Virus record (IMG/VR): IMGVR_UViG_3300025132_000066
Span: 1 to 46,901 of that record
Source: a virus
DNA: 46,901 nt
Direction: 5' to 3' (one strand)
Made by a program: the position numbers and the translations under genes. Below are positions 1-46,901 of the stretch, in pieces. The notes beneath the pieces were generated by a model. The model had not been told where the DNA came from, searched no databases, and saw nothing but the letters and a program-made list of their open reading frames with translations. How positions within the stretch are numbered: the first letter of the stretch is position 1; the number at the start of each line of letters is the position of its first letter.

Positions 1-387
1 GCAACTGGAACTTTTACTGCTACAAATTTAAGTGTTCCAACTCTTGCCACAGTTACAAATTTTACAGACAAAGAAGACATGCGAAGAACTGGCGACTACT
101 GGCTACTTGGAGAAGAGGGGAGAATTTTCTTTTTACAAGATTATCCTTACCATACAAGAAATTCTATTTTTGTTTCTTACTTGGCTGGAAATAGTAGGGT
201 TCCTGCCGCAGTTCACGAAGCCGCTACAAAATTAGTCGCTGCTGAAATTATAAGGCATGATGACCAAAGCGTATTGATTACTGAAACAGGTGCGAACATT
301 TCCACTAAAGAAAAATATGATATTCTTCGTAAAGAGGCTATGGATATATTAGGGAGCAAAACCGATATTGTTTATTTCTTAGATTAG
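1..387 (+). CDS. Head-tail adaptor-like protein (5' end cut by window)
   Basis: The frame is open from the first base to the TAG at 385-387, so the gene begins outside the window and 128 residues are visible. The middle of the fragment (VPAAVHEAATKLVAAEIIRHDD) is a helical stretch of the kind seen in head-tail adaptor or connector proteins of tailed viruses. The C-terminal part is a mixed helical segment ending in a hydrophobic IVYFLD. It opens a compact + strand operon whose next members are neck and tail proteins, which fits a job in joining portal to tail. An internal ATG at 79 is a possible but unlikely start because the coding signal continues upstream of it. The family assignment rests mostly on position. 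Confidence 0.5.
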   Translation, partial: ATGTFTATNLSVPTLATVTNFTDKEDMRRTGDYWLLGEEGRIFFLQDYPYHTRNSIFVSYLAGNSRVPAAVHEAATKLVAAEIIRHDDQSVLITETGANISTKEKYDILRKEAMDILGSKTDIVYFLD

Positions 388-398
388 GGGGAATAATT

Positions 399-611
399 TT
401 GGCTATCAAACTTAATGTTCAAAAATTTACAGAATTTCTTGAGATACAAAGAGAAAGACAATTAGCCATGCAAGAACTTTCTCAAGTTTTAGGAATAGAT
501 ATATCTTTTTCCGATGAAGAAATAATTGAGTATGCTACAGAACAATATGAAAATTATGTTAATAGCCAAGTAGAAAAGGAGGTATCGTTATTGATGAAGT
601 CTCTCTTTTAA
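399..611 (+). CDS. Small acidic helical protein, neck region, unknown
   Basis: Seventy residues, predicted largely helical, acidic and without membrane segments or cysteines. The start is a TTG at 399 preceded by GGGGG about seven bases upstream; there is no better ATG nearby except one 69 bases in. It sits between the adaptor and the tail-terminator-like gene, where tailed viruses often encode a small head-closure or neck protein, but no family is recognised. Its 3' end contains the GGAGG (578-582) that probably serves the next gene, so the two overlap and are likely translationally coupled. Confidence 0.5.
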   Translation: MAIKLNVQKFTEFLEIQRERQLAMQELSQVLGIDISFSDEEIIEYATEQYENYVNSQVEKEVSLLMKSLF

Positions 612-1102
612 TTAATTTGATTAATAGTAATTGGTCAAGTAACGCTACTGCTTTAGTAAATGCCGGAACTATTAGTGCTTCTCATGGGGTAACTCCAGAA
701 GTAATTGACATTAGAAGCATTACTGCAAATAAAGCAGCAAGGGTTGATTTGGGAAGATACCCCGCTACAATTGTAGTGTTTGAAGATTCGCAGAATATTG
801 AATATCCTACTATTCACTATGATATTAGAAATGAGACATATACCTTCACTTTACATATTAGAGTTCTTCATGATGAAAGGTCAGGCTTTGATTCTTCATA
901 TGGCAAAGACAGGCTAAGGGCTATATACTTGATATTGCGTAGAGTGCTTGAAGGTAGCAGAAAGGGTTATACTGCAAGTGATGGTTCTAAGTTTAATCAA
1001 TTATTTGTAGGCCCAAGAAGCGAAAGTAATGACCGAGCAAAGAAACTTTTTGGATATAAGGTGAGTTTAGAAGCAAAAAGATTTGGTTTAAGTATTCCCT
1101 AG
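590..1102 (+). CDS. Tail-terminator/tail-completion-like protein, probable ATT start
   Basis: A protein of 161 residues from the TTG at 617, or 170 residues if translation starts at the ATT at 590. The TTG has no ribosome site. The ATT lies exactly seven bases after GGAGG (578-582), and the in-between codons read as a plausible amphipathic N-terminus (DEVSLLINLINSNW). The frame is open back to a TAG at 563. The rest is alternating strands and helices, with a helix around RLRAIYLILRRVLEG and a basic C-terminus, resembling tail terminator or completion proteins that cap the tube before head joining. Its place just upstream of the tube gene supports that role. The function is inferred from order rather than from a diagnostic motif. 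Confidence 0.5.
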   Translation: MDEVSLLINLINSNWSSNATALVNAGTISASHGVTPEVIDIRSITANKAARVDLGRYPATIVVFEDSQNIEYPTIHYDIRNETYTFTLHIRVLHDERSGFDSSYGKDRLRAIYLILRRVLEGSRKGYTASDGSKFNQLFVGPRSESNDRAKKLFGYKVSLEAKRFGLSIP

Positions 1103-1132
1103 TAAGTTAGTAAGGAAAAGGGAGATGAAAAC

Positions 1133-2776
1133 ATGGCAATTAATACAGATATATTTTTAGGAAGCGGCGCAACATTAACTATGATTCCAGAATTGGATTT
1201 AAAGGTTATATTGAACAATTCAGGGTCAACTACAACTAAATTAGTTGCAGATGCATTATGGACTGATAACGTAAGGATGGTTGAAAATCTATACGTTGGT
1301 TGTGTTGTTGATTTATACGACCATGATGTTTCTCCAACTGAAGTTCATTCCACTCACGTTATTACTGCCAATGATACGACTTCTTTTACAATTTCTCCTG
1401 CTCACGATAGAACTATTGAAGATGCCGCAGATTTTATTGTTATTAGAGGATATGGCGCACCTGCTCCTTCTACTCTTACAGGTTCTATTGCACGATTAAG
1501 TGCTGATAATTGGTTAGGTGTTTTAGAAAGTGCAGAATTTCCCAATATAGAAGTTGAAATGAAACAACTGAATTTGTCTTTAGGTGGTTCAAGAAATTTT
1601 ACTCATCAATATAAAGGAATAGAAACTGCAAGTGGAGGAAATTTAAATATCGTTAACAATCAAGGAACTTGGTTGTATTATGCTTTAGGTAAATGCACTC
1701 AAATCAATGCGACTTTTACTGGAAGTTCTTCTTTAGACCCTGCGACTCCACCATATACTGCTCACGCTAACAATGCTCTTTATTTGGATATTGGAGAAAC
1801 TGCAACCGCAAAAGCATTTGGTGATAATATTACTGGATTTACTTCAACAGGGCCGCTATTTTATAGAACTGCAAAGGATTCTACTTTTATGATTCCGCCG
1901 GTTGCAAATCAAGATGATGCTACACACATGGCATTGTTGACATTACCAACATATAATGCAAGTGGTGTTTTAACAAATCCAATTAAATATACATTCGGTG
2001 AAGCAAATGGTGAAGAATTGCCTTCATTTGGATTAGAACAGAACATTAGCAAATTAGAAACATCAAATCCACACAGAACAGGAGATACTACATTAGCAAC
2101 AGAGTCACATAACTTTGTTCGTATTGCAAGAGGTAACCGTGTAAATACTTTGACTATGACGGCAAATGAAAACGAAGAAGTTAAAATGACTCTTGATTTA
2201 AATACAAGAACAGTTCACAAACTTAAAACAAATGAGGCGTATGAAGGTCGTGCAGGTGTAGATGATAATGCTAATTTGTTTAATTTCGGAAGTGGGCCAA
2301 ACACAGTAGCAGCAACAGGTGAAGAATCTCTTGAACCTTTTTTCTTTTCAAATGGTGCATTTACTATCTTTGGGCAGCAATTTCTTAAAATTACAAATAT
2401 GACATTAACTATCAATAATAACTTACAAGATAAAAGATTTATCGGTGTTGGAAACAAATCAATTAAAACTGGTGTTCCTGCACAAAGAAATTATGAATTG
2501 ACTTTTACTGCTATGGTTACTGATAATCAATTATTTGAAGAACTTCTTGACCAAACAGAAGAGGGAACAAGCAATCTTATTACTTTACAATTTGATAAAA
2601 ATGCTCCCGATGGAACCCTTAATGAGCAAATTCTTTTAAAGTTACAAGACTATTATCTAAGTTCTGCTAATATTACTATTCCCGATGATAAAGGGCCAAT
2701 CACTATTGAAGGAACAGTAATGCCAAGAAATCTAAATACTTGTGAAGTTAGAACACATTGGATTTTACAGGGGTGA
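1133..2776 (+). CDS. Major tail (tube) protein candidate
   Basis: A 547-residue, Thr/Asn-rich, beta-rich protein with few charged clusters and no signal peptide or membrane segment. It starts at an ATG after GGGAGATGAAAAC. Its position after the terminator-like gene and before the tail assembly chaperones and tape measure is that of the major tail protein in siphoviruses. It is longer than most tube proteins (commonly 150-300 residues), so it probably carries extra surface domains. Near the C-terminus the segment KFIGV-like/LTINNNLQDKRFIG and the following strands look like a tube-type beta sandwich. An alternative is a tube fused to an Ig-like decoration domain. The assignment is by gene order and general composition. 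Confidence 0.55.
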   Translation: MAINTDIFLGSGATLTMIPELDLKVILNNSGSTTTKLVADALWTDNVRMVENLYVGCVVDLYDHDVSPTEVHSTHVITANDTTSFTISPAHDRTIEDAADFIVIRGYGAPAPSTLTGSIARLSADNWLGVLESAEFPNIEVEMKQLNLSLGGSRNFTHQYKGIETASGGNLNIVNNQGTWLYYALGKCTQINATFTGSSSLDPATPPYTAHANNALYLDIGETATAKAFGDNITGFTSTGPLFYRTAKDSTFMIPPVANQDDATHMALLTLPTYNASGVLTNPIKYTFGEANGEELPSFGLEQNISKLETSNPHRTGDTTLATESHNFVRIARGNRVNTLTMTANENEEVKMTLDLNTRTVHKLKTNEAYEGRAGVDDNANLFNFGSGPNTVAATGEESLEPFFFSNGAFTIFGQQFLKITNMTLTINNNLQDKRFIGVGNKSIKTGVPAQRNYELTFTAMVTDNQLFEELLDQTEEGTSNLITLQFDKNAPDGTLNEQILLKLQDYYLSSANITIPDDKGPITIEGTVMPRNLNTCEVRTHWILQG

Positions 2777-2780
2777 TTCT

Positions 2781-2900
2781 ATGGATAAATATGATAAACT
2801 TCGTCTTAAAGAAAAGATGGCTAAAAAGCCGAAGCGTCAAGCAAAAAAGAAAACTACAAAGACTGAGGAGGAAAAGAAAGAAACTCCAAAGTCTAAGTAA
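2781..2900 (+). CDS. 39-residue lysine-rich basic peptide
   Basis: ATG at 2781 follows GGGGTGATTCT, the same ribosome-site block used by neighbouring tail genes, and the frame closes at TAA 2898-2900. About 40% of the residues are Lys or Arg, and the rest are mostly Glu, Thr and Pro, so the peptide is probably disordered. It begins five bases after the tube gene. It could bind nucleic acid or a tail chaperone, but no function can be given. The strong ribosome site is the main reason to believe it is translated. Confidence 0.55.
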   Translation: MDKYDKLRLKEKMAKKPKRQAKKKTTKTEEEKKETPKSK

Positions 2901-2906
2901 TTAAAT

Positions 2907-2948
2907 TCCACCAACACCGTTTGTTTGTTTGTTGGTTTTGAAGGTGGA
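2907..2948 (+). promoter_or_regulatory. RNA hairpin that can hide the next ribosome site
   Basis: TCCACC at 2907-2912 is complementary to GGTGGA at 2943-2948, which contains the ribosome site of the chaperone gene starting at 2955. An inner pair, CCAAC (2911-2915) with GTTGG (2931-2935), can form around a loop that includes three TTTG repeats. The two pairings share two bases, so they are partly alternative. This could reduce initiation on the chaperone gene relative to the tube gene. It is seen in sequence only; no folding energy was calculated. Confidence 0.35.
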
Positions 2949-2954
2949 TAAATT

Positions 2955-3317
2955 ATGGAAAAAAAAGTGATAAGTGATAAAAATGTGCTTTTTGCACTAA
3001 GCGAGCCCACGCTACATTGGATTAAAGTAGCGGAAGATAAAGACGAATACCTAAAAGTATGGGTTAAAGAACCCACATGGTTAGAAGTAGATAAAGCCAT
3101 GAATACTTTAATGAAAATAGATGCTAAAAATCAAGATGTAGAACTTGATTTAAATGCTATGTTTAGGTATATGGTTGAAAATTTTATAACTAAAACTGAG
3201 CCTAATTTATCCGCAGTTGATATTCTTAGATTAACTCCTTATGTGGGTAATCAAATAAAAGAAATCCTCCCTAATCCTTTAATGGATATGCAGGGGGATG
3301 AGGAAAAAAACGAATAG
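2955..3317 (+). CDS. Tail assembly chaperone, short form (gpG-like)
   Basis: A 120-residue mostly helical acidic protein lying between the tube and tape measure genes, where lambda-type viruses encode the tail assembly chaperone gpG. Such proteins coat the tape measure during tube assembly and are absent from virions. The gene ends at TAG 3315-3317, but just before the stop it carries A AAA AAC (3305-3311) in the correct phase for -1 slippage. After slippage the frame stays open to 3544. The arrangement is therefore the classic G/GT pair. The start ATG has GGTGG eight bases upstream, inside a possible hairpin. Sequence similarity to gpG itself is not evident; the call rests on position, size and the frameshift signal. 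Confidence 0.75.
   Translation: MEKKVISDKNVLFALSEPTLHWIKVAEDKDEYLKVWVKEPTWLEVDKAMNTLMKIDAKNQDVELDLNAMFRYMVENFITKTEPNLSAVDILRLTPYVGNQIKEILPNPLMDMQGDEEKNE
3305..3311 (+). promoter_or_regulatory. -1 ribosomal frameshift slippery heptamer A AAA AAC
   Basis: The heptamer follows the X XXY YYZ rule with zero-frame codons AAA (3306) and AAC (3309), six bases before the TAG of the short chaperone. Slipping back one base continues as CGA ATA GTT AGG and so on without a stop through to the TGA at 3542-3544. Tail assembly chaperones of long-tailed viruses characteristically use this kind of signal. A purine-rich tract at 3318-3342 (AGGAGGGC, AAGAGGAGGAAA) lies just downstream. No obvious strong pseudoknot was seen. 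Confidence 0.8.
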
Positions 3318-3544
3318 TTAGGAGGGCATTAAGAGGAGGAAAATGTCCTCCAAAGTTGTCTTCCCAAATAGTAGTTTATACTTTAGCAACGGCTTTTTCA
3401 ATTAGCCCACTACAAGTTTATGAGATGCCAGTAAGTATGGTAAATGATATGCTTAGAATACATATGGAAATAAAAAGATTAGAAGCCGAAGAAATGGAAA
3501 AAATTGATAATAAATATAAGTCTGCAACAAATATACGGGGGTGA
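3311..3544 (+). CDS. Tail assembly chaperone, frameshift extension (gpT-like)
   Basis: This is the -1 frame reached by slippage at 3305-3311. It adds 77 residues to the first 119 of the short form, giving a product of about 196 residues. The added part begins basic, contains GGKCPPKLS, and then a helical domain (VYTLATAFSISPLQVYEMP) followed by a charged helix. The pattern of a Cys-Pro-Pro segment and hydrophobic then charged helices resembles C-terminal extensions of other tail chaperones, which bind the tape measure protein. A TTG at 3356 could start it independently, but it has no ribosome site at useful spacing. The stop overlaps the ribosome site of the tape measure gene. Confidence 0.72.
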   Translation, partial: RIVRRALRGGKCPPKLSSQIVVYTLATAFSISPLQVYEMPVSMVNDMLRIHMEIKRLEAEEMEKIDNKYKSATNIRG

Positions 3545-3548
3545 TTAA

Positions 3549-5867
3549 ATGCCGGATGTCGCCACAAGAAGAAATATATCTCGAATGACAACCTCGGTTG
3601 ATAATTTAGTAGCGGCAATTAACAAATTGTTAGGCATTCAAGACCCTTTAATATCTCAACAAAGGGTTCTTACGAAGACATTAAATAAATCTAAAGTTGC
3701 TTATTTAGAAAATGCTAAGGCAATAAGAGGCGAGACTACTTTCTTAGAACAACATAGAAAGGGCATTGAACATGCAAGAAAGGTTGAAGAGTTTTATGCT
3801 AGAGTAAAACAAAAAAATGCAGAAAAAAATGCGGCTAAAAATAAAGAAGAAGAAAAAACAGTAGTGGGAATAACAAAAAGAACTAAAATATTCAATAAGA
3901 CTCTTACTGCATTAGCCGAAAAACAGGGAGTTGCTGGTAAAGAACAGGCTAAATTTAATTTGGGCATACAGTCTTATAGCGAATATTTAAAACAAGGTGG
4001 AAGCCGTTTAGAGTATTTTGCTCTAATGGCGACAAGTGGAAGCGAACAGGTTAGAGCGTTTGGTATGGAAGCCATAGGGCTTAGAAGAATAATGTATGGA
4101 TTTTTACCTAGAGGAACATTTAGGGCAGTAAATCAATTAGCAACCAGTTTTAATTTTGTAGGTGGGACTCTTAGAGGCACGAAAGACTTATTCAAAGAAA
4201 ATAATGATGAAATAGATAAAACACAAGGAGCATTCAAGAAGATGCTAAGACTAACTGCTAAACCTCTTTTTATGGGATTAAAAACTCCAAAACAAAGAAA
4301 GGCCAAAAGAGAAGAAAAAGAGGCTGATGAAAAGGCTAGAAAAAGAGCCGAAATGACTGGAGGAGAATACTTTGCAGATTTTCAAAAAGCATTTAGACGC
4401 TCCTTTGCTGCAAAATTTATTGGTGCTAAAAAGACTGGTAAATCCTTTGATGAAGAAAAGGCTAAGAAGGAGGCAAGTGCTGAAGCAGATGCAAAGGCCA
4501 GCAAAGAAAACATATTTGGTTCTTTATTCGATATAGATACTAAAGTTATAAAAGAAAGAACAAAAATGGCAGAACGCTTGAACTATGCCTTTGAAAGAAA
4601 AGAACAATTAAAAAGCAACAAAAAACAATTAAAAGAACTTAGAAAAAACCTAAAAGCCCAAGTTAGAGAAGAACAGTCTGCGGCAAAAAAGATAAATACA
4701 ATGCGTGAAAGATTAGGAGAAGCATTTGAAGCGATGAATCCAGCAGAAAAATTTAGAGAGTCGCTTGGAGAACTTGGTAAAAATATGGGTTTTGATGAAT
4801 TATTCAAAAGATATTCAGAGGAGCAAGACAAATACATAGATAAAGAAATGCTTAGTTTTAGAAAGAAGTTGTATAAAGGAGAAGGAAAATTTCCTTTGGG
4901 TGAAGATGCAGGAAAAGCAATAGGAAAATTAGATGCGGCGCAAAAGAAAATTAAGAAAACTAAAGCACAAGAGAAAAAACTTGCGAAAGCAATAGAAAGA
5001 CAAAGAGCAAGGTCGCCTCTCGCAAAACTTCAAAAGAAGGTTTTTAGTTTTGCTAATGGCATAAAAAATGCGTTTAAATTTGTGTTAGTTAGCGGTACTA
5101 AATTTATGATAGTGGCTATGGCTACTATTGCTGCTATAATTTTAATTTTGAAAACAGTTCTTCCTTCTATTCTTCCTGCACTCAAAGCGGCTTGGAAAGC
5201 AATTCAGCCGATGTTAGGATTTATTAAAGACTCCTTTGGAGTATTTTGGGAAGGCTTACAAAAACTATGGAATGGCCTATTTGGTGGAGGAACTTTAGGT
5301 GATGCCCTTGCGGGAGTTATGATGATAGTTGGAGGCCTACTTGGTATGGCTTTGGGCCTATTAGGAACATTATTTGGTTTGGGGATAGCATTTGCTAAGA
5401 ATCTTTTACAAGATATTTGGGGTAGGGCAAAAGAGTGGTTCTTTAATAAATGGAATTCTATAAATACTCTAAAAGATAAAGTTCTTGTAATTGTTGCTAT
5501 TATTGGCGGAATAGTAGCGGCAATTTTTGGCCTACCGGCACTTATTGTTGTTGGTCTTGTAGCAGTTCTTTATACTGCTTTAGATTATCTTGTTGATAAA
5601 TTTGACTTTTTCTCTAAAGGAGGCGTATCATCGGGAGGATTAGCAGTTGTTGGGGAGAAAGGGCCAGAAATACTTAATTTACCGGCAGGTTCTAGAGTGC
5701 ATTCAAATGCTAATTCTAGAAAAATGGTTGGAAACCAGTCTGTTGTAAATAATTTCAGCATAACAATAAACGCACAAAATACTTCCGACCAAGAAATGAG
5801 AAGAATAGCAGATAAAATTGCTGGAATGATTGATACAAGAGTTAAGAGAAGGAGTTCAATGGGGTGA
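3549..5867 (+). CDS. Tail tape measure protein
   Basis: A 772-residue protein that sets tail length and is threaded through the tube. Residues about 20-500 are charged and helical with long Lys/Glu/Ala coiled-coil stretches. Three hydrophobic segments follow at roughly 508-545, 583-616 and 644-681; tape measure proteins often carry such segments and they may insert into the host membrane during DNA entry. The C-terminal region (about 690-717) has the motif GGLAVVGEKGPEILNLPAGS, which is typical of tape measure C-termini. The start ATG at 3549 follows GGGGGTGATTAA. At 772 residues the predicted tail is around 115 nm, using the usual 1.5 Å per residue; this is an estimate. The gene follows the chaperone pair directly. 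Confidence 0.88.
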   Translation: MPDVATRRNISRMTTSVDNLVAAINKLLGIQDPLISQQRVLTKTLNKSKVAYLENAKAIRGETTFLEQHRKGIEHARKVEEFYARVKQKNAEKNAAKNKEEEKTVVGITKRTKIFNKTLTALAEKQGVAGKEQAKFNLGIQSYSEYLKQGGSRLEYFALMATSGSEQVRAFGMEAIGLRRIMYGFLPRGTFRAVNQLATSFNFVGGTLRGTKDLFKENNDEIDKTQGAFKKMLRLTAKPLFMGLKTPKQRKAKREEKEADEKARKRAEMTGGEYFADFQKAFRRSFAAKFIGAKKTGKSFDEEKAKKEASAEADAKASKENIFGSLFDIDTKVIKERTKMAERLNYAFERKEQLKSNKKQLKELRKNLKAQVREEQSAAKKINTMRERLGEAFEAMNPAEKFRESLGELGKNMGFDELFKRYSEEQDKYIDKEMLSFRKKLYKGEGKFPLGEDAGKAIGKLDAAQKKIKKTKAQEKKLAKAIERQRARSPLAKLQKKVFSFANGIKNAFKFVLVSGTKFMIVAMATIAAIILILKTVLPSILPALKAAWKAIQPMLGFIKDSFGVFWEGLQKLWNGLFGGGTLGDALAGVMMIVGGLLGMALGLLGTLFGLGIAFAKNLLQDIWGRAKEWFFNKWNSINTLKDKVLVIVAIIGGIVAAIFGLPALIVVGLVAVLYTALDYLVDKFDFFSKGGVSSGGLAVVGEKGPEILNLPAGSRVHSNANSRKMVGNQSVVNNFSITINAQNTSDQEMRRIADKIAGMIDTRVKRRSSMG

Positions 5868-5871
5868 TTAA

Positions 5872-6534
5872 ATGTCGGGTATAAATGGCTATTATGTATT
5901 TTTAAAATTATCTTCACATGAAAGTGGTGATAATCTAACTAAAAACGTAATACCTCTAAGAGTGGTGTCTGTTTCTTGTAGTGTTAATAAGGCAATTCCT
6001 TCTGTTCCTATTCCCCTATCAACTATTACGGGAGAATCTACTACTGCGGCTTTAGATATTGGAGCCGCAACTAAAAGCCTATCTTTACAGGGGTTTATTG
6101 TTTCTGGAAATATATCAAAACAATTTTCTGATGGGACTTCTAAAAATCTTAATTTTACTGCACATGAAATAGCACAAATGATTGCTTCTGGTGTTGATTC
6201 TACTGGATTAGCACTTCAACAAAGTTTTAACGAATTAGTTGTTTTGATTCCTTCTAATGTAGATTCAAATTATGTATCTAGAGATGATGCTTCTGGAATA
6301 GGCTCATTGGGAGATTTAATTCCTTTTACATTTACATCGAGAGGTAGTGCAAATTCTTTAGATAATGAAGGAGTAATATTGCCTAACTCTTTTCCAGACA
6401 CAAGCACATCAAAAGGAGTAGAAGGATTTGTAAGAAGTTTTGGTTTTGATTTATCAGCAGAAACCGTTGAAATTAGTTTTAATATGGATTTTGAAGTTGC
6501 TTCTGTCTTTCCTAAAGGAAATCCATTTGTTTGA
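5872..6534 (+). CDS. Distal tail-like protein
   Basis: A 220-residue beta-rich protein immediately after the tape measure, where long-tailed viruses encode the distal tail (Dit) or equivalent adaptor. The start at 5872 follows GGGGTGATTAA and overlaps the tape measure end closely. The N-terminal part (GYYVFLKLS, RVVSVSCSVNKAIPSVPIPL) resembles a small tube-like beta domain. The end, SFGFDLSAETVEISFNMDFEVAS, is a regular strand pattern like the last strands of tail-tube folds. No enzyme motif is present. It may be the baseplate ring that links tube and hub. The call rests on order and fold appearance. Confidence 0.45.
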   Translation: MSGINGYYVFLKLSSHESGDNLTKNVIPLRVVSVSCSVNKAIPSVPIPLSTITGESTTAALDIGAATKSLSLQGFIVSGNISKQFSDGTSKNLNFTAHEIAQMIASGVDSTGLALQQSFNELVVLIPSNVDSNYVSRDDASGIGSLGDLIPFTFTSRGSANSLDNEGVILPNSFPDTSTSKGVEGFVRSFGFDLSAETVEISFNMDFEVASVFPKGNPFV

Positions 6535-6543
6535 GGTGTTGTT

Positions 6544-7707
6544 ATGTATGAAATATTTGCAGGGAAGAAACGCTCTCTAGTATTTCCAGTTATGTGTAAT
6601 GGGCATGTAAAAATAGACTATAGTGACAATATTGCTGATACGAGTAATGATTCAGATACCACTGATGATGTAGGTTATGGCCTATGGGGTAATAAGGGTA
6701 GTTTTTCTTTTGAAGCGATTATAACTCCTTATGATGTGAATGGTCATGGAACTTATACTGCTTCAACATTACCAGCAGTTCCAGCAAGTAAGAAGATAAT
6801 GCCAGCGTTAGACCAATCCATTTTTACTGCTGGAACAGAAGATGAATATTACAATGAGGCCTATTTACCTAGAGCAAGTAGAATAACTCATGAAATGATG
6901 TTATTTCATAATTCTAATTTTAAAATATATTTAAAAAATAATACTACTCATAATGAAAACAATCCAGCGCAATATAAGATATTTGCTGAGATGACTATTG
7001 GAACTGGAACAGGAACAACAACCACTACTATATCCTCTTCTGATTCTGTAATCTTACCTGCTCATGGAACTCAGTTTGTTTATAGTGATGCAGATAGTGT
7101 TCTTGGATTAAATTCTAAGAATAGAAAACTGTATCAAAAGAAAACTACGTTTACTCATGCTAGTCAAAATAGCACAGATTTACTTGGGGTTGCTAGTATA
7201 ACAGGATTACATGCCAATCAAGAAATATTTACACATAGCGGTCAAACTGCAACATCATTAGGAACTATTGCTTCATTTCCTAATAGTTCTACAATAAGGC
7301 TAAACGCTAACTCTCCCGTTACAATTAGTGCGGTAACTACTAACATATTTATTCCTACAACAAAACATGCATCATATGTTGATGATACTTTTCATATTGG
7401 TTTTTCATTTAATGGTAGAACTAAAAGGATGGAGTTGTTTCTAGATGGTATAGAAATAGCAAGTGGAACTCATGGATTTACAGGAACGCAAAAGTTTCAA
7501 TTTGCTAGAGAAGATTCGTATATTGGTGCAAAAGGTGGTCTTACAACAGGGGCTAATAGTGCTACAACAAATAAACAATTTATGGGAGAAATTCATGAAC
7601 TATGTTTTTCAGCAGTATCTAAAAAATCCTTTGGGGATTTAGAAACTCTAAAGCCGGATTTTGAAGCCACTCTTATGTATTTACAATTTGAAGAGGTGGA
7701 CTTGTAA
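6544..7707 (+). CDS. Tail protein with LamG/concanavalin-like domain
   Basis: A 387-residue protein whose C-terminal third (about residues 275-385) has the LamG-like pattern: DTFHIGFSFNG, then RMELFLDGIEIASGTHG, then a strand ending in GEIHELCFSA. The hydrophobic-Leu-Asp-Gly step followed by a final GEI-hydrophobic strand is the hallmark of concanavalin-like lectin/LamG folds, which often bind glycans. The first 100 residues also contain FSFEAIITPYDV, the first half of the same kind of sandwich, so the lectin fold may be interrupted by an insertion (about 100-270). It is probably a baseplate-attached receptor-binding or structural protein. It starts after GAGGTGTT and its TAA overlaps the next ATG. 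Confidence 0.6.
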   Translation: MYEIFAGKKRSLVFPVMCNGHVKIDYSDNIADTSNDSDTTDDVGYGLWGNKGSFSFEAIITPYDVNGHGTYTASTLPAVPASKKIMPALDQSIFTAGTEDEYYNEAYLPRASRITHEMMLFHNSNFKIYLKNNTTHNENNPAQYKIFAEMTIGTGTGTTTTTISSSDSVILPAHGTQFVYSDADSVLGLNSKNRKLYQKKTTFTHASQNSTDLLGVASITGLHANQEIFTHSGQTATSLGTIASFPNSSTIRLNANSPVTISAVTTNIFIPTTKHASYVDDTFHIGFSFNGRTKRMELFLDGIEIASGTHGFTGTQKFQFAREDSYIGAKGGLTTGANSATTNKQFMGEIHELCFSAVSKKSFGDLETLKPDFEATLMYLQFEEVDL

Positions 7708-10700
7708 TGGGCGTTAATATTGTCGCAGTAACCACAGGAGAATCTGGAAGTGGAATTACTACTGCTATTCAAACAGATTCTAGTTTTGATGTTCCTACTA
7801 ATGTAAGATTGTCATTTGATGGGACTGGTTCATTTAGACCTAAAGCACCTGTTAACAATGCTAGAATATTTACAATTGTATATCCCGATGAAAATGAAAG
7901 TGACAATGATGCCTTTACTGAGGCCCACTCTTCCGGTTCATTTCCAAGCACTGGCTCTACCACCGATACAGAATATTCTAATTTGGGAACCACAGAAGGA
8001 TATAGAATAAGATGTTATGATGATGCTAACCAAGTGGGAGTAAGGCTCAATACTATTGATTTAACTGCAAATTATTATTTCGTATTGATACATTCAGATG
8101 ACCCTAACCAACATCATATGGCTAGAATAACTGAAACAAATACTCAAGATGTTAGTGGAGATGCTTTTGAATTTGAACCAAGATTAGGTAAAGAAATACC
8201 AAAAGGAACCAAGTTTATGGTTTGGAAAGGCCCACCAGTTAGCACTACTGCTATTGCCGTATCTGCTGGAATAAAATGTGTAGATAGAAATAGTGCTTCC
8301 GATTTAATTTATAATTTACAAGTAGCAAGGCCACTATTCTATTTCTTTAATGATAATTTAGATAAAGAAAATGAATTAGACCATAACACAAAATACTACG
8401 TTAGGAGTAGGCCAGAGCCTCAAACCTCATCGGGTGATGGTAATGTTGCTATAAATTTAGATGATACAGAAGTAGGGGCTGAAAGAACTGCCGCCGTTAC
8501 ATTTGTAACTACTAGTTCTTACGCTAAATCCATAGTGGATAATAGTAAATTTACTTATAAATTAACATTAGAAGATAAGTTAAGAAACTTAGATTCAGCA
8601 GAAACAGGAATAGGGGCAGTATCAACTACAGGTAATGAGGGTTCGTCACCTTCCTTTAACGGAACTTCACCAGCGTATAGGACAGATTATAACGAAGCAT
8701 ATCCAAACGCTAGAAGAGATGGAAGGGCGCATGGGGCTGATTTTAGAAATAGTCAAGAATTTGATGGCCCTACAAGATACTTACATTATGACTTTTCTCC
8801 AATTAAGAACAATAGAGTTACAGGGGCTATAGATAATATTCTTCTTGATTCCTTTGAAGAAAAGGGAACGTATGCTGAAACAGTTATCTTAGATAACTCT
8901 AGAATGAACACTCAAAAAATTGTTCCATTTTCCCAATATAGAATAAGACACAAAATACACTCTGGAGCGTTTTCTTCTTTTTTGGCATTAGGGGCTAAAG
9001 TCAAAACAACTGTATCTGGAGCAGGTGTTACGGCTAACTTTAGAACAGATTTTGATTTGACTAATTTCCTAAACGTAGGAGATGAAGTTAAAGTAGGTAA
9101 TAGGATATTATTTGTTGCTACATCTTCTGCTTTTGGAACCTTTGCTAATGGAGAACAAACCGTTCAATTTGTTGCTAGTAATAGAGCAACTACAGATACA
9201 TCATTTAATACAAGTTCTTACACATTAACCGCAGATGATGTTTTGCACCGTAGGGCATATAACGCTACTGATGGAACATTACTTACTTCTGGATTTAAAA
9301 TATTAGAAGGAAGAACAGGAAGCCTGTTTGTTAAATTGAACTCTCCTAAATTCAAAGGATTAACTGCTACAGTAACAAATGCTGATGCTGAAAAGAATCT
9401 TTTAACAATTAGTTTCAATTCTCAAAGTTATAGTTCTAGTTCAGCACTTACTTTTGTTGAAGGGCAGTATGAAATATTTGTTCAAAGAATGGATGGAGAA
9501 ATAGAAAGAATAGATTCGTATAAAGAGAATCAACAAACTATGATGAAAATATCTGGTAGAGGCAAAATCTCTAAATTACTTAATCCTATTATTAACAAGA
9601 ATACAAAATTTTCAGATGATATTATTTACAGTTCTTTTAGTCCATATGGAGAAAGGGTTCAACTTACCAGTTCTGATGAAGATATTGATTTTGGAGATAC
9701 CACAGAAGATGTTTCTGATAGCAATATTACCAATAGTCCATCTATTGGTGATTTATTAATTAGCGAAAGTAATCAGTTTATTGGTAAAATAACTAATATA
9801 GAAAGTAATACGCCTAGTAGTGGCAATACTAGATTTACATTTAGTGGAGGTGCTATGACTAGAACATCTAATGAAAAGTTATTCTTCATTAAAAATGAAA
9901 ATTATATTTTTAGTAATGCTTTGGCCTCTAATCATTTAGCAGAAGGAAAATTATCCTCATTAGATGGCGCAGCAGAAAAGGGTGTTTTATTCAATGGGGG
10001 CCACACTTTGGCTTCAGATGGTAGTGATGATTCTCTTTTACTTGGGTCATCAAATGATACTCACCCTAAAGCATTAGGCTACTCTATTAATTCCCCAGTT
10101 AATATGAAAAATGATAATTCCTTTCAAGCCAAATTTGTAAATGAGTTTTCTGGAACTACTAAAAGTAGATTTGATGTAGTCAATACTCTTTTAGATTTTT
10201 CAGTGGTCGCTTCTAATAAAACTAAAAACCAAACAGTATTGGAATTGGCTCCTTATGTTCCTATAACACTTGGTAGGAAATATCCTAATTTTGCCTTTAC
10301 TACAGATAATACTAATGAAACTATTTTTACTCAAAGTTGCACCACAGATGGAGATGACACTATCACCTTTAGTTCAAATGATAACATTACTAATGGAATA
10401 AAGATAGAAGGTGATGGTATTCCTAGTGACACTTTTGTAGAATCGGTAGTAAGAGATAGTCCATCTGGTGGAACTGATACTGCCACTTTGTCGAAAAGTG
10501 CTACTACCTCTACTACAGTAACATTAACTTTTACTGCTAGTAATTACTGTTATCGTGGTCTAACAGAAGGCACTGGAGTTAGTGGCTATGGAACCCATTA
10601 CATAAATTCTGATGAAACTTTAGTGTATTTTATTCGTGAAGGTGATGCTATATTCTTAGGGGATGAGAAAAGATTTGTTGGTTTTTGTAGTAAAATAGTA

Positions 10701-13700
10701 AATGCTACTGAGATTGGCGGTTTTGCTTCTTTAAATTTTGATGGCTCTACGGCTTTAGATAGAACTAATCATATATTAATTTTAGATAGAGCAGTTTCCT
10801 ATTCTAATAATGAAAAGATATTCAACATTAGTGCTGCTCATGTTAATACTACTATTGATGGTTTTAAAGAAAGTCATGACTTATATTTTGTAAACGGCGC
10901 ACACTTATGGGGAGGTAAGATGGTATGTATGCCCCATTCCAAAAATACCTCTAATGGCCCTGTTTATTTGAACTATGAACAGGTTTTAGACAGTACCTAT
11001 ACTTTAGCAGATTATTACGGTTCTCCTTATTATAGGATTTTTAATATGGCTAAAGGAAACTTTAACAGGACTAAAGTGAGTTCTGCATTTACTACTTATG
11101 ATACTCAAATATACAGCAATGATTCTGCATTAAAATACCATGCACTAGCATATAAGTTTGATTTTGGCTATACTACTACCAGTGACGGTTTAGTAAAATA
11201 TGAAAAGAATGAATTTGATTTTACAGGAAATGCTAGAACACCAAAACTTAGCATAGATAATATAGCATCTAGTCCTTGGGGTAGCAATTTCAGTGATGCT
11301 ACTCGACATACCAGTTCAGAAACAACTGATAGATTACATACTTTTGATTATCTAGATGCTGGATTTTTTGGTAGGCTTAAAGATAACATGAAAGATAGTT
11401 TGGAACAAATAGATTCTTCTGTAGATAGATTATTCTTGTATGTAAATTCGGATGCCTTACCATACTCATCTAAAAGAACAGACTCTTTGATGAATCAAAG
11501 TAGAACTATTACTAATTACGGTGCATTATTACTTGGTAATTCTTTAACCGATGTTACTCAAATTTCTCAAAGTAGTGTATCTCAAGGTGATAATCTAAGA
11601 ATTACTGATGAAGATGTCGAAAATCATCAAATATACAACGTAGACAAAACAATTAATACTTTGAAAAGATTTGGAATAATGAGATTAACAGAAGTAGTTG
11701 TAGATTGGCACTTTAATCAATTTAATTCAGAAAAATCAGTGCCTACTCCCAATAAAAATTCTGAATTAACTCTTTATGTTGCAGTATCAAATTTAGGTAA
11801 ATTTACATCTTCTGCTGATAATTTAGGAACGGCTATGAATAGTGGAGGTTCTATAGAAGCAACTGAAACTTTAAGCCAATATAACAGTGGCACTAAAAAT
11901 AGATTGTATTTTGATAATGGCACTACATTAGTTGCCGTTAGTGATTTAAGTACTGCTAAAGGGCAACATCGTCTTTTTGATTCTAACGGAAATGAAATTG
12001 GCACATTAGACCCTACTGTTGGTTCTAATCCAAATACCGCAGGGACATACCCCTATTATCAATTTACTACTGATATTAAATTAACAAATCAAGGAAATGC
12101 CCCAACTGGTGATGTCTTTAATAGAAACGTAGTTGAAATTAATCCAAAAGGAACAATTGAAGAGGGCTATCTTAACATAATTGATGATAAATTTAATATG
12201 CTAAGAGCGCAAATAATTACTGATAATAGTTTATACGGTAAAAGTAGTAGTGCTGGTGATGGAGGTAAGCCCTTTTTAGATACTTATGCTGCTATGAGTT
12301 TAGCCTCCGAAGAAACTTTAATTTTACCCATAAAATGTGATGGTTCTACTTCAGGGGGAGTAGATAAGTGGTCTGGTTCAATAACAGGAACAACATTAGC
12401 ATCTGATTCTAGAATCTTAAACTTTTTTCAAGCGGGAACGGCAGCAGATAGCACTAGCCCATATTTACAAACTGTTCCTGTATTTCTTAAAAGATATTCA
12501 ATAGAGGGTGGAGGTAAATTTCCAATAGGTATTGGGACTTGTGGCCCTGTAATTAAAACTCTTAGGATAGACGCTATTGGAGATGGTTCTGGAAATGCTA
12601 ATGCAAACGAACAAGTAGTTTTGGGTGGTAATGCTGGAACAGATACTTTTGCTCAGTATTTAACAGTGAACGATGGAGATGAAAGTGGAAGTCCCGAAGT
12701 CACACAAACTTTTGCTTCTACTGATAACCCATGTGCGGTAGATGGAGCCTATACTGGGTTCAAGTTGAGGTTTTATGCTACTTTTGCGGCTTCCTCTACA
12801 TCTGTAGGAAGTAGTTCTGGAAATATCAATAGATATTTAATTAATCGTAGTGTATTACCTTGGCTATCTTTTGTAGATTTAACTGGATGCTACTTAGTAA
12901 AGGAAGGGGGAACTTATGTCGATACAGGAACTAGCCCTTCTACTGACCAATTTAATCCAACTACAGATAATCTTACTTCTAAAACTGGTGCAGATGATAT
13001 AGTTTATGTCATATCTCATGAATTAGATAATAATAGTAGCACTGAAAGGTATTACATACATACTGATAGACCATTAAGTGCTTCTACTGCTTATAGAGTT
13101 ATGACTCCTAATCACACTTGTATGTATGATTTCTTTCCTAAAGAACTATACTTTAATGTCCCTACTGGGCAATACACAAAAAAGCCAGATGACAACGCAG
13201 TATATGAATCAACAAAAGATTTCTTTCAAACTGATGCTAATGCGACTAAAAGCACAAAGAACCCATTTTCACAAGAGGGCGTTATGTCTATGTTTGTCGC
13301 AGTTGATTTAGATAAACAAAGTAGTGATGATTACATAGTAATAAGGCAGCCGGATAATTTTATTGGCTCTAGTGGAATATTATCTTCAGATTCTAAATTT
13401 GATTTCTATTTCTCTGATGGAGAAAATGGTAAAAAGATTTCAGTGAATACAAGAGAATTTACTAATGGTAATAAGTTTATTATGAATGATAATTTTCATG
13501 GAGAAGGAATAGTATCTGTTTCTGAAACATTTACTATAACAACAAACAAAGAAACTAAACTTAGTCCTAAGAGAGTTCAGATTGGTGCTTCTCTTTCTAT
13601 TGCATCAGAAGCAGATGCTCTGATTAATGATTTAATGGAGGAGAATAATGTTGATTTCACTATTGCTACATTAACTGATGACTATCCTCTATATGTTGCC

Positions 13701-14513
13701 CCTAACTATCAAGGTGTTGATTTATTTAGCGCAGTTAACTTCTTACTAAAAAGAAAGAATCGTTCACTCATTGAAAAAGATGGTTCCTTTACTATTACTG
13801 ACGATGAGACTAATGATAATTATGCAAATGTTGTTATCACAGATAACAATGAGGATTTCCAAATTGTAGAGTTTGAAAGAGAAAAATCTAGATTTGATTT
13901 CTTTAATGAGGTAACAGTTTACGGTTCTGAACATAAGAGAACAAGAAAAGACAGTCGCAGTATTAAAGAAATAGGTAGAAAAACACTTGAGGTCTTTGAA
14001 GATGAACTTGTAACCCAAGAAGAGGTGAATGAAAGAGCATCTGCATTATTAGACATACATACTGATACAACTGGAGTTTTAAAAATAACACTTGGTCATG
14101 TAGGCATATCTCAGATAAGGGCTGGAGATATAATTAACGTAGAGATACAAAAAGAAAATATTCCCATTGGTCAATTTATGGTTTTAGAAGCCGAACACTT
14201 ACTTACTGGCTATATTAGACTAACATTAGGTCAACATAATAAAATGCTTGAAGACAGATTTGCAGAACTCAGCATTAAGGCTCAAAGACTAAATTCAAAG
14301 ATAAGGAAGGAAACTTTCCAAGATAATGTTGTAGGTCTTGATTTCCTTGAGGAGATAGATGTCAAGGTAATAAGAGGCTTGATTAGAAAAAGAGTATTTA
14401 CTGGCCCAACTCCTCTTGGATTTAAAGTACCGTTAAATACAGGTTCCTTTAGTGATTCAACAATTGGTTTCGGGGATGTAACGATAGAAAATTTAGAGGA
14501 GTTGGAATTTTGA
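7707..14513 (+). CDS. Giant baseplate hub/host-contact protein (2268 residues)
   Basis: The largest gene in the window. Most of it is Ser/Thr/Asn/Asp-rich repeat-like beta structure without a catalytic motif that I can recognise. The last 350 residues or so differ: IEKDGSFTITDD, IVEFEREKSRFDFFNEVTVYG and a following domain (SQIRAGDIINVEIQKENIPIGQFMVLEAEH) look like the domains of tail hub proteins that form the tail tip, as in gp27/gp44-like or XkdQ-like hubs. A short helical linker (NKMLEDRFAELSIKAQRLNSK) precedes a small C-terminal tail. The gene lies after the LamG-like protein and before the fibre genes. Its size suggests a central tip or fibre-like hub with host-contact insertions. The start overlaps the upstream stop (TAATG). 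Confidence 0.6.
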   Translation: MGVNIVAVTTGESGSGITTAIQTDSSFDVPTNVRLSFDGTGSFRPKAPVNNARIFTIVYPDENESDNDAFTEAHSSGSFPSTGSTTDTEYSNLGTTEGYRIRCYDDANQVGVRLNTIDLTANYYFVLIHSDDPNQHHMARITETNTQDVSGDAFEFEPRLGKEIPKGTKFMVWKGPPVSTTAIAVSAGIKCVDRNSASDLIYNLQVARPLFYFFNDNLDKENELDHNTKYYVRSRPEPQTSSGDGNVAINLDDTEVGAERTAAVTFVTTSSYAKSIVDNSKFTYKLTLEDKLRNLDSAETGIGAVSTTGNEGSSPSFNGTSPAYRTDYNEAYPNARRDGRAHGADFRNSQEFDGPTRYLHYDFSPIKNNRVTGAIDNILLDSFEEKGTYAETVILDNSRMNTQKIVPFSQYRIRHKIHSGAFSSFLALGAKVKTTVSGAGVTANFRTDFDLTNFLNVGDEVKVGNRILFVATSSAFGTFANGEQTVQFVASNRATTDTSFNTSSYTLTADDVLHRRAYNATDGTLLTSGFKILEGRTGSLFVKLNSPKFKGLTATVTNADAEKNLLTISFNSQSYSSSSALTFVEGQYEIFVQRMDGEIERIDSYKENQQTMMKISGRGKISKLLNPIINKNTKFSDDIIYSSFSPYGERVQLTSSDEDIDFGDTTEDVSDSNITNSPSIGDLLISESNQFIGKITNIESNTPSSGNTRFTFSGGAMTRTSNEKLFFIKNENYIFSNALASNHLAEGKLSSLDGAAEKGVLFNGGHTLASDGSDDSLLLGSSNDTHPKALGYSINSPVNMKNDNSFQAKFVNEFSGTTKSRFDVVNTLLDFSVVASNKTKNQTVLELAPYVPITLGRKYPNFAFTTDNTNETIFTQSCTTDGDDTITFSSNDNITNGIKIEGDGIPSDTFVESVVRDSPSGGTDTATLSKSATTSTTVTLTFTASNYCYRGLTEGTGVSGYGTHYINSDETLVYFIREGDAIFLGDEKRFVGFCSKIVNATEIGGFASLNFDGSTALDRTNHILILDRAVSYSNNEKIFNISAAHVNTTIDGFKESHDLYFVNGAHLWGGKMVCMPHSKNTSNGPVYLNYEQVLDSTYTLADYYGSPYYRIFNMAKGNFNRTKVSSAFTTYDTQIYSNDSALKYHALAYKFDFGYTTTSDGLVKYEKNEFDFTGNARTPKLSIDNIASSPWGSNFSDATRHTSSETTDRLHTFDYLDAGFFGRLKDNMKDSLEQIDSSVDRLFLYVNSDALPYSSKRTDSLMNQSRTITNYGALLLGNSLTDVTQISQSSVSQGDNLRITDEDVENHQIYNVDKTINTLKRFGIMRLTEVVVDWHFNQFNSEKSVPTPNKNSELTLYVAVSNLGKFTSSADNLGTAMNSGGSIEATETLSQYNSGTKNRLYFDNGTTLVAVSDLSTAKGQHRLFDSNGNEIGTLDPTVGSNPNTAGTYPYYQFTTDIKLTNQGNAPTGDVFNRNVVEINPKGTIEEGYLNIIDDKFNMLRAQIITDNSLYGKSSSAGDGGKPFLDTYAAMSLASEETLILPIKCDGSTSGGVDKWSGSITGTTLASDSRILNFFQAGTAADSTSPYLQTVPVFLKRYSIEGGGKFPIGIGTCGPVIKTLRIDAIGDGSGNANANEQVVLGGNAGTDTFAQYLTVNDGDESGSPEVTQTFASTDNPCAVDGAYTGFKLRFYATFAASSTSVGSSSGNINRYLINRSVLPWLSFVDLTGCYLVKEGGTYVDTGTSPSTDQFNPTTDNLTSKTGADDIVYVISHELDNNSSTERYYIHTDRPLSASTAYRVMTPNHTCMYDFFPKELYFNVPTGQYTKKPDDNAVYESTKDFFQTDANATKSTKNPFSQEGVMSMFVAVDLDKQSSDDYIVIRQPDNFIGSSGILSSDSKFDFYFSDGENGKKISVNTREFTNGNKFIMNDNFHGEGIVSVSETFTITTNKETKLSPKRVQIGASLSIASEADALINDLMEENNVDFTIATLTDDYPLYVAPNYQGVDLFSAVNFLLKRKNRSLIEKDGSFTITDDETNDNYANVVITDNNEDFQIVEFEREKSRFDFFNEVTVYGSEHKRTRKDSRSIKEIGRKTLEVFEDELVTQEEVNERASALLDIHTDTTGVLKITLGHVGISQIRAGDIINVEIQKENIPIGQFMVLEAEHLLTGYIRLTLGQHNKMLEDRFAELSIKAQRLNSKIRKETFQDNVVGLDFLEEIDVKVIRGLIRKRVFTGPTPLGFKVPLNTGSFSDSTIGFGDVTIENLEELEF

Positions 14514-14848
14514 TAACAGATAAGACAAAGGAACTATTGGTAGCATATTTGAAAACATTAGTAGATACGGCACAAATAGGCTACGGTGGGAATTCTACCA
14601 GCCCTAAATCAACTACGCTTGATGTGCCTTCTGGAATTACTATTGCAGATTTAACTTCTGAACTAACAGATGAGAATGTGATTGAAGTGAAAATGGGAGT
14701 AGCCGGTAGCAATATTACTGGAAGAGTTATTCGTGAGGCAGCAATTTTTAACAGTTCTAATATGTTAGCAAGAGTAAATTTCAGTGGAGTAGGGCCACTT
14801 ACATCAACAGAAACATTAGAAATTATTTTACAGATAGAGGTGCAATAA
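14510..14848 (+). CDS. Tail-collar/fibre adaptor-like protein
   Basis: A 112-residue protein starting at TTG 14510, which overlaps the upstream TGA (TTGA) and has GAGGAG nine bases before it. The N-terminus is a helix (KELLVAYLKTLVDTAQIGYGG). The second half (VIREAAIFNSSNMLARVNFSG, then LEIILQIEV) matches the general pattern of tail-collar fibre N-terminal domains: an IxEAAIF strand, an L-A-R-V-x-F strand and a final alternating strand. Such domains attach side or tip fibres to the baseplate. It lies directly upstream of the repeat fibre, two bases apart, so it is probably that fibre's adaptor. Confidence 0.5.
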   Translation: MITDKTKELLVAYLKTLVDTAQIGYGGNSTSPKSTTLDVPSGITIADLTSELTDENVIEVKMGVAGSNITGRVIREAAIFNSSNMLARVNFSGVGPLTSTETLEIILQIEVQ

Positions 14849-14849
14849 T

Positions 14850-17453
14850 ATGGTAGAAAACAACCCACACACATTTAGTAAGTTATCAACAGGAACATTA
14901 ACTCAGTTAGAAGATGAAGTAGATTATCCGCACAGTGGTTTATTCAAGGCTCTTGTGCAAATGTCAAAAGGCAATATTGTTATAAAAAATGGTACTAACG
15001 ATTTTGATATTACACAATCCACTTATGTAGATGATACTACAACTATAGTTTCGGTAAGTGGTGGAAGTTATTTTAGAGATGGTAAATTATTTACTGTTTC
15101 TGGAACGACTAATTTTAATGCGACTGCATTTACAACTACTCATGATAAAGGATATCATATTTTGGTTGTTAACTCTTCAAATACCGTAGTAATCCGACAA
15201 CCTACTGCGGCAGATAGAGTACCTAACTATACAACTGGAGATACTATTATTGCTCTAATAGAAATATCTTCTACTACTTCTTATGGTTCAAGACTTATAC
15301 AATTTTTAACAACTGAGAAAACATCTAATTCAGTTAACATAGGATATGATAATAGTGGAGTATATACTGAGGCTGGTGAATTTACTGGCTCTGCCACTGG
15401 TGTAGCATTGGATGTAGGGGCGCAATCTCTTACTGTTAGCACTACTGGGGTTGGAGATGCTTTAGTTTTAAAAAGCACAGAAGCAGGTGCTACTGATGCT
15501 CCTGATTTAGTCCTTTACAGAAATTCTTCTTCTCCAGCAGCAAGTGATGAAATAGGCTCAATAAGATTTAGAGGAAAGGATGATGGTGCAAATGATAAAG
15601 ATTATGCTAGAATAGTTTCCATACTTAGGGATGTATCTGCCGCAAGCACAGACGCAGATATAATTTTTAAGGTTCTTTCTAATAATTCAGAAATAGAACT
15701 TATGAAAGTTAGTAGAGTAGATGGTATTGTAATCAATGAAATAGGGGCTAACTATCTTGATACGAGAATAGAAAGCGACAGTAATGCACATATGTTTTTT
15801 GTAGATGCTTCTGCTAATGCAGTAGGTATTGGGCAAGATACTCCTACTGCTCCTTTACACGTTAAAACCACTGGAACTGGAGATGCATTAATAGTCGAAA
15901 GCACAGATGCAGATGCAACAGGCGCACCTGATATTGTATTCTATCGTAATAGCGCAACACAGGCTGATGCTGATGATTTAGGACATATAAAATTTAGAGG
16001 AAGAAATTCCGCTAATTCTGGAGATGTAGAGTTTGTTGATATATATTCAGAAATTGCAGAGGTTGGGGATTCGGGTGCAAATAAAGCGGCCAGATTATAT
16101 TTTAGAGTTCAACATGCTGATTCTATAACTCAAGTATTAAAATTGGTTGGTAAAGCCAGTGGTAATGCAGAAGTAGTTGTAAATGATAATGGCGACAATG
16201 ATATTTCATTTAGAGTTGAAGGGGATACTAATGCTAACTTAATTTACACTGACCCTGCTAATGATAGAGTGGGTATTGGAACTAATAGCCCAACTGCCCC
16301 TTTACACGTTGAGACTACTGGAACTGACGATGCTTTTATTGTTGAAAGTACAGAGGCGGGCGCTACTGATGCTCCTGATTTGATTCTTTATAGGAATTCA
16401 GGAAGTCCAGCAGTAAATGACACAATTGGTAGCGTCAAGTTTAGAGGTAAAGATGCTGGTGGTAATGATGTTGACTATGTTGAATTAGAAACAAAACTGA
16501 CAGATGTAACAGATGGTAGTGAAGATTCTAAATTCCAAATTAATATGTTAAGAAATGGTGCTGTAAATGAATTATTTACAATCGGTAAAGGTGAATGTGT
16601 AATCAACGAGGCATCAACCACTATGGAGTTTAGGGTTGAATCTGCTACTAACACACACATGTTTTTTGTAGATGCTCATGCAGAAGGAATAGGTATTCAA
16701 AATAGCGCTCCTACTGCACCTTTGCATATTAAAACTACTGGAACTGATGACACCTTTATTGTTGAAAGCACAAGTGCAGATGCTAATCATGCTCCTGATA
16801 TTATTTTTTATCGTAACAGTGCGTCTGCTGCCATTAATGATGGTATAGGGCATATAAAATTTAGAGGTAAAAATGATGCAGGTACACCGGAAGACGTTGA
16901 ATATGCTGACTTTTATGGAACTATAAGAGATTCAGCAGATGGCGCAGAAGATGGAGAATTGAATATTAGAACTATGGTGGGTGGAACCTTAAAAAATAGA
17001 ATTCATATTGACCCTGCTGAAATAGCCATCAATGAAGACAGTGCCTCTCTTGATTTTAGAGTCGAAAGTAATGGTAATGCAAATATGCTCTTTGTAGATG
17101 CTTCTGCTGACGCAGTAGGTATCGGTTTGAATACTCCTTCTGCCACATTAGACTTACTGACAGGTGGAACATTTAGAAGCACAAGATTGCTTACAGTATC
17201 AGTATCAGGAAGCACTACTTTAACAGAAGCAGCACACGCAGGTAGATACAATATATGTGCGGGGAACATAACGCTTCCTTCGACTTCAACCGCTGGTGAA
17301 CATTATGCCATTTTGAATACAACAGGTGGTAATATTACTATTGGTCGTAATGGAAATAATATCAATGGTGCGGGTTCAGACTTTACTTTAGCAACTTTCA
17401 AAGCGGCCACTTGCATTGCCATTGGTTCTAACAATTGGATGGTAGTGGGTTGA
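14850..17453 (+). CDS. Tail fibre with four modular repeats
   Basis: An 867-residue protein. The first 160 residues have a short helical start and a beta domain for attachment. From about residue 195 to 760 there are four copies of a module of roughly 140-150 residues. Each begins with a TTGTxDALIVES-like strand, then DAPDLVLYRNS, then IGxIKFRGK, and ends with FRVES-N-HMFFVDA and GIGxxTPTAPLHV. The GIG-x-x-(S/T)P-x-APLHV element is common in trimeric fibres of tailed viruses and S74-type spikes. No S74 autoprotease domain is evident; the last 100 residues form a small Gly/Thr-rich tip ending in NWMVVG. It probably trimerises and contacts the host. A start with TAATATGG lies two bases after the adaptor stop. 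Confidence 0.75.
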   Translation: MVENNPHTFSKLSTGTLTQLEDEVDYPHSGLFKALVQMSKGNIVIKNGTNDFDITQSTYVDDTTTIVSVSGGSYFRDGKLFTVSGTTNFNATAFTTTHDKGYHILVVNSSNTVVIRQPTAADRVPNYTTGDTIIALIEISSTTSYGSRLIQFLTTEKTSNSVNIGYDNSGVYTEAGEFTGSATGVALDVGAQSLTVSTTGVGDALVLKSTEAGATDAPDLVLYRNSSSPAASDEIGSIRFRGKDDGANDKDYARIVSILRDVSAASTDADIIFKVLSNNSEIELMKVSRVDGIVINEIGANYLDTRIESDSNAHMFFVDASANAVGIGQDTPTAPLHVKTTGTGDALIVESTDADATGAPDIVFYRNSATQADADDLGHIKFRGRNSANSGDVEFVDIYSEIAEVGDSGANKAARLYFRVQHADSITQVLKLVGKASGNAEVVVNDNGDNDISFRVEGDTNANLIYTDPANDRVGIGTNSPTAPLHVETTGTDDAFIVESTEAGATDAPDLILYRNSGSPAVNDTIGSVKFRGKDAGGNDVDYVELETKLTDVTDGSEDSKFQINMLRNGAVNELFTIGKGECVINEASTTMEFRVESATNTHMFFVDAHAEGIGIQNSAPTAPLHIKTTGTDDTFIVESTSADANHAPDIIFYRNSASAAINDGIGHIKFRGKNDAGTPEDVEYADFYGTIRDSADGAEDGELNIRTMVGGTLKNRIHIDPAEIAINEDSASLDFRVESNGNANMLFVDASADAVGIGLNTPSATLDLLTGGTFRSTRLLTVSVSGSTTLTEAAHAGRYNICAGNITLPSTSTAGEHYAILNTTGGNITIGRNGNNINGAGSDFTLATFKAATCIAIGSNNWMVVG
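15432..17130 (+). repeat. Four degenerate tandem coding repeats of about 420-446 bp
   Basis: Repeat units begin near 15432, 15862, 16308 and 16728, each at an ACTACTGG-(A/G)-(A/G)CTG-like sequence coding TTGTxDA. They share blocks coding APDL/IVLYRNS, FRGK and HMFFVDA but differ by many substitutions and small indels, so they are old in-frame duplications and not recent ones. They make the shaft of the tail fibre. Confidence 0.75.
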
Positions 17454-17454
17454 T

Positions 17455-17901
17455 ATGTATATTGCTTTAATGGGTTGCGCTCAACAAGGTGCTGGTGCAG
17501 CAGCATTAGGCCTTACAGTAGCAGATGGTGGAGGCGGAACTGAGATTGAAGTTGAAGTAGAAATTTTTTCTGCTTCAAGTGTTAATGTAGCATTTAGAGA
17601 TTTTGAAGGTTTAACTGCTACTGCAAGTGGTGGTGCTGGAGGAAATAGTTTTGCTTGGACTAATACTGAAAATACAGATAGTGATGGGGCTGGTGGCACT
17701 AATGTATGGTCAGTAAATACCACTGGCACTACAAATCAAGCAACGTATAACGGTTTGGTATTAACTTGTGATGCTTCTAGTGGTTCAGGTGGTCAAGAAT
17801 TTACGGCACAATATACAATAACTTGCACTGTTACTGATTCTGCTGGTGCAACTGCATCGGCAAATTATACTTTTAGTGCAAGAGTAATATGTGCTTTCTG
17901 A
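17455..17901 (+). CDS. Small PKD/Ig-like tail-tip protein
   Basis: A 148-residue Gly/Ala/Thr-rich protein, two bases after the fibre stop. Residues about 50-145 form one beta-sandwich-like domain: NSFAWTNTEN, NVWSVNTTGTTNQATYNGL and YTITCTVTDSAGATASANY. The last segment matches the final strands of PKD-like domains (Y-x-hydrophobic-x-C-x-V-T-D-x-x-G). Such domains are common at virion tips and in surface proteins of marine microbes. The N-terminus is hydrophobic with an LMGC that resembles a lipobox, but the basic residues of a signal peptide are missing. This is the last + strand gene before the convergent terminator. Confidence 0.55.
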   Translation: MYIALMGCAQQGAGAAALGLTVADGGGGTEIEVEVEIFSASSVNVAFRDFEGLTATASGGAGGNSFAWTNTENTDSDGAGGTNVWSVNTTGTTNQATYNGLVLTCDASSGSGGQEFTAQYTITCTVTDSAGATASANYTFSARVICAF

Positions 17902-17958
17902 TATATTAAGCCAACAAAGTTTAAAATTTTTGAATTTTTTAAAAAACCAAAAAAAAAT

Positions 17959-17987
17959 CGAGGGCGGGGGCTTACGCCCCTACCCCC
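17959..17987 (-). terminator. GC hairpin with U-tract ending the - strand operon
   Basis: GGGGGC-TTAC-GCCCCT gives a six-pair stem (one G:U) around a four-base loop, extended by three further G:C pairs after one mismatch. On the - strand it is followed by CGA and then nine T, then GG and six T (17941-17957). It therefore resembles an intrinsic terminator for the long - strand operon. The + strand operon has its own T-rich stretch at 17922-17939. The stop codon of the last - strand gene lies in the loop. Confidence 0.7.
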
Positions 17988-18121
17988 TTATTAGACCAAA
18001 TGGCCAAACAGTTTCTACATTCCCATAATTTAACTTGCTTATCTGAACCAACATAAAAGCCAAGTATTCTTTTGGCTATAGTTGGCGTATTACAATAAGG
18101 GCAAGTTTGTTTAAGGGTCAT
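17972..18121 (-). CDS. 49-residue zinc-ribbon protein
   Basis: ATG at 18121 to TAA at 17972-17974. The sequence has CPYC near the N-terminus and CRNC at about residues 35-38, a pair of CxxC knuckles separated by about 25 residues as in minimal zinc ribbons. The end is short and basic. It overlaps the preceding membrane-protein gene by 11 bases and its stop codon lies within the terminator hairpin. It may be a nucleic-acid or RNA polymerase binding adaptor; no specific family is recognised. Confidence 0.65.
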   Translation of the reverse strand: MTLKQTCPYCNTPTIAKRILGFYVGSDKQVKLWECRNCLAIWSNKGVGA

Positions 18122-18263
18122 TCTTATCGCCATTATTCATTAAACGCCTCATATAATCTTCAACATTTTCATCAGTAACCGAAGTTCCTCCGAAAGCGGC
18201 GAAGAAAAGAAGCATTAAAATGGTAATAAAAACGAATAGTCCGAACCAATCCCAACCAGTCAT
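18111..18263 (-). CDS. 50-residue single-pass membrane protein
   Basis: ATG at 18263 immediately follows the TAA of the DEDDy exonuclease gene (TAAATG). Residues about 5-25 (WFGLFVFITILMLLFFAAF) form one strong membrane span, followed by a short charged, mainly acidic tail. The orientation is probably N-out or N-in undetermined. Its size and topology would suit a holin-like or envelope-associated microprotein, but position at the end of a replication operon gives no clue to its function. The overlap with neighbours on both sides supports it being real. Confidence 0.6.
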   Translation of the reverse strand: MTGWDWFGLFVFITILMLLFFAAFGGTSVTDENVEDYMRRLMNNGDKNDP

Positions 18264-18866
18264 TTACCAATTCACCTCCAAATCTTTTTGCTTTTCCTTG
18301 TTAATAGAAAATCCTTTTACAATACCGTTTTCTTTACCATAGTTCCATAAATTATAAACTAATTTAGTATCTTTTAGACAGTAATCTACCACTTCATCAT
18401 ACTTTCCCATCTTCCATAATTTAGGGGCATCAGCACTATCCATAAGTTTTGCATCTTGCATTGTGCATTTTACTAAATTCTTTAGTTGAAATCTTTCTCC
18501 ATGTTCTTTTAATAAAATTTTAGATGTATCAATATATTTTTTTTCATCAATATATTTTCTAATGCAGTATATATCTAAAGAGTCTCTTAGAATTGGCAAA
18601 TCAAAAGCAACAATATTATGTCCTAATAATACTCCTCCTTTTTCAAAATGGTCATCTAAATCATATTTTAATTCTCTAAGTGATTTAATCACAATGTCGG
18701 ATTTACTAACACTATCTAGTCCTTCGTCTAAATAAACAGTAGCGTTATTACCATCCCATGTAGCAACTGTTGATACTTGAAACATATGCGTATTTGAAAA
18801 GCCGCCTATTTCATAGGACATATTTTTTGTCTCTATGTCAAGAGCCAACACTGACATTTCAATCAT
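18264..18866 (-). CDS. DEDDy-type 3'-5' exonuclease (DnaQ/RNase H-like fold)
   Basis: A 200-residue protein with all four catalytic acids of the DEDDy class: D10 and E12 in ALDIET, D89 in LLGHNIVAFDLPIL, and Y162/D166 in YCLKDT. Its length matches a stand-alone exonuclease domain. It probably trims 3' ends of DNA during replication or repair, or acts on RNA. The PolB N-terminal gene in this genome keeps its own exonuclease motifs, so this enzyme is additional. The C-terminus, QKDLEVNW, weakly resembles a PCNA-binding motif. The start overlaps the upstream stop as ATGA. Confidence 0.8.
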   Translation of the reverse strand: MIEMSVLALDIETKNMSYEIGGFSNTHMFQVSTVATWDGNNATVYLDEGLDSVSKSDIVIKSLRELKYDLDDHFEKGGVLLGHNIVAFDLPILRDSLDIYCIRKYIDEKKYIDTSKILLKEHGERFQLKNLVKCTMQDAKLMDSADAPKLWKMGKYDEVVDYCLKDTKLVYNLWNYGKENGIVKGFSINKEKQKDLEVNW

Positions 18867-19093
18867 TCCTTTGGATTAGCCCAAAGTTTAGCAACTTTCT
18901 GTTCCTCTTTATTGACCGTAGGTTCTTCATCCAAATCAGTTCTTCTCTTTAAGAAACAAACAATTTGAGAACCTGCTACAATCAACTGAGAACAGCATTC
19001 CCATCCATCTTCTCCATAAGTGTTTAATGTTTCAATAATTACTTTTGGCCCTTTTGCTACTTCAAATACTAGATATGTATTTTCCCATTTCAT
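18863..19093 (-). CDS. Small DUF4177-like protein
   Basis: Seventy-six residues. The core, YLVFEVAKGPKVIIETLNTYGEDGWECCSQLIVAGSQIVCFLKR (viewed as strand, helix, strand, strand), matches the pattern of the DUF4177 type: an N-terminal strand, a helix ending in a GxDGWE turn, then two strands with a final FLKR. Function in that family is unknown. The C-terminal 25 residues are charged and probably flexible. It overlaps both neighbours by four bases, so it is co-translated with the ATPase and exonuclease. Confidence 0.55.
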   Translation of the reverse strand: MKWENTYLVFEVAKGPKVIIETLNTYGEDGWECCSQLIVAGSQIVCFLKRRTDLDEEPTVNKEEQKVAKLWANPKE

Positions 19094-20568
19094 ATTTCTT
19101 CACCTCTTATTGTTAATTTAATGTATGTGCTGCGACCTTCTTTTACTTCTTCAAACTTATGTCTAATAATATCATAATATCTGTATATTTGCGCTCTTGA
19201 TTTTTTTGCTCTCTTTCTAACTTCTGTTAAGAATAAACTTTTATTTACATAGCCATTTTCATCTTTTTTGATTTTATCATATGTAGAAATAAATAAAGGT
19301 TCTAAAGAATTTTCAGCAATACTTTGCCTCTTAACCTTAAGGCTTTGTTCCAACCACATAACCAATGTCTTATAACATTGTTGCACAATTACTGCTGCTT
19401 GGCCTACGTGAGAACCTGTTACTACAAAGCGGTCACTTTTTTTACTAATTGATGGAGCAGACGCTACCGAACACAATACAGACATTTTAATCAATATCTT
19501 CATCAATCGTGTTGTAAAGTTAGAACATATCTTGGCTACATCGGGCCGAGTGTTCTGTAAATACAAATTCATTTTAGTGTATTCTAACTTCAAAGCCTGT
19601 CTAAAGTCTTCACTATATTTAATTGTTTTAAGTGGGTCTTGACCAACTTCATCATATTTTTCCTTTACGAGTTGATAGATTTTCACTAATGAATCAGCGA
19701 ACCTATCAATAGGAGCATTCACTTCTTCTACAATTCCTGCTTTTTCAATCTGTTCCAGTCTCATCTCATCTTGTATATATTGAGGAACTTCCCAAACATA
19801 AAGAAGCATTCTTTGTAAAACACCCTTTTCTGCCATAACATTGTTTAGATTATTAGGAGGATAAGTCATAGCCAATACTGAACGCTCACAATAACATTCC
19901 ATAGTTTGGCCATCCATAGAATCAAGAGCCTTAGAAATAATCCAAGATTCTCCTGCTAAGGAATTCATCAAAGTATTAAGATAAACAATGCTTTGTTCTT
20001 TGTGCTGAGATTGCTTGAATACTCCAGAATATTCAAACTCATCCCAATGTGCTAAACCACTTCCTTCAAGAATACCAGCCCTTCTTCGCCATTCAAACCC
20101 ATCATCAGCATCTTCATTTGTTTCTTTTACATATTTACCAATCAATACTGAATCAGTATAATCAGTGACAGAAAAAGTATTGAATGTTCTAGTGATTGGG
20201 ATATTGTCATTGTTCATAAATGGAGGGTGAACATTTAATTCATTGATTCTCTTAAATGTCTTATCAGCAACTCTACCGACAAAGTTCCACAGTGTTGACT
20301 TTCCTGTTCCCGAAGTTTGCACCCAACAAAAATGTATTCTGCTATCTTCTATATTTCTACCATTTGGTATGCGGATAAAATCCTTACATATCTGACCTAA
20401 TAGGGCAAAGTAAGAAATGCTGGCAGGTATGCCATTTCTATGCGAAACCTCTAGGGCTGATTTTTCAAATTCTCTTACAACGAAAGGTAATGCTTCTCTT
20501 ACTACTTTCGCATCTTCTTCAAAGGAATCGTATTCCTCATATTCTTCATTATTATATTCTTCATTCAT
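19090..20568 (-). CDS. P-loop ATPase, replicative helicase candidate
   Basis: A 492-residue protein with a Walker A (GTGKST, K90) and a Walker B-like GLAHWDEFEY (D176, E177), a sensor-like stretch (ERSVLAMTYPPNN), and a C-terminal winged-helix-like region (about 420-490). The first 20 residues are very acidic. The overall plan (ATPase core, helical lid, C-terminal winged helix) resembles DUF3987-type and MCM/SF3-like helicases linked to primases. It is adjacent to the ERCC4 nuclease and primase genes, and no other helicase candidate is visible. That makes it the likely replicative helicase. The family is not certain; a packaging or DNA-repair ATPase is possible. Confidence 0.6.
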   Translation of the reverse strand: MNEEYNNEEYEEYDSFEEDAKVVREALPFVVREFEKSALEVSHRNGIPASISYFALLGQICKDFIRIPNGRNIEDSRIHFCWVQTSGTGKSTLWNFVGRVADKTFKRINELNVHPPFMNNDNIPITRTFNTFSVTDYTDSVLIGKYVKETNEDADDGFEWRRRAGILEGSGLAHWDEFEYSGVFKQSQHKEQSIVYLNTLMNSLAGESWIISKALDSMDGQTMECYCERSVLAMTYPPNNLNNVMAEKGVLQRMLLYVWEVPQYIQDEMRLEQIEKAGIVEEVNAPIDRFADSLVKIYQLVKEKYDEVGQDPLKTIKYSEDFRQALKLEYTKMNLYLQNTRPDVAKICSNFTTRLMKILIKMSVLCSVASAPSISKKSDRFVVTGSHVGQAAVIVQQCYKTLVMWLEQSLKVKRQSIAENSLEPLFISTYDKIKKDENGYVNKSLFLTEVRKRAKKSRAQIYRYYDIIRHKFEEVKEGRSTYIKLTIRGEEI

Positions 20569-21254
20569 ATTTTCACCTTCTCTTCCGAGTTTAATGTGGA
20601 GAGTATTCTTTTGGCAAGGACTTCTCCAATTCCTTCAATAACTTGGAGTTGATACTCCGAGCATTCTCCTATTTCCATAATGGAGCCAAATTCTTTTATT
20701 AATTCTTTTGCTTTTTTTAGCGATACTCCTTTAATGCTAGTTAATACATCTAGCCTTAAATCATCTGTTGATATTCTTTTAAATATCTCTGGTCTTATTG
20801 CGCTTCTTGTTATGGGTTTCATTTTTGAAACACCTGTTATAATCAAAGCGGCTTCTTCTTCGTTACTTACCCAAATAGGTTTTATATCCATATCTAATAT
20901 TATTCTTCCAAATGCTCCTAGAAACTTATTACTCATCATTATTTTTCTACTAGCAACAGGCATTTTACTTACTGAATTTTCTATTATGTTTAGAATTGCT
21001 TCGTCTAAAGAACCATAGATAATTACCACATTTGTTTGATAGTGTCTATCCATGTTATCCAGTTGAGTCCACAATCTTTTTGACATTACAGAACCAAGAA
21101 AATCTATGGTGGATTTGGCCTCAAAGCAAACATCATCATAGACATAATCTCCAATCTCAATCCATCTTTTTTCATGGGGAATATTGAGTGCCTTTGCCTT
21201 CTTTTCTACTAACTCAGAGAGTCTAGAATTTTCCCTTGAATCAATTACTAGCAT
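20565..21254 (-). CDS. ERCC4/XPF-family structure-specific endonuclease
   Basis: A 229-residue protein with the ERCC4 nuclease fold followed by tandem helix-hairpin-helix motifs. D5 (VIDSRE), GDY at 35-37 and E45-x-K47 correspond to the GDxnERKx3D catalytic motif; the Arg of ERK is replaced by Ala46 (EAKSTIDF). The C-terminal part (about 150-225) has two hairpins, SIKGVSLKKAKELIKEFGS and VIEGIGEVLAKRIL, which bind DNA. Archaeal XPF acts as a dimer that cuts 3' flaps and fork structures, often with PCNA. It overlaps the ATPase (ATGA) and the primase by 14 bases, so it probably works at replication forks or in recombination. Confidence 0.85.
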   Translation of the reverse strand: MLVIDSRENSRLSELVEKKAKALNIPHEKRWIEIGDYVYDDVCFEAKSTIDFLGSVMSKRLWTQLDNMDRHYQTNVVIIYGSLDEAILNIIENSVSKMPVASRKIMMSNKFLGAFGRIILDMDIKPIWVSNEEEAALIITGVSKMKPITRSAIRPEIFKRISTDDLRLDVLTSIKGVSLKKAKELIKEFGSIMEIGECSEYQLQVIEGIGEVLAKRILSTLNSEEKVKI

Positions 21255-22281
21255 TGTGATACCTCCAACATTTGCCTACACAAAAACCTTCACTAATTAG
21301 TTTGTCACAATGAGGTGTATTATAGTTATTGAATACTGTAAACTTAGCGTGTTTTTTGGTGGTGTGCTTAGACCAATCTAGCCATACTGAATCGGATTCA
21401 GCAAAGACTCTTTCTAACTCATCAACTACCAAATCTAATGTCTTTTCTTTCTCCTCAATTGTTACTAGATTCTGATAGCCAGAAATCAAATCCCGATACC
21501 AAGAAACGAGATAGGCTCTTGCTATATGAGAAGGATTCTCAGTCATGATAGCATTATGTAAACAAGGCAACATAGGTAATTTTCCTATCGTATCTGGAAC
21601 AGAAACTTCACCCTGTACCTCTTGTATAGGGGGAGCATCGGGGAACACTACCTTATTTTTCCCACTCTTTTGGAAAGGAATAAGGCGTGGTTTCTTTGCT
21701 AATGAAAGTAATTCACTAAGAGGGAGTTTTAAGTCTTCTTTTAACAAAGGAATGCAATAATATGGCATATTGTTTTCATCAAGAGATGACATATTAACAG
21801 TATTAGGAACTCTTCGTAGCCTAGTTGTTTGTCCTACTCTATCATCAAGAGAATTGTTTTCTCCAACTTTAGAAATCAAATATGTTTTAATTTCTCTAAA
21901 TAGAACTTGTATGTTTCTCATATTATCTGTTTTTTCACCAAACAAGAATAAATGAAATCCTCTTCCAGAAAAGAAGAGAGTATATTCATAATCTTTTTTA
22001 TGAATTAAATTCATTACAATTTTAACATCATTCCAAGTTTTGTGTAAATCATCATCATGTGCATCAAAGTCTAAAAACACTCTATCTAGGATTACAGTAG
22101 AATCTATCTTTGCTTTCTCACTGAATTGACCAAAATCATATACCGTTGTATATACATTTGTTCTATTGTTTTGTGCATTTACAAAATCAATATATTCATT
22201 TCTACTAAACACTATTTTTCTTCTCATCTGTGGTGCGTTTTTTATGTGACTTCCCGCCCACACTTCCCTCGGAAACTTCAT
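21241..22281 (-). CDS. Primase: PriS-type catalytic domain fused to PriL-type Fe-S domain
   Basis: A 346-residue protein starting at the ATG after GGAGGTAATAATA. Catalytic signatures of the archaeo-eukaryotic primase are present: FLDFDAHDDD (D71, D73), FFSGRGFH (105-110, S-x-H motif) and a third block RVGQTTRLRRVPNTVN. The C-terminal 110 residues look like PriL: LPCLHNAI (C240), then IARAYLVSWYRDLI, and a final HCDKLISEGFCVGKCWRYH (C325, C334, C338). Four cysteines in this arrangement bind a 4Fe-4S cluster in PriL. PriS and PriL are normally separate subunits, so this is a compact one-chain primase of the kind known from some reduced archaea. It makes primers for the viral replisome. Confidence 0.87.
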   Translation of the reverse strand: MKFPREVWAGSHIKNAPQMRRKIVFSRNEYIDFVNAQNNRTNVYTTVYDFGQFSEKAKIDSTVILDRVFLDFDAHDDDLHKTWNDVKIVMNLIHKKDYEYTLFFSGRGFHLFLFGEKTDNMRNIQVLFREIKTYLISKVGENNSLDDRVGQTTRLRRVPNTVNMSSLDENNMPYYCIPLLKEDLKLPLSELLSLAKKPRLIPFQKSGKNKVVFPDAPPIQEVQGEVSVPDTIGKLPMLPCLHNAIMTENPSHIARAYLVSWYRDLISGYQNLVTIEEKEKTLDLVVDELERVFAESDSVWLDWSKHTTKKHAKFTVFNNYNTPHCDKLISEGFCVGKCWRYHNASN

Positions 22282-22567
22282 TATTATTACCTCCAAAATC
22301 TACTATTGCCGTATCTAACATATTTCTAATTGTTCCTGCCACCTCTGCTCTAAGGTGAGTCATGCATAATTCTCTTAATACATCTGGATAGTAAGAACCT
22401 ATCATTGTATCATTAATTTTAGTCTCTTTTACCAAATCAAACCTTTCAACTAAATTCATTTCTGAATAAAGTTCACTCGCAAGATTTTCTATTGAAACAG
22501 TAAGATTTGATATTTCATTAAAAGACCATGCCTTTGCTTTTACTTTTAATTCAATTACTTCTTTCAT
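22205..22567 (-). CDS. Unknown helical protein overlapping the primase start
   Basis: A 120-residue protein without a recognised domain. Residues 1-95 are mostly helical (SNLTVSIENLASELYSEMNL; MTHLRAEVAGTIRNMLDTAI). The last 25 residues are Gly/Ser/Lys-rich and lie within the primase gene in another frame, so the two genes share 77 bases, and the primase ribosome site lies inside this gene. That long overlap suggests translational coupling. A role in replication is inferred from position only. Confidence 0.55.
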   Translation of the reverse strand: MKEVIELKVKAKAWSFNEISNLTVSIENLASELYSEMNLVERFDLVKETKINDTMIGSYYPDVLRELCMTHLRAEVAGTIRNMLDTAIVDFGGNNNEVSEGSVGGKSHKKRTTDEKKNSV

Positions 22568-22571
22568 TATA

Positions 22572-23504
22572 TCACAACCAACTATCTAACTGCGCTCCAT
22601 CGCATATTCCATAATAAGAACAATACTGTGAGCAAGTCTTAAAAAAGAATGATGGGGCAAATTGATTATTTTCATAATCCCATAGCATTTTAGTAATGGT
22701 TTTCATAACAGAAGTTTTGGAAGACTTCAGTACCTTTTCCGCATAAACATAATTGGAAGCAGGGTAATACCAGCCCCAATGAGATACGGCCATATCTCTG
22801 GTTAAACCATGTTTAGCCAATACTTCATCTGGAGCATTTTCAATCATGAGTTGATAGAAAGCCATTTCTTTTCTCATACCGCTTTTCTTAGAATCTTTCC
22901 AATTCCCTGTTTTGTATTCAAAAGGAATTAGTTTACCGTTTTCAATAAAAATCCTATCTATAATTCCTTGAAGATGAATTACATAGTCTCTATTTAGAGT
23001 AAATTCTTCATTGTTATTCCAAGCCCCTCCTTTATGCGGGCCAGCAGGGATAGTTATTTCACAATCAAATAGGCCTTCATTTACAATAGGTAAATACTCA
23101 TCAACTTTATCTTCTGATTGAGCCTCAATAAAGCGTTGCGCTTCAAAGGCTGCTACATTCATAGATATGTCAAAATACTCATCTATTGGCATTAGACTAT
23201 TACAGTATTCCATAATCTCAGAATTATTCATTTTCTGTGCTTTCTTTATGTCAAAATCATTAAAGAAATTCTCTCTATGGTTATGCAATACAGTTCCTTT
23301 ACGCATGGCTTCTGTTTGGTCTTGGGGTAATCTTTGAATATACCCAAATTGATATTTCTTGTTACACCATAGATAACTCATCATAGATGATTTTGTTATC
23401 TTTAAAATAGGTTTTGAAGGGTCATCATAATTTTCAGGTTGCCACTGATATGTATAGTCTCTCATTGTTGCTAATCTTGCTTTATATTGTTCATCTTTAT
23501 CCAT
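22572..23504 (-). CDS. Cas4/RecB-like nuclease with an Fe-S cluster
   Basis: A 310-residue PD-(D/E)xK nuclease. SMMSYLWCNKKYQFGY (C47), then a helix with H74 (GTVLHNHRE), D183 (GIIDRI), E196-x-K198 (PFEYKTG), and a downstream QLM helix (MAFYQLMI) give the complete catalytic set. C47 plus C291, C295 and C301 (CSQYCSYYGIC) form the four-cysteine pattern of the Fe-S cluster seen in Cas4 and AddB. Such enzymes resect DNA ends for recombination; no other CRISPR gene or array is present. The last residues, LDSWL, resemble a degenerate PCNA motif. It starts at TAATG shared with a small gene. Confidence 0.85.
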   Translation of the reverse strand: MDKDEQYKARLATMRDYTYQWQPENYDDPSKPILKITKSSMMSYLWCNKKYQFGYIQRLPQDQTEAMRKGTVLHNHRENFFNDFDIKKAQKMNNSEIMEYCNSLMPIDEYFDISMNVAAFEAQRFIEAQSEDKVDEYLPIVNEGLFDCEITIPAGPHKGGAWNNNEEFTLNRDYVIHLQGIIDRIFIENGKLIPFEYKTGNWKDSKKSGMRKEMAFYQLMIENAPDEVLAKHGLTRDMAVSHWGWYYPASNYVYAEKVLKSSKTSVMKTITKMLWDYENNQFAPSFFFKTCSQYCSYYGICDGAQLDSWL

Positions 23505-23656
23505 TAATAATCACCGCCTTCATTTAATATTTCTAGGGCTTTAATCAGATGTTCTTTTGCTTGCGACAAACTATGAACTGTCGCATCGTATTTTTTTGAT
23601 AAAGTAATCTTCATTTGTATATCATGAATTATTTTTTCTAATTCTTTCAAAACCAT
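23504..23656 (-). CDS. 50-residue helical microprotein after the polymerase C-half
   Basis: ATG at 23656 with GGAGG directly before it, or TTG at 23650 at better spacing. It overlaps the end of the polymerase C-terminal gene and its TAA overlaps the nuclease start (TAATG). The sequence is amphipathic helical (LKELEKIIHDIQMKI; HSLSQAKEHLIKALEIL) and has no cysteines or membrane span. No function is known. The tight overlaps on both sides support expression. Confidence 0.5.
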   Translation of the reverse strand: MVLKELEKIIHDIQMKITLSKKYDATVHSLSQAKEHLIKALEILNEGGDY

Positions 23657-24561
23657 TCCTCCAAACTTCTTTGTATTTTACCAGTTCTAATACTAAATAC
23701 ATCCCATCCCATAGATTCGTAAATAGGCTTCGCTTTCTTTAGAACTAATTCTGAATAGTGTTCCCAATCAGGAGTATATTTATCAAAATCTGAATTGATA
23801 ACTCCAGAAACATATTGTACCTTTTTCTTTTCTTTTGTTAGGGGATTGATATAAACGTCATGAACCCCTTTAACTTTTAAGAAAACATAAGAGTCATCAA
23901 AGTTATCTTCTCCCTTTTGCCAAGAATATAAAATTCCTGCTATGCCGGAACCAATAGAAGGTCTTCTTTTTTCTATTGTAAGAAAAGAAGATACGGGTTC
24001 GCCGCATTTATGTGTTCCTTCTCTTCCTTCATTTTCTCCACATAAGTTCAATTTAGTAATGTCTTTTAGACTATACTGTTTGTTACAAGACTGGCATTGA
24101 ACCATAAATCTAGATTCTCTAAGCCTACTTCTTTTGAGTAAAAGTTCCTTATCTATCTCACCATTTAGAACAGAACGATATATGGAATGTAGGTAGTTGT
24201 TTATCTCTACCATCTTCTTATTATTAACCCACATTTTTAATACTTCAGTTTGAACATTTTTTTCTAATTGGGTAACACTTACTCTTATGGCAGTAAAACC
24301 AGTCATAGTAAATTTAGGCTCTTTCAGCCATACTCCGTCTTCCCAAGTAACCATCCCTGCGTTTCTATTCTTTGTTGTTCCTACTCCTAAAGCAGAATAA
24401 TACTTTTCAAATTCAAGAACTACTGGATGTTGTTTTAAATTCATAACATTGGGAAAATGTTCCCTAACACTTTCTTCTATTATTTTGATAGATTCTTGAG
24501 CCTTTTCTACAGAATCAATCTGAACATAAATTGAATCTGTATGGCCATAAACCACTTTCAC
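23647..24561 (-). CDS. DNA polymerase B, C-terminal half (motif C, thumb, PIP box)
   Basis: A 304-residue second half of a split family B DNA polymerase. It begins directly with motif C, VYGHTDSIYV (residues 4-13), where the usual YGDTDS has His in place of the first Asp; the second Asp (D9), normally essential, is kept. The thumb region carries a four-cysteine zinc cluster (C156, C159, C174, C186), which is not a normal part of PolB. The last eight residues, QRSLEEWF, are a canonical PCNA-interacting box. It must pair with the N-terminal half at 26138-27793 to work. It overlaps its neighbours by four bases at the start. Confidence 0.9.
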   Translation of the reverse strand: MKVVYGHTDSIYVQIDSVEKAQESIKIIEESVREHFPNVMNLKQHPVVLEFEKYYSALGVGTTKNRNAGMVTWEDGVWLKEPKFTMTGFTAIRVSVTQLEKNVQTEVLKMWVNNKKMVEINNYLHSIYRSVLNGEIDKELLLKRSRLRESRFMVQCQSCNKQYSLKDITKLNLCGENEGREGTHKCGEPVSSFLTIEKRRPSIGSGIAGILYSWQKGEDNFDDSYVFLKVKGVHDVYINPLTKEKKKVQYVSGVINSDFDKYTPDWEHYSELVLKKAKPIYESMGWDVFSIRTGKIQRSLEEWF

Positions 24562-24743
24562 TTCATTCCCACCTTAGTAGGTGCATATATTTTATTTACT
24601 AACATCAGTTCTGGATTCATTTTTTCTAATGCTTCTTGTATTTCGCAAATTGCTTTTGCTAAAGCATAGTAAGAGGGAATCTCCTCTAAATCTCGTTCTA
24701 ATGTTTTAATCCTACTTTTTAAATTTTCAATTTCTTTATTCAT
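24558..24743 (-). CDS. 61-residue coiled-coil protein
   Basis: A small protein with a first half that is a heptad-like Lys/Glu/Leu helix (EIENLKSRIKTLERDLEEI), followed by a second helix (AKAICEIQEALEKMN) and a basic end. It overlaps the polymerase C-half start by four bases (ATGA). Placed right before that half, it could be a bridging or assembly factor for the split polymerase, but that is a guess. No family is recognised. Confidence 0.55.
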   Translation of the reverse strand: MNKEIENLKSRIKTLERDLEEIPSYYALAKAICEIQEALEKMNPELMLVNKIYAPTKVGMK

Positions 24744-24871
24744 ATTATCACCGTTATAATTGTTAAGATGGTTGCTATGTTTACGATATTTACCATCATT
24801 AATATCTTATTTGATTTTGCTATCATAGCGAGCAATTCTTCTAATAGTTGGTTAGTTTTATCCATCATCAT
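24740..24871 (-). CDS. 43-residue membrane microprotein
   Basis: Three consecutive ATG codons (24871, 24868, 24865) can start this frame; stop TGA at 24740-24742 overlaps the next ATG (ATGA). The first half is an amphipathic helix (NQLLEELLAMIAKSN) and the second half (ILMMVNIVNIATILTIITVII) is one hydrophobic membrane span with no charge. Similar tiny single-span proteins occur elsewhere in the window. Function unknown. Confidence 0.5.
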   Translation of the reverse strand: MMMDKTNQLLEELLAMIAKSNKILMMVNIVNIATILTIITVII

Positions 24872-25029
24872 GATTCTGACTCCCTAACTACTGTTTTTCC
24901 GACAGTTACTTTGAACTGCCGTTTTAGATTTGTCATGTATTGAATAATCTCTTTGACTTCTTCAACAGTTATATCAAGTGTCATCATATCATCATGATGC
25001 ACTTCAACTGATACATGGGTTGTAAACAT
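24868..25029 (-). CDS. 53-residue protein with strong ribosome site
   Basis: ATG at 25029 follows GGAGGAGGAAATA, one of the best ribosome sites in the window. The TGA at 24868-24870 overlaps the next start. The sequence has alternating strands at both ends (THVSVEVHHDDMMTLDI; FKVTVGKTVVRE) around a helix (VEEVKEIIQYMTNLKR). It is His/Asp-rich near the start, perhaps metal-binding. No family is recognised. Confidence 0.55.
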   Translation of the reverse strand: MFTTHVSVEVHHDDMMTLDITVEEVKEIIQYMTNLKRQFKVTVGKTVVRESES

Positions 25030-25205
25030 TATTTCCTCCTCCTATAAACGCCATCTTTCACTTTCACTACATTAGGTAGTCTAGTCAATAGCCAACCTAC
25101 GGCAGAAACAGTTCCAATATAATACTTATTTCCTTTGACACTTATCATTCTTTCAAGTAGTTGAGCAGAAGTAAAATTACCATCCATGTCTTCTACCATT
25201 TCCAT
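25029..25205 (-). CDS. Winged-helix-like small protein
   Basis: Fifty-eight residues from the ATG at 25205. The order NFTSAQLLERMISVKG, then a helix (YIGTVSAVGWLLTRLPN) and a wing-like VVKVKDGVYRRRK matches a minimal winged helix, in which the third helix and wing bind DNA. A longer frame could start at a TTG at 25274, but this would overlap the upstream gene by 59 bases and add residues without a fold. The ATG lacks a clear ribosome site, so the start is uncertain. It may be a DNA-binding regulator. Confidence 0.55.
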   Translation of the reverse strand: MEMVEDMDGNFTSAQLLERMISVKGNKYYIGTVSAVGWLLTRLPNVVKVKDGVYRRRK

Positions 25206-25215
25206 AATATATCTT

Positions 25216-25551
25216 TTAAATATTTTGTTCAGAATGTTCCCTCCTGCAATGTTGACAATTATGCTTACCCTCAAACTGAGGTGTGTGCAATTCTGGCTTT
25301 TTACATTTCATAGGAATGTTCTTTCTCAAGAGACTCCAGTTTTTATAACTAAGGCCTTCTAAAGCAATACCTGTTATCATTCCTATGAGAATATCAGATT
25401 CTAATTTAACTAAGAACAATAGAGATAAAAGTATAGTCGCCCACATCCAATGATGGATGTGGTATTTCTCAGTTCTTAGTCTTGGGGCAAAAGGGGTCAA
25501 AGCCTTTGTTAGACTGTAACCTATGATTAATCCTAAACTATATTCTATCAT
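25216..25551 (-). CDS. Membrane protein with C-terminal zinc motif
   Basis: A 111-residue protein. The first half is hydrophobic with two or three spans: residues 4-20, 36-50 (WMWATILLSLLFLVK) and 54-68 (DILIGMITGIALEGL). The C-terminal 35 residues contain CKKPE, then H and CQHCRREH, a cluster of three Cys and several His that could bind zinc on the cytoplasmic side. An LRTEKYHIHHW motif lies between spans. It overlaps the upstream gene by four bases. It lies in the insertion between the two polymerase halves. No family recognised. Confidence 0.6.
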   Translation of the reverse strand: MIEYSLGLIIGYSLTKALTPFAPRLRTEKYHIHHWMWATILLSLLFLVKLESDILIGMITGIALEGLSYKNWSLLRKNIPMKCKKPELHTPQFEGKHNCQHCRREHSEQNI

Positions 25552-26141
25552 ACACTAAGCCCCGCATTTCTAAGAATAGCATTCATTTTTTCTTGTTGTG
25601 CTATTACCTTTGGATTTTGTTTACAACTTCTTGTTGAGTGATAGGTACTTTTACAATATTTACATTCACGTAATTTACCTGCTTTGGCTTTATCATTATA
25701 TTTCTTACAAGTGGCGCAAAGCCCGCCATCGTAATCTTTCTTATCACATCTATCCCCTTTCATATTAACAATACCATTACAACGACCTTCATTACATATT
25801 ACAAGGGGTAAAGAATCTATTACTTTCGCTTCTGCATCATCACTACTATAAAACTCTATGAGGTATTTATTTTTAGGAAACTTCAAACCTAAATATCTAC
25901 CAGTCCATTTTTCTTCTTTATGAGTCGGGTTTCCATATTGTTCAATTAGACTTTCAAGTGGCCTATTCTTAGAAAAGCCCCAAGTGACTGAATACCCATC
26001 TCTTTCGACAACGCAAAAATCTACACTATTTTCCTCTTCAAAATTATTTACTTTTTCATCTTCCCAATAGGAATAAAGAGGTCTATACCATTCAGTATCG
26101 GTTGTAACTAAGTCTCCTAAATCTTCATGTTTTGGTATCAT
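25548..26141 (-). CDS. Zinc-binding protein beside the polymerase N-half
   Basis: A 197-residue protein. The first 100 residues are a mixed alpha/beta domain (VVERDGYSVTWGFSKNRPLESLIEQYGNP) without known motif. The rest has many cysteines: C-x4-C (CNEGRC), then CDKKDYDGGLCATC, then CKYCKSTYHSTRSC, a CCHC-type knuckle. Two or more zinc ions are likely. The last 20 residues are helical. It overlaps the polymerase N-half stop by four bases (ATGA), so it is co-translated with it. It may bind nucleic acid; there is no evidence for more. Confidence 0.55.
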   Translation of the reverse strand: MIPKHEDLGDLVTTDTEWYRPLYSYWEDEKVNNFEEENSVDFCVVERDGYSVTWGFSKNRPLESLIEQYGNPTHKEEKWTGRYLGLKFPKNKYLIEFYSSDDAEAKVIDSLPLVICNEGRCNGIVNMKGDRCDKKDYDGGLCATCKKYNDKAKAGKLRECKYCKSTYHSTRSCKQNPKVIAQQEKMNAILRNAGLSV

Positions 26142-27793
26142 ACTTCTAACTCCTTAGCCTTAAACGCTGCTAATCTAATTGCTTCTCTCGCACTAGCCGT
26201 AATACTAGCGGCTAAATCAACATCAGCCCAACCAAATCCTTGAAAGGCAACAATACCATAAAATGAAGCCATTAGTCTCTTTACTGCCATTTGATTATTA
26301 TACCACTTTTGAAAATCGCCACTATTATTTTCTCTGGCTTCTTTCATCAAACGCTTATATTCATTTCTTAGTTCTTTCAATTCCAATACTGCTCTAGGCA
26401 AAAGCCCTAGTTCATCTGTTTTGTAATACAACATATGTTTATTCTTCACTTCACTAAAGTCTCTAGGAGTGGAAATGTTTACTGCAAATTCAGTAGGTTC
26501 TTTTGATTTGGTTTCCCAACTAATATTCCTAGCAATCATCATACTAGGGTATAGTCCTGCAAAATCAAAGGCTGCTACATTAAGATGCAATCCGTTTGTA
26601 TTTTCGCTTAATGGGTCATAAATCATAGCACCATCATAGTTCTTTCTTTCTACATTTTTATTTCCTGTAGGGGCTTTCCACCATGCATTTCTCATAAAAT
26701 AAATTGAACCCATATGAGAAGCAAAAAAACATGCATCAAATGGGGCTTTCAATAATCGTTGTAAAGATATAACTGCTTCACTACAATAGTTAGTTTCATC
26801 TATTTTGACTAATAACTCTACATCCACTAAAGCATATTCAAGATATATTTCTGTATCTTCTAACCATGCTCTACGAAAGAATTCGTTTTTATCTGTAAAT
26901 TTACTTTGTTTAACTTTACCTTCTTGAAATAATAGTTGTGATACATATTCTAATGATAAAGAAGGTAATGTTCCTCTTTGAGAATCATTCCACTGTCTTT
27001 CAAATGCTAGGTCAAGAGAGAGCGTTATACGGCCTCCTATGGGCTGCTCTATTGGAGAGAAACCCTTCTCAGCGTAGGCAAAAGAGAAACCCTCCTTCGC
27101 CTTCTTAACACCCTTAACGGATGCGATTGGAGACATTACTTGTGGGTCTAATCCTAAAGCACATACTCTTTTAATTAAATGGGGTAAATCGAATCTTTGA
27201 CCAAACCATGCAATTAACATATCGGGGTCTTTTACAATCATAGTTTTCATAAAGTCTTCAAGCATTTCTTTTTCAGAATCAAAAATATATCTTACTCCTG
27301 TATCAAAAACAGTATTCAATGGCTTATCGTTTGGAAACCAAACCCACTGATTATAGTGCTTATCATAATTATCATACACTACAATAGTAGTAATACAGTC
27401 GTGGTATTCTCCACCTTGTTGCCATTCCATATCCCAATACCATTTACGCATTTTATATTCTGGCATTTCATGAATACAATCAACTGCATATCTAAAATGC
27501 AAAGGAACATCTGCTTCATAAGTTTGCCTAAAACAATCTTTAGCCTTTCTAACATCAAACGAATTTTCTACATAAACTCGCTTTAATGGTTTTTTATTCA
27601 AGTTTACAAAATCGCCATTTTCATACTGAAAATCTCTTGAGATATATTTTGAAGGATTATACGAAGGAACTTCCTTCGCAGATTCTAAAACATAGAAGTA
27701 TGGCCTATGTTCTACTATCTTATGTTTCTTCTCTTTGTTTTCTCTCCAAGATAAGAATATACTTTTACCGTCTTTACACTTACTTATTATCAT
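26138..27793 (-). CDS. DNA polymerase B, N-terminal half (exonuclease, palm motifs A and B)
   Basis: A 551-residue first half of family B DNA polymerase. Exo I is WDMEW (D121, E123), Exo II is FGQRFDLP (D202, with Phe in place of the usual Asn) and Exo III is YALVD (Y320, D324), so 3'-5' proofreading should be active. Motif A is DFAGLYPS (D410) and motif B is KRLMASFYG (K505-G513), where the usual Asn is Ala509. The protein stops after REAIRLAAFKAKELEV, exactly where an intact polymerase would continue into motif C, which starts the gene at 23647. Together the halves total 855 residues, a normal PolB length. It follows the clamp gene with a TAATG overlap. Confidence 0.92.
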   Translation of the reverse strand: MIISKCKDGKSIFLSWRENKEKKHKIVEHRPYFYVLESAKEVPSYNPSKYISRDFQYENGDFVNLNKKPLKRVYVENSFDVRKAKDCFRQTYEADVPLHFRYAVDCIHEMPEYKMRKWYWDMEWQQGGEYHDCITTIVVYDNYDKHYNQWVWFPNDKPLNTVFDTGVRYIFDSEKEMLEDFMKTMIVKDPDMLIAWFGQRFDLPHLIKRVCALGLDPQVMSPIASVKGVKKAKEGFSFAYAEKGFSPIEQPIGGRITLSLDLAFERQWNDSQRGTLPSLSLEYVSQLLFQEGKVKQSKFTDKNEFFRRAWLEDTEIYLEYALVDVELLVKIDETNYCSEAVISLQRLLKAPFDACFFASHMGSIYFMRNAWWKAPTGNKNVERKNYDGAMIYDPLSENTNGLHLNVAAFDFAGLYPSMMIARNISWETKSKEPTEFAVNISTPRDFSEVKNKHMLYYKTDELGLLPRAVLELKELRNEYKRLMKEARENNSGDFQKWYNNQMAVKRLMASFYGIVAFQGFGWADVDLAASITASAREAIRLAAFKAKELEV

Positions 27794-28560
27794 TAATTCC
27801 CACCAACATGAGGGGCTTTCAGTATCATTCTATCGTTTGCTACAATTAGAACTGGGCATTCATCCCTCACATAGAAGTTTAACAATTGGTCTTTCTTGAA
27901 GAAAGAATACAAGGGAGAACTGAAATCTAAAGTTGCTGATTCTCCTAATGTAAATACTGGTGTCAATGTTTCATTATACGAATTTGTTGTATTCAGAGAA
28001 GTTGATATTACTAATTCATTATTATGATAATTCAATTCATAAATTCCAGATTTAACCAATTCACAGTTCTTAATACAGTTTTGGAAATCCACTTGGTTTA
28101 GAGTAAATGCTCCTTCAAAATTACTGTTTGAGAAAGCAAATAGAGTCTGAGGTTGCACTTCATAAGTAATATGAGAAGTAATACTAATCAATCTAGATAG
28201 TGCTTCTTCATGTGGATGACTTACGTGCTTTGGGATATTCGCATTCTTTCTACCATTAGAGATACAAAGATAGTCTCCAATCGTAGCAGTTATTTGCCCA
28301 TCAAACGATTTTAGATAAGGTATAATCAAAGAAGAGTCTGCAACAAAATCACCATCTTCTCCTTCTTCAACACCGATTGTAATTTTAACCATAAAGGTGG
28401 GCTCACCATTATACAAAGATAATTGATTATCTTCTAACTTTGCATAAAAGACAGTCCCAAAATTACTGGGACTAAAACCACTATTTGTTAGGTGTTTACC
28501 CTTTACTTGTAGGCTTTCCAATGCTTCTTTTAAATCATCGCTATCTACATTAAATTTCAT
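27793..28560 (-). CDS. PCNA-like sliding clamp
   Basis: A 255-residue protein of PCNA length, with two similar halves of alternating strands and helices. The first half has LKEALESLQVKGK and VADSSLIIPYLKSFD; the second begins with VDFQNCIKNCELV. The C-terminus, LLNFYVRDECPVLIVANDRMILKAPH, matches the last strands of PCNA (Y-x-x-D-x-P-hydrophobic, then LxAP). A trimeric ring is expected, loaded by the RFC proteins of this operon and used by the polymerase through its C-terminal PIP box. It lies between the RecA-like ATPase and the polymerase N-half. A bacterial beta clamp is unlikely, being about 370 residues. Confidence 0.8.
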   Translation of the reverse strand: MKFNVDSDDLKEALESLQVKGKHLTNSGFSPSNFGTVFYAKLEDNQLSLYNGEPTFMVKITIGVEEGEDGDFVADSSLIIPYLKSFDGQITATIGDYLCISNGRKNANIPKHVSHPHEEALSRLISITSHITYEVQPQTLFAFSNSNFEGAFTLNQVDFQNCIKNCELVKSGIYELNYHNNELVISTSLNTTNSYNETLTPVFTLGESATLDFSSPLYSFFKKDQLLNFYVRDECPVLIVANDRMILKAPHVGGN

Positions 28561-29375
28561 ACTTTACCATCTCTTAATTCTGGAATACCATTCCAATTAA
28601 CAGTGCCATTTTTTACTTCTAAAGATTCCCAAACTTTACCAACAAGTTTGGTATTTGTTTTACTGCTGAGTAATTCAGCCTTATAGACTACATCTCCTTT
28701 ACGGAGTGTTCTTCTTGTTGTAATGATTTGGTAGAGGTAATCTCCCCAATTGTGCCAGTTGGGTTTAGAACCTATTACTTCTCCAGTAGCACCATAATCT
28801 GCTTTAGCATGAGTAATGTAAATTTGGTCACAATTAAGATTCTTACACATAGCCAATAGAGAATAGAAAGGAGCATTTCTTTTACCCCATTCAAATTTCA
28901 TCTTTTGTGGTTTTCCAATCTTTGAAGAACCTGTAACGTGAAGTGTGCAACAATCTAGCCACTTATCAATTCCATCAAATACAAAGAGAACATCTTCTCC
29001 TTCTTCAATCTTAGATTTAACATAAAGAACAAAGTCTTCTGAATTTGCTTCAGACTTTTGAATATCTAATTCACCATTAGCATTTCTAACTTCTGGATTC
29101 CAAAGAGTAATCCTATCTGTCATCTCATGGTTTTGTCTCCATGTAGGTTCACAACCATCATCCCAGTCTAAGACATAAATTTGTTTGTTAGGAAAATCGA
29201 GAGCAAGACCGCTTTTAACAGTCTTAGGTTCTCCCCAAATTCCACAAATCAAACGGTTGTTTCGATTTAACCGAGTCTGTGTTTGTTCTTTTAGTTTATT
29301 TTGAAATGCAATAACTCTAGTGTTATTCTGCATTTCAGTATCTACTGCTTTTCCTTTATTACTTGTTAATCCCAT
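28557..29375 (-). CDS. RecA-fold ATPase (Sak4/AAA_24-like recombinase)
   Basis: A 272-residue protein with Walker A GEPKTVKS (48-55) and Walker B VLFVFDGID. The rest is a RecA-like core (QIYVLDWDDGCEPT after Walker A; YITHAKADYG as a sensor-like strand; IITTRRTLRKGDVVYKAEL near the end). It matches Sak4-type phage annealing ATPases and AAA_24 proteins, which work with an ssDNA-binding protein in recombination. The ATG at 29375 follows AGGTGATAAAA; a GTG nine bases upstream is less likely. It lies between the clamp gene and a protein of unknown function close to the ssDNA-binding protein gene. Confidence 0.75.
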   Translation of the reverse strand: MGLTSNKGKAVDTEMQNNTRVIAFQNKLKEQTQTRLNRNNRLICGIWGEPKTVKSGLALDFPNKQIYVLDWDDGCEPTWRQNHEMTDRITLWNPEVRNANGELDIQKSEANSEDFVLYVKSKIEEGEDVLFVFDGIDKWLDCCTLHVTGSSKIGKPQKMKFEWGKRNAPFYSLLAMCKNLNCDQIYITHAKADYGATGEVIGSKPNWHNWGDYLYQIITTRRTLRKGDVVYKAELLSSKTNTKLVGKVWESLEVKNGTVNWNGIPELRDGKV

Positions 29376-29380
29376 TTTTA

Positions 29381-29863
29381 TCACCTATACATTTTCCATA
29401 TTTTTATTATTTCATCTATTTTTTCTTCATCTTTTAGATACAATTTTATGAATTTATTTTTAGTGTGTAATTTAACTATTTTATTATCACTAAAGTCATC
29501 TTGCATCCAAGTAATGAATTCTATTGCGGATAAGTCTGCAATTCTATTATTGACTAGAACAAATCCGTCTTTGATTTTAATTATTTCATTCACCTTTCTA
29601 TCGTAGTATAATCTACTTGTTGTGAAACTAGCACTACATTTAGGCCTATTTTCCATTTTTGGTTTAGAGGCTTTTCTCTTAAATTTAAGTTTAAGAGAAT
29701 GTAATTTTTCCTTGGTCATAACTTCTGTTACAAAGTCCACTTCTCTTTCAAAATGTAGTTCAACATTGTAGAGATTTTCACCCATTGGTTTCCAAGAAAG
29801 GTTTGTTACGCAATTTAAATCTGTAATTGCTCTTTTTGTTTCTATAAAATTTTCTTCTATCAT
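29381..29863 (-). CDS. Unknown basic alpha/beta protein
   Basis: A 160-residue protein with many Lys and alternating strands (NLYNVELHFEREVDFVTEVM; DGFVLVNNRIADLSAIEFITW; NKIVKLHTKNKFIKLYL) ending in a helix. No cysteine cluster or catalytic motif. The central pattern of strands around a short helix could be a double-strand DNA-binding or OB-like domain. The gene's stop overlaps the ribosome site of the RecA-like gene. It may be part of the recombination set. Function unknown. Confidence 0.5.
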   Translation of the reverse strand: MIEENFIETKRAITDLNCVTNLSWKPMGENLYNVELHFEREVDFVTEVMTKEKLHSLKLKFKRKASKPKMENRPKCSASFTTSRLYYDRKVNEIIKIKDGFVLVNNRIADLSAIEFITWMQDDFSDNKIVKLHTKNKFIKLYLKDEEKIDEIIKIWKMYR

Positions 29864-29967
29864 ATTAATTTCCCCATAGGGATAGGCTTCGCACCTAATC
29901 GAGCATCAATTTTATCCACAAGTTTATGCTTACACTTGCAACGAGGGCTAACGTAGGAGCCCTTGGA
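29860..29967 (-). pseudogene. Start-less 35-codon reading frame with a CKC motif
   Basis: The frame runs from just after TAATAA (29968-29973) to TGA at 29860-29862, where it overlaps the next ATG exactly as ATGA, as do the real genes here. It encodes SPRCKCKHKLVDKIDARLG followed by AKPIPMGKLI, which looks like a protein end. There is no ATG, GTG or TTG before the Cys motif. It is either a remnant, a gene with a non-standard start, or damaged by a sequencing error. A hairpin (AGGGCT/AGCCCT) lies in the same stretch. Confidence 0.3.
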
Positions 29968-29977
29968 TTATTAGGCC

Positions 29978-31183
29978 TCAAAACCAATCAGTATTATCCT
30001 CCACTGGTTGACTTACTTCAACAGAAGCACCATGTCTTACAGTGCATAGAAGACCGGAAGTGTTGATAGTTACAGGCTCTACTTCACCATCTATAGTTCT
30101 TTGACTGGTTCTACCAACAATAATTACTGATGAACCAATACCGAAATCAAGCGTTAAATGTTCTGGAATCCAACAAGTGGTAATACCATCATTATCATAG
30201 TCTAATTCTGCATTTAAATCAGTGATGTAAATAATTCTGTTACCGTTCTTTGTTGGAATCATGTTCATATTACAGACAGTTCCATCTGTAATAATAAATC
30301 TCTCTTTAGATGGTAGTGCTTGACGTTGAAGATGTTCTTTATCCATTTCTACAAGAGAAACGATATGGTCGCTGAAATTGTTTTGAAGACATTCTTCAAA
30401 GTTAAAATCACCCATATCACGATAGATTTCATTTTCGGGGTCAAGGGAATCATTTGTAGTTAGACTCTTAATAGTTAAATCAGTTGCTCCATAAATATCA
30501 GTTCCATTTGAACCTTCGATACATAGGAAATGAACCCATTCAAAGGTATTAGGTTTGAAGTCAATACCGCCTTGATTCTTGTAAGAAAAGTTATACATTT
30601 TCATATCAGTTCCACCAATAGAACCAAAGAAGATACCAGACCTTCTAAATTGTTCTTTTGGAAGAGGCTTTCCAAAGTTAGCATTTTTGCCACCATTCAT
30701 GTAAGTAGCAGTATTATCCAATGGAATAAATACTCTTCCATCTTCTAGTGTTTCTGCTCCATCTGGTAGTTTAACAACTACTTTCTCTTGGTATTCGCCA
30801 TTATGATAACGTGATACAGACCACTTACCAATTGCGTTTTCATTTGCTACTGCAACAATTCCCTTTTCTAAAGCGTTATCGGCATCTCTAAGGAATTCTT
30901 CCTTGGCCTTTGCTCTATTCCAACTCATCATGTCTCTTGGGGCTTCTAGAGCCGCAAAGAAACCAAATGCTGCTCGGTAGTAAGAGTCGTTATTTTGGTT
31001 TCCACTCTTTTGGCTTCTTTTAGCATTAGCCACATAGTTTCTCCAAAGACCCAAACCGATAGGGTTGTCCTTTTCTATTCCATTCTGTTGACAAAGTTCA
31101 TCGAACTTTACCATAGCATCGTCTTCGGGAATACCCAAGACATCTGCGCCTTTCATTATTTCATTCTTCGTATTTTTATCCAT
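29978..31183 (-). CDS. RPA/SSB-like single-stranded DNA-binding protein
   Basis: A 401-residue protein starting at the ATG after AAGGTGAAAACA. The C-terminal half has OB-fold-like strands: ERFIITDGTVCNMN, GNRIIYITDLNAEL and TLDFGIGSSVIIVGRTSQR. The last residues (PVEDNTDWF) are acidic and end in aromatics, like the tails by which SSB proteins recruit partners. The N-terminal 100 residues are helical. An OB-fold protein of this length in a replisome operon, next to the clamp loader and recombinase, fits ssDNA binding at forks. It is not close enough to a named RPA subunit to be certain, so the symbol is omitted. Confidence 0.6.
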   Translation of the reverse strand: MDKNTKNEIMKGADVLGIPEDDAMVKFDELCQQNGIEKDNPIGLGLWRNYVANAKRSQKSGNQNNDSYYRAAFGFFAALEAPRDMMSWNRAKAKEEFLRDADNALEKGIVAVANENAIGKWSVSRYHNGEYQEKVVVKLPDGAETLEDGRVFIPLDNTATYMNGGKNANFGKPLPKEQFRRSGIFFGSIGGTDMKMYNFSYKNQGGIDFKPNTFEWVHFLCIEGSNGTDIYGATDLTIKSLTTNDSLDPENEIYRDMGDFNFEECLQNNFSDHIVSLVEMDKEHLQRQALPSKERFIITDGTVCNMNMIPTKNGNRIIYITDLNAELDYDNDGITTCWIPEHLTLDFGIGSSVIIVGRTSQRTIDGEVEPVTINTSGLLCTVRHGASVEVSQPVEDNTDWF

Positions 31184-31210
31184 TGTTTTCACCTTTTTTT
31201 ATTTTTATTT

Positions 31211-32122
31211 TCACAATAATTGTCCCACCATCCATGATATTAACACTTTGGGGGTCATAGTATTGGAACGCCATTCTGTTTCTCCTACTGTTCTTAACAG
31301 TTTGAATTTTAACATTGTATCAATCCCCTCGGAACTGACAACAACATCATGAAGACCATTACAGATTTCTTTGATGGTCTTTCCTTGATAGAGTAAGTCA
31401 TGTATTTCACCTAATATGTTGGGGTTCTTATTGATTATTTTTAACAATAGTTCGTTGTATTCGCTTAAGGAAATCTCGACCTGTCTCTTGAGTGTAGTGT
31501 CGCTAGATTTAGCCGCTTGGATTTCAGTAATCGCCCTCCTCATATCACCGTTCATGGAGTATAAAAAGCCCCCTAAATCTTCGTCTGAAAACCTAGTTAC
31601 ATTTTCCTTGGCTAAAATAACTTTAATCATATCTAATATCTTTTCATTAGATATTGGTTTAAAATGATAATTTGCACATCTGCTTTGTAAAGCAAATATG
31701 ATTTTGTTTTTATCATTACAAGTAATAATAAATCTAATGTTAGAAGAATATCTTTCCATTATTCTTTTTAATGCGTTTTGTGCATCCGATGTCATGTTAT
31801 CCATTTCATCTAATAAACAGATTCTAAATGGAACATCACCTAAAGAGGCACTTTGAGCCGCTTGTTTGATAGTGGTTCTAACTGTTTCTAATCTTCTATC
31901 ATCACTGGCATTGATTTCAAAAAAGTTCTCTTTGAAACCATCACCTAGTATTTCTTTGGCTAGAACTATTCCAGCACTTGTTTTTCCATTACCAGAATTT
32001 CCATAAAACAAAACATTTGGCATATTTGATTCTTGTTTCCAAGATTGTGCATCCATTACAAATTGTTCTTGTCCGTATAAGTCTGATAATTTATTTGGTC
32101 TATATTTTTCAGTCCATAACAT
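31211..32122 (-). CDS. Clamp loader small subunit (RFC-S)
   Basis: A 303-residue AAA+ protein of RFC small-subunit length. LWTEKYRPNKLSDLYGQ is the typical N-terminus. Walker A is GNSGNGKT (41-48), Walker B is LLDEMD (105-108), sensor 1 is FIITCND, and S147-R148-C149 is the SRC arginine finger that triggers hydrolysis in the neighbouring subunit. The C-terminal helical collar follows. It loads the PCNA-like clamp with the gene at 32570-33409 as probable large subunit. The ATG at 32122 follows GGAGGAATAAAT; an upstream in-frame extension overlaps another gene and lacks a fold. Confidence 0.93.
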   Translation of the reverse strand: MLWTEKYRPNKLSDLYGQEQFVMDAQSWKQESNMPNVLFYGNSGNGKTSAGIVLAKEILGDGFKENFFEINASDDRRLETVRTTIKQAAQSASLGDVPFRICLLDEMDNMTSDAQNALKRIMERYSSNIRFIITCNDKNKIIFALQSRCANYHFKPISNEKILDMIKVILAKENVTRFSDEDLGGFLYSMNGDMRRAITEIQAAKSSDTTLKRQVEISLSEYNELLLKIINKNPNILGEIHDLLYQGKTIKEICNGLHDVVVSSEGIDTMLKFKLLRTVGETEWRSNTMTPKVLISWMVGQLL

Positions 32123-32124
32123 AT

Positions 32125-32532
32125 TTATTCCTCCCAGTGTAATTCTAAAACACATTTGTCAAAGTTTTTCTTTGTTATTCTAGTAAATGTGTTATCTACA
32201 GTATTGATTAAAAATTGATTAGCCGAACCAGTTTTATATTCCGAAGGAGTAATTTCATATTTTTTAATTAAAGGAATTAAATCAATTTCCCATAATACAA
32301 GAGGATAGTTACCTTTGTTGTTAAAAGAGGTTTTGCTTGCCTCTCCTACATTTTTAAAAAATGGATACATGCTCAATATGCCTTTCAAAGCAGATGATTT
32401 GACTTGCACAGGAGAATCCAGCATAGATGTTTTTATCATCTCAATATTCATTTTTTCTTTACCGATAAAAATTTGCATAAGTTGTGAAATTATTCTCGCT
32501 CTCCTCCCTTCAATTCTTATCATTGCTTTCAT
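32125..32532 (-). CDS. Unknown protein between the clamp loader genes
   Basis: A 135-residue mixed protein. The first half is helical and basic (RRARIISQLMQIFIGKEKMN); the second has strands (PLVLWEIDLIPLIKKYEI) and ends in FDKCVLELHWEE. The TAA overlaps the ribosome site of RFC-S, so the two are coupled. It is preceded by a duplicated ribosome-site/start block. No known motif; its place suggests a clamp loader or replication partner. Confidence 0.55.
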   Translation of the reverse strand: MKAMIRIEGRRARIISQLMQIFIGKEKMNIEMIKTSMLDSPVQVKSSALKGILSMYPFFKNVGEASKTSFNNKGNYPLVLWEIDLIPLIKKYEITPSEYKTGSANQFLINTVDNTFTRITKKNFDKCVLELHWEE

Positions 32533-32558
32533 TTATATTCACCTTTATATTCTTTCAT
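32529..32558 (-). CDS. Nine-residue leader reading frame with duplicated start region
   Basis: Two near-identical blocks stand in tandem: GGTGAATAAAAATGAAAG and GGTGAATATAAATGAAAG. The first starts a nine-codon frame (MKEYKGEYK) that ends in TGA inside the ATG of the 135-residue gene (ATGA). It may be a recent local duplication of the initiation region or a tiny translated leader that tunes expression of the next gene. Confidence 0.3.
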   Translation of the reverse strand: MKEYKGEYK

Positions 32559-32569
32559 TTTTATTCACC

Positions 32570-33409
32570 TCAAAATTCAAAGAGCGAGGTTTGCTCTATT
32601 TTTATTGGGTCTAGTTTCTTTCTTTTGCGCTTCTCTCCCAATTTTAGAAGTCTGCAATCTGCATTGTTTAATTTCGTTTTAGCCCAGTTTTTAAATTCTT
32701 CATCTTTCAATAACTGATGTAGGACTTTAGGCTCCCTTACTCCTAGTTTTCTTGCTAGAAAAGGTATTTTACTGTATGTCCCTCTCTTTGGCATATTTAT
32801 TCTTCCACTAATATTTCCTACGTGAGTATATGCTAGAATATCATAGAAGTATGCTTGTGACCATCTTCTACGAACTCGACCATCAACAAATAAAAGCCTG
32901 TTAGGGTGTAGGTTTTCTGTAAGCCAAGTTAATATCTGAGTGTCAGAGGGTTTATTAAAGTGCAATAATTCTCTCACTAAATCTCTATCTCTTAATTTAA
33001 GATAATCAGAAACTAATGAGTATGTATCTCTTTCATATGAAAAAGGCTTTTCACTTCTTGGTGCTATTTCTTTCATCTGTTCTTCTAAATGATTCTTAGA
33101 ACCTGCTCTTTTGATTTGACACATGGCTTTAATTTGTTTAGGAACGCTTTTTTCATTTATTGAAGTAATTACAATTTGGCCTTTGTAGTGTCTTAAAATG
33201 AATAAGATACTTTCTTTATCTGGTTTAATATGAATATCTTCAATAATAATTCCATTATCAATAGGTATTGAACCTACATCTATGTTAATATCATTTGCAT
33301 ATACTATAATAGGGTCATTCACAAAGGTTTTTGCTTTTGTAGATTTCCCTGTTCCTGTTTTTCCTGTAAGTAAGATTGGCCTTATTGTTTTTAAATTAGT
33401 AAAACCCAT
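32570..33409 (-). CDS. AAA+ ATPase with C-terminal PIP box, probable RFC large subunit
   Basis: A 279-residue protein with Walker A GKTGTGKS (16-23), an acidic Walker B-like IIIEDI, and a sensor 1-like VITSINE. The middle (about 130-230) is helical, like an AAA+ lid and collar. It ends in QTSLFEF (273-279), which matches the terminal PCNA-binding motif of archaeal RFC large subunits, such as the one ending in QATLFDF. RFC-L is usually 400-480 residues, so this would be a shortened and diverged version. No SRC motif is seen, as expected for RFC-L. The gene is one short gene away from RFC-S. The alternative is a PCNA-tethered AAA+ protein of another kind. Confidence 0.65.
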   Translation of the reverse strand: MGFTNLKTIRPILLTGKTGTGKSTKAKTFVNDPIIVYANDINIDVGSIPIDNGIIIEDIHIKPDKESILFILRHYKGQIVITSINEKSVPKQIKAMCQIKRAGSKNHLEEQMKEIAPRSEKPFSYERDTYSLVSDYLKLRDRDLVRELLHFNKPSDTQILTWLTENLHPNRLLFVDGRVRRRWSQAYFYDILAYTHVGNISGRINMPKRGTYSKIPFLARKLGVREPKVLHQLLKDEEFKNWAKTKLNNADCRLLKLGEKRKRKKLDPIKIEQTSLFEF

Positions 33410-33792
33410 TATAATACACCTTTTATTTTCATTAATTCTTCTAAACCCTCAAGGGTTTTATGTCGTTTGATGACAAAAATAGCAACAATATCTTTGAACT
33501 CTTGGACATCATTCCTATAACTTGGTAAATCTGGTAATAATGCTGATATTATTACTAGATTCTTAATGCCAGTTATTCTTAGTGTTGGTCGGTTTCCACT
33601 GGAAACAATACTAGATAGAACACTGTATTGTAATAAAGTTCTTTGAATTGATTCAAGAAACTCTTCTTCTCCTCTTATATCTAAATAAAACTTAACACTA
33701 TAACCAAGTTTAGCATTTTCATTTACATATATAACTAAATTATGTCTAGCAAGAGAAAGCAGAATACCTTGTAGCATTTCTTTACTATACAT
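33409..33792 (-). CDS. LAGLIDADG-like protein with degenerate catalytic motif
   Basis: A 127-residue protein with the pattern of a single LAGLIDADG domain: a first helix (MLQGILLSLARH), a beta-hairpin (LVIYVNENAKLGYSVKFYLDIRG), a helix (EEFLESIQRTLL) and a strand-helix pair (RPTLRITGIKNLVIISALLPDLP). The motif that would carry the catalytic acid reads LQGILLSLA, so it lacks the acidic residue and is probably inactive as a homing nuclease. It may be a domesticated DNA-binding form. No intron or intein was seen around it. The ATG at 33792 is favoured over an upstream GTG, but no ribosome site decides. Confidence 0.45.
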   Translation of the reverse strand: MYSKEMLQGILLSLARHNLVIYVNENAKLGYSVKFYLDIRGEEEFLESIQRTLLQYSVLSSIVSSGNRPTLRITGIKNLVIISALLPDLPSYRNDVQEFKDIVAIFVIKRHKTLEGLEELMKIKGVL

Positions 33793-34129
33793 TAGAAACA
33801 CGCTCTTTTGTTCCTAGATACTCTGCTTTGAATCTTAGATATTCTAAACCGTCTAGAATAACATTTTCCACTAACTTTTCTGGCTTATCTTTGGTAGCAA
33901 AAGCAAAGGTGAGAACTACGCCTCTATATTTATGAAATAATACGGCTGAATCTTCATCGACCTTTTCTGCAACTACCATAGTTAAATAATCTTTAGATTC
34001 TTCTAAGAATTGAAATAGAAGGCCTCTTATGAGCATGTCAACTTCTTCGGTGCTTGGTTCTCCATATACAAAGAAACGATAGGTTTGAACTGTGCCATTT
34101 TTATTTATGAATTCATCTAGTTCTTCCAT
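33785..34129 (-). CDS. Unknown acidic alpha/beta protein
   Basis: A 114-residue protein from ATG 34129, five bases after the upstream stop and after GGGGATGATAGC. An earlier ATG at 34186 would overlap the histone-fold gene by 53 bases. It has strands and helices (QTYRFFVYG, EEVDMLIRGLLFQFLEES, YLTMVVAEKVDED, GVVLTFAFATKD) in a ferredoxin-like order. No motif is recognised. It overlaps the LAGLIDADG-like gene by eight bases. Confidence 0.55.
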   Translation of the reverse strand: MEELDEFINKNGTVQTYRFFVYGEPSTEEVDMLIRGLLFQFLEESKDYLTMVVAEKVDEDSAVLFHKYRGVVLTFAFATKDKPEKLVENVILDGLEYLRFKAEYLGTKERVSNV

Positions 34130-34133
34130 GCTA

Positions 34134-34574
34134 TCATCCCCTAGTATAGTCTTCGTTTTCTTTCCAATAGCCTTCAACTTCTTCATTAGTTTCTATCCAA
34201 TGTATATGGGCCGCACTTATTCTACCATGTCCTAATTGCATAGCATTTCTTTCAGCGTTAGTGACCATATTTCCAACCGAAGTTTCTACCCATTCCATTA
34301 GAAAGTTTTTGGCTGACCTAGAAACCTGTAAATCAGTATTGTCTTTAATTAAAGAACTTAGATTTATTTTGCTTCTAGTCCTTGGTTTCTTTTCTACTTT
34401 CTTTTCTGGAATGAACCATTCTCCGTCTTTCATGTGAGGAACTTCCTCATGTTTAACTTTCTTGGGCCTTCCATTTTTATGGAGTATGTTTTGTAAATAC
34501 GCAAAACCATTTTCAATATTCATACAATAAAAAGTTTCAGGGCCAATTACAGTTAATTCTCCTTTCTTAATCAT
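34134..34574 (-). CDS. Protein with a C-terminal histone-fold-like domain
   Basis: A 146-residue protein. Residues about 70-128 fit the archaeal histone pattern: a short helix (NLSSLIKDN), a loop with DLQVSRSA, a long helix (KNFLMEWVETSVGNMVTNAERNAMQLG), then HGRISAAHIHWIE. The V-S-x-x-A, then A-E-x-x-A, then G-R-x-(I/T)-x-x-x-x-I spacing is characteristic. The first 65 residues form a separate small domain followed by a Lys/Arg-rich linker (KKVEKKPRTRSK) that would bind DNA. Archaeal histones are usually about 65-70 residues, so this is an extended form. It may compact viral DNA or act as a transcription factor. Confirmation needs profile or structure comparison. Confidence 0.55.
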   Translation of the reverse strand: MIKKGELTVIGPETFYCMNIENGFAYLQNILHKNGRPKKVKHEEVPHMKDGEWFIPEKKVEKKPRTRSKINLSSLIKDNTDLQVSRSAKNFLMEWVETSVGNMVTNAERNAMQLGHGRISAAHIHWIETNEEVEGYWKENEDYTRG

Positions 34575-36097
34575 TCTAATTCCTCCACATCTTTTAGCGT
34601 ATTAATATCCGCAACAAATTTATCATCTCTAATTCTTTTACATCTAGGAAATCTTAGTCCTAAGTTTCCTTTAGCATCCCTACTAACTAAGTCTGCTGAA
34701 ACTTCTAAAATAACATTAGGAGTTACATTGTAAGTTCCATTCTCAAACGTTTCAATATTTCTTCTTAGGTTCAATGTTAATCTAACTAAGTCTTCATCAC
34801 TGAATCCAGTACCAACAGAACCAATGCTGACAAATCCATTAGGACTAGAAACTGCAATATCGAAAGAAGCAAAGACATTTGATTTTGCTCCTTCACCGTA
34901 TCTAGCAGAAGTAATGACTACATCTAATTCAATGCGAGGAGGCTTGTATTTAGCCCATCCTATGCTCCTTTTACCTGCTTCATAGGGTAAACTAGCATCC
35001 TTGACAATGATGCCTTCAAAGCCGTCGTTAATGGCTCTATTGTAGAATGCTAGAACATCCCCACCTTCTTCCATTCTATGTGCTTGGTCGGGTATTTTCT
35101 TCATCCAAGTTAATCTTTCTTGATAGGGTAAATCCATAATAGTCTTATTGTTAAATTTCAAGCAATCAAACATAACCCACTTAACTTTGACTTTCTCTCT
35201 TGCTTCTGCATGATTCTTAGAATGGACTCTTGTTCCCATTAGTTTATGTTCAGCAGGAGAACCGTCATCATTGATTGGATATATCTCACCATCCATAATA
35301 CAATCCACGCCGTAGTTTACAACAATATCAACAACATCTTGAAACTGTGGCGTAACAATAGAGCCTTTACGATTAAAGATAATCACATTGTCACTTTCTT
35401 TGTGTATTTGGTATCTGTTACCATCATACTTGTAATCTACAATCTTATTCTCTGGCCATTTATTCATAGGAACTTCTTTTGCTAACATTGGTTTTACAAA
35501 AGCCCCATGAGATAAATTACAGGGAGGTTCTTCTTTCATATCATAGTATCTTACTACATTTTCTATACTGTTAAAATTAGAATGTTTTTTAACATCTGCT
35601 AATTTCTTTTTGTAATGTTTAGTAATAATCTTCTTGACTACTCCTTCATTGATACCATTTCTAGGAGTTCTTAACCAATAACGTAAGAACCATTTTCTCT
35701 CAAGAGAAGACATTTTGAGAATGGTAGTTTTAATTAATTCAAATTCATTTGAATTTATTTTAGAAGCATTCATTTCTAACAAAGTTACAATACTTCTAAG
35801 AGTATATTTTCCTTCATTGGTAGAGGAATAATCTAGATGATAAATAGCGTCTCCCAAATCATTCATGTGAGCGATATATTGCCCTTCTATCTCTTCATCG
35901 AATACATCAAAAACAGATGCCATCCATTTCTTAGCCCTTGCTAATCCTATGTTGTTAACCTCATAGTCTAACGATAGAATCTTTACAAATAAAGGTGCAT
36001 CAAATTCTTCTAAGTCTGCCGATATTTTTGATACTATATTAGTTGGCGTTCTGTTTTCTGTAGCCTCTAAAAGCCTACTTGCTTTCTCCCAAGTCAT
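34571..36097 (-). CDS. ATP-dependent DNA ligase
   Basis: A 508-residue ligase with the nucleotidyltransferase motif KYDGNRYQIH (K223 is the adenylated lysine), motif III-like VKWVMFDCLKFN, motif IV GFEGIIVKD and motif V WAKYKPP. The OB-fold C-terminus (EVSADLVSRDAKGNLGLRFPRCKRIRDDK) contains the motif VI-like RFPR. An N-terminal helical DNA-binding domain (about residues 1-200) is present, as in archaeal Lig of about 550-600 residues. It seals Okazaki fragments in replication. No BRCT or other extra domain is seen. Confidence 0.95.
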   Translation of the reverse strand: MTWEKASRLLEATENRTPTNIVSKISADLEEFDAPLFVKILSLDYEVNNIGLARAKKWMASVFDVFDEEIEGQYIAHMNDLGDAIYHLDYSSTNEGKYTLRSIVTLLEMNASKINSNEFELIKTTILKMSSLERKWFLRYWLRTPRNGINEGVVKKIITKHYKKKLADVKKHSNFNSIENVVRYYDMKEEPPCNLSHGAFVKPMLAKEVPMNKWPENKIVDYKYDGNRYQIHKESDNVIIFNRKGSIVTPQFQDVVDIVVNYGVDCIMDGEIYPINDDGSPAEHKLMGTRVHSKNHAEAREKVKVKWVMFDCLKFNNKTIMDLPYQERLTWMKKIPDQAHRMEEGGDVLAFYNRAINDGFEGIIVKDASLPYEAGKRSIGWAKYKPPRIELDVVITSARYGEGAKSNVFASFDIAVSSPNGFVSIGSVGTGFSDEDLVRLTLNLRRNIETFENGTYNVTPNVILEVSADLVSRDAKGNLGLRFPRCKRIRDDKFVADINTLKDVEELE

Positions 36098-36227
36098 CTA
36101 TTACCACTTCCAAATTATTATTAATTTTTTGAATCATTTCTTTTAGAAGAGGGCTGATTCTACCCTCGTTTGATTCAGCAAAGTTCCACATGATATTTGC
36201 TAAATATATCCATTCACTCTTCTTCAA
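36075..36227 (-). CDS. 50-residue helical protein, TTG start
   Basis: TTG at 36227 has AGGTGG about nine bases upstream. The TAG at 36075-36077 lies inside the ligase gene start, and the 5' end overlaps the preceding gene by 14 bases. The sequence is amphipathic helix (SEWIYLANIMWNFAESN; ISPLLKEMIQKINNNLEVVIDDL) without cysteines. The overlap style fits the operon, but the alternative start and short length keep confidence modest. Confidence 0.45.
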   Translation of the reverse strand: MKKSEWIYLANIMWNFAESNEGRISPLLKEMIQKINNNLEVVIDDLGESK

Positions 36228-36564
36228 CTTCTGCACCACCTAACTTAGAGAGAAGTGTTAGAAAATTTTGTATCATCATTGATACAATTTCTACTTCTTG
36301 GTGAGCCTCTAATTCAATAAACCTATGTAGCATATGGATTAAAGAGGCTTGAGTTAATGCAGGAGCAAGTTTCGCAAGGCTACCATTTCCATGAATTTCC
36401 CAATAACAGACAAAAGAAGCCCTAGCAAGATAATTAGACTTGAATACTTCGTTATATCCACCGTTAAAGTGGTCTAAAGCCGCACCCTTCAATTTCTTTT
36501 TCATCTGTTTAGACCATTCATTAAATTTTTTATCGTTTATTGTTATTAGATATACTTTATTCAT
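36214..36564 (-). CDS. Unknown small protein, probably helical
   Basis: A 116-residue protein with a first strand (YLITINDKKFNEW), then helices rich in Ala and Leu (LAPALTQASLIHMLHRFIELEAHQEVEIVSMMIQNFLTLLSKLG) and an acidic end. No motif recognised. It overlaps the PC4-like gene by eight bases. A ribosome site GGTGAATAAAA stands before the start, shared with the PC4-like end. Confidence 0.5.
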   Translation of the reverse strand: MNKVYLITINDKKFNEWSKQMKKKLKGAALDHFNGGYNEVFKSNYLARASFVCYWEIHGNGSLAKLAPALTQASLIHMLHRFIELEAHQEVEIVSMMIQNFLTLLSKLGGAEVEEE

Positions 36565-36787
36565 TTTTATTCACCTCTAATTCTCTTTTTAATATCGCAT
36601 AGAGTAATTGCGCTTCTTCTATATTGACTCTTATTCCTTTGTAAGATGGCTTGTTATCTTTATACCATCTGATGTCTAATACATCTATTAGTTTGTATGT
36701 TCCCATAGTTACTACTACTTCTTCTGTAGCATTTCTAGGGACTCTTCCTACAACCTTTAATCCAGTATCTTCATTCAACTCATCCAC
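36557..36787 (-). CDS. PC4-like transcription/ssDNA-binding protein
   Basis: A 76-residue protein. Its C-terminal half, VLDIRWYKDNKPSYKGIRVNIEEAQLLYAIL, matches the PC4/Sub1 core: LDIRxWYxxxx-x-P-x-KGIxLxxxxxxxL. PC4-type proteins bind single-stranded DNA and help transcription or repair; small PC4-like domains are common in large viruses and some bacteriophages. The family normally forms a dimer of about 65-residue chains, so the size fits. It overlaps neighbours on both sides. A role in late transcription with the viral TFB is an inference. Confidence 0.68.
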   Translation of the reverse strand: MDELNEDTGLKVVGRVPRNATEEVVVTMGTYKLIDVLDIRWYKDNKPSYKGIRVNIEEAQLLYAILKRELEVNKNE

Positions 36788-37173
36788 CCCTGTTTAAACT
36801 TCTCAAGTTCCTGCCTTGAAGTAAAATATCTTGGAGTATCTAATACATCTAAACGGTTTACTACCCAACAGGCTCCACCTAAAGATGAGATTTGAACAAC
36901 TTCAAACTGACCATCATTTACTTCTGATATTTCAGTAGTGGCAATTTCTGGAACTAATCCATACATCTTGGTAAGTTCTCCTGCTACTTCATGAATATTA
37001 TCACGAATATACTTGATAATGTGCGCTCTTTGAATAGGTATTTTTGGAGCAACATCAATTTTTAGGGTTCCACTCATATTACAAACGGTACACTTATTGC
37101 CTTTACAAATAGGGCATTTTATTTGTGCTTTGTGAGGAGCAGGTAATGTTACTGTGATGGCTTTCTTTTTCAT
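36775..37173 (-). CDS. Zinc-knuckle protein, unknown
   Basis: A 132-residue protein whose N-terminus has CPICKGNKCTVCNMSG, a CxxC-G-x-x-CxxC-G repeat that resembles a DnaJ-type zinc knuckle, with at least four Cys. The remainder has a helix (RAHIIKYIRDNIHEVAGELTKM) and an alpha/beta part (GQFEVVQISSLGGACWVV). DnaJ is not otherwise visible. Being next to the chaperonin genes it might be a substrate-targeting adaptor, but this is speculation. It starts at ATG 37173 overlapping the preceding TAA. Confidence 0.55.
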   Translation of the reverse strand: MKKKAITVTLPAPHKAQIKCPICKGNKCTVCNMSGTLKIDVAPKIPIQRAHIIKYIRDNIHEVAGELTKMYGLVPEIATTEISEVNDGQFEVVQISSLGGACWVVNRLDVLDTPRYFTSRQELEKFKQGWMS

Positions 37174-37286
37174 TAGGTTTCTCTCCTTTCAACGCTAAGA
37201 GTACCGTCTTTATTTTTCTTTAGGATAGTAATACTACCATCTTCATAAACTATTGTCATTCTTACTATTGTTTTATCATCAAACAT
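37173..37286 (-). CDS. 37-residue protein
   Basis: ATG at 37286 follows GGTGATGAT. TAA at 37173-37175 overlaps the next ATG (TAATG). The sequence is a beta-strand pair (TIVRMTIVYEDGSITILKKNKDG, within a 20-residue limit: MTIVYEDGSITILKKN) and a charged end. Small, no known function. The strong ribosome site and overlap support it. Confidence 0.5.
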   Translation of the reverse strand: MFDDKTIVRMTIVYEDGSITILKKNKDGTLSVERRET

Positions 37287-37290
37287 ATCA

Positions 37291-37371
37291 TCACCCAATT
37301 ATGCTAATCAATACAATCGTACACAACAGAGAGAAAAATGTAAGGTAAATTACTTTCTCTACTTTCTTCAC
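37291..37371 (-). CDS. 26-residue membrane microprotein
   Basis: GTG at 37371 follows GGAGGAG (in the GroEL-like gene's end) and TAGTA. Nearly all of the peptide is one membrane span (VIYLTFFSLLCTIVLISIIG) after a short basic start. It lies between the GroEL-like gene and a 37-residue gene. Very short, so it is a candidate rather than a certain gene. Confidence 0.4.
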   Translation of the reverse strand: MKKVEKVIYLTFFSLLCTIVLISIIG

Positions 37372-37373
37372 TA

Positions 37374-38864
37374 CTACTCCTCCACCAATACGGCAACATC
37401 TGTAGAATAAAATAATTGTGCTATAGACATGGCTGCTAAGAAACTATTCTTAGTGACTTTAACTGGGTCAAAGACCCCTTCATCTACTAAATTTTTCATT
37501 TCTCCAGTTAGTGCATTAAAACCAACTGGATATTCTTCGTATGATTTTACTACTGTATTGCTATTTTCAAATAATGTAAGATATGGTTCTGTCATTGGAT
37601 TCTTCAACCAATCAGGAGCATCAATTCTTTTACTACATTCCATTAATGCTAATCCGCCACCGGCTACAATACCTTCTGATAAAGCGGCTCTTGTTGCATT
37701 TAGAGCATCATCAAGTCTTTCTTTCTTTTCTAGCATTTCCATTGATGAAGATGCTCCCACTTTAATTGTCGCTACTCCACCTTTTAATCTAGCAATTCTG
37801 GATTTAATTCTAGCGGAATCATATCCTTCTGTATTTTCTAACATACCTTTGAGGTAAGAGACTCTTTCTGAAGTGTCGCCTTCCGCACCAATAAGGATAG
37901 TTCTTTCTTTTGAAACTTCAATACTTTCACAAGTTCCAAAGTCACTTTCAGTAAATGTTTTTGGGTCATCTTTACTTTCTTGGGTAAAGATAGTTCCACC
38001 AACCATAGCCTGTATATCTGCTAATTCATCTAATTGATGGTCGCCAAAGTTAGGAGCAAGACATACTACACAGTCCACTGTTTTGTTCATAATATTCATG
38101 AGTAGATTATTTAATGCTGAACCATCTATTCCTTTACAGAATATCAAGAGTGGTCTTTTACTATTAGCAGCAAATTCTAACATTGTAATTAAATCTTTAA
38201 AGTTTCTAAATGAAAGATTTGACATGAATATAAGTGGGTTCTTGAATACAGTTCTAGCATCATCTGTATTCGCCATCAGATGGCTAACATAACCTTCTGT
38301 TAATTGCATTCCTTCTCTTAGAATTAATTCTGTTACATGAGAGTTAGATTCTTCTACCGTTACTATACCTTCTCTACCTACTTTAGAGATAGCCTCGCTA
38401 ATTAAATTACCAAGAGAATAGTCATTATTTGCAGCAATAGTCGCAACACTCACTATATCTTTATCTAAGACATCAATAGAAAGATAGTCTAATTCTTGTA
38501 TCATATCTGATTTAAATTTTTCAAGAATGTGATAAACTTGATGAGTAGTATAATCATCAGTAATAGTTTGAAACAGAGAATTACATAATGCTTGTGCTAA
38601 AACGCAAGCCGTTGTTGTCCCGTCACCAGAATTATCTTGTGCTTTACTGGCCAAGTTTTGAACCATTTGAATTCCCATCTGAATATAAGGGTCTTCATGA
38701 GAAATGTGCTTGGTAATAGTTACTCCATCATTAACGATGATTGGAGGATTATTCTGTAAAATAACAGTTTTAGCCTGTGGCCCTAACGTGGGCTTTACAG
38801 TGTTTGCCACTAAATTAATTCCTTGTAATAACTTCTCTTTAACTTCTTTTCCTTGTATAATCAT
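37374..38864 (-). CDS. groEL: Group I chaperonin (GroEL-like)
   Basis: A 496-residue chaperonin of the bacterial GroEL type. It has KPTLGPQAKTVIL, the ATP-binding SGDGTTTACVLAQ (80-92), VGREGIVTVEES, and ERLDDALNATRAALSEG followed by IVAGGGLAL, which contains the catalytic Asp region. These are group I features; the archaeal thermosome (group II) lacks them. It is about 50 residues shorter than GroEL and has no Gly-Met tail. It probably forms a ring that folds viral proteins with the co-chaperonin encoded just upstream. The start ATG follows GGCGGTGATTGA and overlaps that gene's stop by four bases. Confidence 0.95.
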   Translation of the reverse strand: MIIQGKEVKEKLLQGINLVANTVKPTLGPQAKTVILQNNPPIIVNDGVTITKHISHEDPYIQMGIQMVQNLASKAQDNSGDGTTTACVLAQALCNSLFQTITDDYTTHQVYHILEKFKSDMIQELDYLSIDVLDKDIVSVATIAANNDYSLGNLISEAISKVGREGIVTVEESNSHVTELILREGMQLTEGYVSHLMANTDDARTVFKNPLIFMSNLSFRNFKDLITMLEFAANSKRPLLIFCKGIDGSALNNLLMNIMNKTVDCVVCLAPNFGDHQLDELADIQAMVGGTIFTQESKDDPKTFTESDFGTCESIEVSKERTILIGAEGDTSERVSYLKGMLENTEGYDSARIKSRIARLKGGVATIKVGASSSMEMLEKKERLDDALNATRAALSEGIVAGGGLALMECSKRIDAPDWLKNPMTEPYLTLFENSNTVVKSYEEYPVGFNALTGEMKNLVDEGVFDPVKVTKNSFLAAMSIAQLFYSTDVAVLVEE

Positions 38865-39076
38865 TCAATCACCGCCATAATAAATTTAAGGGGAACAAAC
38901 TTTTTTCCATCGTATTCTTGAATCTTCTTTTCAGTAGAGAAGATAACTAATTTACCTTCTAGTTCTGGTTCTATTGAACATGATAAAACTCTACCAACAT
39001 TGTTTTCTTTCATCATGATGGTTCCACTACCTTGCATTTCTGCTTCTACTATAACATAATCATTTTTTGCTTTCAT
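38861..39076 (-). CDS. Minimal GroES-like co-chaperonin
   Basis: A 71-residue protein directly upstream of the GroEL-like gene. YVIVEAEMQGSGTIM, GRVLSC, LEGKLVIFSTEKK and FVPLKFIMAVIE follow the order of GroES: first strand VIVK, a mobile-loop region rich in G and T, GxVLAVG, VIF and a final ILAIVE. GroES is about 97 residues, so the loop and roof regions are shorter, comparable in spirit to the T4 gp31 co-chaperonin replacement. A seven-subunit cap is expected. The short length and divergence mean the call depends partly on its position. Confidence 0.72.
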   Translation of the reverse strand: MKAKNDYVIVEAEMQGSGTIMMKENNVGRVLSCSIEPELEGKLVIFSTEKKIQEYDGKKFVPLKFIMAVIE

Positions 39077-39618
39077 TCTTCTTCACCCCAAGATTGGACT
39101 CTTTCAAACTGAGATTCACGATAAATCGCTAATTGTTTAGGTGCGGTATTTTTCCAAAAACCGTAATGGCCTTCTCCACCCAAAACATAGGCACATTCCA
39201 TATTTGTTTGCCAAATGGAAACGGTTCTAATATCTACTCCACTGAAATAAGCAGCACCAAATGGATGAGTGTGAATCCAACATCGAATAGGGAGTTTCAT
39301 CCCTATGGGTGGGCTCATCCCAAACTCTACATAACCGCTTGAACCTGTAGTAACAAAACAATTGTTTTCTCCATCAATTACTACTTGGACTTCTAAATCA
39401 GGTAATATTTCTGTTGAAGCATACCAAATAGCATCAAAGAACCTTTTGTCTTCAAAAGCAACTTTGATATTTTCGACTTCCGATACTTTCTTAAAACAAT
39501 TTAAAACATACTCTTCTGCCTCTTTTCTTGCTACATCAATCGCTTTAAATTCATCATAGCCCGAATCATCAACGTCTTCGCCATAGGTTCTAATAAACCA
39601 ATCTCCTGTTTTACTCAT
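39073..39618 (-). CDS. JAMM/MPN+ metalloprotease (deubiquitinase-like)
   Basis: A 181-residue protein with a perfect JAMM zinc motif: HTHPFGAAYFSGVD, i.e. H116-x-H118-x7-S126-x2-D129. Upstream strands (LEVQVVIDGENNCFVTTG, YVEFGMS) provide the usual Glu. Such enzymes cleave isopeptide or C-terminal bonds of ubiquitin-like proteins (archaeal HvJAMM1, eukaryotic Rpn11) or release cysteine from sulfur carriers (Mec+). It lies in the same operon as an E1-like enzyme and 4.5 kb from a Ubl ending in GGHC, so it may process or remove that Ubl. The start is the ATG at 39618, after GGTGGTAATG; earlier in-frame ATG and GTG are also possible. Confidence 0.85.
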   Translation of the reverse strand: MSKTGDWFIRTYGEDVDDSGYDEFKAIDVARKEAEEYVLNCFKKVSEVENIKVAFEDKRFFDAIWYASTEILPDLEVQVVIDGENNCFVTTGSSGYVEFGMSPPIGMKLPIRCWIHTHPFGAAYFSGVDIRTVSIWQTNMECAYVLGGEGHYGFWKNTAPKQLAIYRESQFERVQSWGEEE

Positions 39619-39919
39619 CATTACCACCTTGTATTTTTACTAACTTATCTTGTAGCGTTTTAATTTTACGCAATAAACGCTTCTCCTTGCGTGATTTAGG
39701 TGTGCTACTGGGTAAGACACCCTTGCGCTTTTTCACCTCATTAGAAGCCTCTAGAAGAAGCACAATTCCTTCTTCAGTTTCATCATCCCATAATTTTTCT
39801 AGCCTTCCAGCGATAGCCTTGTATGAGACACCATACCTGTGCTTCGCTTCATCTATACTTAGTTCATAGAAATTAATCAATAAATCTAAGTCTTTTTCTT
39901 TATTCCATCTTTTACCCAA
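39611..39919 (-). CDS. Small Myb/SANT-like helix-turn-helix protein
   Basis: A 102-residue protein. The N-terminal 50 residues (KRWNKEKDLDLLINFYELSIDEAKHRYGVSYKAIAGRLEKLW) show the W-x-x-E-x-D-x-x-L-x-x-x-(Y/F) helix-turn-helix pattern of Myb/SANT or GcrA-like domains, so it likely binds DNA. The C-terminus is a Lys-rich coiled helix (SRKEKRLLRKIKTLQDKLVK). It starts at a TTG at 39919 with GGAGG seven bases upstream; no ATG is available. It lies between JAMM and E1-like genes and may regulate them. Confidence 0.6.
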   Translation of the reverse strand: MGKRWNKEKDLDLLINFYELSIDEAKHRYGVSYKAIAGRLEKLWDDETEEGIVLLLEASNEVKKRKGVLPSSTPKSRKEKRLLRKIKTLQDKLVKIQGGNDE

Positions 39920-39921
39920 AC

Positions 39922-40134
39922 TTAAGCCTCCAAGTGTTCACTTACTTCCATTTTAAATTCCCATTTGTGAAAATACTCATGTCTTGCTAGAAAACCACCA
40001 GCACCATTTATTGGCCCAATATATCTAGAAGCACATATTTGGCAAAAGGCCATGACAATTCTCTCTTCATAAACTGAACCATCTTTGGTTTCTATATCTA
40101 CGATTTCTCCGATTTCTTTTTCTGTATATCTCAT
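39922..40134 (-). CDS. Small zinc-finger-like protein
   Basis: A 70-residue protein. CQICASRYIGPINGAGGFLARHEYFHKWEF contains a CxxC followed by two His spaced as H-x4-H, a single zinc-finger-like arrangement. A GTG nine bases upstream is an alternative start that overlaps the E1-like stop. The N-terminus (YTEKEIGEIVDIETKDGSVYEERIVM) is beta-rich. It lies between the E1-like gene and the Myb-like gene. A RING-like or adaptor function cannot be claimed; there are too few cysteines for a RING. Confidence 0.5.
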   Translation of the reverse strand: MRYTEKEIGEIVDIETKDGSVYEERIVMAFCQICASRYIGPINGAGGFLARHEYFHKWEFKMEVSEHLEA

Positions 40135-40139
40135 ATTAA

Positions 40140-40703
40140 TCACATATTGATAACGGCATATTCTTTGACCTGTTCATCATTAAACCATCTTTGAACCCAC
40201 TGTGCGCCTAATCCTGCTATGGCTACTTGCATGAAATGAACTCCTTCTGTAGAACCATCCCATGAATCTCCTTGACAACTGAATGAACCTTCTTCTCCTG
40301 CCAATAATGTATCATACATTTTTGGGTCGGCTTTGTAACTAACAAGAGCAGCATTTCTACCTTGAGCCCTCAAATCAAGCCATTTAACAGTAGTGTTATA
40401 CAAAGTTCTTCTAAGGCCAATATTATCTACACAACAAATAACTAAGTCATATCCTTGCATTTGTTTTTCAGTTAGAATAGGAAATTGAATTGCCTTATTT
40501 ATTGAATCACTATAATTATCAGCCATATTGGTTGCTTTGTTTTGACCAACACTAACAATTTTAAAATTCTGGTAAGGTAAATTCTTTGTTTCAACCTTAT
40601 CGGGGTCGGCTACTGTAATATCATACAAACGAACCCTATCTAATACAGGAATAAGGAAACTCCCTATCCCTCCTGCTCCAATTACTAATATTTTTCTTTT
40701 CAT
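40140..40703 (-). CDS. E1/ThiF/MoeB-like adenylation enzyme
   Basis: A 187-residue Rossmann protein with GAGGIGS (9-15), D33-x-D35-x-V37-x3-NL41-42 (ADPDKVETKNLPYQ), VGQNKA (52-57), CVDNIGLRRTL (D93, R98) and a possible catalytic Cys at C143 (EGSFSCQGD). This is the set of E1-type enzymes that activate the C-terminal Gly-Gly of ubiquitin-like or sulfur-carrier proteins with ATP. At 187 residues it is shorter than MoeB/ThiF (about 240-250) and lacks the CxxC zinc pairs of those enzymes. It lies near the JAMM protease, and the Ubl gene is on the same strand upstream. It probably activates the GGHC protein after trimming to GG. Confidence 0.8.
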   Translation of the reverse strand: MKRKILVIGAGGIGSFLIPVLDRVRLYDITVADPDKVETKNLPYQNFKIVSVGQNKATNMADNYSDSINKAIQFPILTEKQMQGYDLVICCVDNIGLRRTLYNTTVKWLDLRAQGRNAALVSYKADPKMYDTLLAGEEGSFSCQGDSWDGSTEGVHFMQVAIAGLGAQWVQRWFNDEQVKEYAVINM

Positions 40704-40972
40704 TCTGAATCCTCCGAATAATTCACAAAGGTTTGCGCTCTTGAAGAAAGAGCGAAATTTGTTCTTTTAAAACTGTTAGATAATTGAATTACAGAACTTA
40801 CAAACTTCGCTAATTCTGGAACAATCTCTTGGTTTTGTTGTCTAGATAACAGTCTAAAAGCAGTTACTAAACAATTACAATCACTACAAACCCTTTGAGA
40901 ACTCTCCAAAAGAGGTTCGGGGTTGTTATGGTTATATTCTTCCATTTCTATTTCACAAAAACTACATTTCAT
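40700..40972 (-). CDS. Zinc-binding small protein next to E1
   Basis: A 90-residue protein with CSFC near the start, then CSDCNC at about residues 29-34, enough for one zinc site. The rest is helical (LVTAFRLLSRQQNQEIVPELAKFVSSVIQLSNSF). It overlaps the E1-like start by four bases (ATGA), so it is co-translated. Not RING-like enough to call an E3. It starts at ATG 40972 after TAGGTGTATAAAT. Confidence 0.55.
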   Translation of the reverse strand: MKCSFCEIEMEEYNHNNPEPLLESSQRVCSDCNCLVTAFRLLSRQQNQEIVPELAKFVSSVIQLSNSFKRTNFALSSRAQTFVNYSEDSE

Positions 40973-40974
40973 AT

Positions 40975-41817
40975 TTATACACCTATTTTATTTATATTTT
41001 TTCCTTTTATTTCTTTAACATTTTTACAACCAATTAAACCCATCAATATTTTAGTTTGTAAATAAATACATTTTTCATCTATTTGAGTTTTTTCAGCAAT
41101 AAGAGTTCTAGTATATTCTCTTACAAATATATTAGAAGTAATCCAACAAATACTAGCATAATAAGATTTACTTCTATTTGTATTTCCCATTATTTTTTCA
41201 AACTTTTCTAACACTTGTAAACTTTGATTATAAAAGGATAAATCATTTGTTATTTGTGTTAAAGCCTTTTTTAAATAATATTCTGGACTAATTAAAGTTT
41301 GACTATTTTTATAATGTGAATTAATTTTTCGCAATATTCTTCTAACCAATTTAGGCTCTACTTCAAATTCTGAACACACTTCTTTCATTGTTGCAGGAGT
41401 TCCCATTTCTCTTAGAACATAGAATACTATTGCCGTTGCCCTATTCTCATATGTATAACGAGTAAAGCCCTTTAATGATGAATATAATTCATGGTAGACT
41501 CTCTCTACTCTTTCTTTAACTTCTTGGGAGTGAGAGACATTACTCAGAACCATATTACAATAAATCAAACCATTAGTTATATGTCTAGGAGTTATTGGAT
41601 TTTGAAACCTGTTGTATTTAGAAGAACCTTGCCCAGTTATTATAGAACCAAGGTTGTTATTATCAGCATTGTGAATTACTTCACCCTTAGAATCTAATAT
41701 GTGAGTTGTCTCTTCAAACATTCCTTGGACTAAAACTAATCCACATGAAGAACAGACTTTTTCTCCTAATCTCTCATCATAATAATTTTCTTTACTATTA
41801 CATTCATCACATTTCAT
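40975..41817 (-). CDS. tfb: Transcription factor B (TFB/TFIIB homologue)
   Basis: A 280-residue TFB. An N-terminal zinc ribbon is formed by CDECNSKENYYDERLGEKVC followed by SSCG. A B-finger-like linker follows, then two cyclin-like repeats with typical helices (YENRATAIVFYVLREMG; MKEVCSEFEVEPKLVRRILRKI; YASICWITSNIFVREYTRTLIAEKTQI). TFB recruits RNA polymerase at TATA-box promoters in archaea. Its presence is the strongest evidence for an archaeal host, and a viral copy may redirect transcription to viral promoters. The start is placed at the ATG before the zinc ribbon (overlapping the previous stop by 11); an upstream extension is unlikely. Confidence 0.9.
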   Translation of the reverse strand: MKCDECNSKENYYDERLGEKVCSSCGLVLVQGMFEETTHILDSKGEVIHNADNNNLGSIITGQGSSKYNRFQNPITPRHITNGLIYCNMVLSNVSHSQEVKERVERVYHELYSSLKGFTRYTYENRATAIVFYVLREMGTPATMKEVCSEFEVEPKLVRRILRKINSHYKNSQTLISPEYYLKKALTQITNDLSFYNQSLQVLEKFEKIMGNTNRSKSYYASICWITSNIFVREYTRTLIAEKTQIDEKCIYLQTKILMGLIGCKNVKEIKGKNINKIGV

Positions 41818-42955
41818 TCCAATCAACTCTATTATCATTCTCTTTATCAACAATAAAACTGCCGATAGTGCTTACTATTTTTATTGTAAATACATCATTT
41901 AGAAGGGCTAAGGCTCTACCCGCAAATTGGTCGCCAATTGGTGTGCTTTCTCCCATATTATCTATACAAATAGGGCCACGCCAAGAAGGTTTAACAAATC
42001 TAAATTCTCCTGTTTTGTTACCCTCATCATCTAGAATCTGTTCTTTTTCTGGTTGCCATACATATGTAGAAACTGCTTGGTTGCGACTATTTCCTCCAGA
42101 ATATTTTAACATCCAATCGTATTTCTTACCCCTTATGTGTAAATTAGTTAAAACTCCTGTTTCAGAAAATACTGCTTTGAGTCTATCTGGATATTGTTTC
42201 AGCATATCCTCTACCAACTCAATTGCTCTCTTTTCTACAATGTCTTGCTTTCTATTCTGTTTAAGAAAAGCAACTAATACTTTCAAATCTGAACCTAGAG
42301 GTTTTCTACCCATTACTTTTTGATATAGGTTTTGAGGGGAAATATACTTCCATTTACTCCTTTTCTTACCGTGAACATAAAAACTACAATAGTTATCTAA
42401 ATCTTTAAATGAAATACTTCCCCAAACACCATCTCCTATTTCTATGGCACACTCGCTATCGGAGATACGCTTTACGTTTAGTCTTACTTCATGCAAAGAA
42501 AAGTCATGGTAGAAAAAATAAGGTAATCTATTTTCTATTACATATTTTATAGACTCTGGAATTTCTAGAGTAGAATACAAATATGGTAATAACTTTATGG
42601 GGTCTTTTTCAAAGCAACTCTTGAAAAGGACTCTTGCTAAAGCATTACACATCTCATCTAGAGTCATTAGTCTACCATTAATGTAATACCTAGAAGTTTT
42701 CTTAATATGAAAGGGGGTATCTCCTATCATAAGGGTATTATTAGTAAAAGGTAATCCACTGAAGAATCTAAAAGACCTTCCACTATTTTTGAATGACGCT
42801 TTTAATGCTGCAACTAAAGCACTATGGATTGGGTCTTTTTTCGTTACATCTCCTCTAATATCTACAGTTCTTTCGTATAGTTTTTTTTCAGTAAAATTTA
42901 TACTTGTAGTCCAATACTGCCCACTATCATCTGGTTTTCTTATTCTTATTTTCAT
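41807..42955 (-). CDS. Unknown 382-residue protein upstream of TFB
   Basis: No family is recognised. The N-terminus is alternating strands (KIRIRKPDDSGQYWTTSINF). The middle is helical with FEKDPIKLLPYLYSTLEI and a basic KKRSKWKYISPQNLYQKVMG. The C-terminus (SWRGPICIDNMGESTPIGD, then FAGRALALLNDVF) has a G-P-I-C-hydrophobic-x element before a long helix, which faintly recalls the catalytic Cys region of E2 enzymes; this is speculative and would need structure prediction. It overlaps TFB by 11 bases, so it is co-translated with it. It starts at ATG 42955 with no strong ribosome site. Confidence 0.55.
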   Translation of the reverse strand: MKIRIRKPDDSGQYWTTSINFTEKKLYERTVDIRGDVTKKDPIHSALVAALKASFKNSGRSFRFFSGLPFTNNTLMIGDTPFHIKKTSRYYINGRLMTLDEMCNALARVLFKSCFEKDPIKLLPYLYSTLEIPESIKYVIENRLPYFFYHDFSLHEVRLNVKRISDSECAIEIGDGVWGSISFKDLDNYCSFYVHGKKRSKWKYISPQNLYQKVMGRKPLGSDLKVLVAFLKQNRKQDIVEKRAIELVEDMLKQYPDRLKAVFSETGVLTNLHIRGKKYDWMLKYSGGNSRNQAVSTYVWQPEKEQILDDEGNKTGEFRFVKPSWRGPICIDNMGESTPIGDQFAGRALALLNDVFTIKIVSTIGSFIVDKENDNRVDWNEM

Positions 42956-42959
42956 TACA

Positions 42960-43121
42960 TCACATCAAATATATATTAGTATTATCTTTATTGCACTCTT
43001 CATGCATTTCTATTTTTATATCTTGGGGAGTATATAATTTACCCCCACAAACCCTACATTGGGTTGCTACTTTATTGTTTCGTCTATTGTTTATAATATG
43101 TTTAGGGTCTTTATCTTTCAT
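42960..43121 (-). CDS. 53-residue zinc-binding protein
   Basis: ATG at 43121 overlaps the upstream stop; TGA at 42960-42962 is four bases before the next ATG. The centre has CRVCGGKLYT and later HEEC, enough for a CCHC zinc site. The N-terminus is strongly basic (KDKDPKHIINNRRNNK). It resembles small viral zinc-ribbon proteins that bind nucleic acid. No family recognised. Confidence 0.55.
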   Translation of the reverse strand: MKDKDPKHIINNRRNNKVATQCRVCGGKLYTPQDIKIEMHEECNKDNTNIYLM

Positions 43122-43471
43122 GCTGCTATTCCCTCCTCAAATAATAAATCAAAATTATTTATTCTTACTTTACAAATATTACAAGGTTTTCCTTGTAACT
43201 TATTGCAGTTAACTTTATGATATTCTGATAAATGATAATAAAATTCCATCTTTTCATTAAGATAGTGATTAAATCCATCATCTACTGCTTGGGGTATTTT
43301 CCAAAAAATATCATACAATGAAGTTTTTAACATAAACTTCTTATCACGGTTATCATAGTCAGAAGACATTATAACCATTGAGCGTAATTTGGCTTTTGCT
43401 GTTGAGTCGAATTCTCTCATAAACAATACCAGTGATTGAATCACATCCTCATATGACATTTTGTTATACAA
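43118..43471 (-). CDS. Unknown protein with a C-terminal CNIC motif
   Basis: A 117-residue helical protein. The start is a TTG at 43471, four bases after GGTGATAT; an ATG at 43459 is the alternative. The C-terminal 35 residues contain C, then CNIC (VNCNKLQGKPCNICKV), a probable zinc site. Helices (YEDVIQSLVLFMREFDSTAK; VDDGFNHYLNEKMEFYYHLSEY) fill the rest. It overlaps the next gene by four bases. Function unknown. Confidence 0.5.
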   Translation of the reverse strand: MYNKMSYEDVIQSLVLFMREFDSTAKAKLRSMVIMSSDYDNRDKKFMLKTSLYDIFWKIPQAVDDGFNHYLNEKMEFYYHLSEYHKVNCNKLQGKPCNICKVRINNFDLLFEEGIAA

Positions 43472-43475
43472 AATA

Positions 43476-43868
43476 TCACCGGATGTATTTGTTCCTTTTA
43501 GGAACGGTATCTAAAGAAGTAAAGGTAGTAAGAAACTCTTTTCCAGTTCTAGTTACAACCCACTCTTTTTCTTCAACGAATTTCCAATTATTAAAATCAG
43601 ATATACTATCATGACCAAACCTCTCGATTAATTTATTGACACTATCAAATACTTCGTCTTTATATTCTATAATAGTGAATCCACAAGTATAGACAAATCC
43701 TTTGCCATAAGGTTCGCTCAGTGCAAAGATATGTCCTTCGGGATAAAAGTCTGGCTTGAATAAAATTAGATTATTGTAATATCTAGGATTAGTTACTTTC
43801 CAACCTAATTGTTTTAAAAATATATTTAGGGCTTCTTCCTCAATAAAATACATTTTATTGGGCATCAT
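43476..43868 (-). CDS. Unknown 130-residue protein behind a terminator-like hairpin
   Basis: No family is recognised. It has a helix (IEEEALNIFLKQLGWKV), strands (NLILFKPDFYPEGHIFALSEP; FVYTCGFTIIEYKDEVF) and a basic end. Its start (ATG 43868, after GGGTGATG) lies directly after the U-tract of the hairpin at 43880-43917, so expression may depend on readthrough of that terminator or a promoter in between. It is possibly regulated by the hairpin. Confidence 0.55.
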   Translation of the reverse strand: MMPNKMYFIEEEALNIFLKQLGWKVTNPRYYNNLILFKPDFYPEGHIFALSEPYGKGFVYTCGFTIIEYKDEVFDSVNKLIERFGHDSISDFNNWKFVEEKEWVVTRTGKEFLTTFTSLDTVPKRNKYIR

Positions 43869-43879
43869 CACCCAAAAAA

Positions 43880-43917
43880 GGGGAAGACGCTACTCAGGGT
43901 AAAGTAGCGACTCCCCC
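43880..43917 (-). terminator. Strong stem-loop terminator after the Ubl gene
   Basis: A stem of seven perfect pairs, CGCTACT/AGTAGCG, extended beyond a T:T mismatch by about seven more pairs (one G:U) to GGGGGA-G/TTCCCC, around an eight-base loop. On the - strand it is followed by TTTTTT (43874-43879). It stands 28 bases after the Ubl stop and just before the ribosome site of the next gene, so it may end the Ubl transcript or act as an attenuator. Intrinsic hairpin terminators are less usual in archaea than in bacteria. Confidence 0.75.
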
Positions 43918-43945
43918 GAAATGGCTAACAATAATTAGTCCAAAT

Positions 43946-44152
43946 TCAACAGTGGCCTCCGACAATAGCGGGGGTTAAGTCCACTGATTGAACTTCATCC
44001 CAATTGATGTTAGAAATCTCTTCTCTCGCAACCATCTCACCATCAATAAAACACCAATGGGTTGGGTGGCGGTCAATTTGCTCAATTACTTCCGTTTCCG
44101 AAAGGCTGAGTTCTGTGTGTCCTGTTTCGTTTAAAATTCTTAGTTTAATCAT
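43946..44152 (-). CDS. Ubiquitin-like/sulfur-carrier-like protein ending in GGHC
   Basis: A 68-residue protein with the size and strand order of a beta-grasp Ubl. MIKLRILNETGHTELSLSET is the first hairpin, EVIEQIDRHP the helix, THWCFIDGEMVAREE the middle strands, and DEVQSVDLTPAIVGG the last strand with a C-terminal diglycine (G65, G66) and two extra residues H67-C68. Sulfur carriers of the ThiS/MoaD type end in a similar ...PPVAGG, and SAMP/ubiquitin precursors are trimmed after GG. The C-terminal HC would need removal by a protease such as the JAMM enzyme of this operon before E1 activation. The gene appears to be its own unit, with a TATA-like box upstream and a strong terminator downstream. 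The GG end is the key evidence; structure is inferred. Confidence 0.72.
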   Translation of the reverse strand: MIKLRILNETGHTELSLSETEVIEQIDRHPTHWCFIDGEMVAREEISNINWDEVQSVDLTPAIVGGHC

Positions 44153-44191
44153 TTAATTCACTTCCTATATATTCTCCTACATTGTTTGCCA

Positions 44192-44199
44192 TATTTAAA
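44192..44199 (-). promoter_or_regulatory. TATA-like box before the Ubl gene
   Basis: TTTAAATA on the - strand matches the archaeal TATA consensus (TTTAWATA). It lies about 40 bases upstream of the Ubl ATG (44152), so a start site about 25 bases downstream would leave a short leader that includes GTAGGAGAATATATAGG. The BRE-like bases upstream are not A-rich, so the match is partial. It is in one of the few non-overlapping gaps of the operon. Confidence 0.45.
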
Positions 44200-44204
44200 C
44201 ACCC

Positions 44205-44348
44205 CTACTCTATTTGGGGCGTTGCTATTGCTATTAGCCATCCTAGCCCTGTAACTAATAGCACCATTACTAAAATAGAAACTGTGAACATCCACAGACC
44301 CTTTCCTATTTTACTCAAAATCTCTAGCGTTATATCTAAATCTTTCAT
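44205..44348 (-). CDS. 47-residue single-pass membrane protein
   Basis: ATG at 44348 lies inside the end of the 428-residue gene (overlap 38 bases) after GAGGGAGAAA. The sequence has a basic/acidic start (KDLDITLEILSKIGKG) and one span (LWMFTVSILVMVLLVTGLGW, 20 residues shown). The TAG is at 44205-44207. Another example of the tiny membrane proteins in this genome; function unknown. Confidence 0.55.
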   Translation of the reverse strand: MKDLDITLEILSKIGKGLWMFTVSILVMVLLVTGLGWLIAIATPQIE

Positions 44349-45597
44349 TTTCTCCCTCCTCTTCTAATATTTGTTCTGCCTCAAGCCTAGTCTTAGCAAC
44401 TACATTATATTGGAGCAATAATTGTTTTTGCTTTTCTGTTGGTGGTAATTCTACGACATTTTTTAGATTTCTTAAATACCCCGCAAGATTATCTCTCTTT
44501 AATGAGGCCTTTCTCTTAAAAGAGGCCACGTCTCTATATTCTGAAGTGGTTTCACAAACCCTATCAGTAAGAACTGGTAGTCCTAAAAAGTGACAATTGT
44601 TTTCATATTCCTCATTGAATGGTGATTCCATTGTCTCTTTATGCCGTATTCTTTCCTTTTCCAATCTTTCTTGGCGTTCTTTTTCTGCTCTTTGCCTTCT
44701 TTCGTCTAGAAGCCGTTCTCTTTCTTCTTGTTCTAATCTTCTTTTCTCTACGTTTTCTGGAAGATTCCAAATCCTTTCTCTCTCGGCTTGTTTTCTCCTT
44801 CTACGTTCCATTCTCTCTTCTTGTTCGATGCGAGCCTTTTCCCTACTTTCTGTGATATAGGCCTTTCTTTCTTCCCTTTCCTTTTTCCACTCGTTGAAAG
44901 AAGGGATAAGAGATTCGCTCATAACATAAAGATATGCTAAATCTTTCATCAAATTATCATTAGGATAGCCATGAACTCTAAGTTGATTCTTAGGATTATC
45001 GGGATGGTTCCATCTCCAAACAATTGAAGCCATTTTGTAAGAAGGGGTAGCAAAGGTTCCTTTGCCTTTCTTTCTAATTACTCTTTTTTGTTCATAACGA
45101 TTAAGGGAATTGATATGAACGTATTCCTTTTTGTGAGTATTATACCAACAGTCTAATTCTTTTATTTTATTGAACATCATTTCAAATGATTCGCCGTTTT
45201 CAGCCCACCATGCTTCTGCTTTCATAGAACCAACTCTGACTTTAATCCATTCAGCAACTTGCTCATCAGTAACTTCACCAATGAGAAGTCCCTTCTCTTC
45301 TGCAATTTGCCGCATAATAAGATAACTATTGATATGGTCACTACCTACTACTTCTTCTACACCATTTTGTGTATTCCTAATACGGAAATGATAAACAATA
45401 GGATGACCACAAAGACATTGTAAAGCGTGATTAGTTTGAAGAACCCAAGAAGGCATATCTCCATTACCACTCCACCAAACATCTCCGGTGGCTATCCACT
45501 CTTCTTTAGCATCATCATAATTATCAGCAACAGAAAGTTCTGTCATCTTTCTTATGAGGATTTTATCCCATCGGCCTTCGCCTAATTGTCTTCTCAT
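44311..45597 (-). CDS. Zinc/coiled-coil protein of unknown function
   Basis: A 428-residue protein. The N-terminal part has CLCGHPIVYHFRIRN and VVGSDHINSYL, a CxCGH pattern followed by a VGSxxI element seen in small phage-associated zinc-ribbon-like domains. From about residue 235 to 330 there is a strongly charged Arg/Glu coiled coil (EERMERRRRKQAERERIW and similar), suggesting a long dimeric helix. The C-terminus is basic then acidic (EQILEEEGENERFRY). It starts at ATG after GGTGAATAAAT. It may link DNA or RNA to another complex; no family is certain. Confidence 0.55.
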   Translation of the reverse strand: MRRQLGEGRWDKILIRKMTELSVADNYDDAKEEWIATGDVWWSGNGDMPSWVLQTNHALQCLCGHPIVYHFRIRNTQNGVEEVVGSDHINSYLIMRQIAEEKGLLIGEVTDEQVAEWIKVRVGSMKAEAWWAENGESFEMMFNKIKELDCWYNTHKKEYVHINSLNRYEQKRVIRKKGKGTFATPSYKMASIVWRWNHPDNPKNQLRVHGYPNDNLMKDLAYLYVMSESLIPSFNEWKKEREERKAYITESREKARIEQEERMERRRRKQAERERIWNLPENVEKRRLEQEERERLLDERRQRAEKERQERLEKERIRHKETMESPFNEEYENNCHFLGLPVLTDRVCETTSEYRDVASFKRKASLKRDNLAGYLRNLKNVVELPPTEKQKQLLLQYNVVAKTRLEAEQILEEEGENERFRYNARDFE

Positions 45598-45599
45598 AT

Positions 45600-45848
45600 T
45601 TATTCACCATTGAATTCTCTATCTTCGACTTCAAATTGATATTGTTCTTGTAAATACCCAGTAAGTATCATATCCATTTTTTCTTGCATGGCTTCGATAA
45701 TACCAGCAATAGTTCTTCTGTTTAAACTAATCCATAATTTATGATAAGTGTTTATTACAACCTTTGGTCGCCTATCTTCGTTTTCACTTATTACAATTGG
45801 TGGTAATTCTGGCGTATTTACTATTCTAAATTCTACTTCTTGTTTCAT
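45600..45848 (-). CDS. Small unknown protein
   Basis: Eighty-two residues. The first part is strands (EVEFRIVNTPELPPIVISENE; KVVINTYHKLWISL) and the second a helix (TIAGIIEAMQEKMDMILTGYLQ) with an acidic end. It starts after GGAGTGAATAATA. The strand-then-helix order, ending in a helical dimer-like segment, has no recognised match. It sits two bases from the next gene in a continuous operon. Confidence 0.5.
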   Translation of the reverse strand: MKQEVEFRIVNTPELPPIVISENEDRRPKVVINTYHKLWISLNRRTIAGIIEAMQEKMDMILTGYLQEQYQFEVEDREFNGE

Positions 45849-45850
45849 TA

Positions 45851-46141
45851 TTATTCACTCCTTATATTTACTTCTAAGAAACTCATTAAACCTACAAAGT
45901 TTTTCTCGTTTAACATAGTTTCTAATCTTTCACTTTCTATTTTATTTACGCAATATTTTGCTAATAAAAGCGACAGTTTTTCGGCACTACTTTTGTTAAT
46001 TAGTTTTGCCGTCTTCTCAGTTAGTTCTTCTAGATATTTTTCTTGGGCTAAACAATCATAACATTGAACCCATTCCATAATTTCTAGTTGGTAGTTGGCT
46101 TGTTTAAACCATCCGTTTCCGTTACATATTTCACAATTCAT
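45851..46141 (-). CDS. Zinc-knuckle protein
   Basis: Ninety-six residues. CEICNGNGWF near the N-terminus and CYDC at about residues 28-31 form a four-Cys zinc site. The C-terminal 60 residues are helical (LTEKTAKLINKSSAEKLSLL; VNKIESERLETMLNEKN). Short proteins of this shape are frequent in phage early regions. No function known. Confidence 0.5.
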   Translation of the reverse strand: MNCEICNGNGWFKQANYQLEIMEWVQCYDCLAQEKYLEELTEKTAKLINKSSAEKLSLLLAKYCVNKIESERLETMLNEKNFVGLMSFLEVNIRSE

Positions 46142-46143
46142 TT

Positions 46144-46794
46144 CTATTTCTCCGATAATAATATTTGAGGGTATTTTGGATTCGTAGCATTATAGGCTCG
46201 AACACCAATATTGTATTTTTTAGCATAGTGGTTATTGGGCCACCATTCAGGTTGTCTGCTCTTTTTCCATTTAGCAAATCGCCATTTACCCTCAAGATAA
46301 TAATGACGATAAGATTCGACTACAAACTCCCAAGAAGGTTTCTTTGGGGGTAATCTGTATTCATCTGCCATAGCAATATTAACAGGAGTCAATTCCTGCT
46401 TAGGATAGGCATGTTCACGAATTAGTTCTTTGTATTTCCAAACATCTTCTATTCTTACTTGAGAACCGTGTTTTTTCTCATAGCGATAAGTGTATTCGTG
46501 GCAAAGCCATCTACCATGTCTAAAGAGCCATTTGAAATTGTCTCTTGATTCTCTCGCCCAAATAGTTGAAGGATGATTCAACATGGCTGGTTTCATCAAC
46601 TCTGAGTTGATTTTACTATGAAACGCTTTGAGATGTTTAAGTTCTGGTTCTGTATTATACTCAACAATATATTTCATGTAGAGAATATTGGTATGTAACA
46701 TTTGACAAGTTTCCGTTGGCATTTTAACTACATGCTTATTTATCATTTGTTGTGCTGATTCTTCGGGACATTTTGATAATGCAAATATATTCAT
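46144..46794 (-). CDS. Conserved phage protein of the KHVxKM family
   Basis: A 216-residue protein that begins MNIFALSKCPEESAQQM, INKHVVKMPTETCQML and then a helix. This N-terminus (NIFxLxxxPxxxAxxxxxKHVxKMxxETxQML) is widespread in phage genomes; some relatives have been annotated as pyrimidine-dimer DNA glycosylase-like, others as unknown. The rest is helical, with WRFAKWKKS and a C-terminal WWPNNHYAKKYN. Its enzymatic activity is not established here. The start ATG follows a partial gene whose TGA is four bases away. Confidence 0.65.
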   Translation of the reverse strand: MNIFALSKCPEESAQQMINKHVVKMPTETCQMLHTNILYMKYIVEYNTEPELKHLKAFHSKINSELMKPAMLNHPSTIWARESRDNFKWLFRHGRWLCHEYTYRYEKKHGSQVRIEDVWKYKELIREHAYPKQELTPVNIAMADEYRLPPKKPSWEFVVESYRHYYLEGKWRFAKWKKSRQPEWWPNNHYAKKYNIGVRAYNATNPKYPQILLSEK

Positions 46795-46798
46795 TCAA

Positions 46799-46901
46799 TC
46801 ATGCTCCGTTATACCAAACAGTACGAAAGCAAGTAGGGCAGTAAATTTCTATCCAGTTTTCTTCTTCGTTAATTACTTGTGCTGCTAATTTTGTATGTCC
46901 G
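46799..46901 (-). CDS. C-terminal end of a zinc-ribbon protein (5' end cut by window)
   Basis: The - strand frame enters at the right edge and ends at TGA 46799-46801. Visible residues are GHTKLAAQVINEEENW, then IEIYCPTCFRTVWYNGA. A codon ending in C precedes the first Gly, so the previous residue could be Cys, which would give a CGH plus CPTC zinc ribbon. Only 33 residues are in the window, so nothing else can be said. Confidence 0.5.
   Translation of the reverse strand, partial: GHTKLAAQVINEEENWIEIYCPTCFRTVWYNGA

Follow-up and report, generated by a model that had tools for sequence, protein, structure and literature searches.

Magrovirus-like ocean viruses carry what looks like a complete ubiquitin-style gene set

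Results

The stretch of DNA analysed here, which we call the window, comprises positions 1-46,901 of IMG/VR virus record IMGVR_UViG_3300025132_000066. By its gene content and layout, and without a marker tree, the window is from a magrovirus-like archaeal tailed virus. It holds PolB, RFC-S, DNA ligase, TFB and GroEL/GroES, arranged in opposite halves, matching the gene set and the two oppositely transcribed halves of the magroviruses (Magrovirales: Aoguangviridae, Apasviridae and others; PMC10768690, PMC12999244), and its near-complete relatives measure 92.8-96.9 kb, against a Magrovirales expectation of 90-110 kb. An earlier note on this DNA had proposed that one region encodes, on a single strand, a ubiquitin-like protein (Ubl), an E1-like enzyme and a JAMM protease; all three open reading frames are indeed there, on the minus strand, in a module whose genes overlap.

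The Ubl gene (43946..44152, minus strand) encodes 68 residues ending in DLTPAIVGGHC. No valid Pfam match was obtained for the protein. Its AlphaFold2 model (pLDDT 87.2, pTM 0.70) has the predicted topology strand-strand-helix-strand-strand-helix-strand, and the top Foldseek matches of that model were ubiquitin, NEDD8 and SUMO, with probabilities of up to 0.99 and an E-value of only 0.007. VIA-align returned MoaD, SUMO, ubiquitin and a bacterial Ubl at Z of about 5, and ThiS and TtuB were also among the PDB matches. The model and the structure search agree in predicting a ubiquitin-like beta-grasp fold; a different fold had been named beforehand as refuting the proposal. The Gly-Gly pair (Gly65-Gly66, minus-strand codons 43955..43960) is present in 66/66 distinct orthologues, where 0-3 variable residues follow it. 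It is the predicted mature C-terminus, and His67-Cys68 (43949..43954, minus strand) is predicted to be trimmed. The Ubl is also nearly free of lysine (1.1%, against 8.3% in 31 sampled minus-strand proteins of the window), a composition that speaks for single tags and against chains linked through lysine.

The second protein is a minimal ThiF/E1 adenylation domain of 187 residues (40140..40703, minus strand), matching Pfam ThiF at 1.4e-15 (57.6 bits, cut-off 28.1). NCBIfam ThiF models also match it, as do the PADLOC E1-E2 models (3e-11), and its family profile finds UBA5, Cap2, Uba4 and MoeB. The features read from it in the earlier note are all present: GAGGIGS, the nucleotide-binding motif (residues 9-15; 40659..40679), DPDKVETKNL, and Cys143 within S-F-S-C-Q (codon 40275..40277), all on the minus strand. 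Across 89 sequences G9, G11, G12, K56, D93 and C143 vary little or not at all, and of the ATP site GxGGIGS, N41, Q45, K56 and D93 are conserved; the canonical Arg of N-L-x-R-Q is absent, with an invariant Tyr44 instead, and paired zinc cysteines are lacking. In a profile alignment Cys143 falls on a cysteine within the UBA5 stretch ESACFAC, which we take to be a zinc-site cysteine and not the catalytic one. The protein is an E1/ThiF-type enzyme, with Cys143 only a candidate for the thioester site. The label 'SAMP-like', given to the system at first, proved loose: against the model of the SAMP-activating E1, UbaA (NCBIfam NF047750), the viral E1 scores 28 bits, where the cut-off is 450.

The JAMM/MPN+ metalloprotease gene (39073..39627, minus strand) encodes 184 residues from the listed GTG, the true start likely being Met3 or Met4. 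It contains the exact zinc/catalytic motif reported earlier, HTHPFGAAYFSGVD, at residues 119-132 (39232..39273, minus strand). As a single sequence it matches Pfam Prok-JAB only at E 0.009 and 16.3 bits, under the gathering cut-off of 25, which is a detection threshold and no biochemical feature. The family profile reaches an AMSH-like protease (1.7e-4) and an archaeal Rpn11-like protein (3.7e-3). E79, H119, H121, S129 and D132, the five active-site residues, are invariant in 48/48 distinct sequences, and the motif is intact in every complete JAMM. Judged by its sequence, the protein is a divergent member of the JAMM/MPN+ family, closest in profile to the AMSH and Rpn11 deubiquitinases. In the alignments, conservation of these residues and of those in the Ubl and E1 is far beyond chance.

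Between the Ubl and E1 genes, inside the same coordinates, lies a component that the three-part account had overlooked: a 382-residue protein (41807..42955, minus strand) that is likely a divergent E2. For its AlphaFold2 model (pLDDT 89.5), nearly all of the 50 VIA-align matches listed pair residues about 235-380 with an E2, UEV or UFC1 structure; the Z-scores are only 4.5-5.8, under the tool's safe level, and the Foldseek E-values are above 0.08. Cys330, in the motif W-R-G-P-I-C-I-D-N (codon 41966..41968, minus strand), is invariant in 84/84 members and likewise in every complete sequence of a broader set, and no other cysteine is among the near-invariant columns. In the model it comes right at the end of strand 314-329, ahead of helix 340-352, like the cysteine of an E2, making it the candidate catalytic residue. 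Sequence comparison lent no support: there was no UQ_con similarity and no match to any Pfam E2 family in 62 members, no HPN motif in the conserved columns, and hhalign against three E2s gave E-values of 0.3 and 0.04, which did not outscore every shuffled decoy. Because the Pfam match and the HPN motif are missing, we do not assign the protein to the UBC family and say only that it likely works like an E2; the assignment as a very divergent E2 rests on predicted fold. The role of the N-terminal residues 1-234 is unknown.

Other neighbours complete the locus. A viral transcription factor B gene (TFB; 40975..41853, minus strand; Pfam Zn_Ribbon_TF 2.2e-6) lies between the E2-like and E1 genes as a conserved neighbour and, by fold, is not a Ubl component. 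Directly downstream of the JAMM gene are GroES-like (38861-39076) and GroEL (37374-38864) genes, together spanning 37374..39076 on the minus strand; they are context, outside the Ubl system. A 53-residue protein (42960..43121, minus strand), with a conserved C-x2-C ... H-x3-C pattern predicting that it likely binds one zinc, adjoins the E2-like gene in most loci and is a possible but unproven accessory. The module occupies the minus-strand replication/transcription half, beside TFB and the chaperonin, apart from the tail tube and the 2268-residue protein in the plus-strand tail half.

The earlier note proposed looking in related viruses for the three genes together, and they are found so. At 221/221 loci spanning the module (84 distinct combinations), all four genes lie on the same strand in the order Ubl-E2-E1-JAMM, and none of these loci has a Ubl without the C-terminal Gly-Gly, which would also have spoken against the proposal. 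The four genes are likewise found in 10/10 near-complete genomes, chosen by a DNA polymerase (PolB) anchor. Gene order is generally conserved in these viruses, and part of the co-occurrence reflects this.

Two further observations bear on function. First, JAMM is retained in 26/26 loci where the Ubl already ends in a bare Gly-Gly, and on the E1 tree bare and tailed forms are set apart by five or more changes of state. The suggestion that the protease removes His-Cys therefore survives only in part, since tail removal cannot be its sole job; its retention implies a role beyond trimming. Second, four sulfur families were absent from all 10 near-complete genomes, in searches whose controls were positive: Aminotran_5 (PF00266, cysteine desulfurase), ATP_bind_3 (PF01171, PP-loop ATPase of TtuA/Ncs6 type), Rhodanese (PF00581) and PALP (PF00291, CysM-type).

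Discussion

These data lead us to propose, at a probability of roughly two in three, that the virus encodes its own reversible E1-E2-Ubl-JAMM conjugation cascade; that conjugation takes place, how its steps follow one another and what it targets are inferences. The Ubl would at first carry a tail of 0-3 residues (His-Cys here), which JAMM would cut to expose Gly-Gly. E1 would adenylate the terminal glycine with ATP and then take the Ubl over, probably on Cys143. The 382-residue protein may receive it on Cys330 of the UBC-like domain and hand it to amino groups of targets, from which JAMM could also strip it. The location of the module in the replication/transcription strand, beside TFB and the chaperonin and away from the tail genes, leads us to think that the targets lie among the regulatory or replication proteins of host or virus and not among tail components. 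A bolder form of the proposal is that this is a complete, self-contained pathway with a new G-P-I-C-I-D-N family of E2s, a core function of Magrovirales and the first complete cascade in an archaeal virus. We consider this somewhat better supported than not, and hold to the same degree its corollary that the E2 cysteine domain is joined to a 234-residue N-terminal domain of unknown fold.

Covalent attachment of the Ubl to proteins is an inference, as sulfur carriage would be, and the earlier note had left both open. In a carrier of the CysO/Mec+ or TtuB/ThiS type, E1 would adenylate Gly-Gly, a donor would make a thiocarboxylate, and the sulfur would end up in a product of the virus or its host (tRNA, nucleotide or cysteine), with JAMM hydrolysing a carrier-cysteine adduct or trimming the tail. 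CysO-like systems consist of a small Gly-Gly beta-grasp protein, a ThiF-type E1 and a Mec+-type JAMM; MoaD, TtuB and ThiS among the Ubl matches and the NCBIfam ThiF models that match E1 are consistent with this, a Mec+-like role would likewise be compatible with JAMM being kept beside a bare-Gly-Gly Ubl, and the host could supply the sulfur enzymes. Nevertheless, we think sulfur carriage unlikely. Conjugation is favoured because the likely E2, a UBC-like protein with an invariant cysteine, always accompanies the trio and because the four sulfur families are missing in 10/10 genomes; the likeness of the JAMM profile to deubiquitinases points the same way.

We give equally little credence to tagging driven by E1 alone, as in Haloferax, with no working E2. 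SAMP systems work without one, and the 382-residue protein might then be an adaptor of UBC-like (RWD/UEV) type without catalytic activity, or some conserved viral protein unrelated to E2s; sequence indeed gives it no E2 assignment, structure gives a moderate one, and it has no HPN. Against this stand the strict invariance of Cys330, alone among the cysteines, and its E2-like placement between the last strand and a helix.

A role in counter-defence, where the viral JAMM would free virions or viral proteins of host tags while the viral Ubl and E1 competed with the host system, appears less likely still. Bacteria use Ubl conjugation against phage, according to a published paper, and for the many JAMM proteases encoded by Borg elements a role against SAMP tagging by the host has been proposed (PMC12660748); the active site of the viral JAMM is AMSH/Rpn11-like. 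However, a decoy needs neither the conserved ATP site and cysteine of E1 nor a conserved E2-like protein, all kept across the family. Moreover, the tag has the highest mean column identity of the four proteins (71%, against 35% for JAMM), the reverse of an arms-race decoy pattern, albeit seen from the viral side only. Finally, phage tail operons do pair a Ubl with a JAB domain, as lambda tail proteins I and K, but a virion or tail-assembly factor is very improbable here, given the position of the module outside the tail half and the absence of E1 or E2, with JAB fused to NlpC/P60, in lambda-type sets (PMC1779556).

Overall, a large ocean virus family, apparently infecting archaea, has as a fixed genome component a set of genes that looks like a complete kit of the ubiquitin type. 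Prokaryotic Ubl conjugation has been studied mostly as a host function or as host anti-phage defence. In the present case all predicted parts are virus-borne, and none is missing from any of the near-complete relatives examined; the group has been described as ubiquitous in surface waters of the ocean. If the proposal is true, viruses would reversibly tag proteins inside infected cells, and archaeal viruses would run their own protein-tagging programme; the complete-pathway form would mean that host or viral proteins are rewired during infection. With its minimal E1 and what may be a new E2 family, the module would also offer a compact cascade from nature that bears on the origins of ubiquitin systems. 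The natural tails of 0-3 residues, always with an intact JAMM, offer a ready-made comparison of trimming with deconjugation. As all four proteins are small, the claim can be tested in vitro without culturing virus or host.

Within the literature that we searched, no paper has 'magrovirus' and 'ubiquitin' together, and the magrovirus profiles that we read mention no ubiquitin, E1 or JAMM genes. The bacterial type II CBASS Cap2/Cap3 and Bil/Bub operons, with a Ubl or target, E2, E1 and JAB, are a four-part set of the same kind. The viral E1 profile matches Cap2 structures as well as the PADLOC models, and a bacterial Ubl with E1-E2 and with deubiquitinase (8tyz, 8tyx) is among the structural matches of the viral Ubl. 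In contrast to those operons, the viral set consists of virus core genes rather than a host defence island, its E1 is minimal and separate from the E2-like protein, the latter has no sequence likeness to known E2s and carries 234 additional N-terminal residues, and genes for TFB and small zinc proteins stand among the others.

Among viruses, lambdoid phage tail proteins I and K also combine a virus-encoded Ubl with terminal glycine and a JAB, whereas that set has no E1 or E2, sits in a tail operon and has its JAB fused to another peptidase (PMC1779556). In crAss-like phages there is a ThiF-type E1 directly beside a JAB (for example Bacteroides phage DAC15 genes 88-89); the DAC15 E1 matches the magrovirus E1 family profile at E 1e-15, and its neighbour matches Prok-JAB at 6.5e-5. 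Those are bacterial viruses, however, with an E1 of 336 residues and a 365-residue protein whose JAB is N-terminal, and no relatives of the Ubl or the 382-residue protein were detectable among the five neighbouring DAC15 proteins tested.

In archaea, the Haloferax SAMP/UbaA/HvJAMM1 system shares the Gly-Gly beta-grasp tag, E1, JAMM and archaeal setting, whereas the viral E1 is far under the UbaA cut-off and a likely E2 is present. To our knowledge, SAMP systems are not known to need an E2. Tagging in Haloferax is reversible (PMC4443979, PMC4895103). The ubiquitin operon of Caldiarchaeum subterraneum comprises Ub, E1, E2, a small RING and Rpn11 (PMC5654768, PMC6043591). Unlike that chromosomal operon, the viral module has a minimal E1, an extremely divergent E2-like protein and no RING E3 that we found; it shares with it the archaeal setting, a tag precursor with extra C-terminal residues and a JAMM near an Rpn11-like protein in profile searches.

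A Four-Gene Module Conserved in Magroviruses

The earlier note had proposed that a ubiquitin-like protein (Ubl; 68 residues, 43946-44152), an E1-like enzyme (187 residues, 40140-40703) and a JAMM protease (184 residues, 39073-39627) lie together on one strand. All three reading frames are confirmed at these positions, and they are joined by a fourth component, a 382-residue E2-like protein (41807-42955) encoded between Ubl and E1. The grouping extends to related viruses: profile searches of the fetched magrovirus loci found Ubl, E2-like, E1 and JAMM genes on one strand and in that order in all 221 loci that span the module, which represent 84 distinct combinations with a module span of 4.1-9.5 kb. 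To avoid choosing genomes by the trait, relatives were also selected by their DNA polymerase; all four genes are present in each of the 10 such records of at least 92.8 kb, and we take the polymerase-selected records without them, which are shorter, to be fragments. Because gene order is generally conserved in magroviruses, this co-occurrence is supportive rather than decisive. In one contig of 184,733 bases, IMGVR_UViG_3300021958_000021, the complete module occurs twice, in divergent copies separated by about 90 kb, which gives the impression of a join between two magrovirus genomes.

The small genes between the module genes are variable, coming and going among loci. The note also placed small zinc proteins there, and three proteins (40700-40972, 39922-40143 and 42960-43121) have cysteine/histidine zinc-like motifs, the last of them, with 53 residues, being the most widely conserved.

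The 46,901 bases, an IMG/VR virus record, encode a tail tube protein and a 2268-residue protein in the + strand half; the - strand half encodes a split family B polymerase, an RFC small subunit, ERCC4-type and PD-(D/E)XK nucleases, an ATP-dependent DNA ligase, TFB and GroEL/GroES. This gene set agrees with what has been published on magroviruses, a group of tailed viruses that infect marine Poseidoniales archaea (PMC10768690; PMC12999244); the host and family assignments are inferences that rest on gene content, without a marker tree. The polymerase occupies two - strand genes (23647-24561 and 26138-27793), divided into an exonuclease with the N-terminal polymerase part and a C-terminal polymerase part. 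Several proteins of the replication half have, by eye, PCNA-binding (PIP-box)-like C-terminal ends: QRSLEEWF (23647-24561), EQTSLFEF (32570-33409) and NTDWF (29978-31192). The product of a further - strand gene (46144-46794) matches pyrimidine dimer DNA glycosylase (Pfam 1.6e-7) and would plausibly repair UV damage in a surface-ocean virus.

The Ubl and E1

No fitting model for the 68-residue protein was found in Pfam or NCBIfam. Its predicted structure is nevertheless the beta-grasp that a Ubl should have (AlphaFold2, pLDDT 87 from a 32-row alignment), running strand-strand-helix-strand-strand-helix-strand before a floppy tail. The top PDB matches of this model by Foldseek are ubiquitin, NEDD8 and SUMO. 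The VIA-align rows are headed by MoaD subunits and include ubiquitin, SUMO, TtuB and ThiS, as well as bacterial Ubls in complex with E1-E2 and with a deubiquitinase. Statistical support is modest in both E-value and Z-score, as a length of only 68 residues would lead one to expect, yet nearly all rows are of one fold. A PinA-type Lon inhibitor (Pfam 1.4e-4, under the cut-off) and an SH3 domain, both suggested by Pfam, were rejected in view of this predicted fold and its matches. Both glycines are invariant in 66 distinct relatives, and the residues that follow vary (none, Y, Q, C, SL, NL, SC, HY, GNQ and others); judged from the alignment alone, such a pattern marks a Gly-Gly terminus followed by a putatively expendable tail. 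The Ubl is very poor in lysine, with 1.1% across relatives against 8.3% for 31 proteins sampled from the window.

The E1 matches Pfam ThiF (1.4e-15) and the PADLOC E1-E2 models (3e-11), and its family profile matches UBA5, Cap2, Uba4 and MoeB in the PDB. Among 89 aligned sequences, GxGGIGS, K56, D93-N94 and C143 show little or no variation. Compared with textbook E1s, the protein is short and lacks the zinc cysteine pairs, and the Arg of N-L-x-R-Q is replaced by Tyr. C143 is a candidate for the thioester cysteine, a point that the alignment does not decide.

The E2-like Protein

The 382-residue protein has no meaningful sequence match in Pfam, even when 62 members were tried, or in a PDB profile search. 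In its AlphaFold2 model (pLDDT 89.5, 62 rows), the C-terminal half comprises a helix, five strands, Cys330 and then helices. The 50 VIA-align rows listed from the Foldseek candidates are E2, UEV or UFC1 proteins, plus FANCL, VPS37A and a Mediator subunit, and all span residues about 235-380. With Z at only 4.5-5.8, this structural resemblance by itself is no proof. The E2 reading is strengthened by Cys330, the sole cysteine among the near-invariant columns (84/84), which in the model lies where the E2 cysteine does, between the last strand and the following helix. Its motif, G-P-I-C-I-D-N, resembles G-x-I-C-L-D, which we take to be that of E2s. The reading is weakened by the lack of an HPN motif in the protein and of sequence-profile support when hhalign compared the family with three E2s and with decoys. 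Nor was homology found with the neighbours of crAss-phage E1s. We conclude that the protein is likely an E2 by function, and do not place it in the Pfam E2 family.

A Probable Second Role for the JAMM Protease

As a single sequence the JAMM protein matches Pfam only weakly (0.009), and its profile finds an AMSH-like protease (1.7e-4) and an Rpn11-like protein (3.7e-3) in the PDB. All five active-site residues (E79, H119, H121, S129 and D132) are invariant in 48 distinct sequences, and the motif is kept in every complete copy of the wider set; the four truncated copies there come from a single contig cut at its edge. Apparent absence from four loci is likewise a contig-end artefact, the 94,926-bp contig carrying JAMM at its other end. 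The protein ends in GEEE, two or three glutamates close it in nearly every relative, and E183 and E184 are each conserved at 90% or more.

If the protease only trimmed the Ubl tail, it could be lost wherever the Ubl ends in bare GG. It is kept in 26 of 26 such loci, and on the E1 tree the bare-GG forms require at least five state changes, at least three of them forced by well-supported branches. Trimming as the sole role is therefore rejected, and the simplest answer is a second role in cleaving conjugates. Caldiarchaeum Rpn11 is described as active on precursor and conjugates alike (PMC6043591).

Conjugation or Sulfur Transfer

A sulfur-transfer system would predict partner enzymes. None of the ten near-complete genomes has aminotransferase class V (cysteine desulfurases), ATP_bind_3, rhodanese or PALP, and control genomes were positive. 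The host could supply such enzymes, so this absence is evidence rather than proof. Conjugation is favoured by the E2-like partner and the deubiquitinase-like JAMM. Both the location of the module and the presence of an E1 make a part in tail assembly, as in lambda (PMC1779556), unlikely.

The module sits in the replication/transcription half, brackets the viral TFB (40975-41853) and adjoins the chaperonin genes (37374-39076). Transcription take-over as the target process is only a guess by analogy, made because in Haloferax the proteasome degrades a TATA-binding protein that has been tagged (PMC4895103).

Comparison with Known Systems

No relative of the Ubl or JAMM was detectable in named phage records, where E1 relatives are only distant (28%; crAss-like and others). 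PADLOC gave no match for Ubl, JAMM or E2-like protein, and halovirus HVTV-1 has no annotated E1 or JAMM in the half covered (positions 1-50,000). Among the host genomes searched, the Ubl pattern turned up only in two contigs of a single Altibacter MAG (NZTP01000027.1 and NZTP01000030.1), which carry the viral Ubl at 79-81% identity and are probably mis-binned magrovirus sequence contaminating a bacterial genome. The magrovirus literature that we could cover, which was incomplete, contains no mention of the four-gene system and no pairing of magrovirus with ubiquitin; earlier gene-level annotation is not excluded.

In Bacteroides phage DAC15 (MT074136.1; positions 4554-6663 of L149, the fetched locus), a JAB-domain protein (Prok-JAB 6.5e-5; also similar to PRTRC system protein A) directly adjoins a ThiF/E1 protein, both annotated as hypothetical. 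The nearby DAC15_91 may, by eye only, have an N-terminal ubiquitin-like domain.

Bacteria and archaea are already known to have sets for Ubl conjugation, and parts of such sets have been described in viruses and mobile elements: lambda has a Ubl and a JAB (PMC1779556), and Borg elements carry JAMMs (PMC12660748). The E1 and JAB of crAss-like phages were observed in the present analysis.
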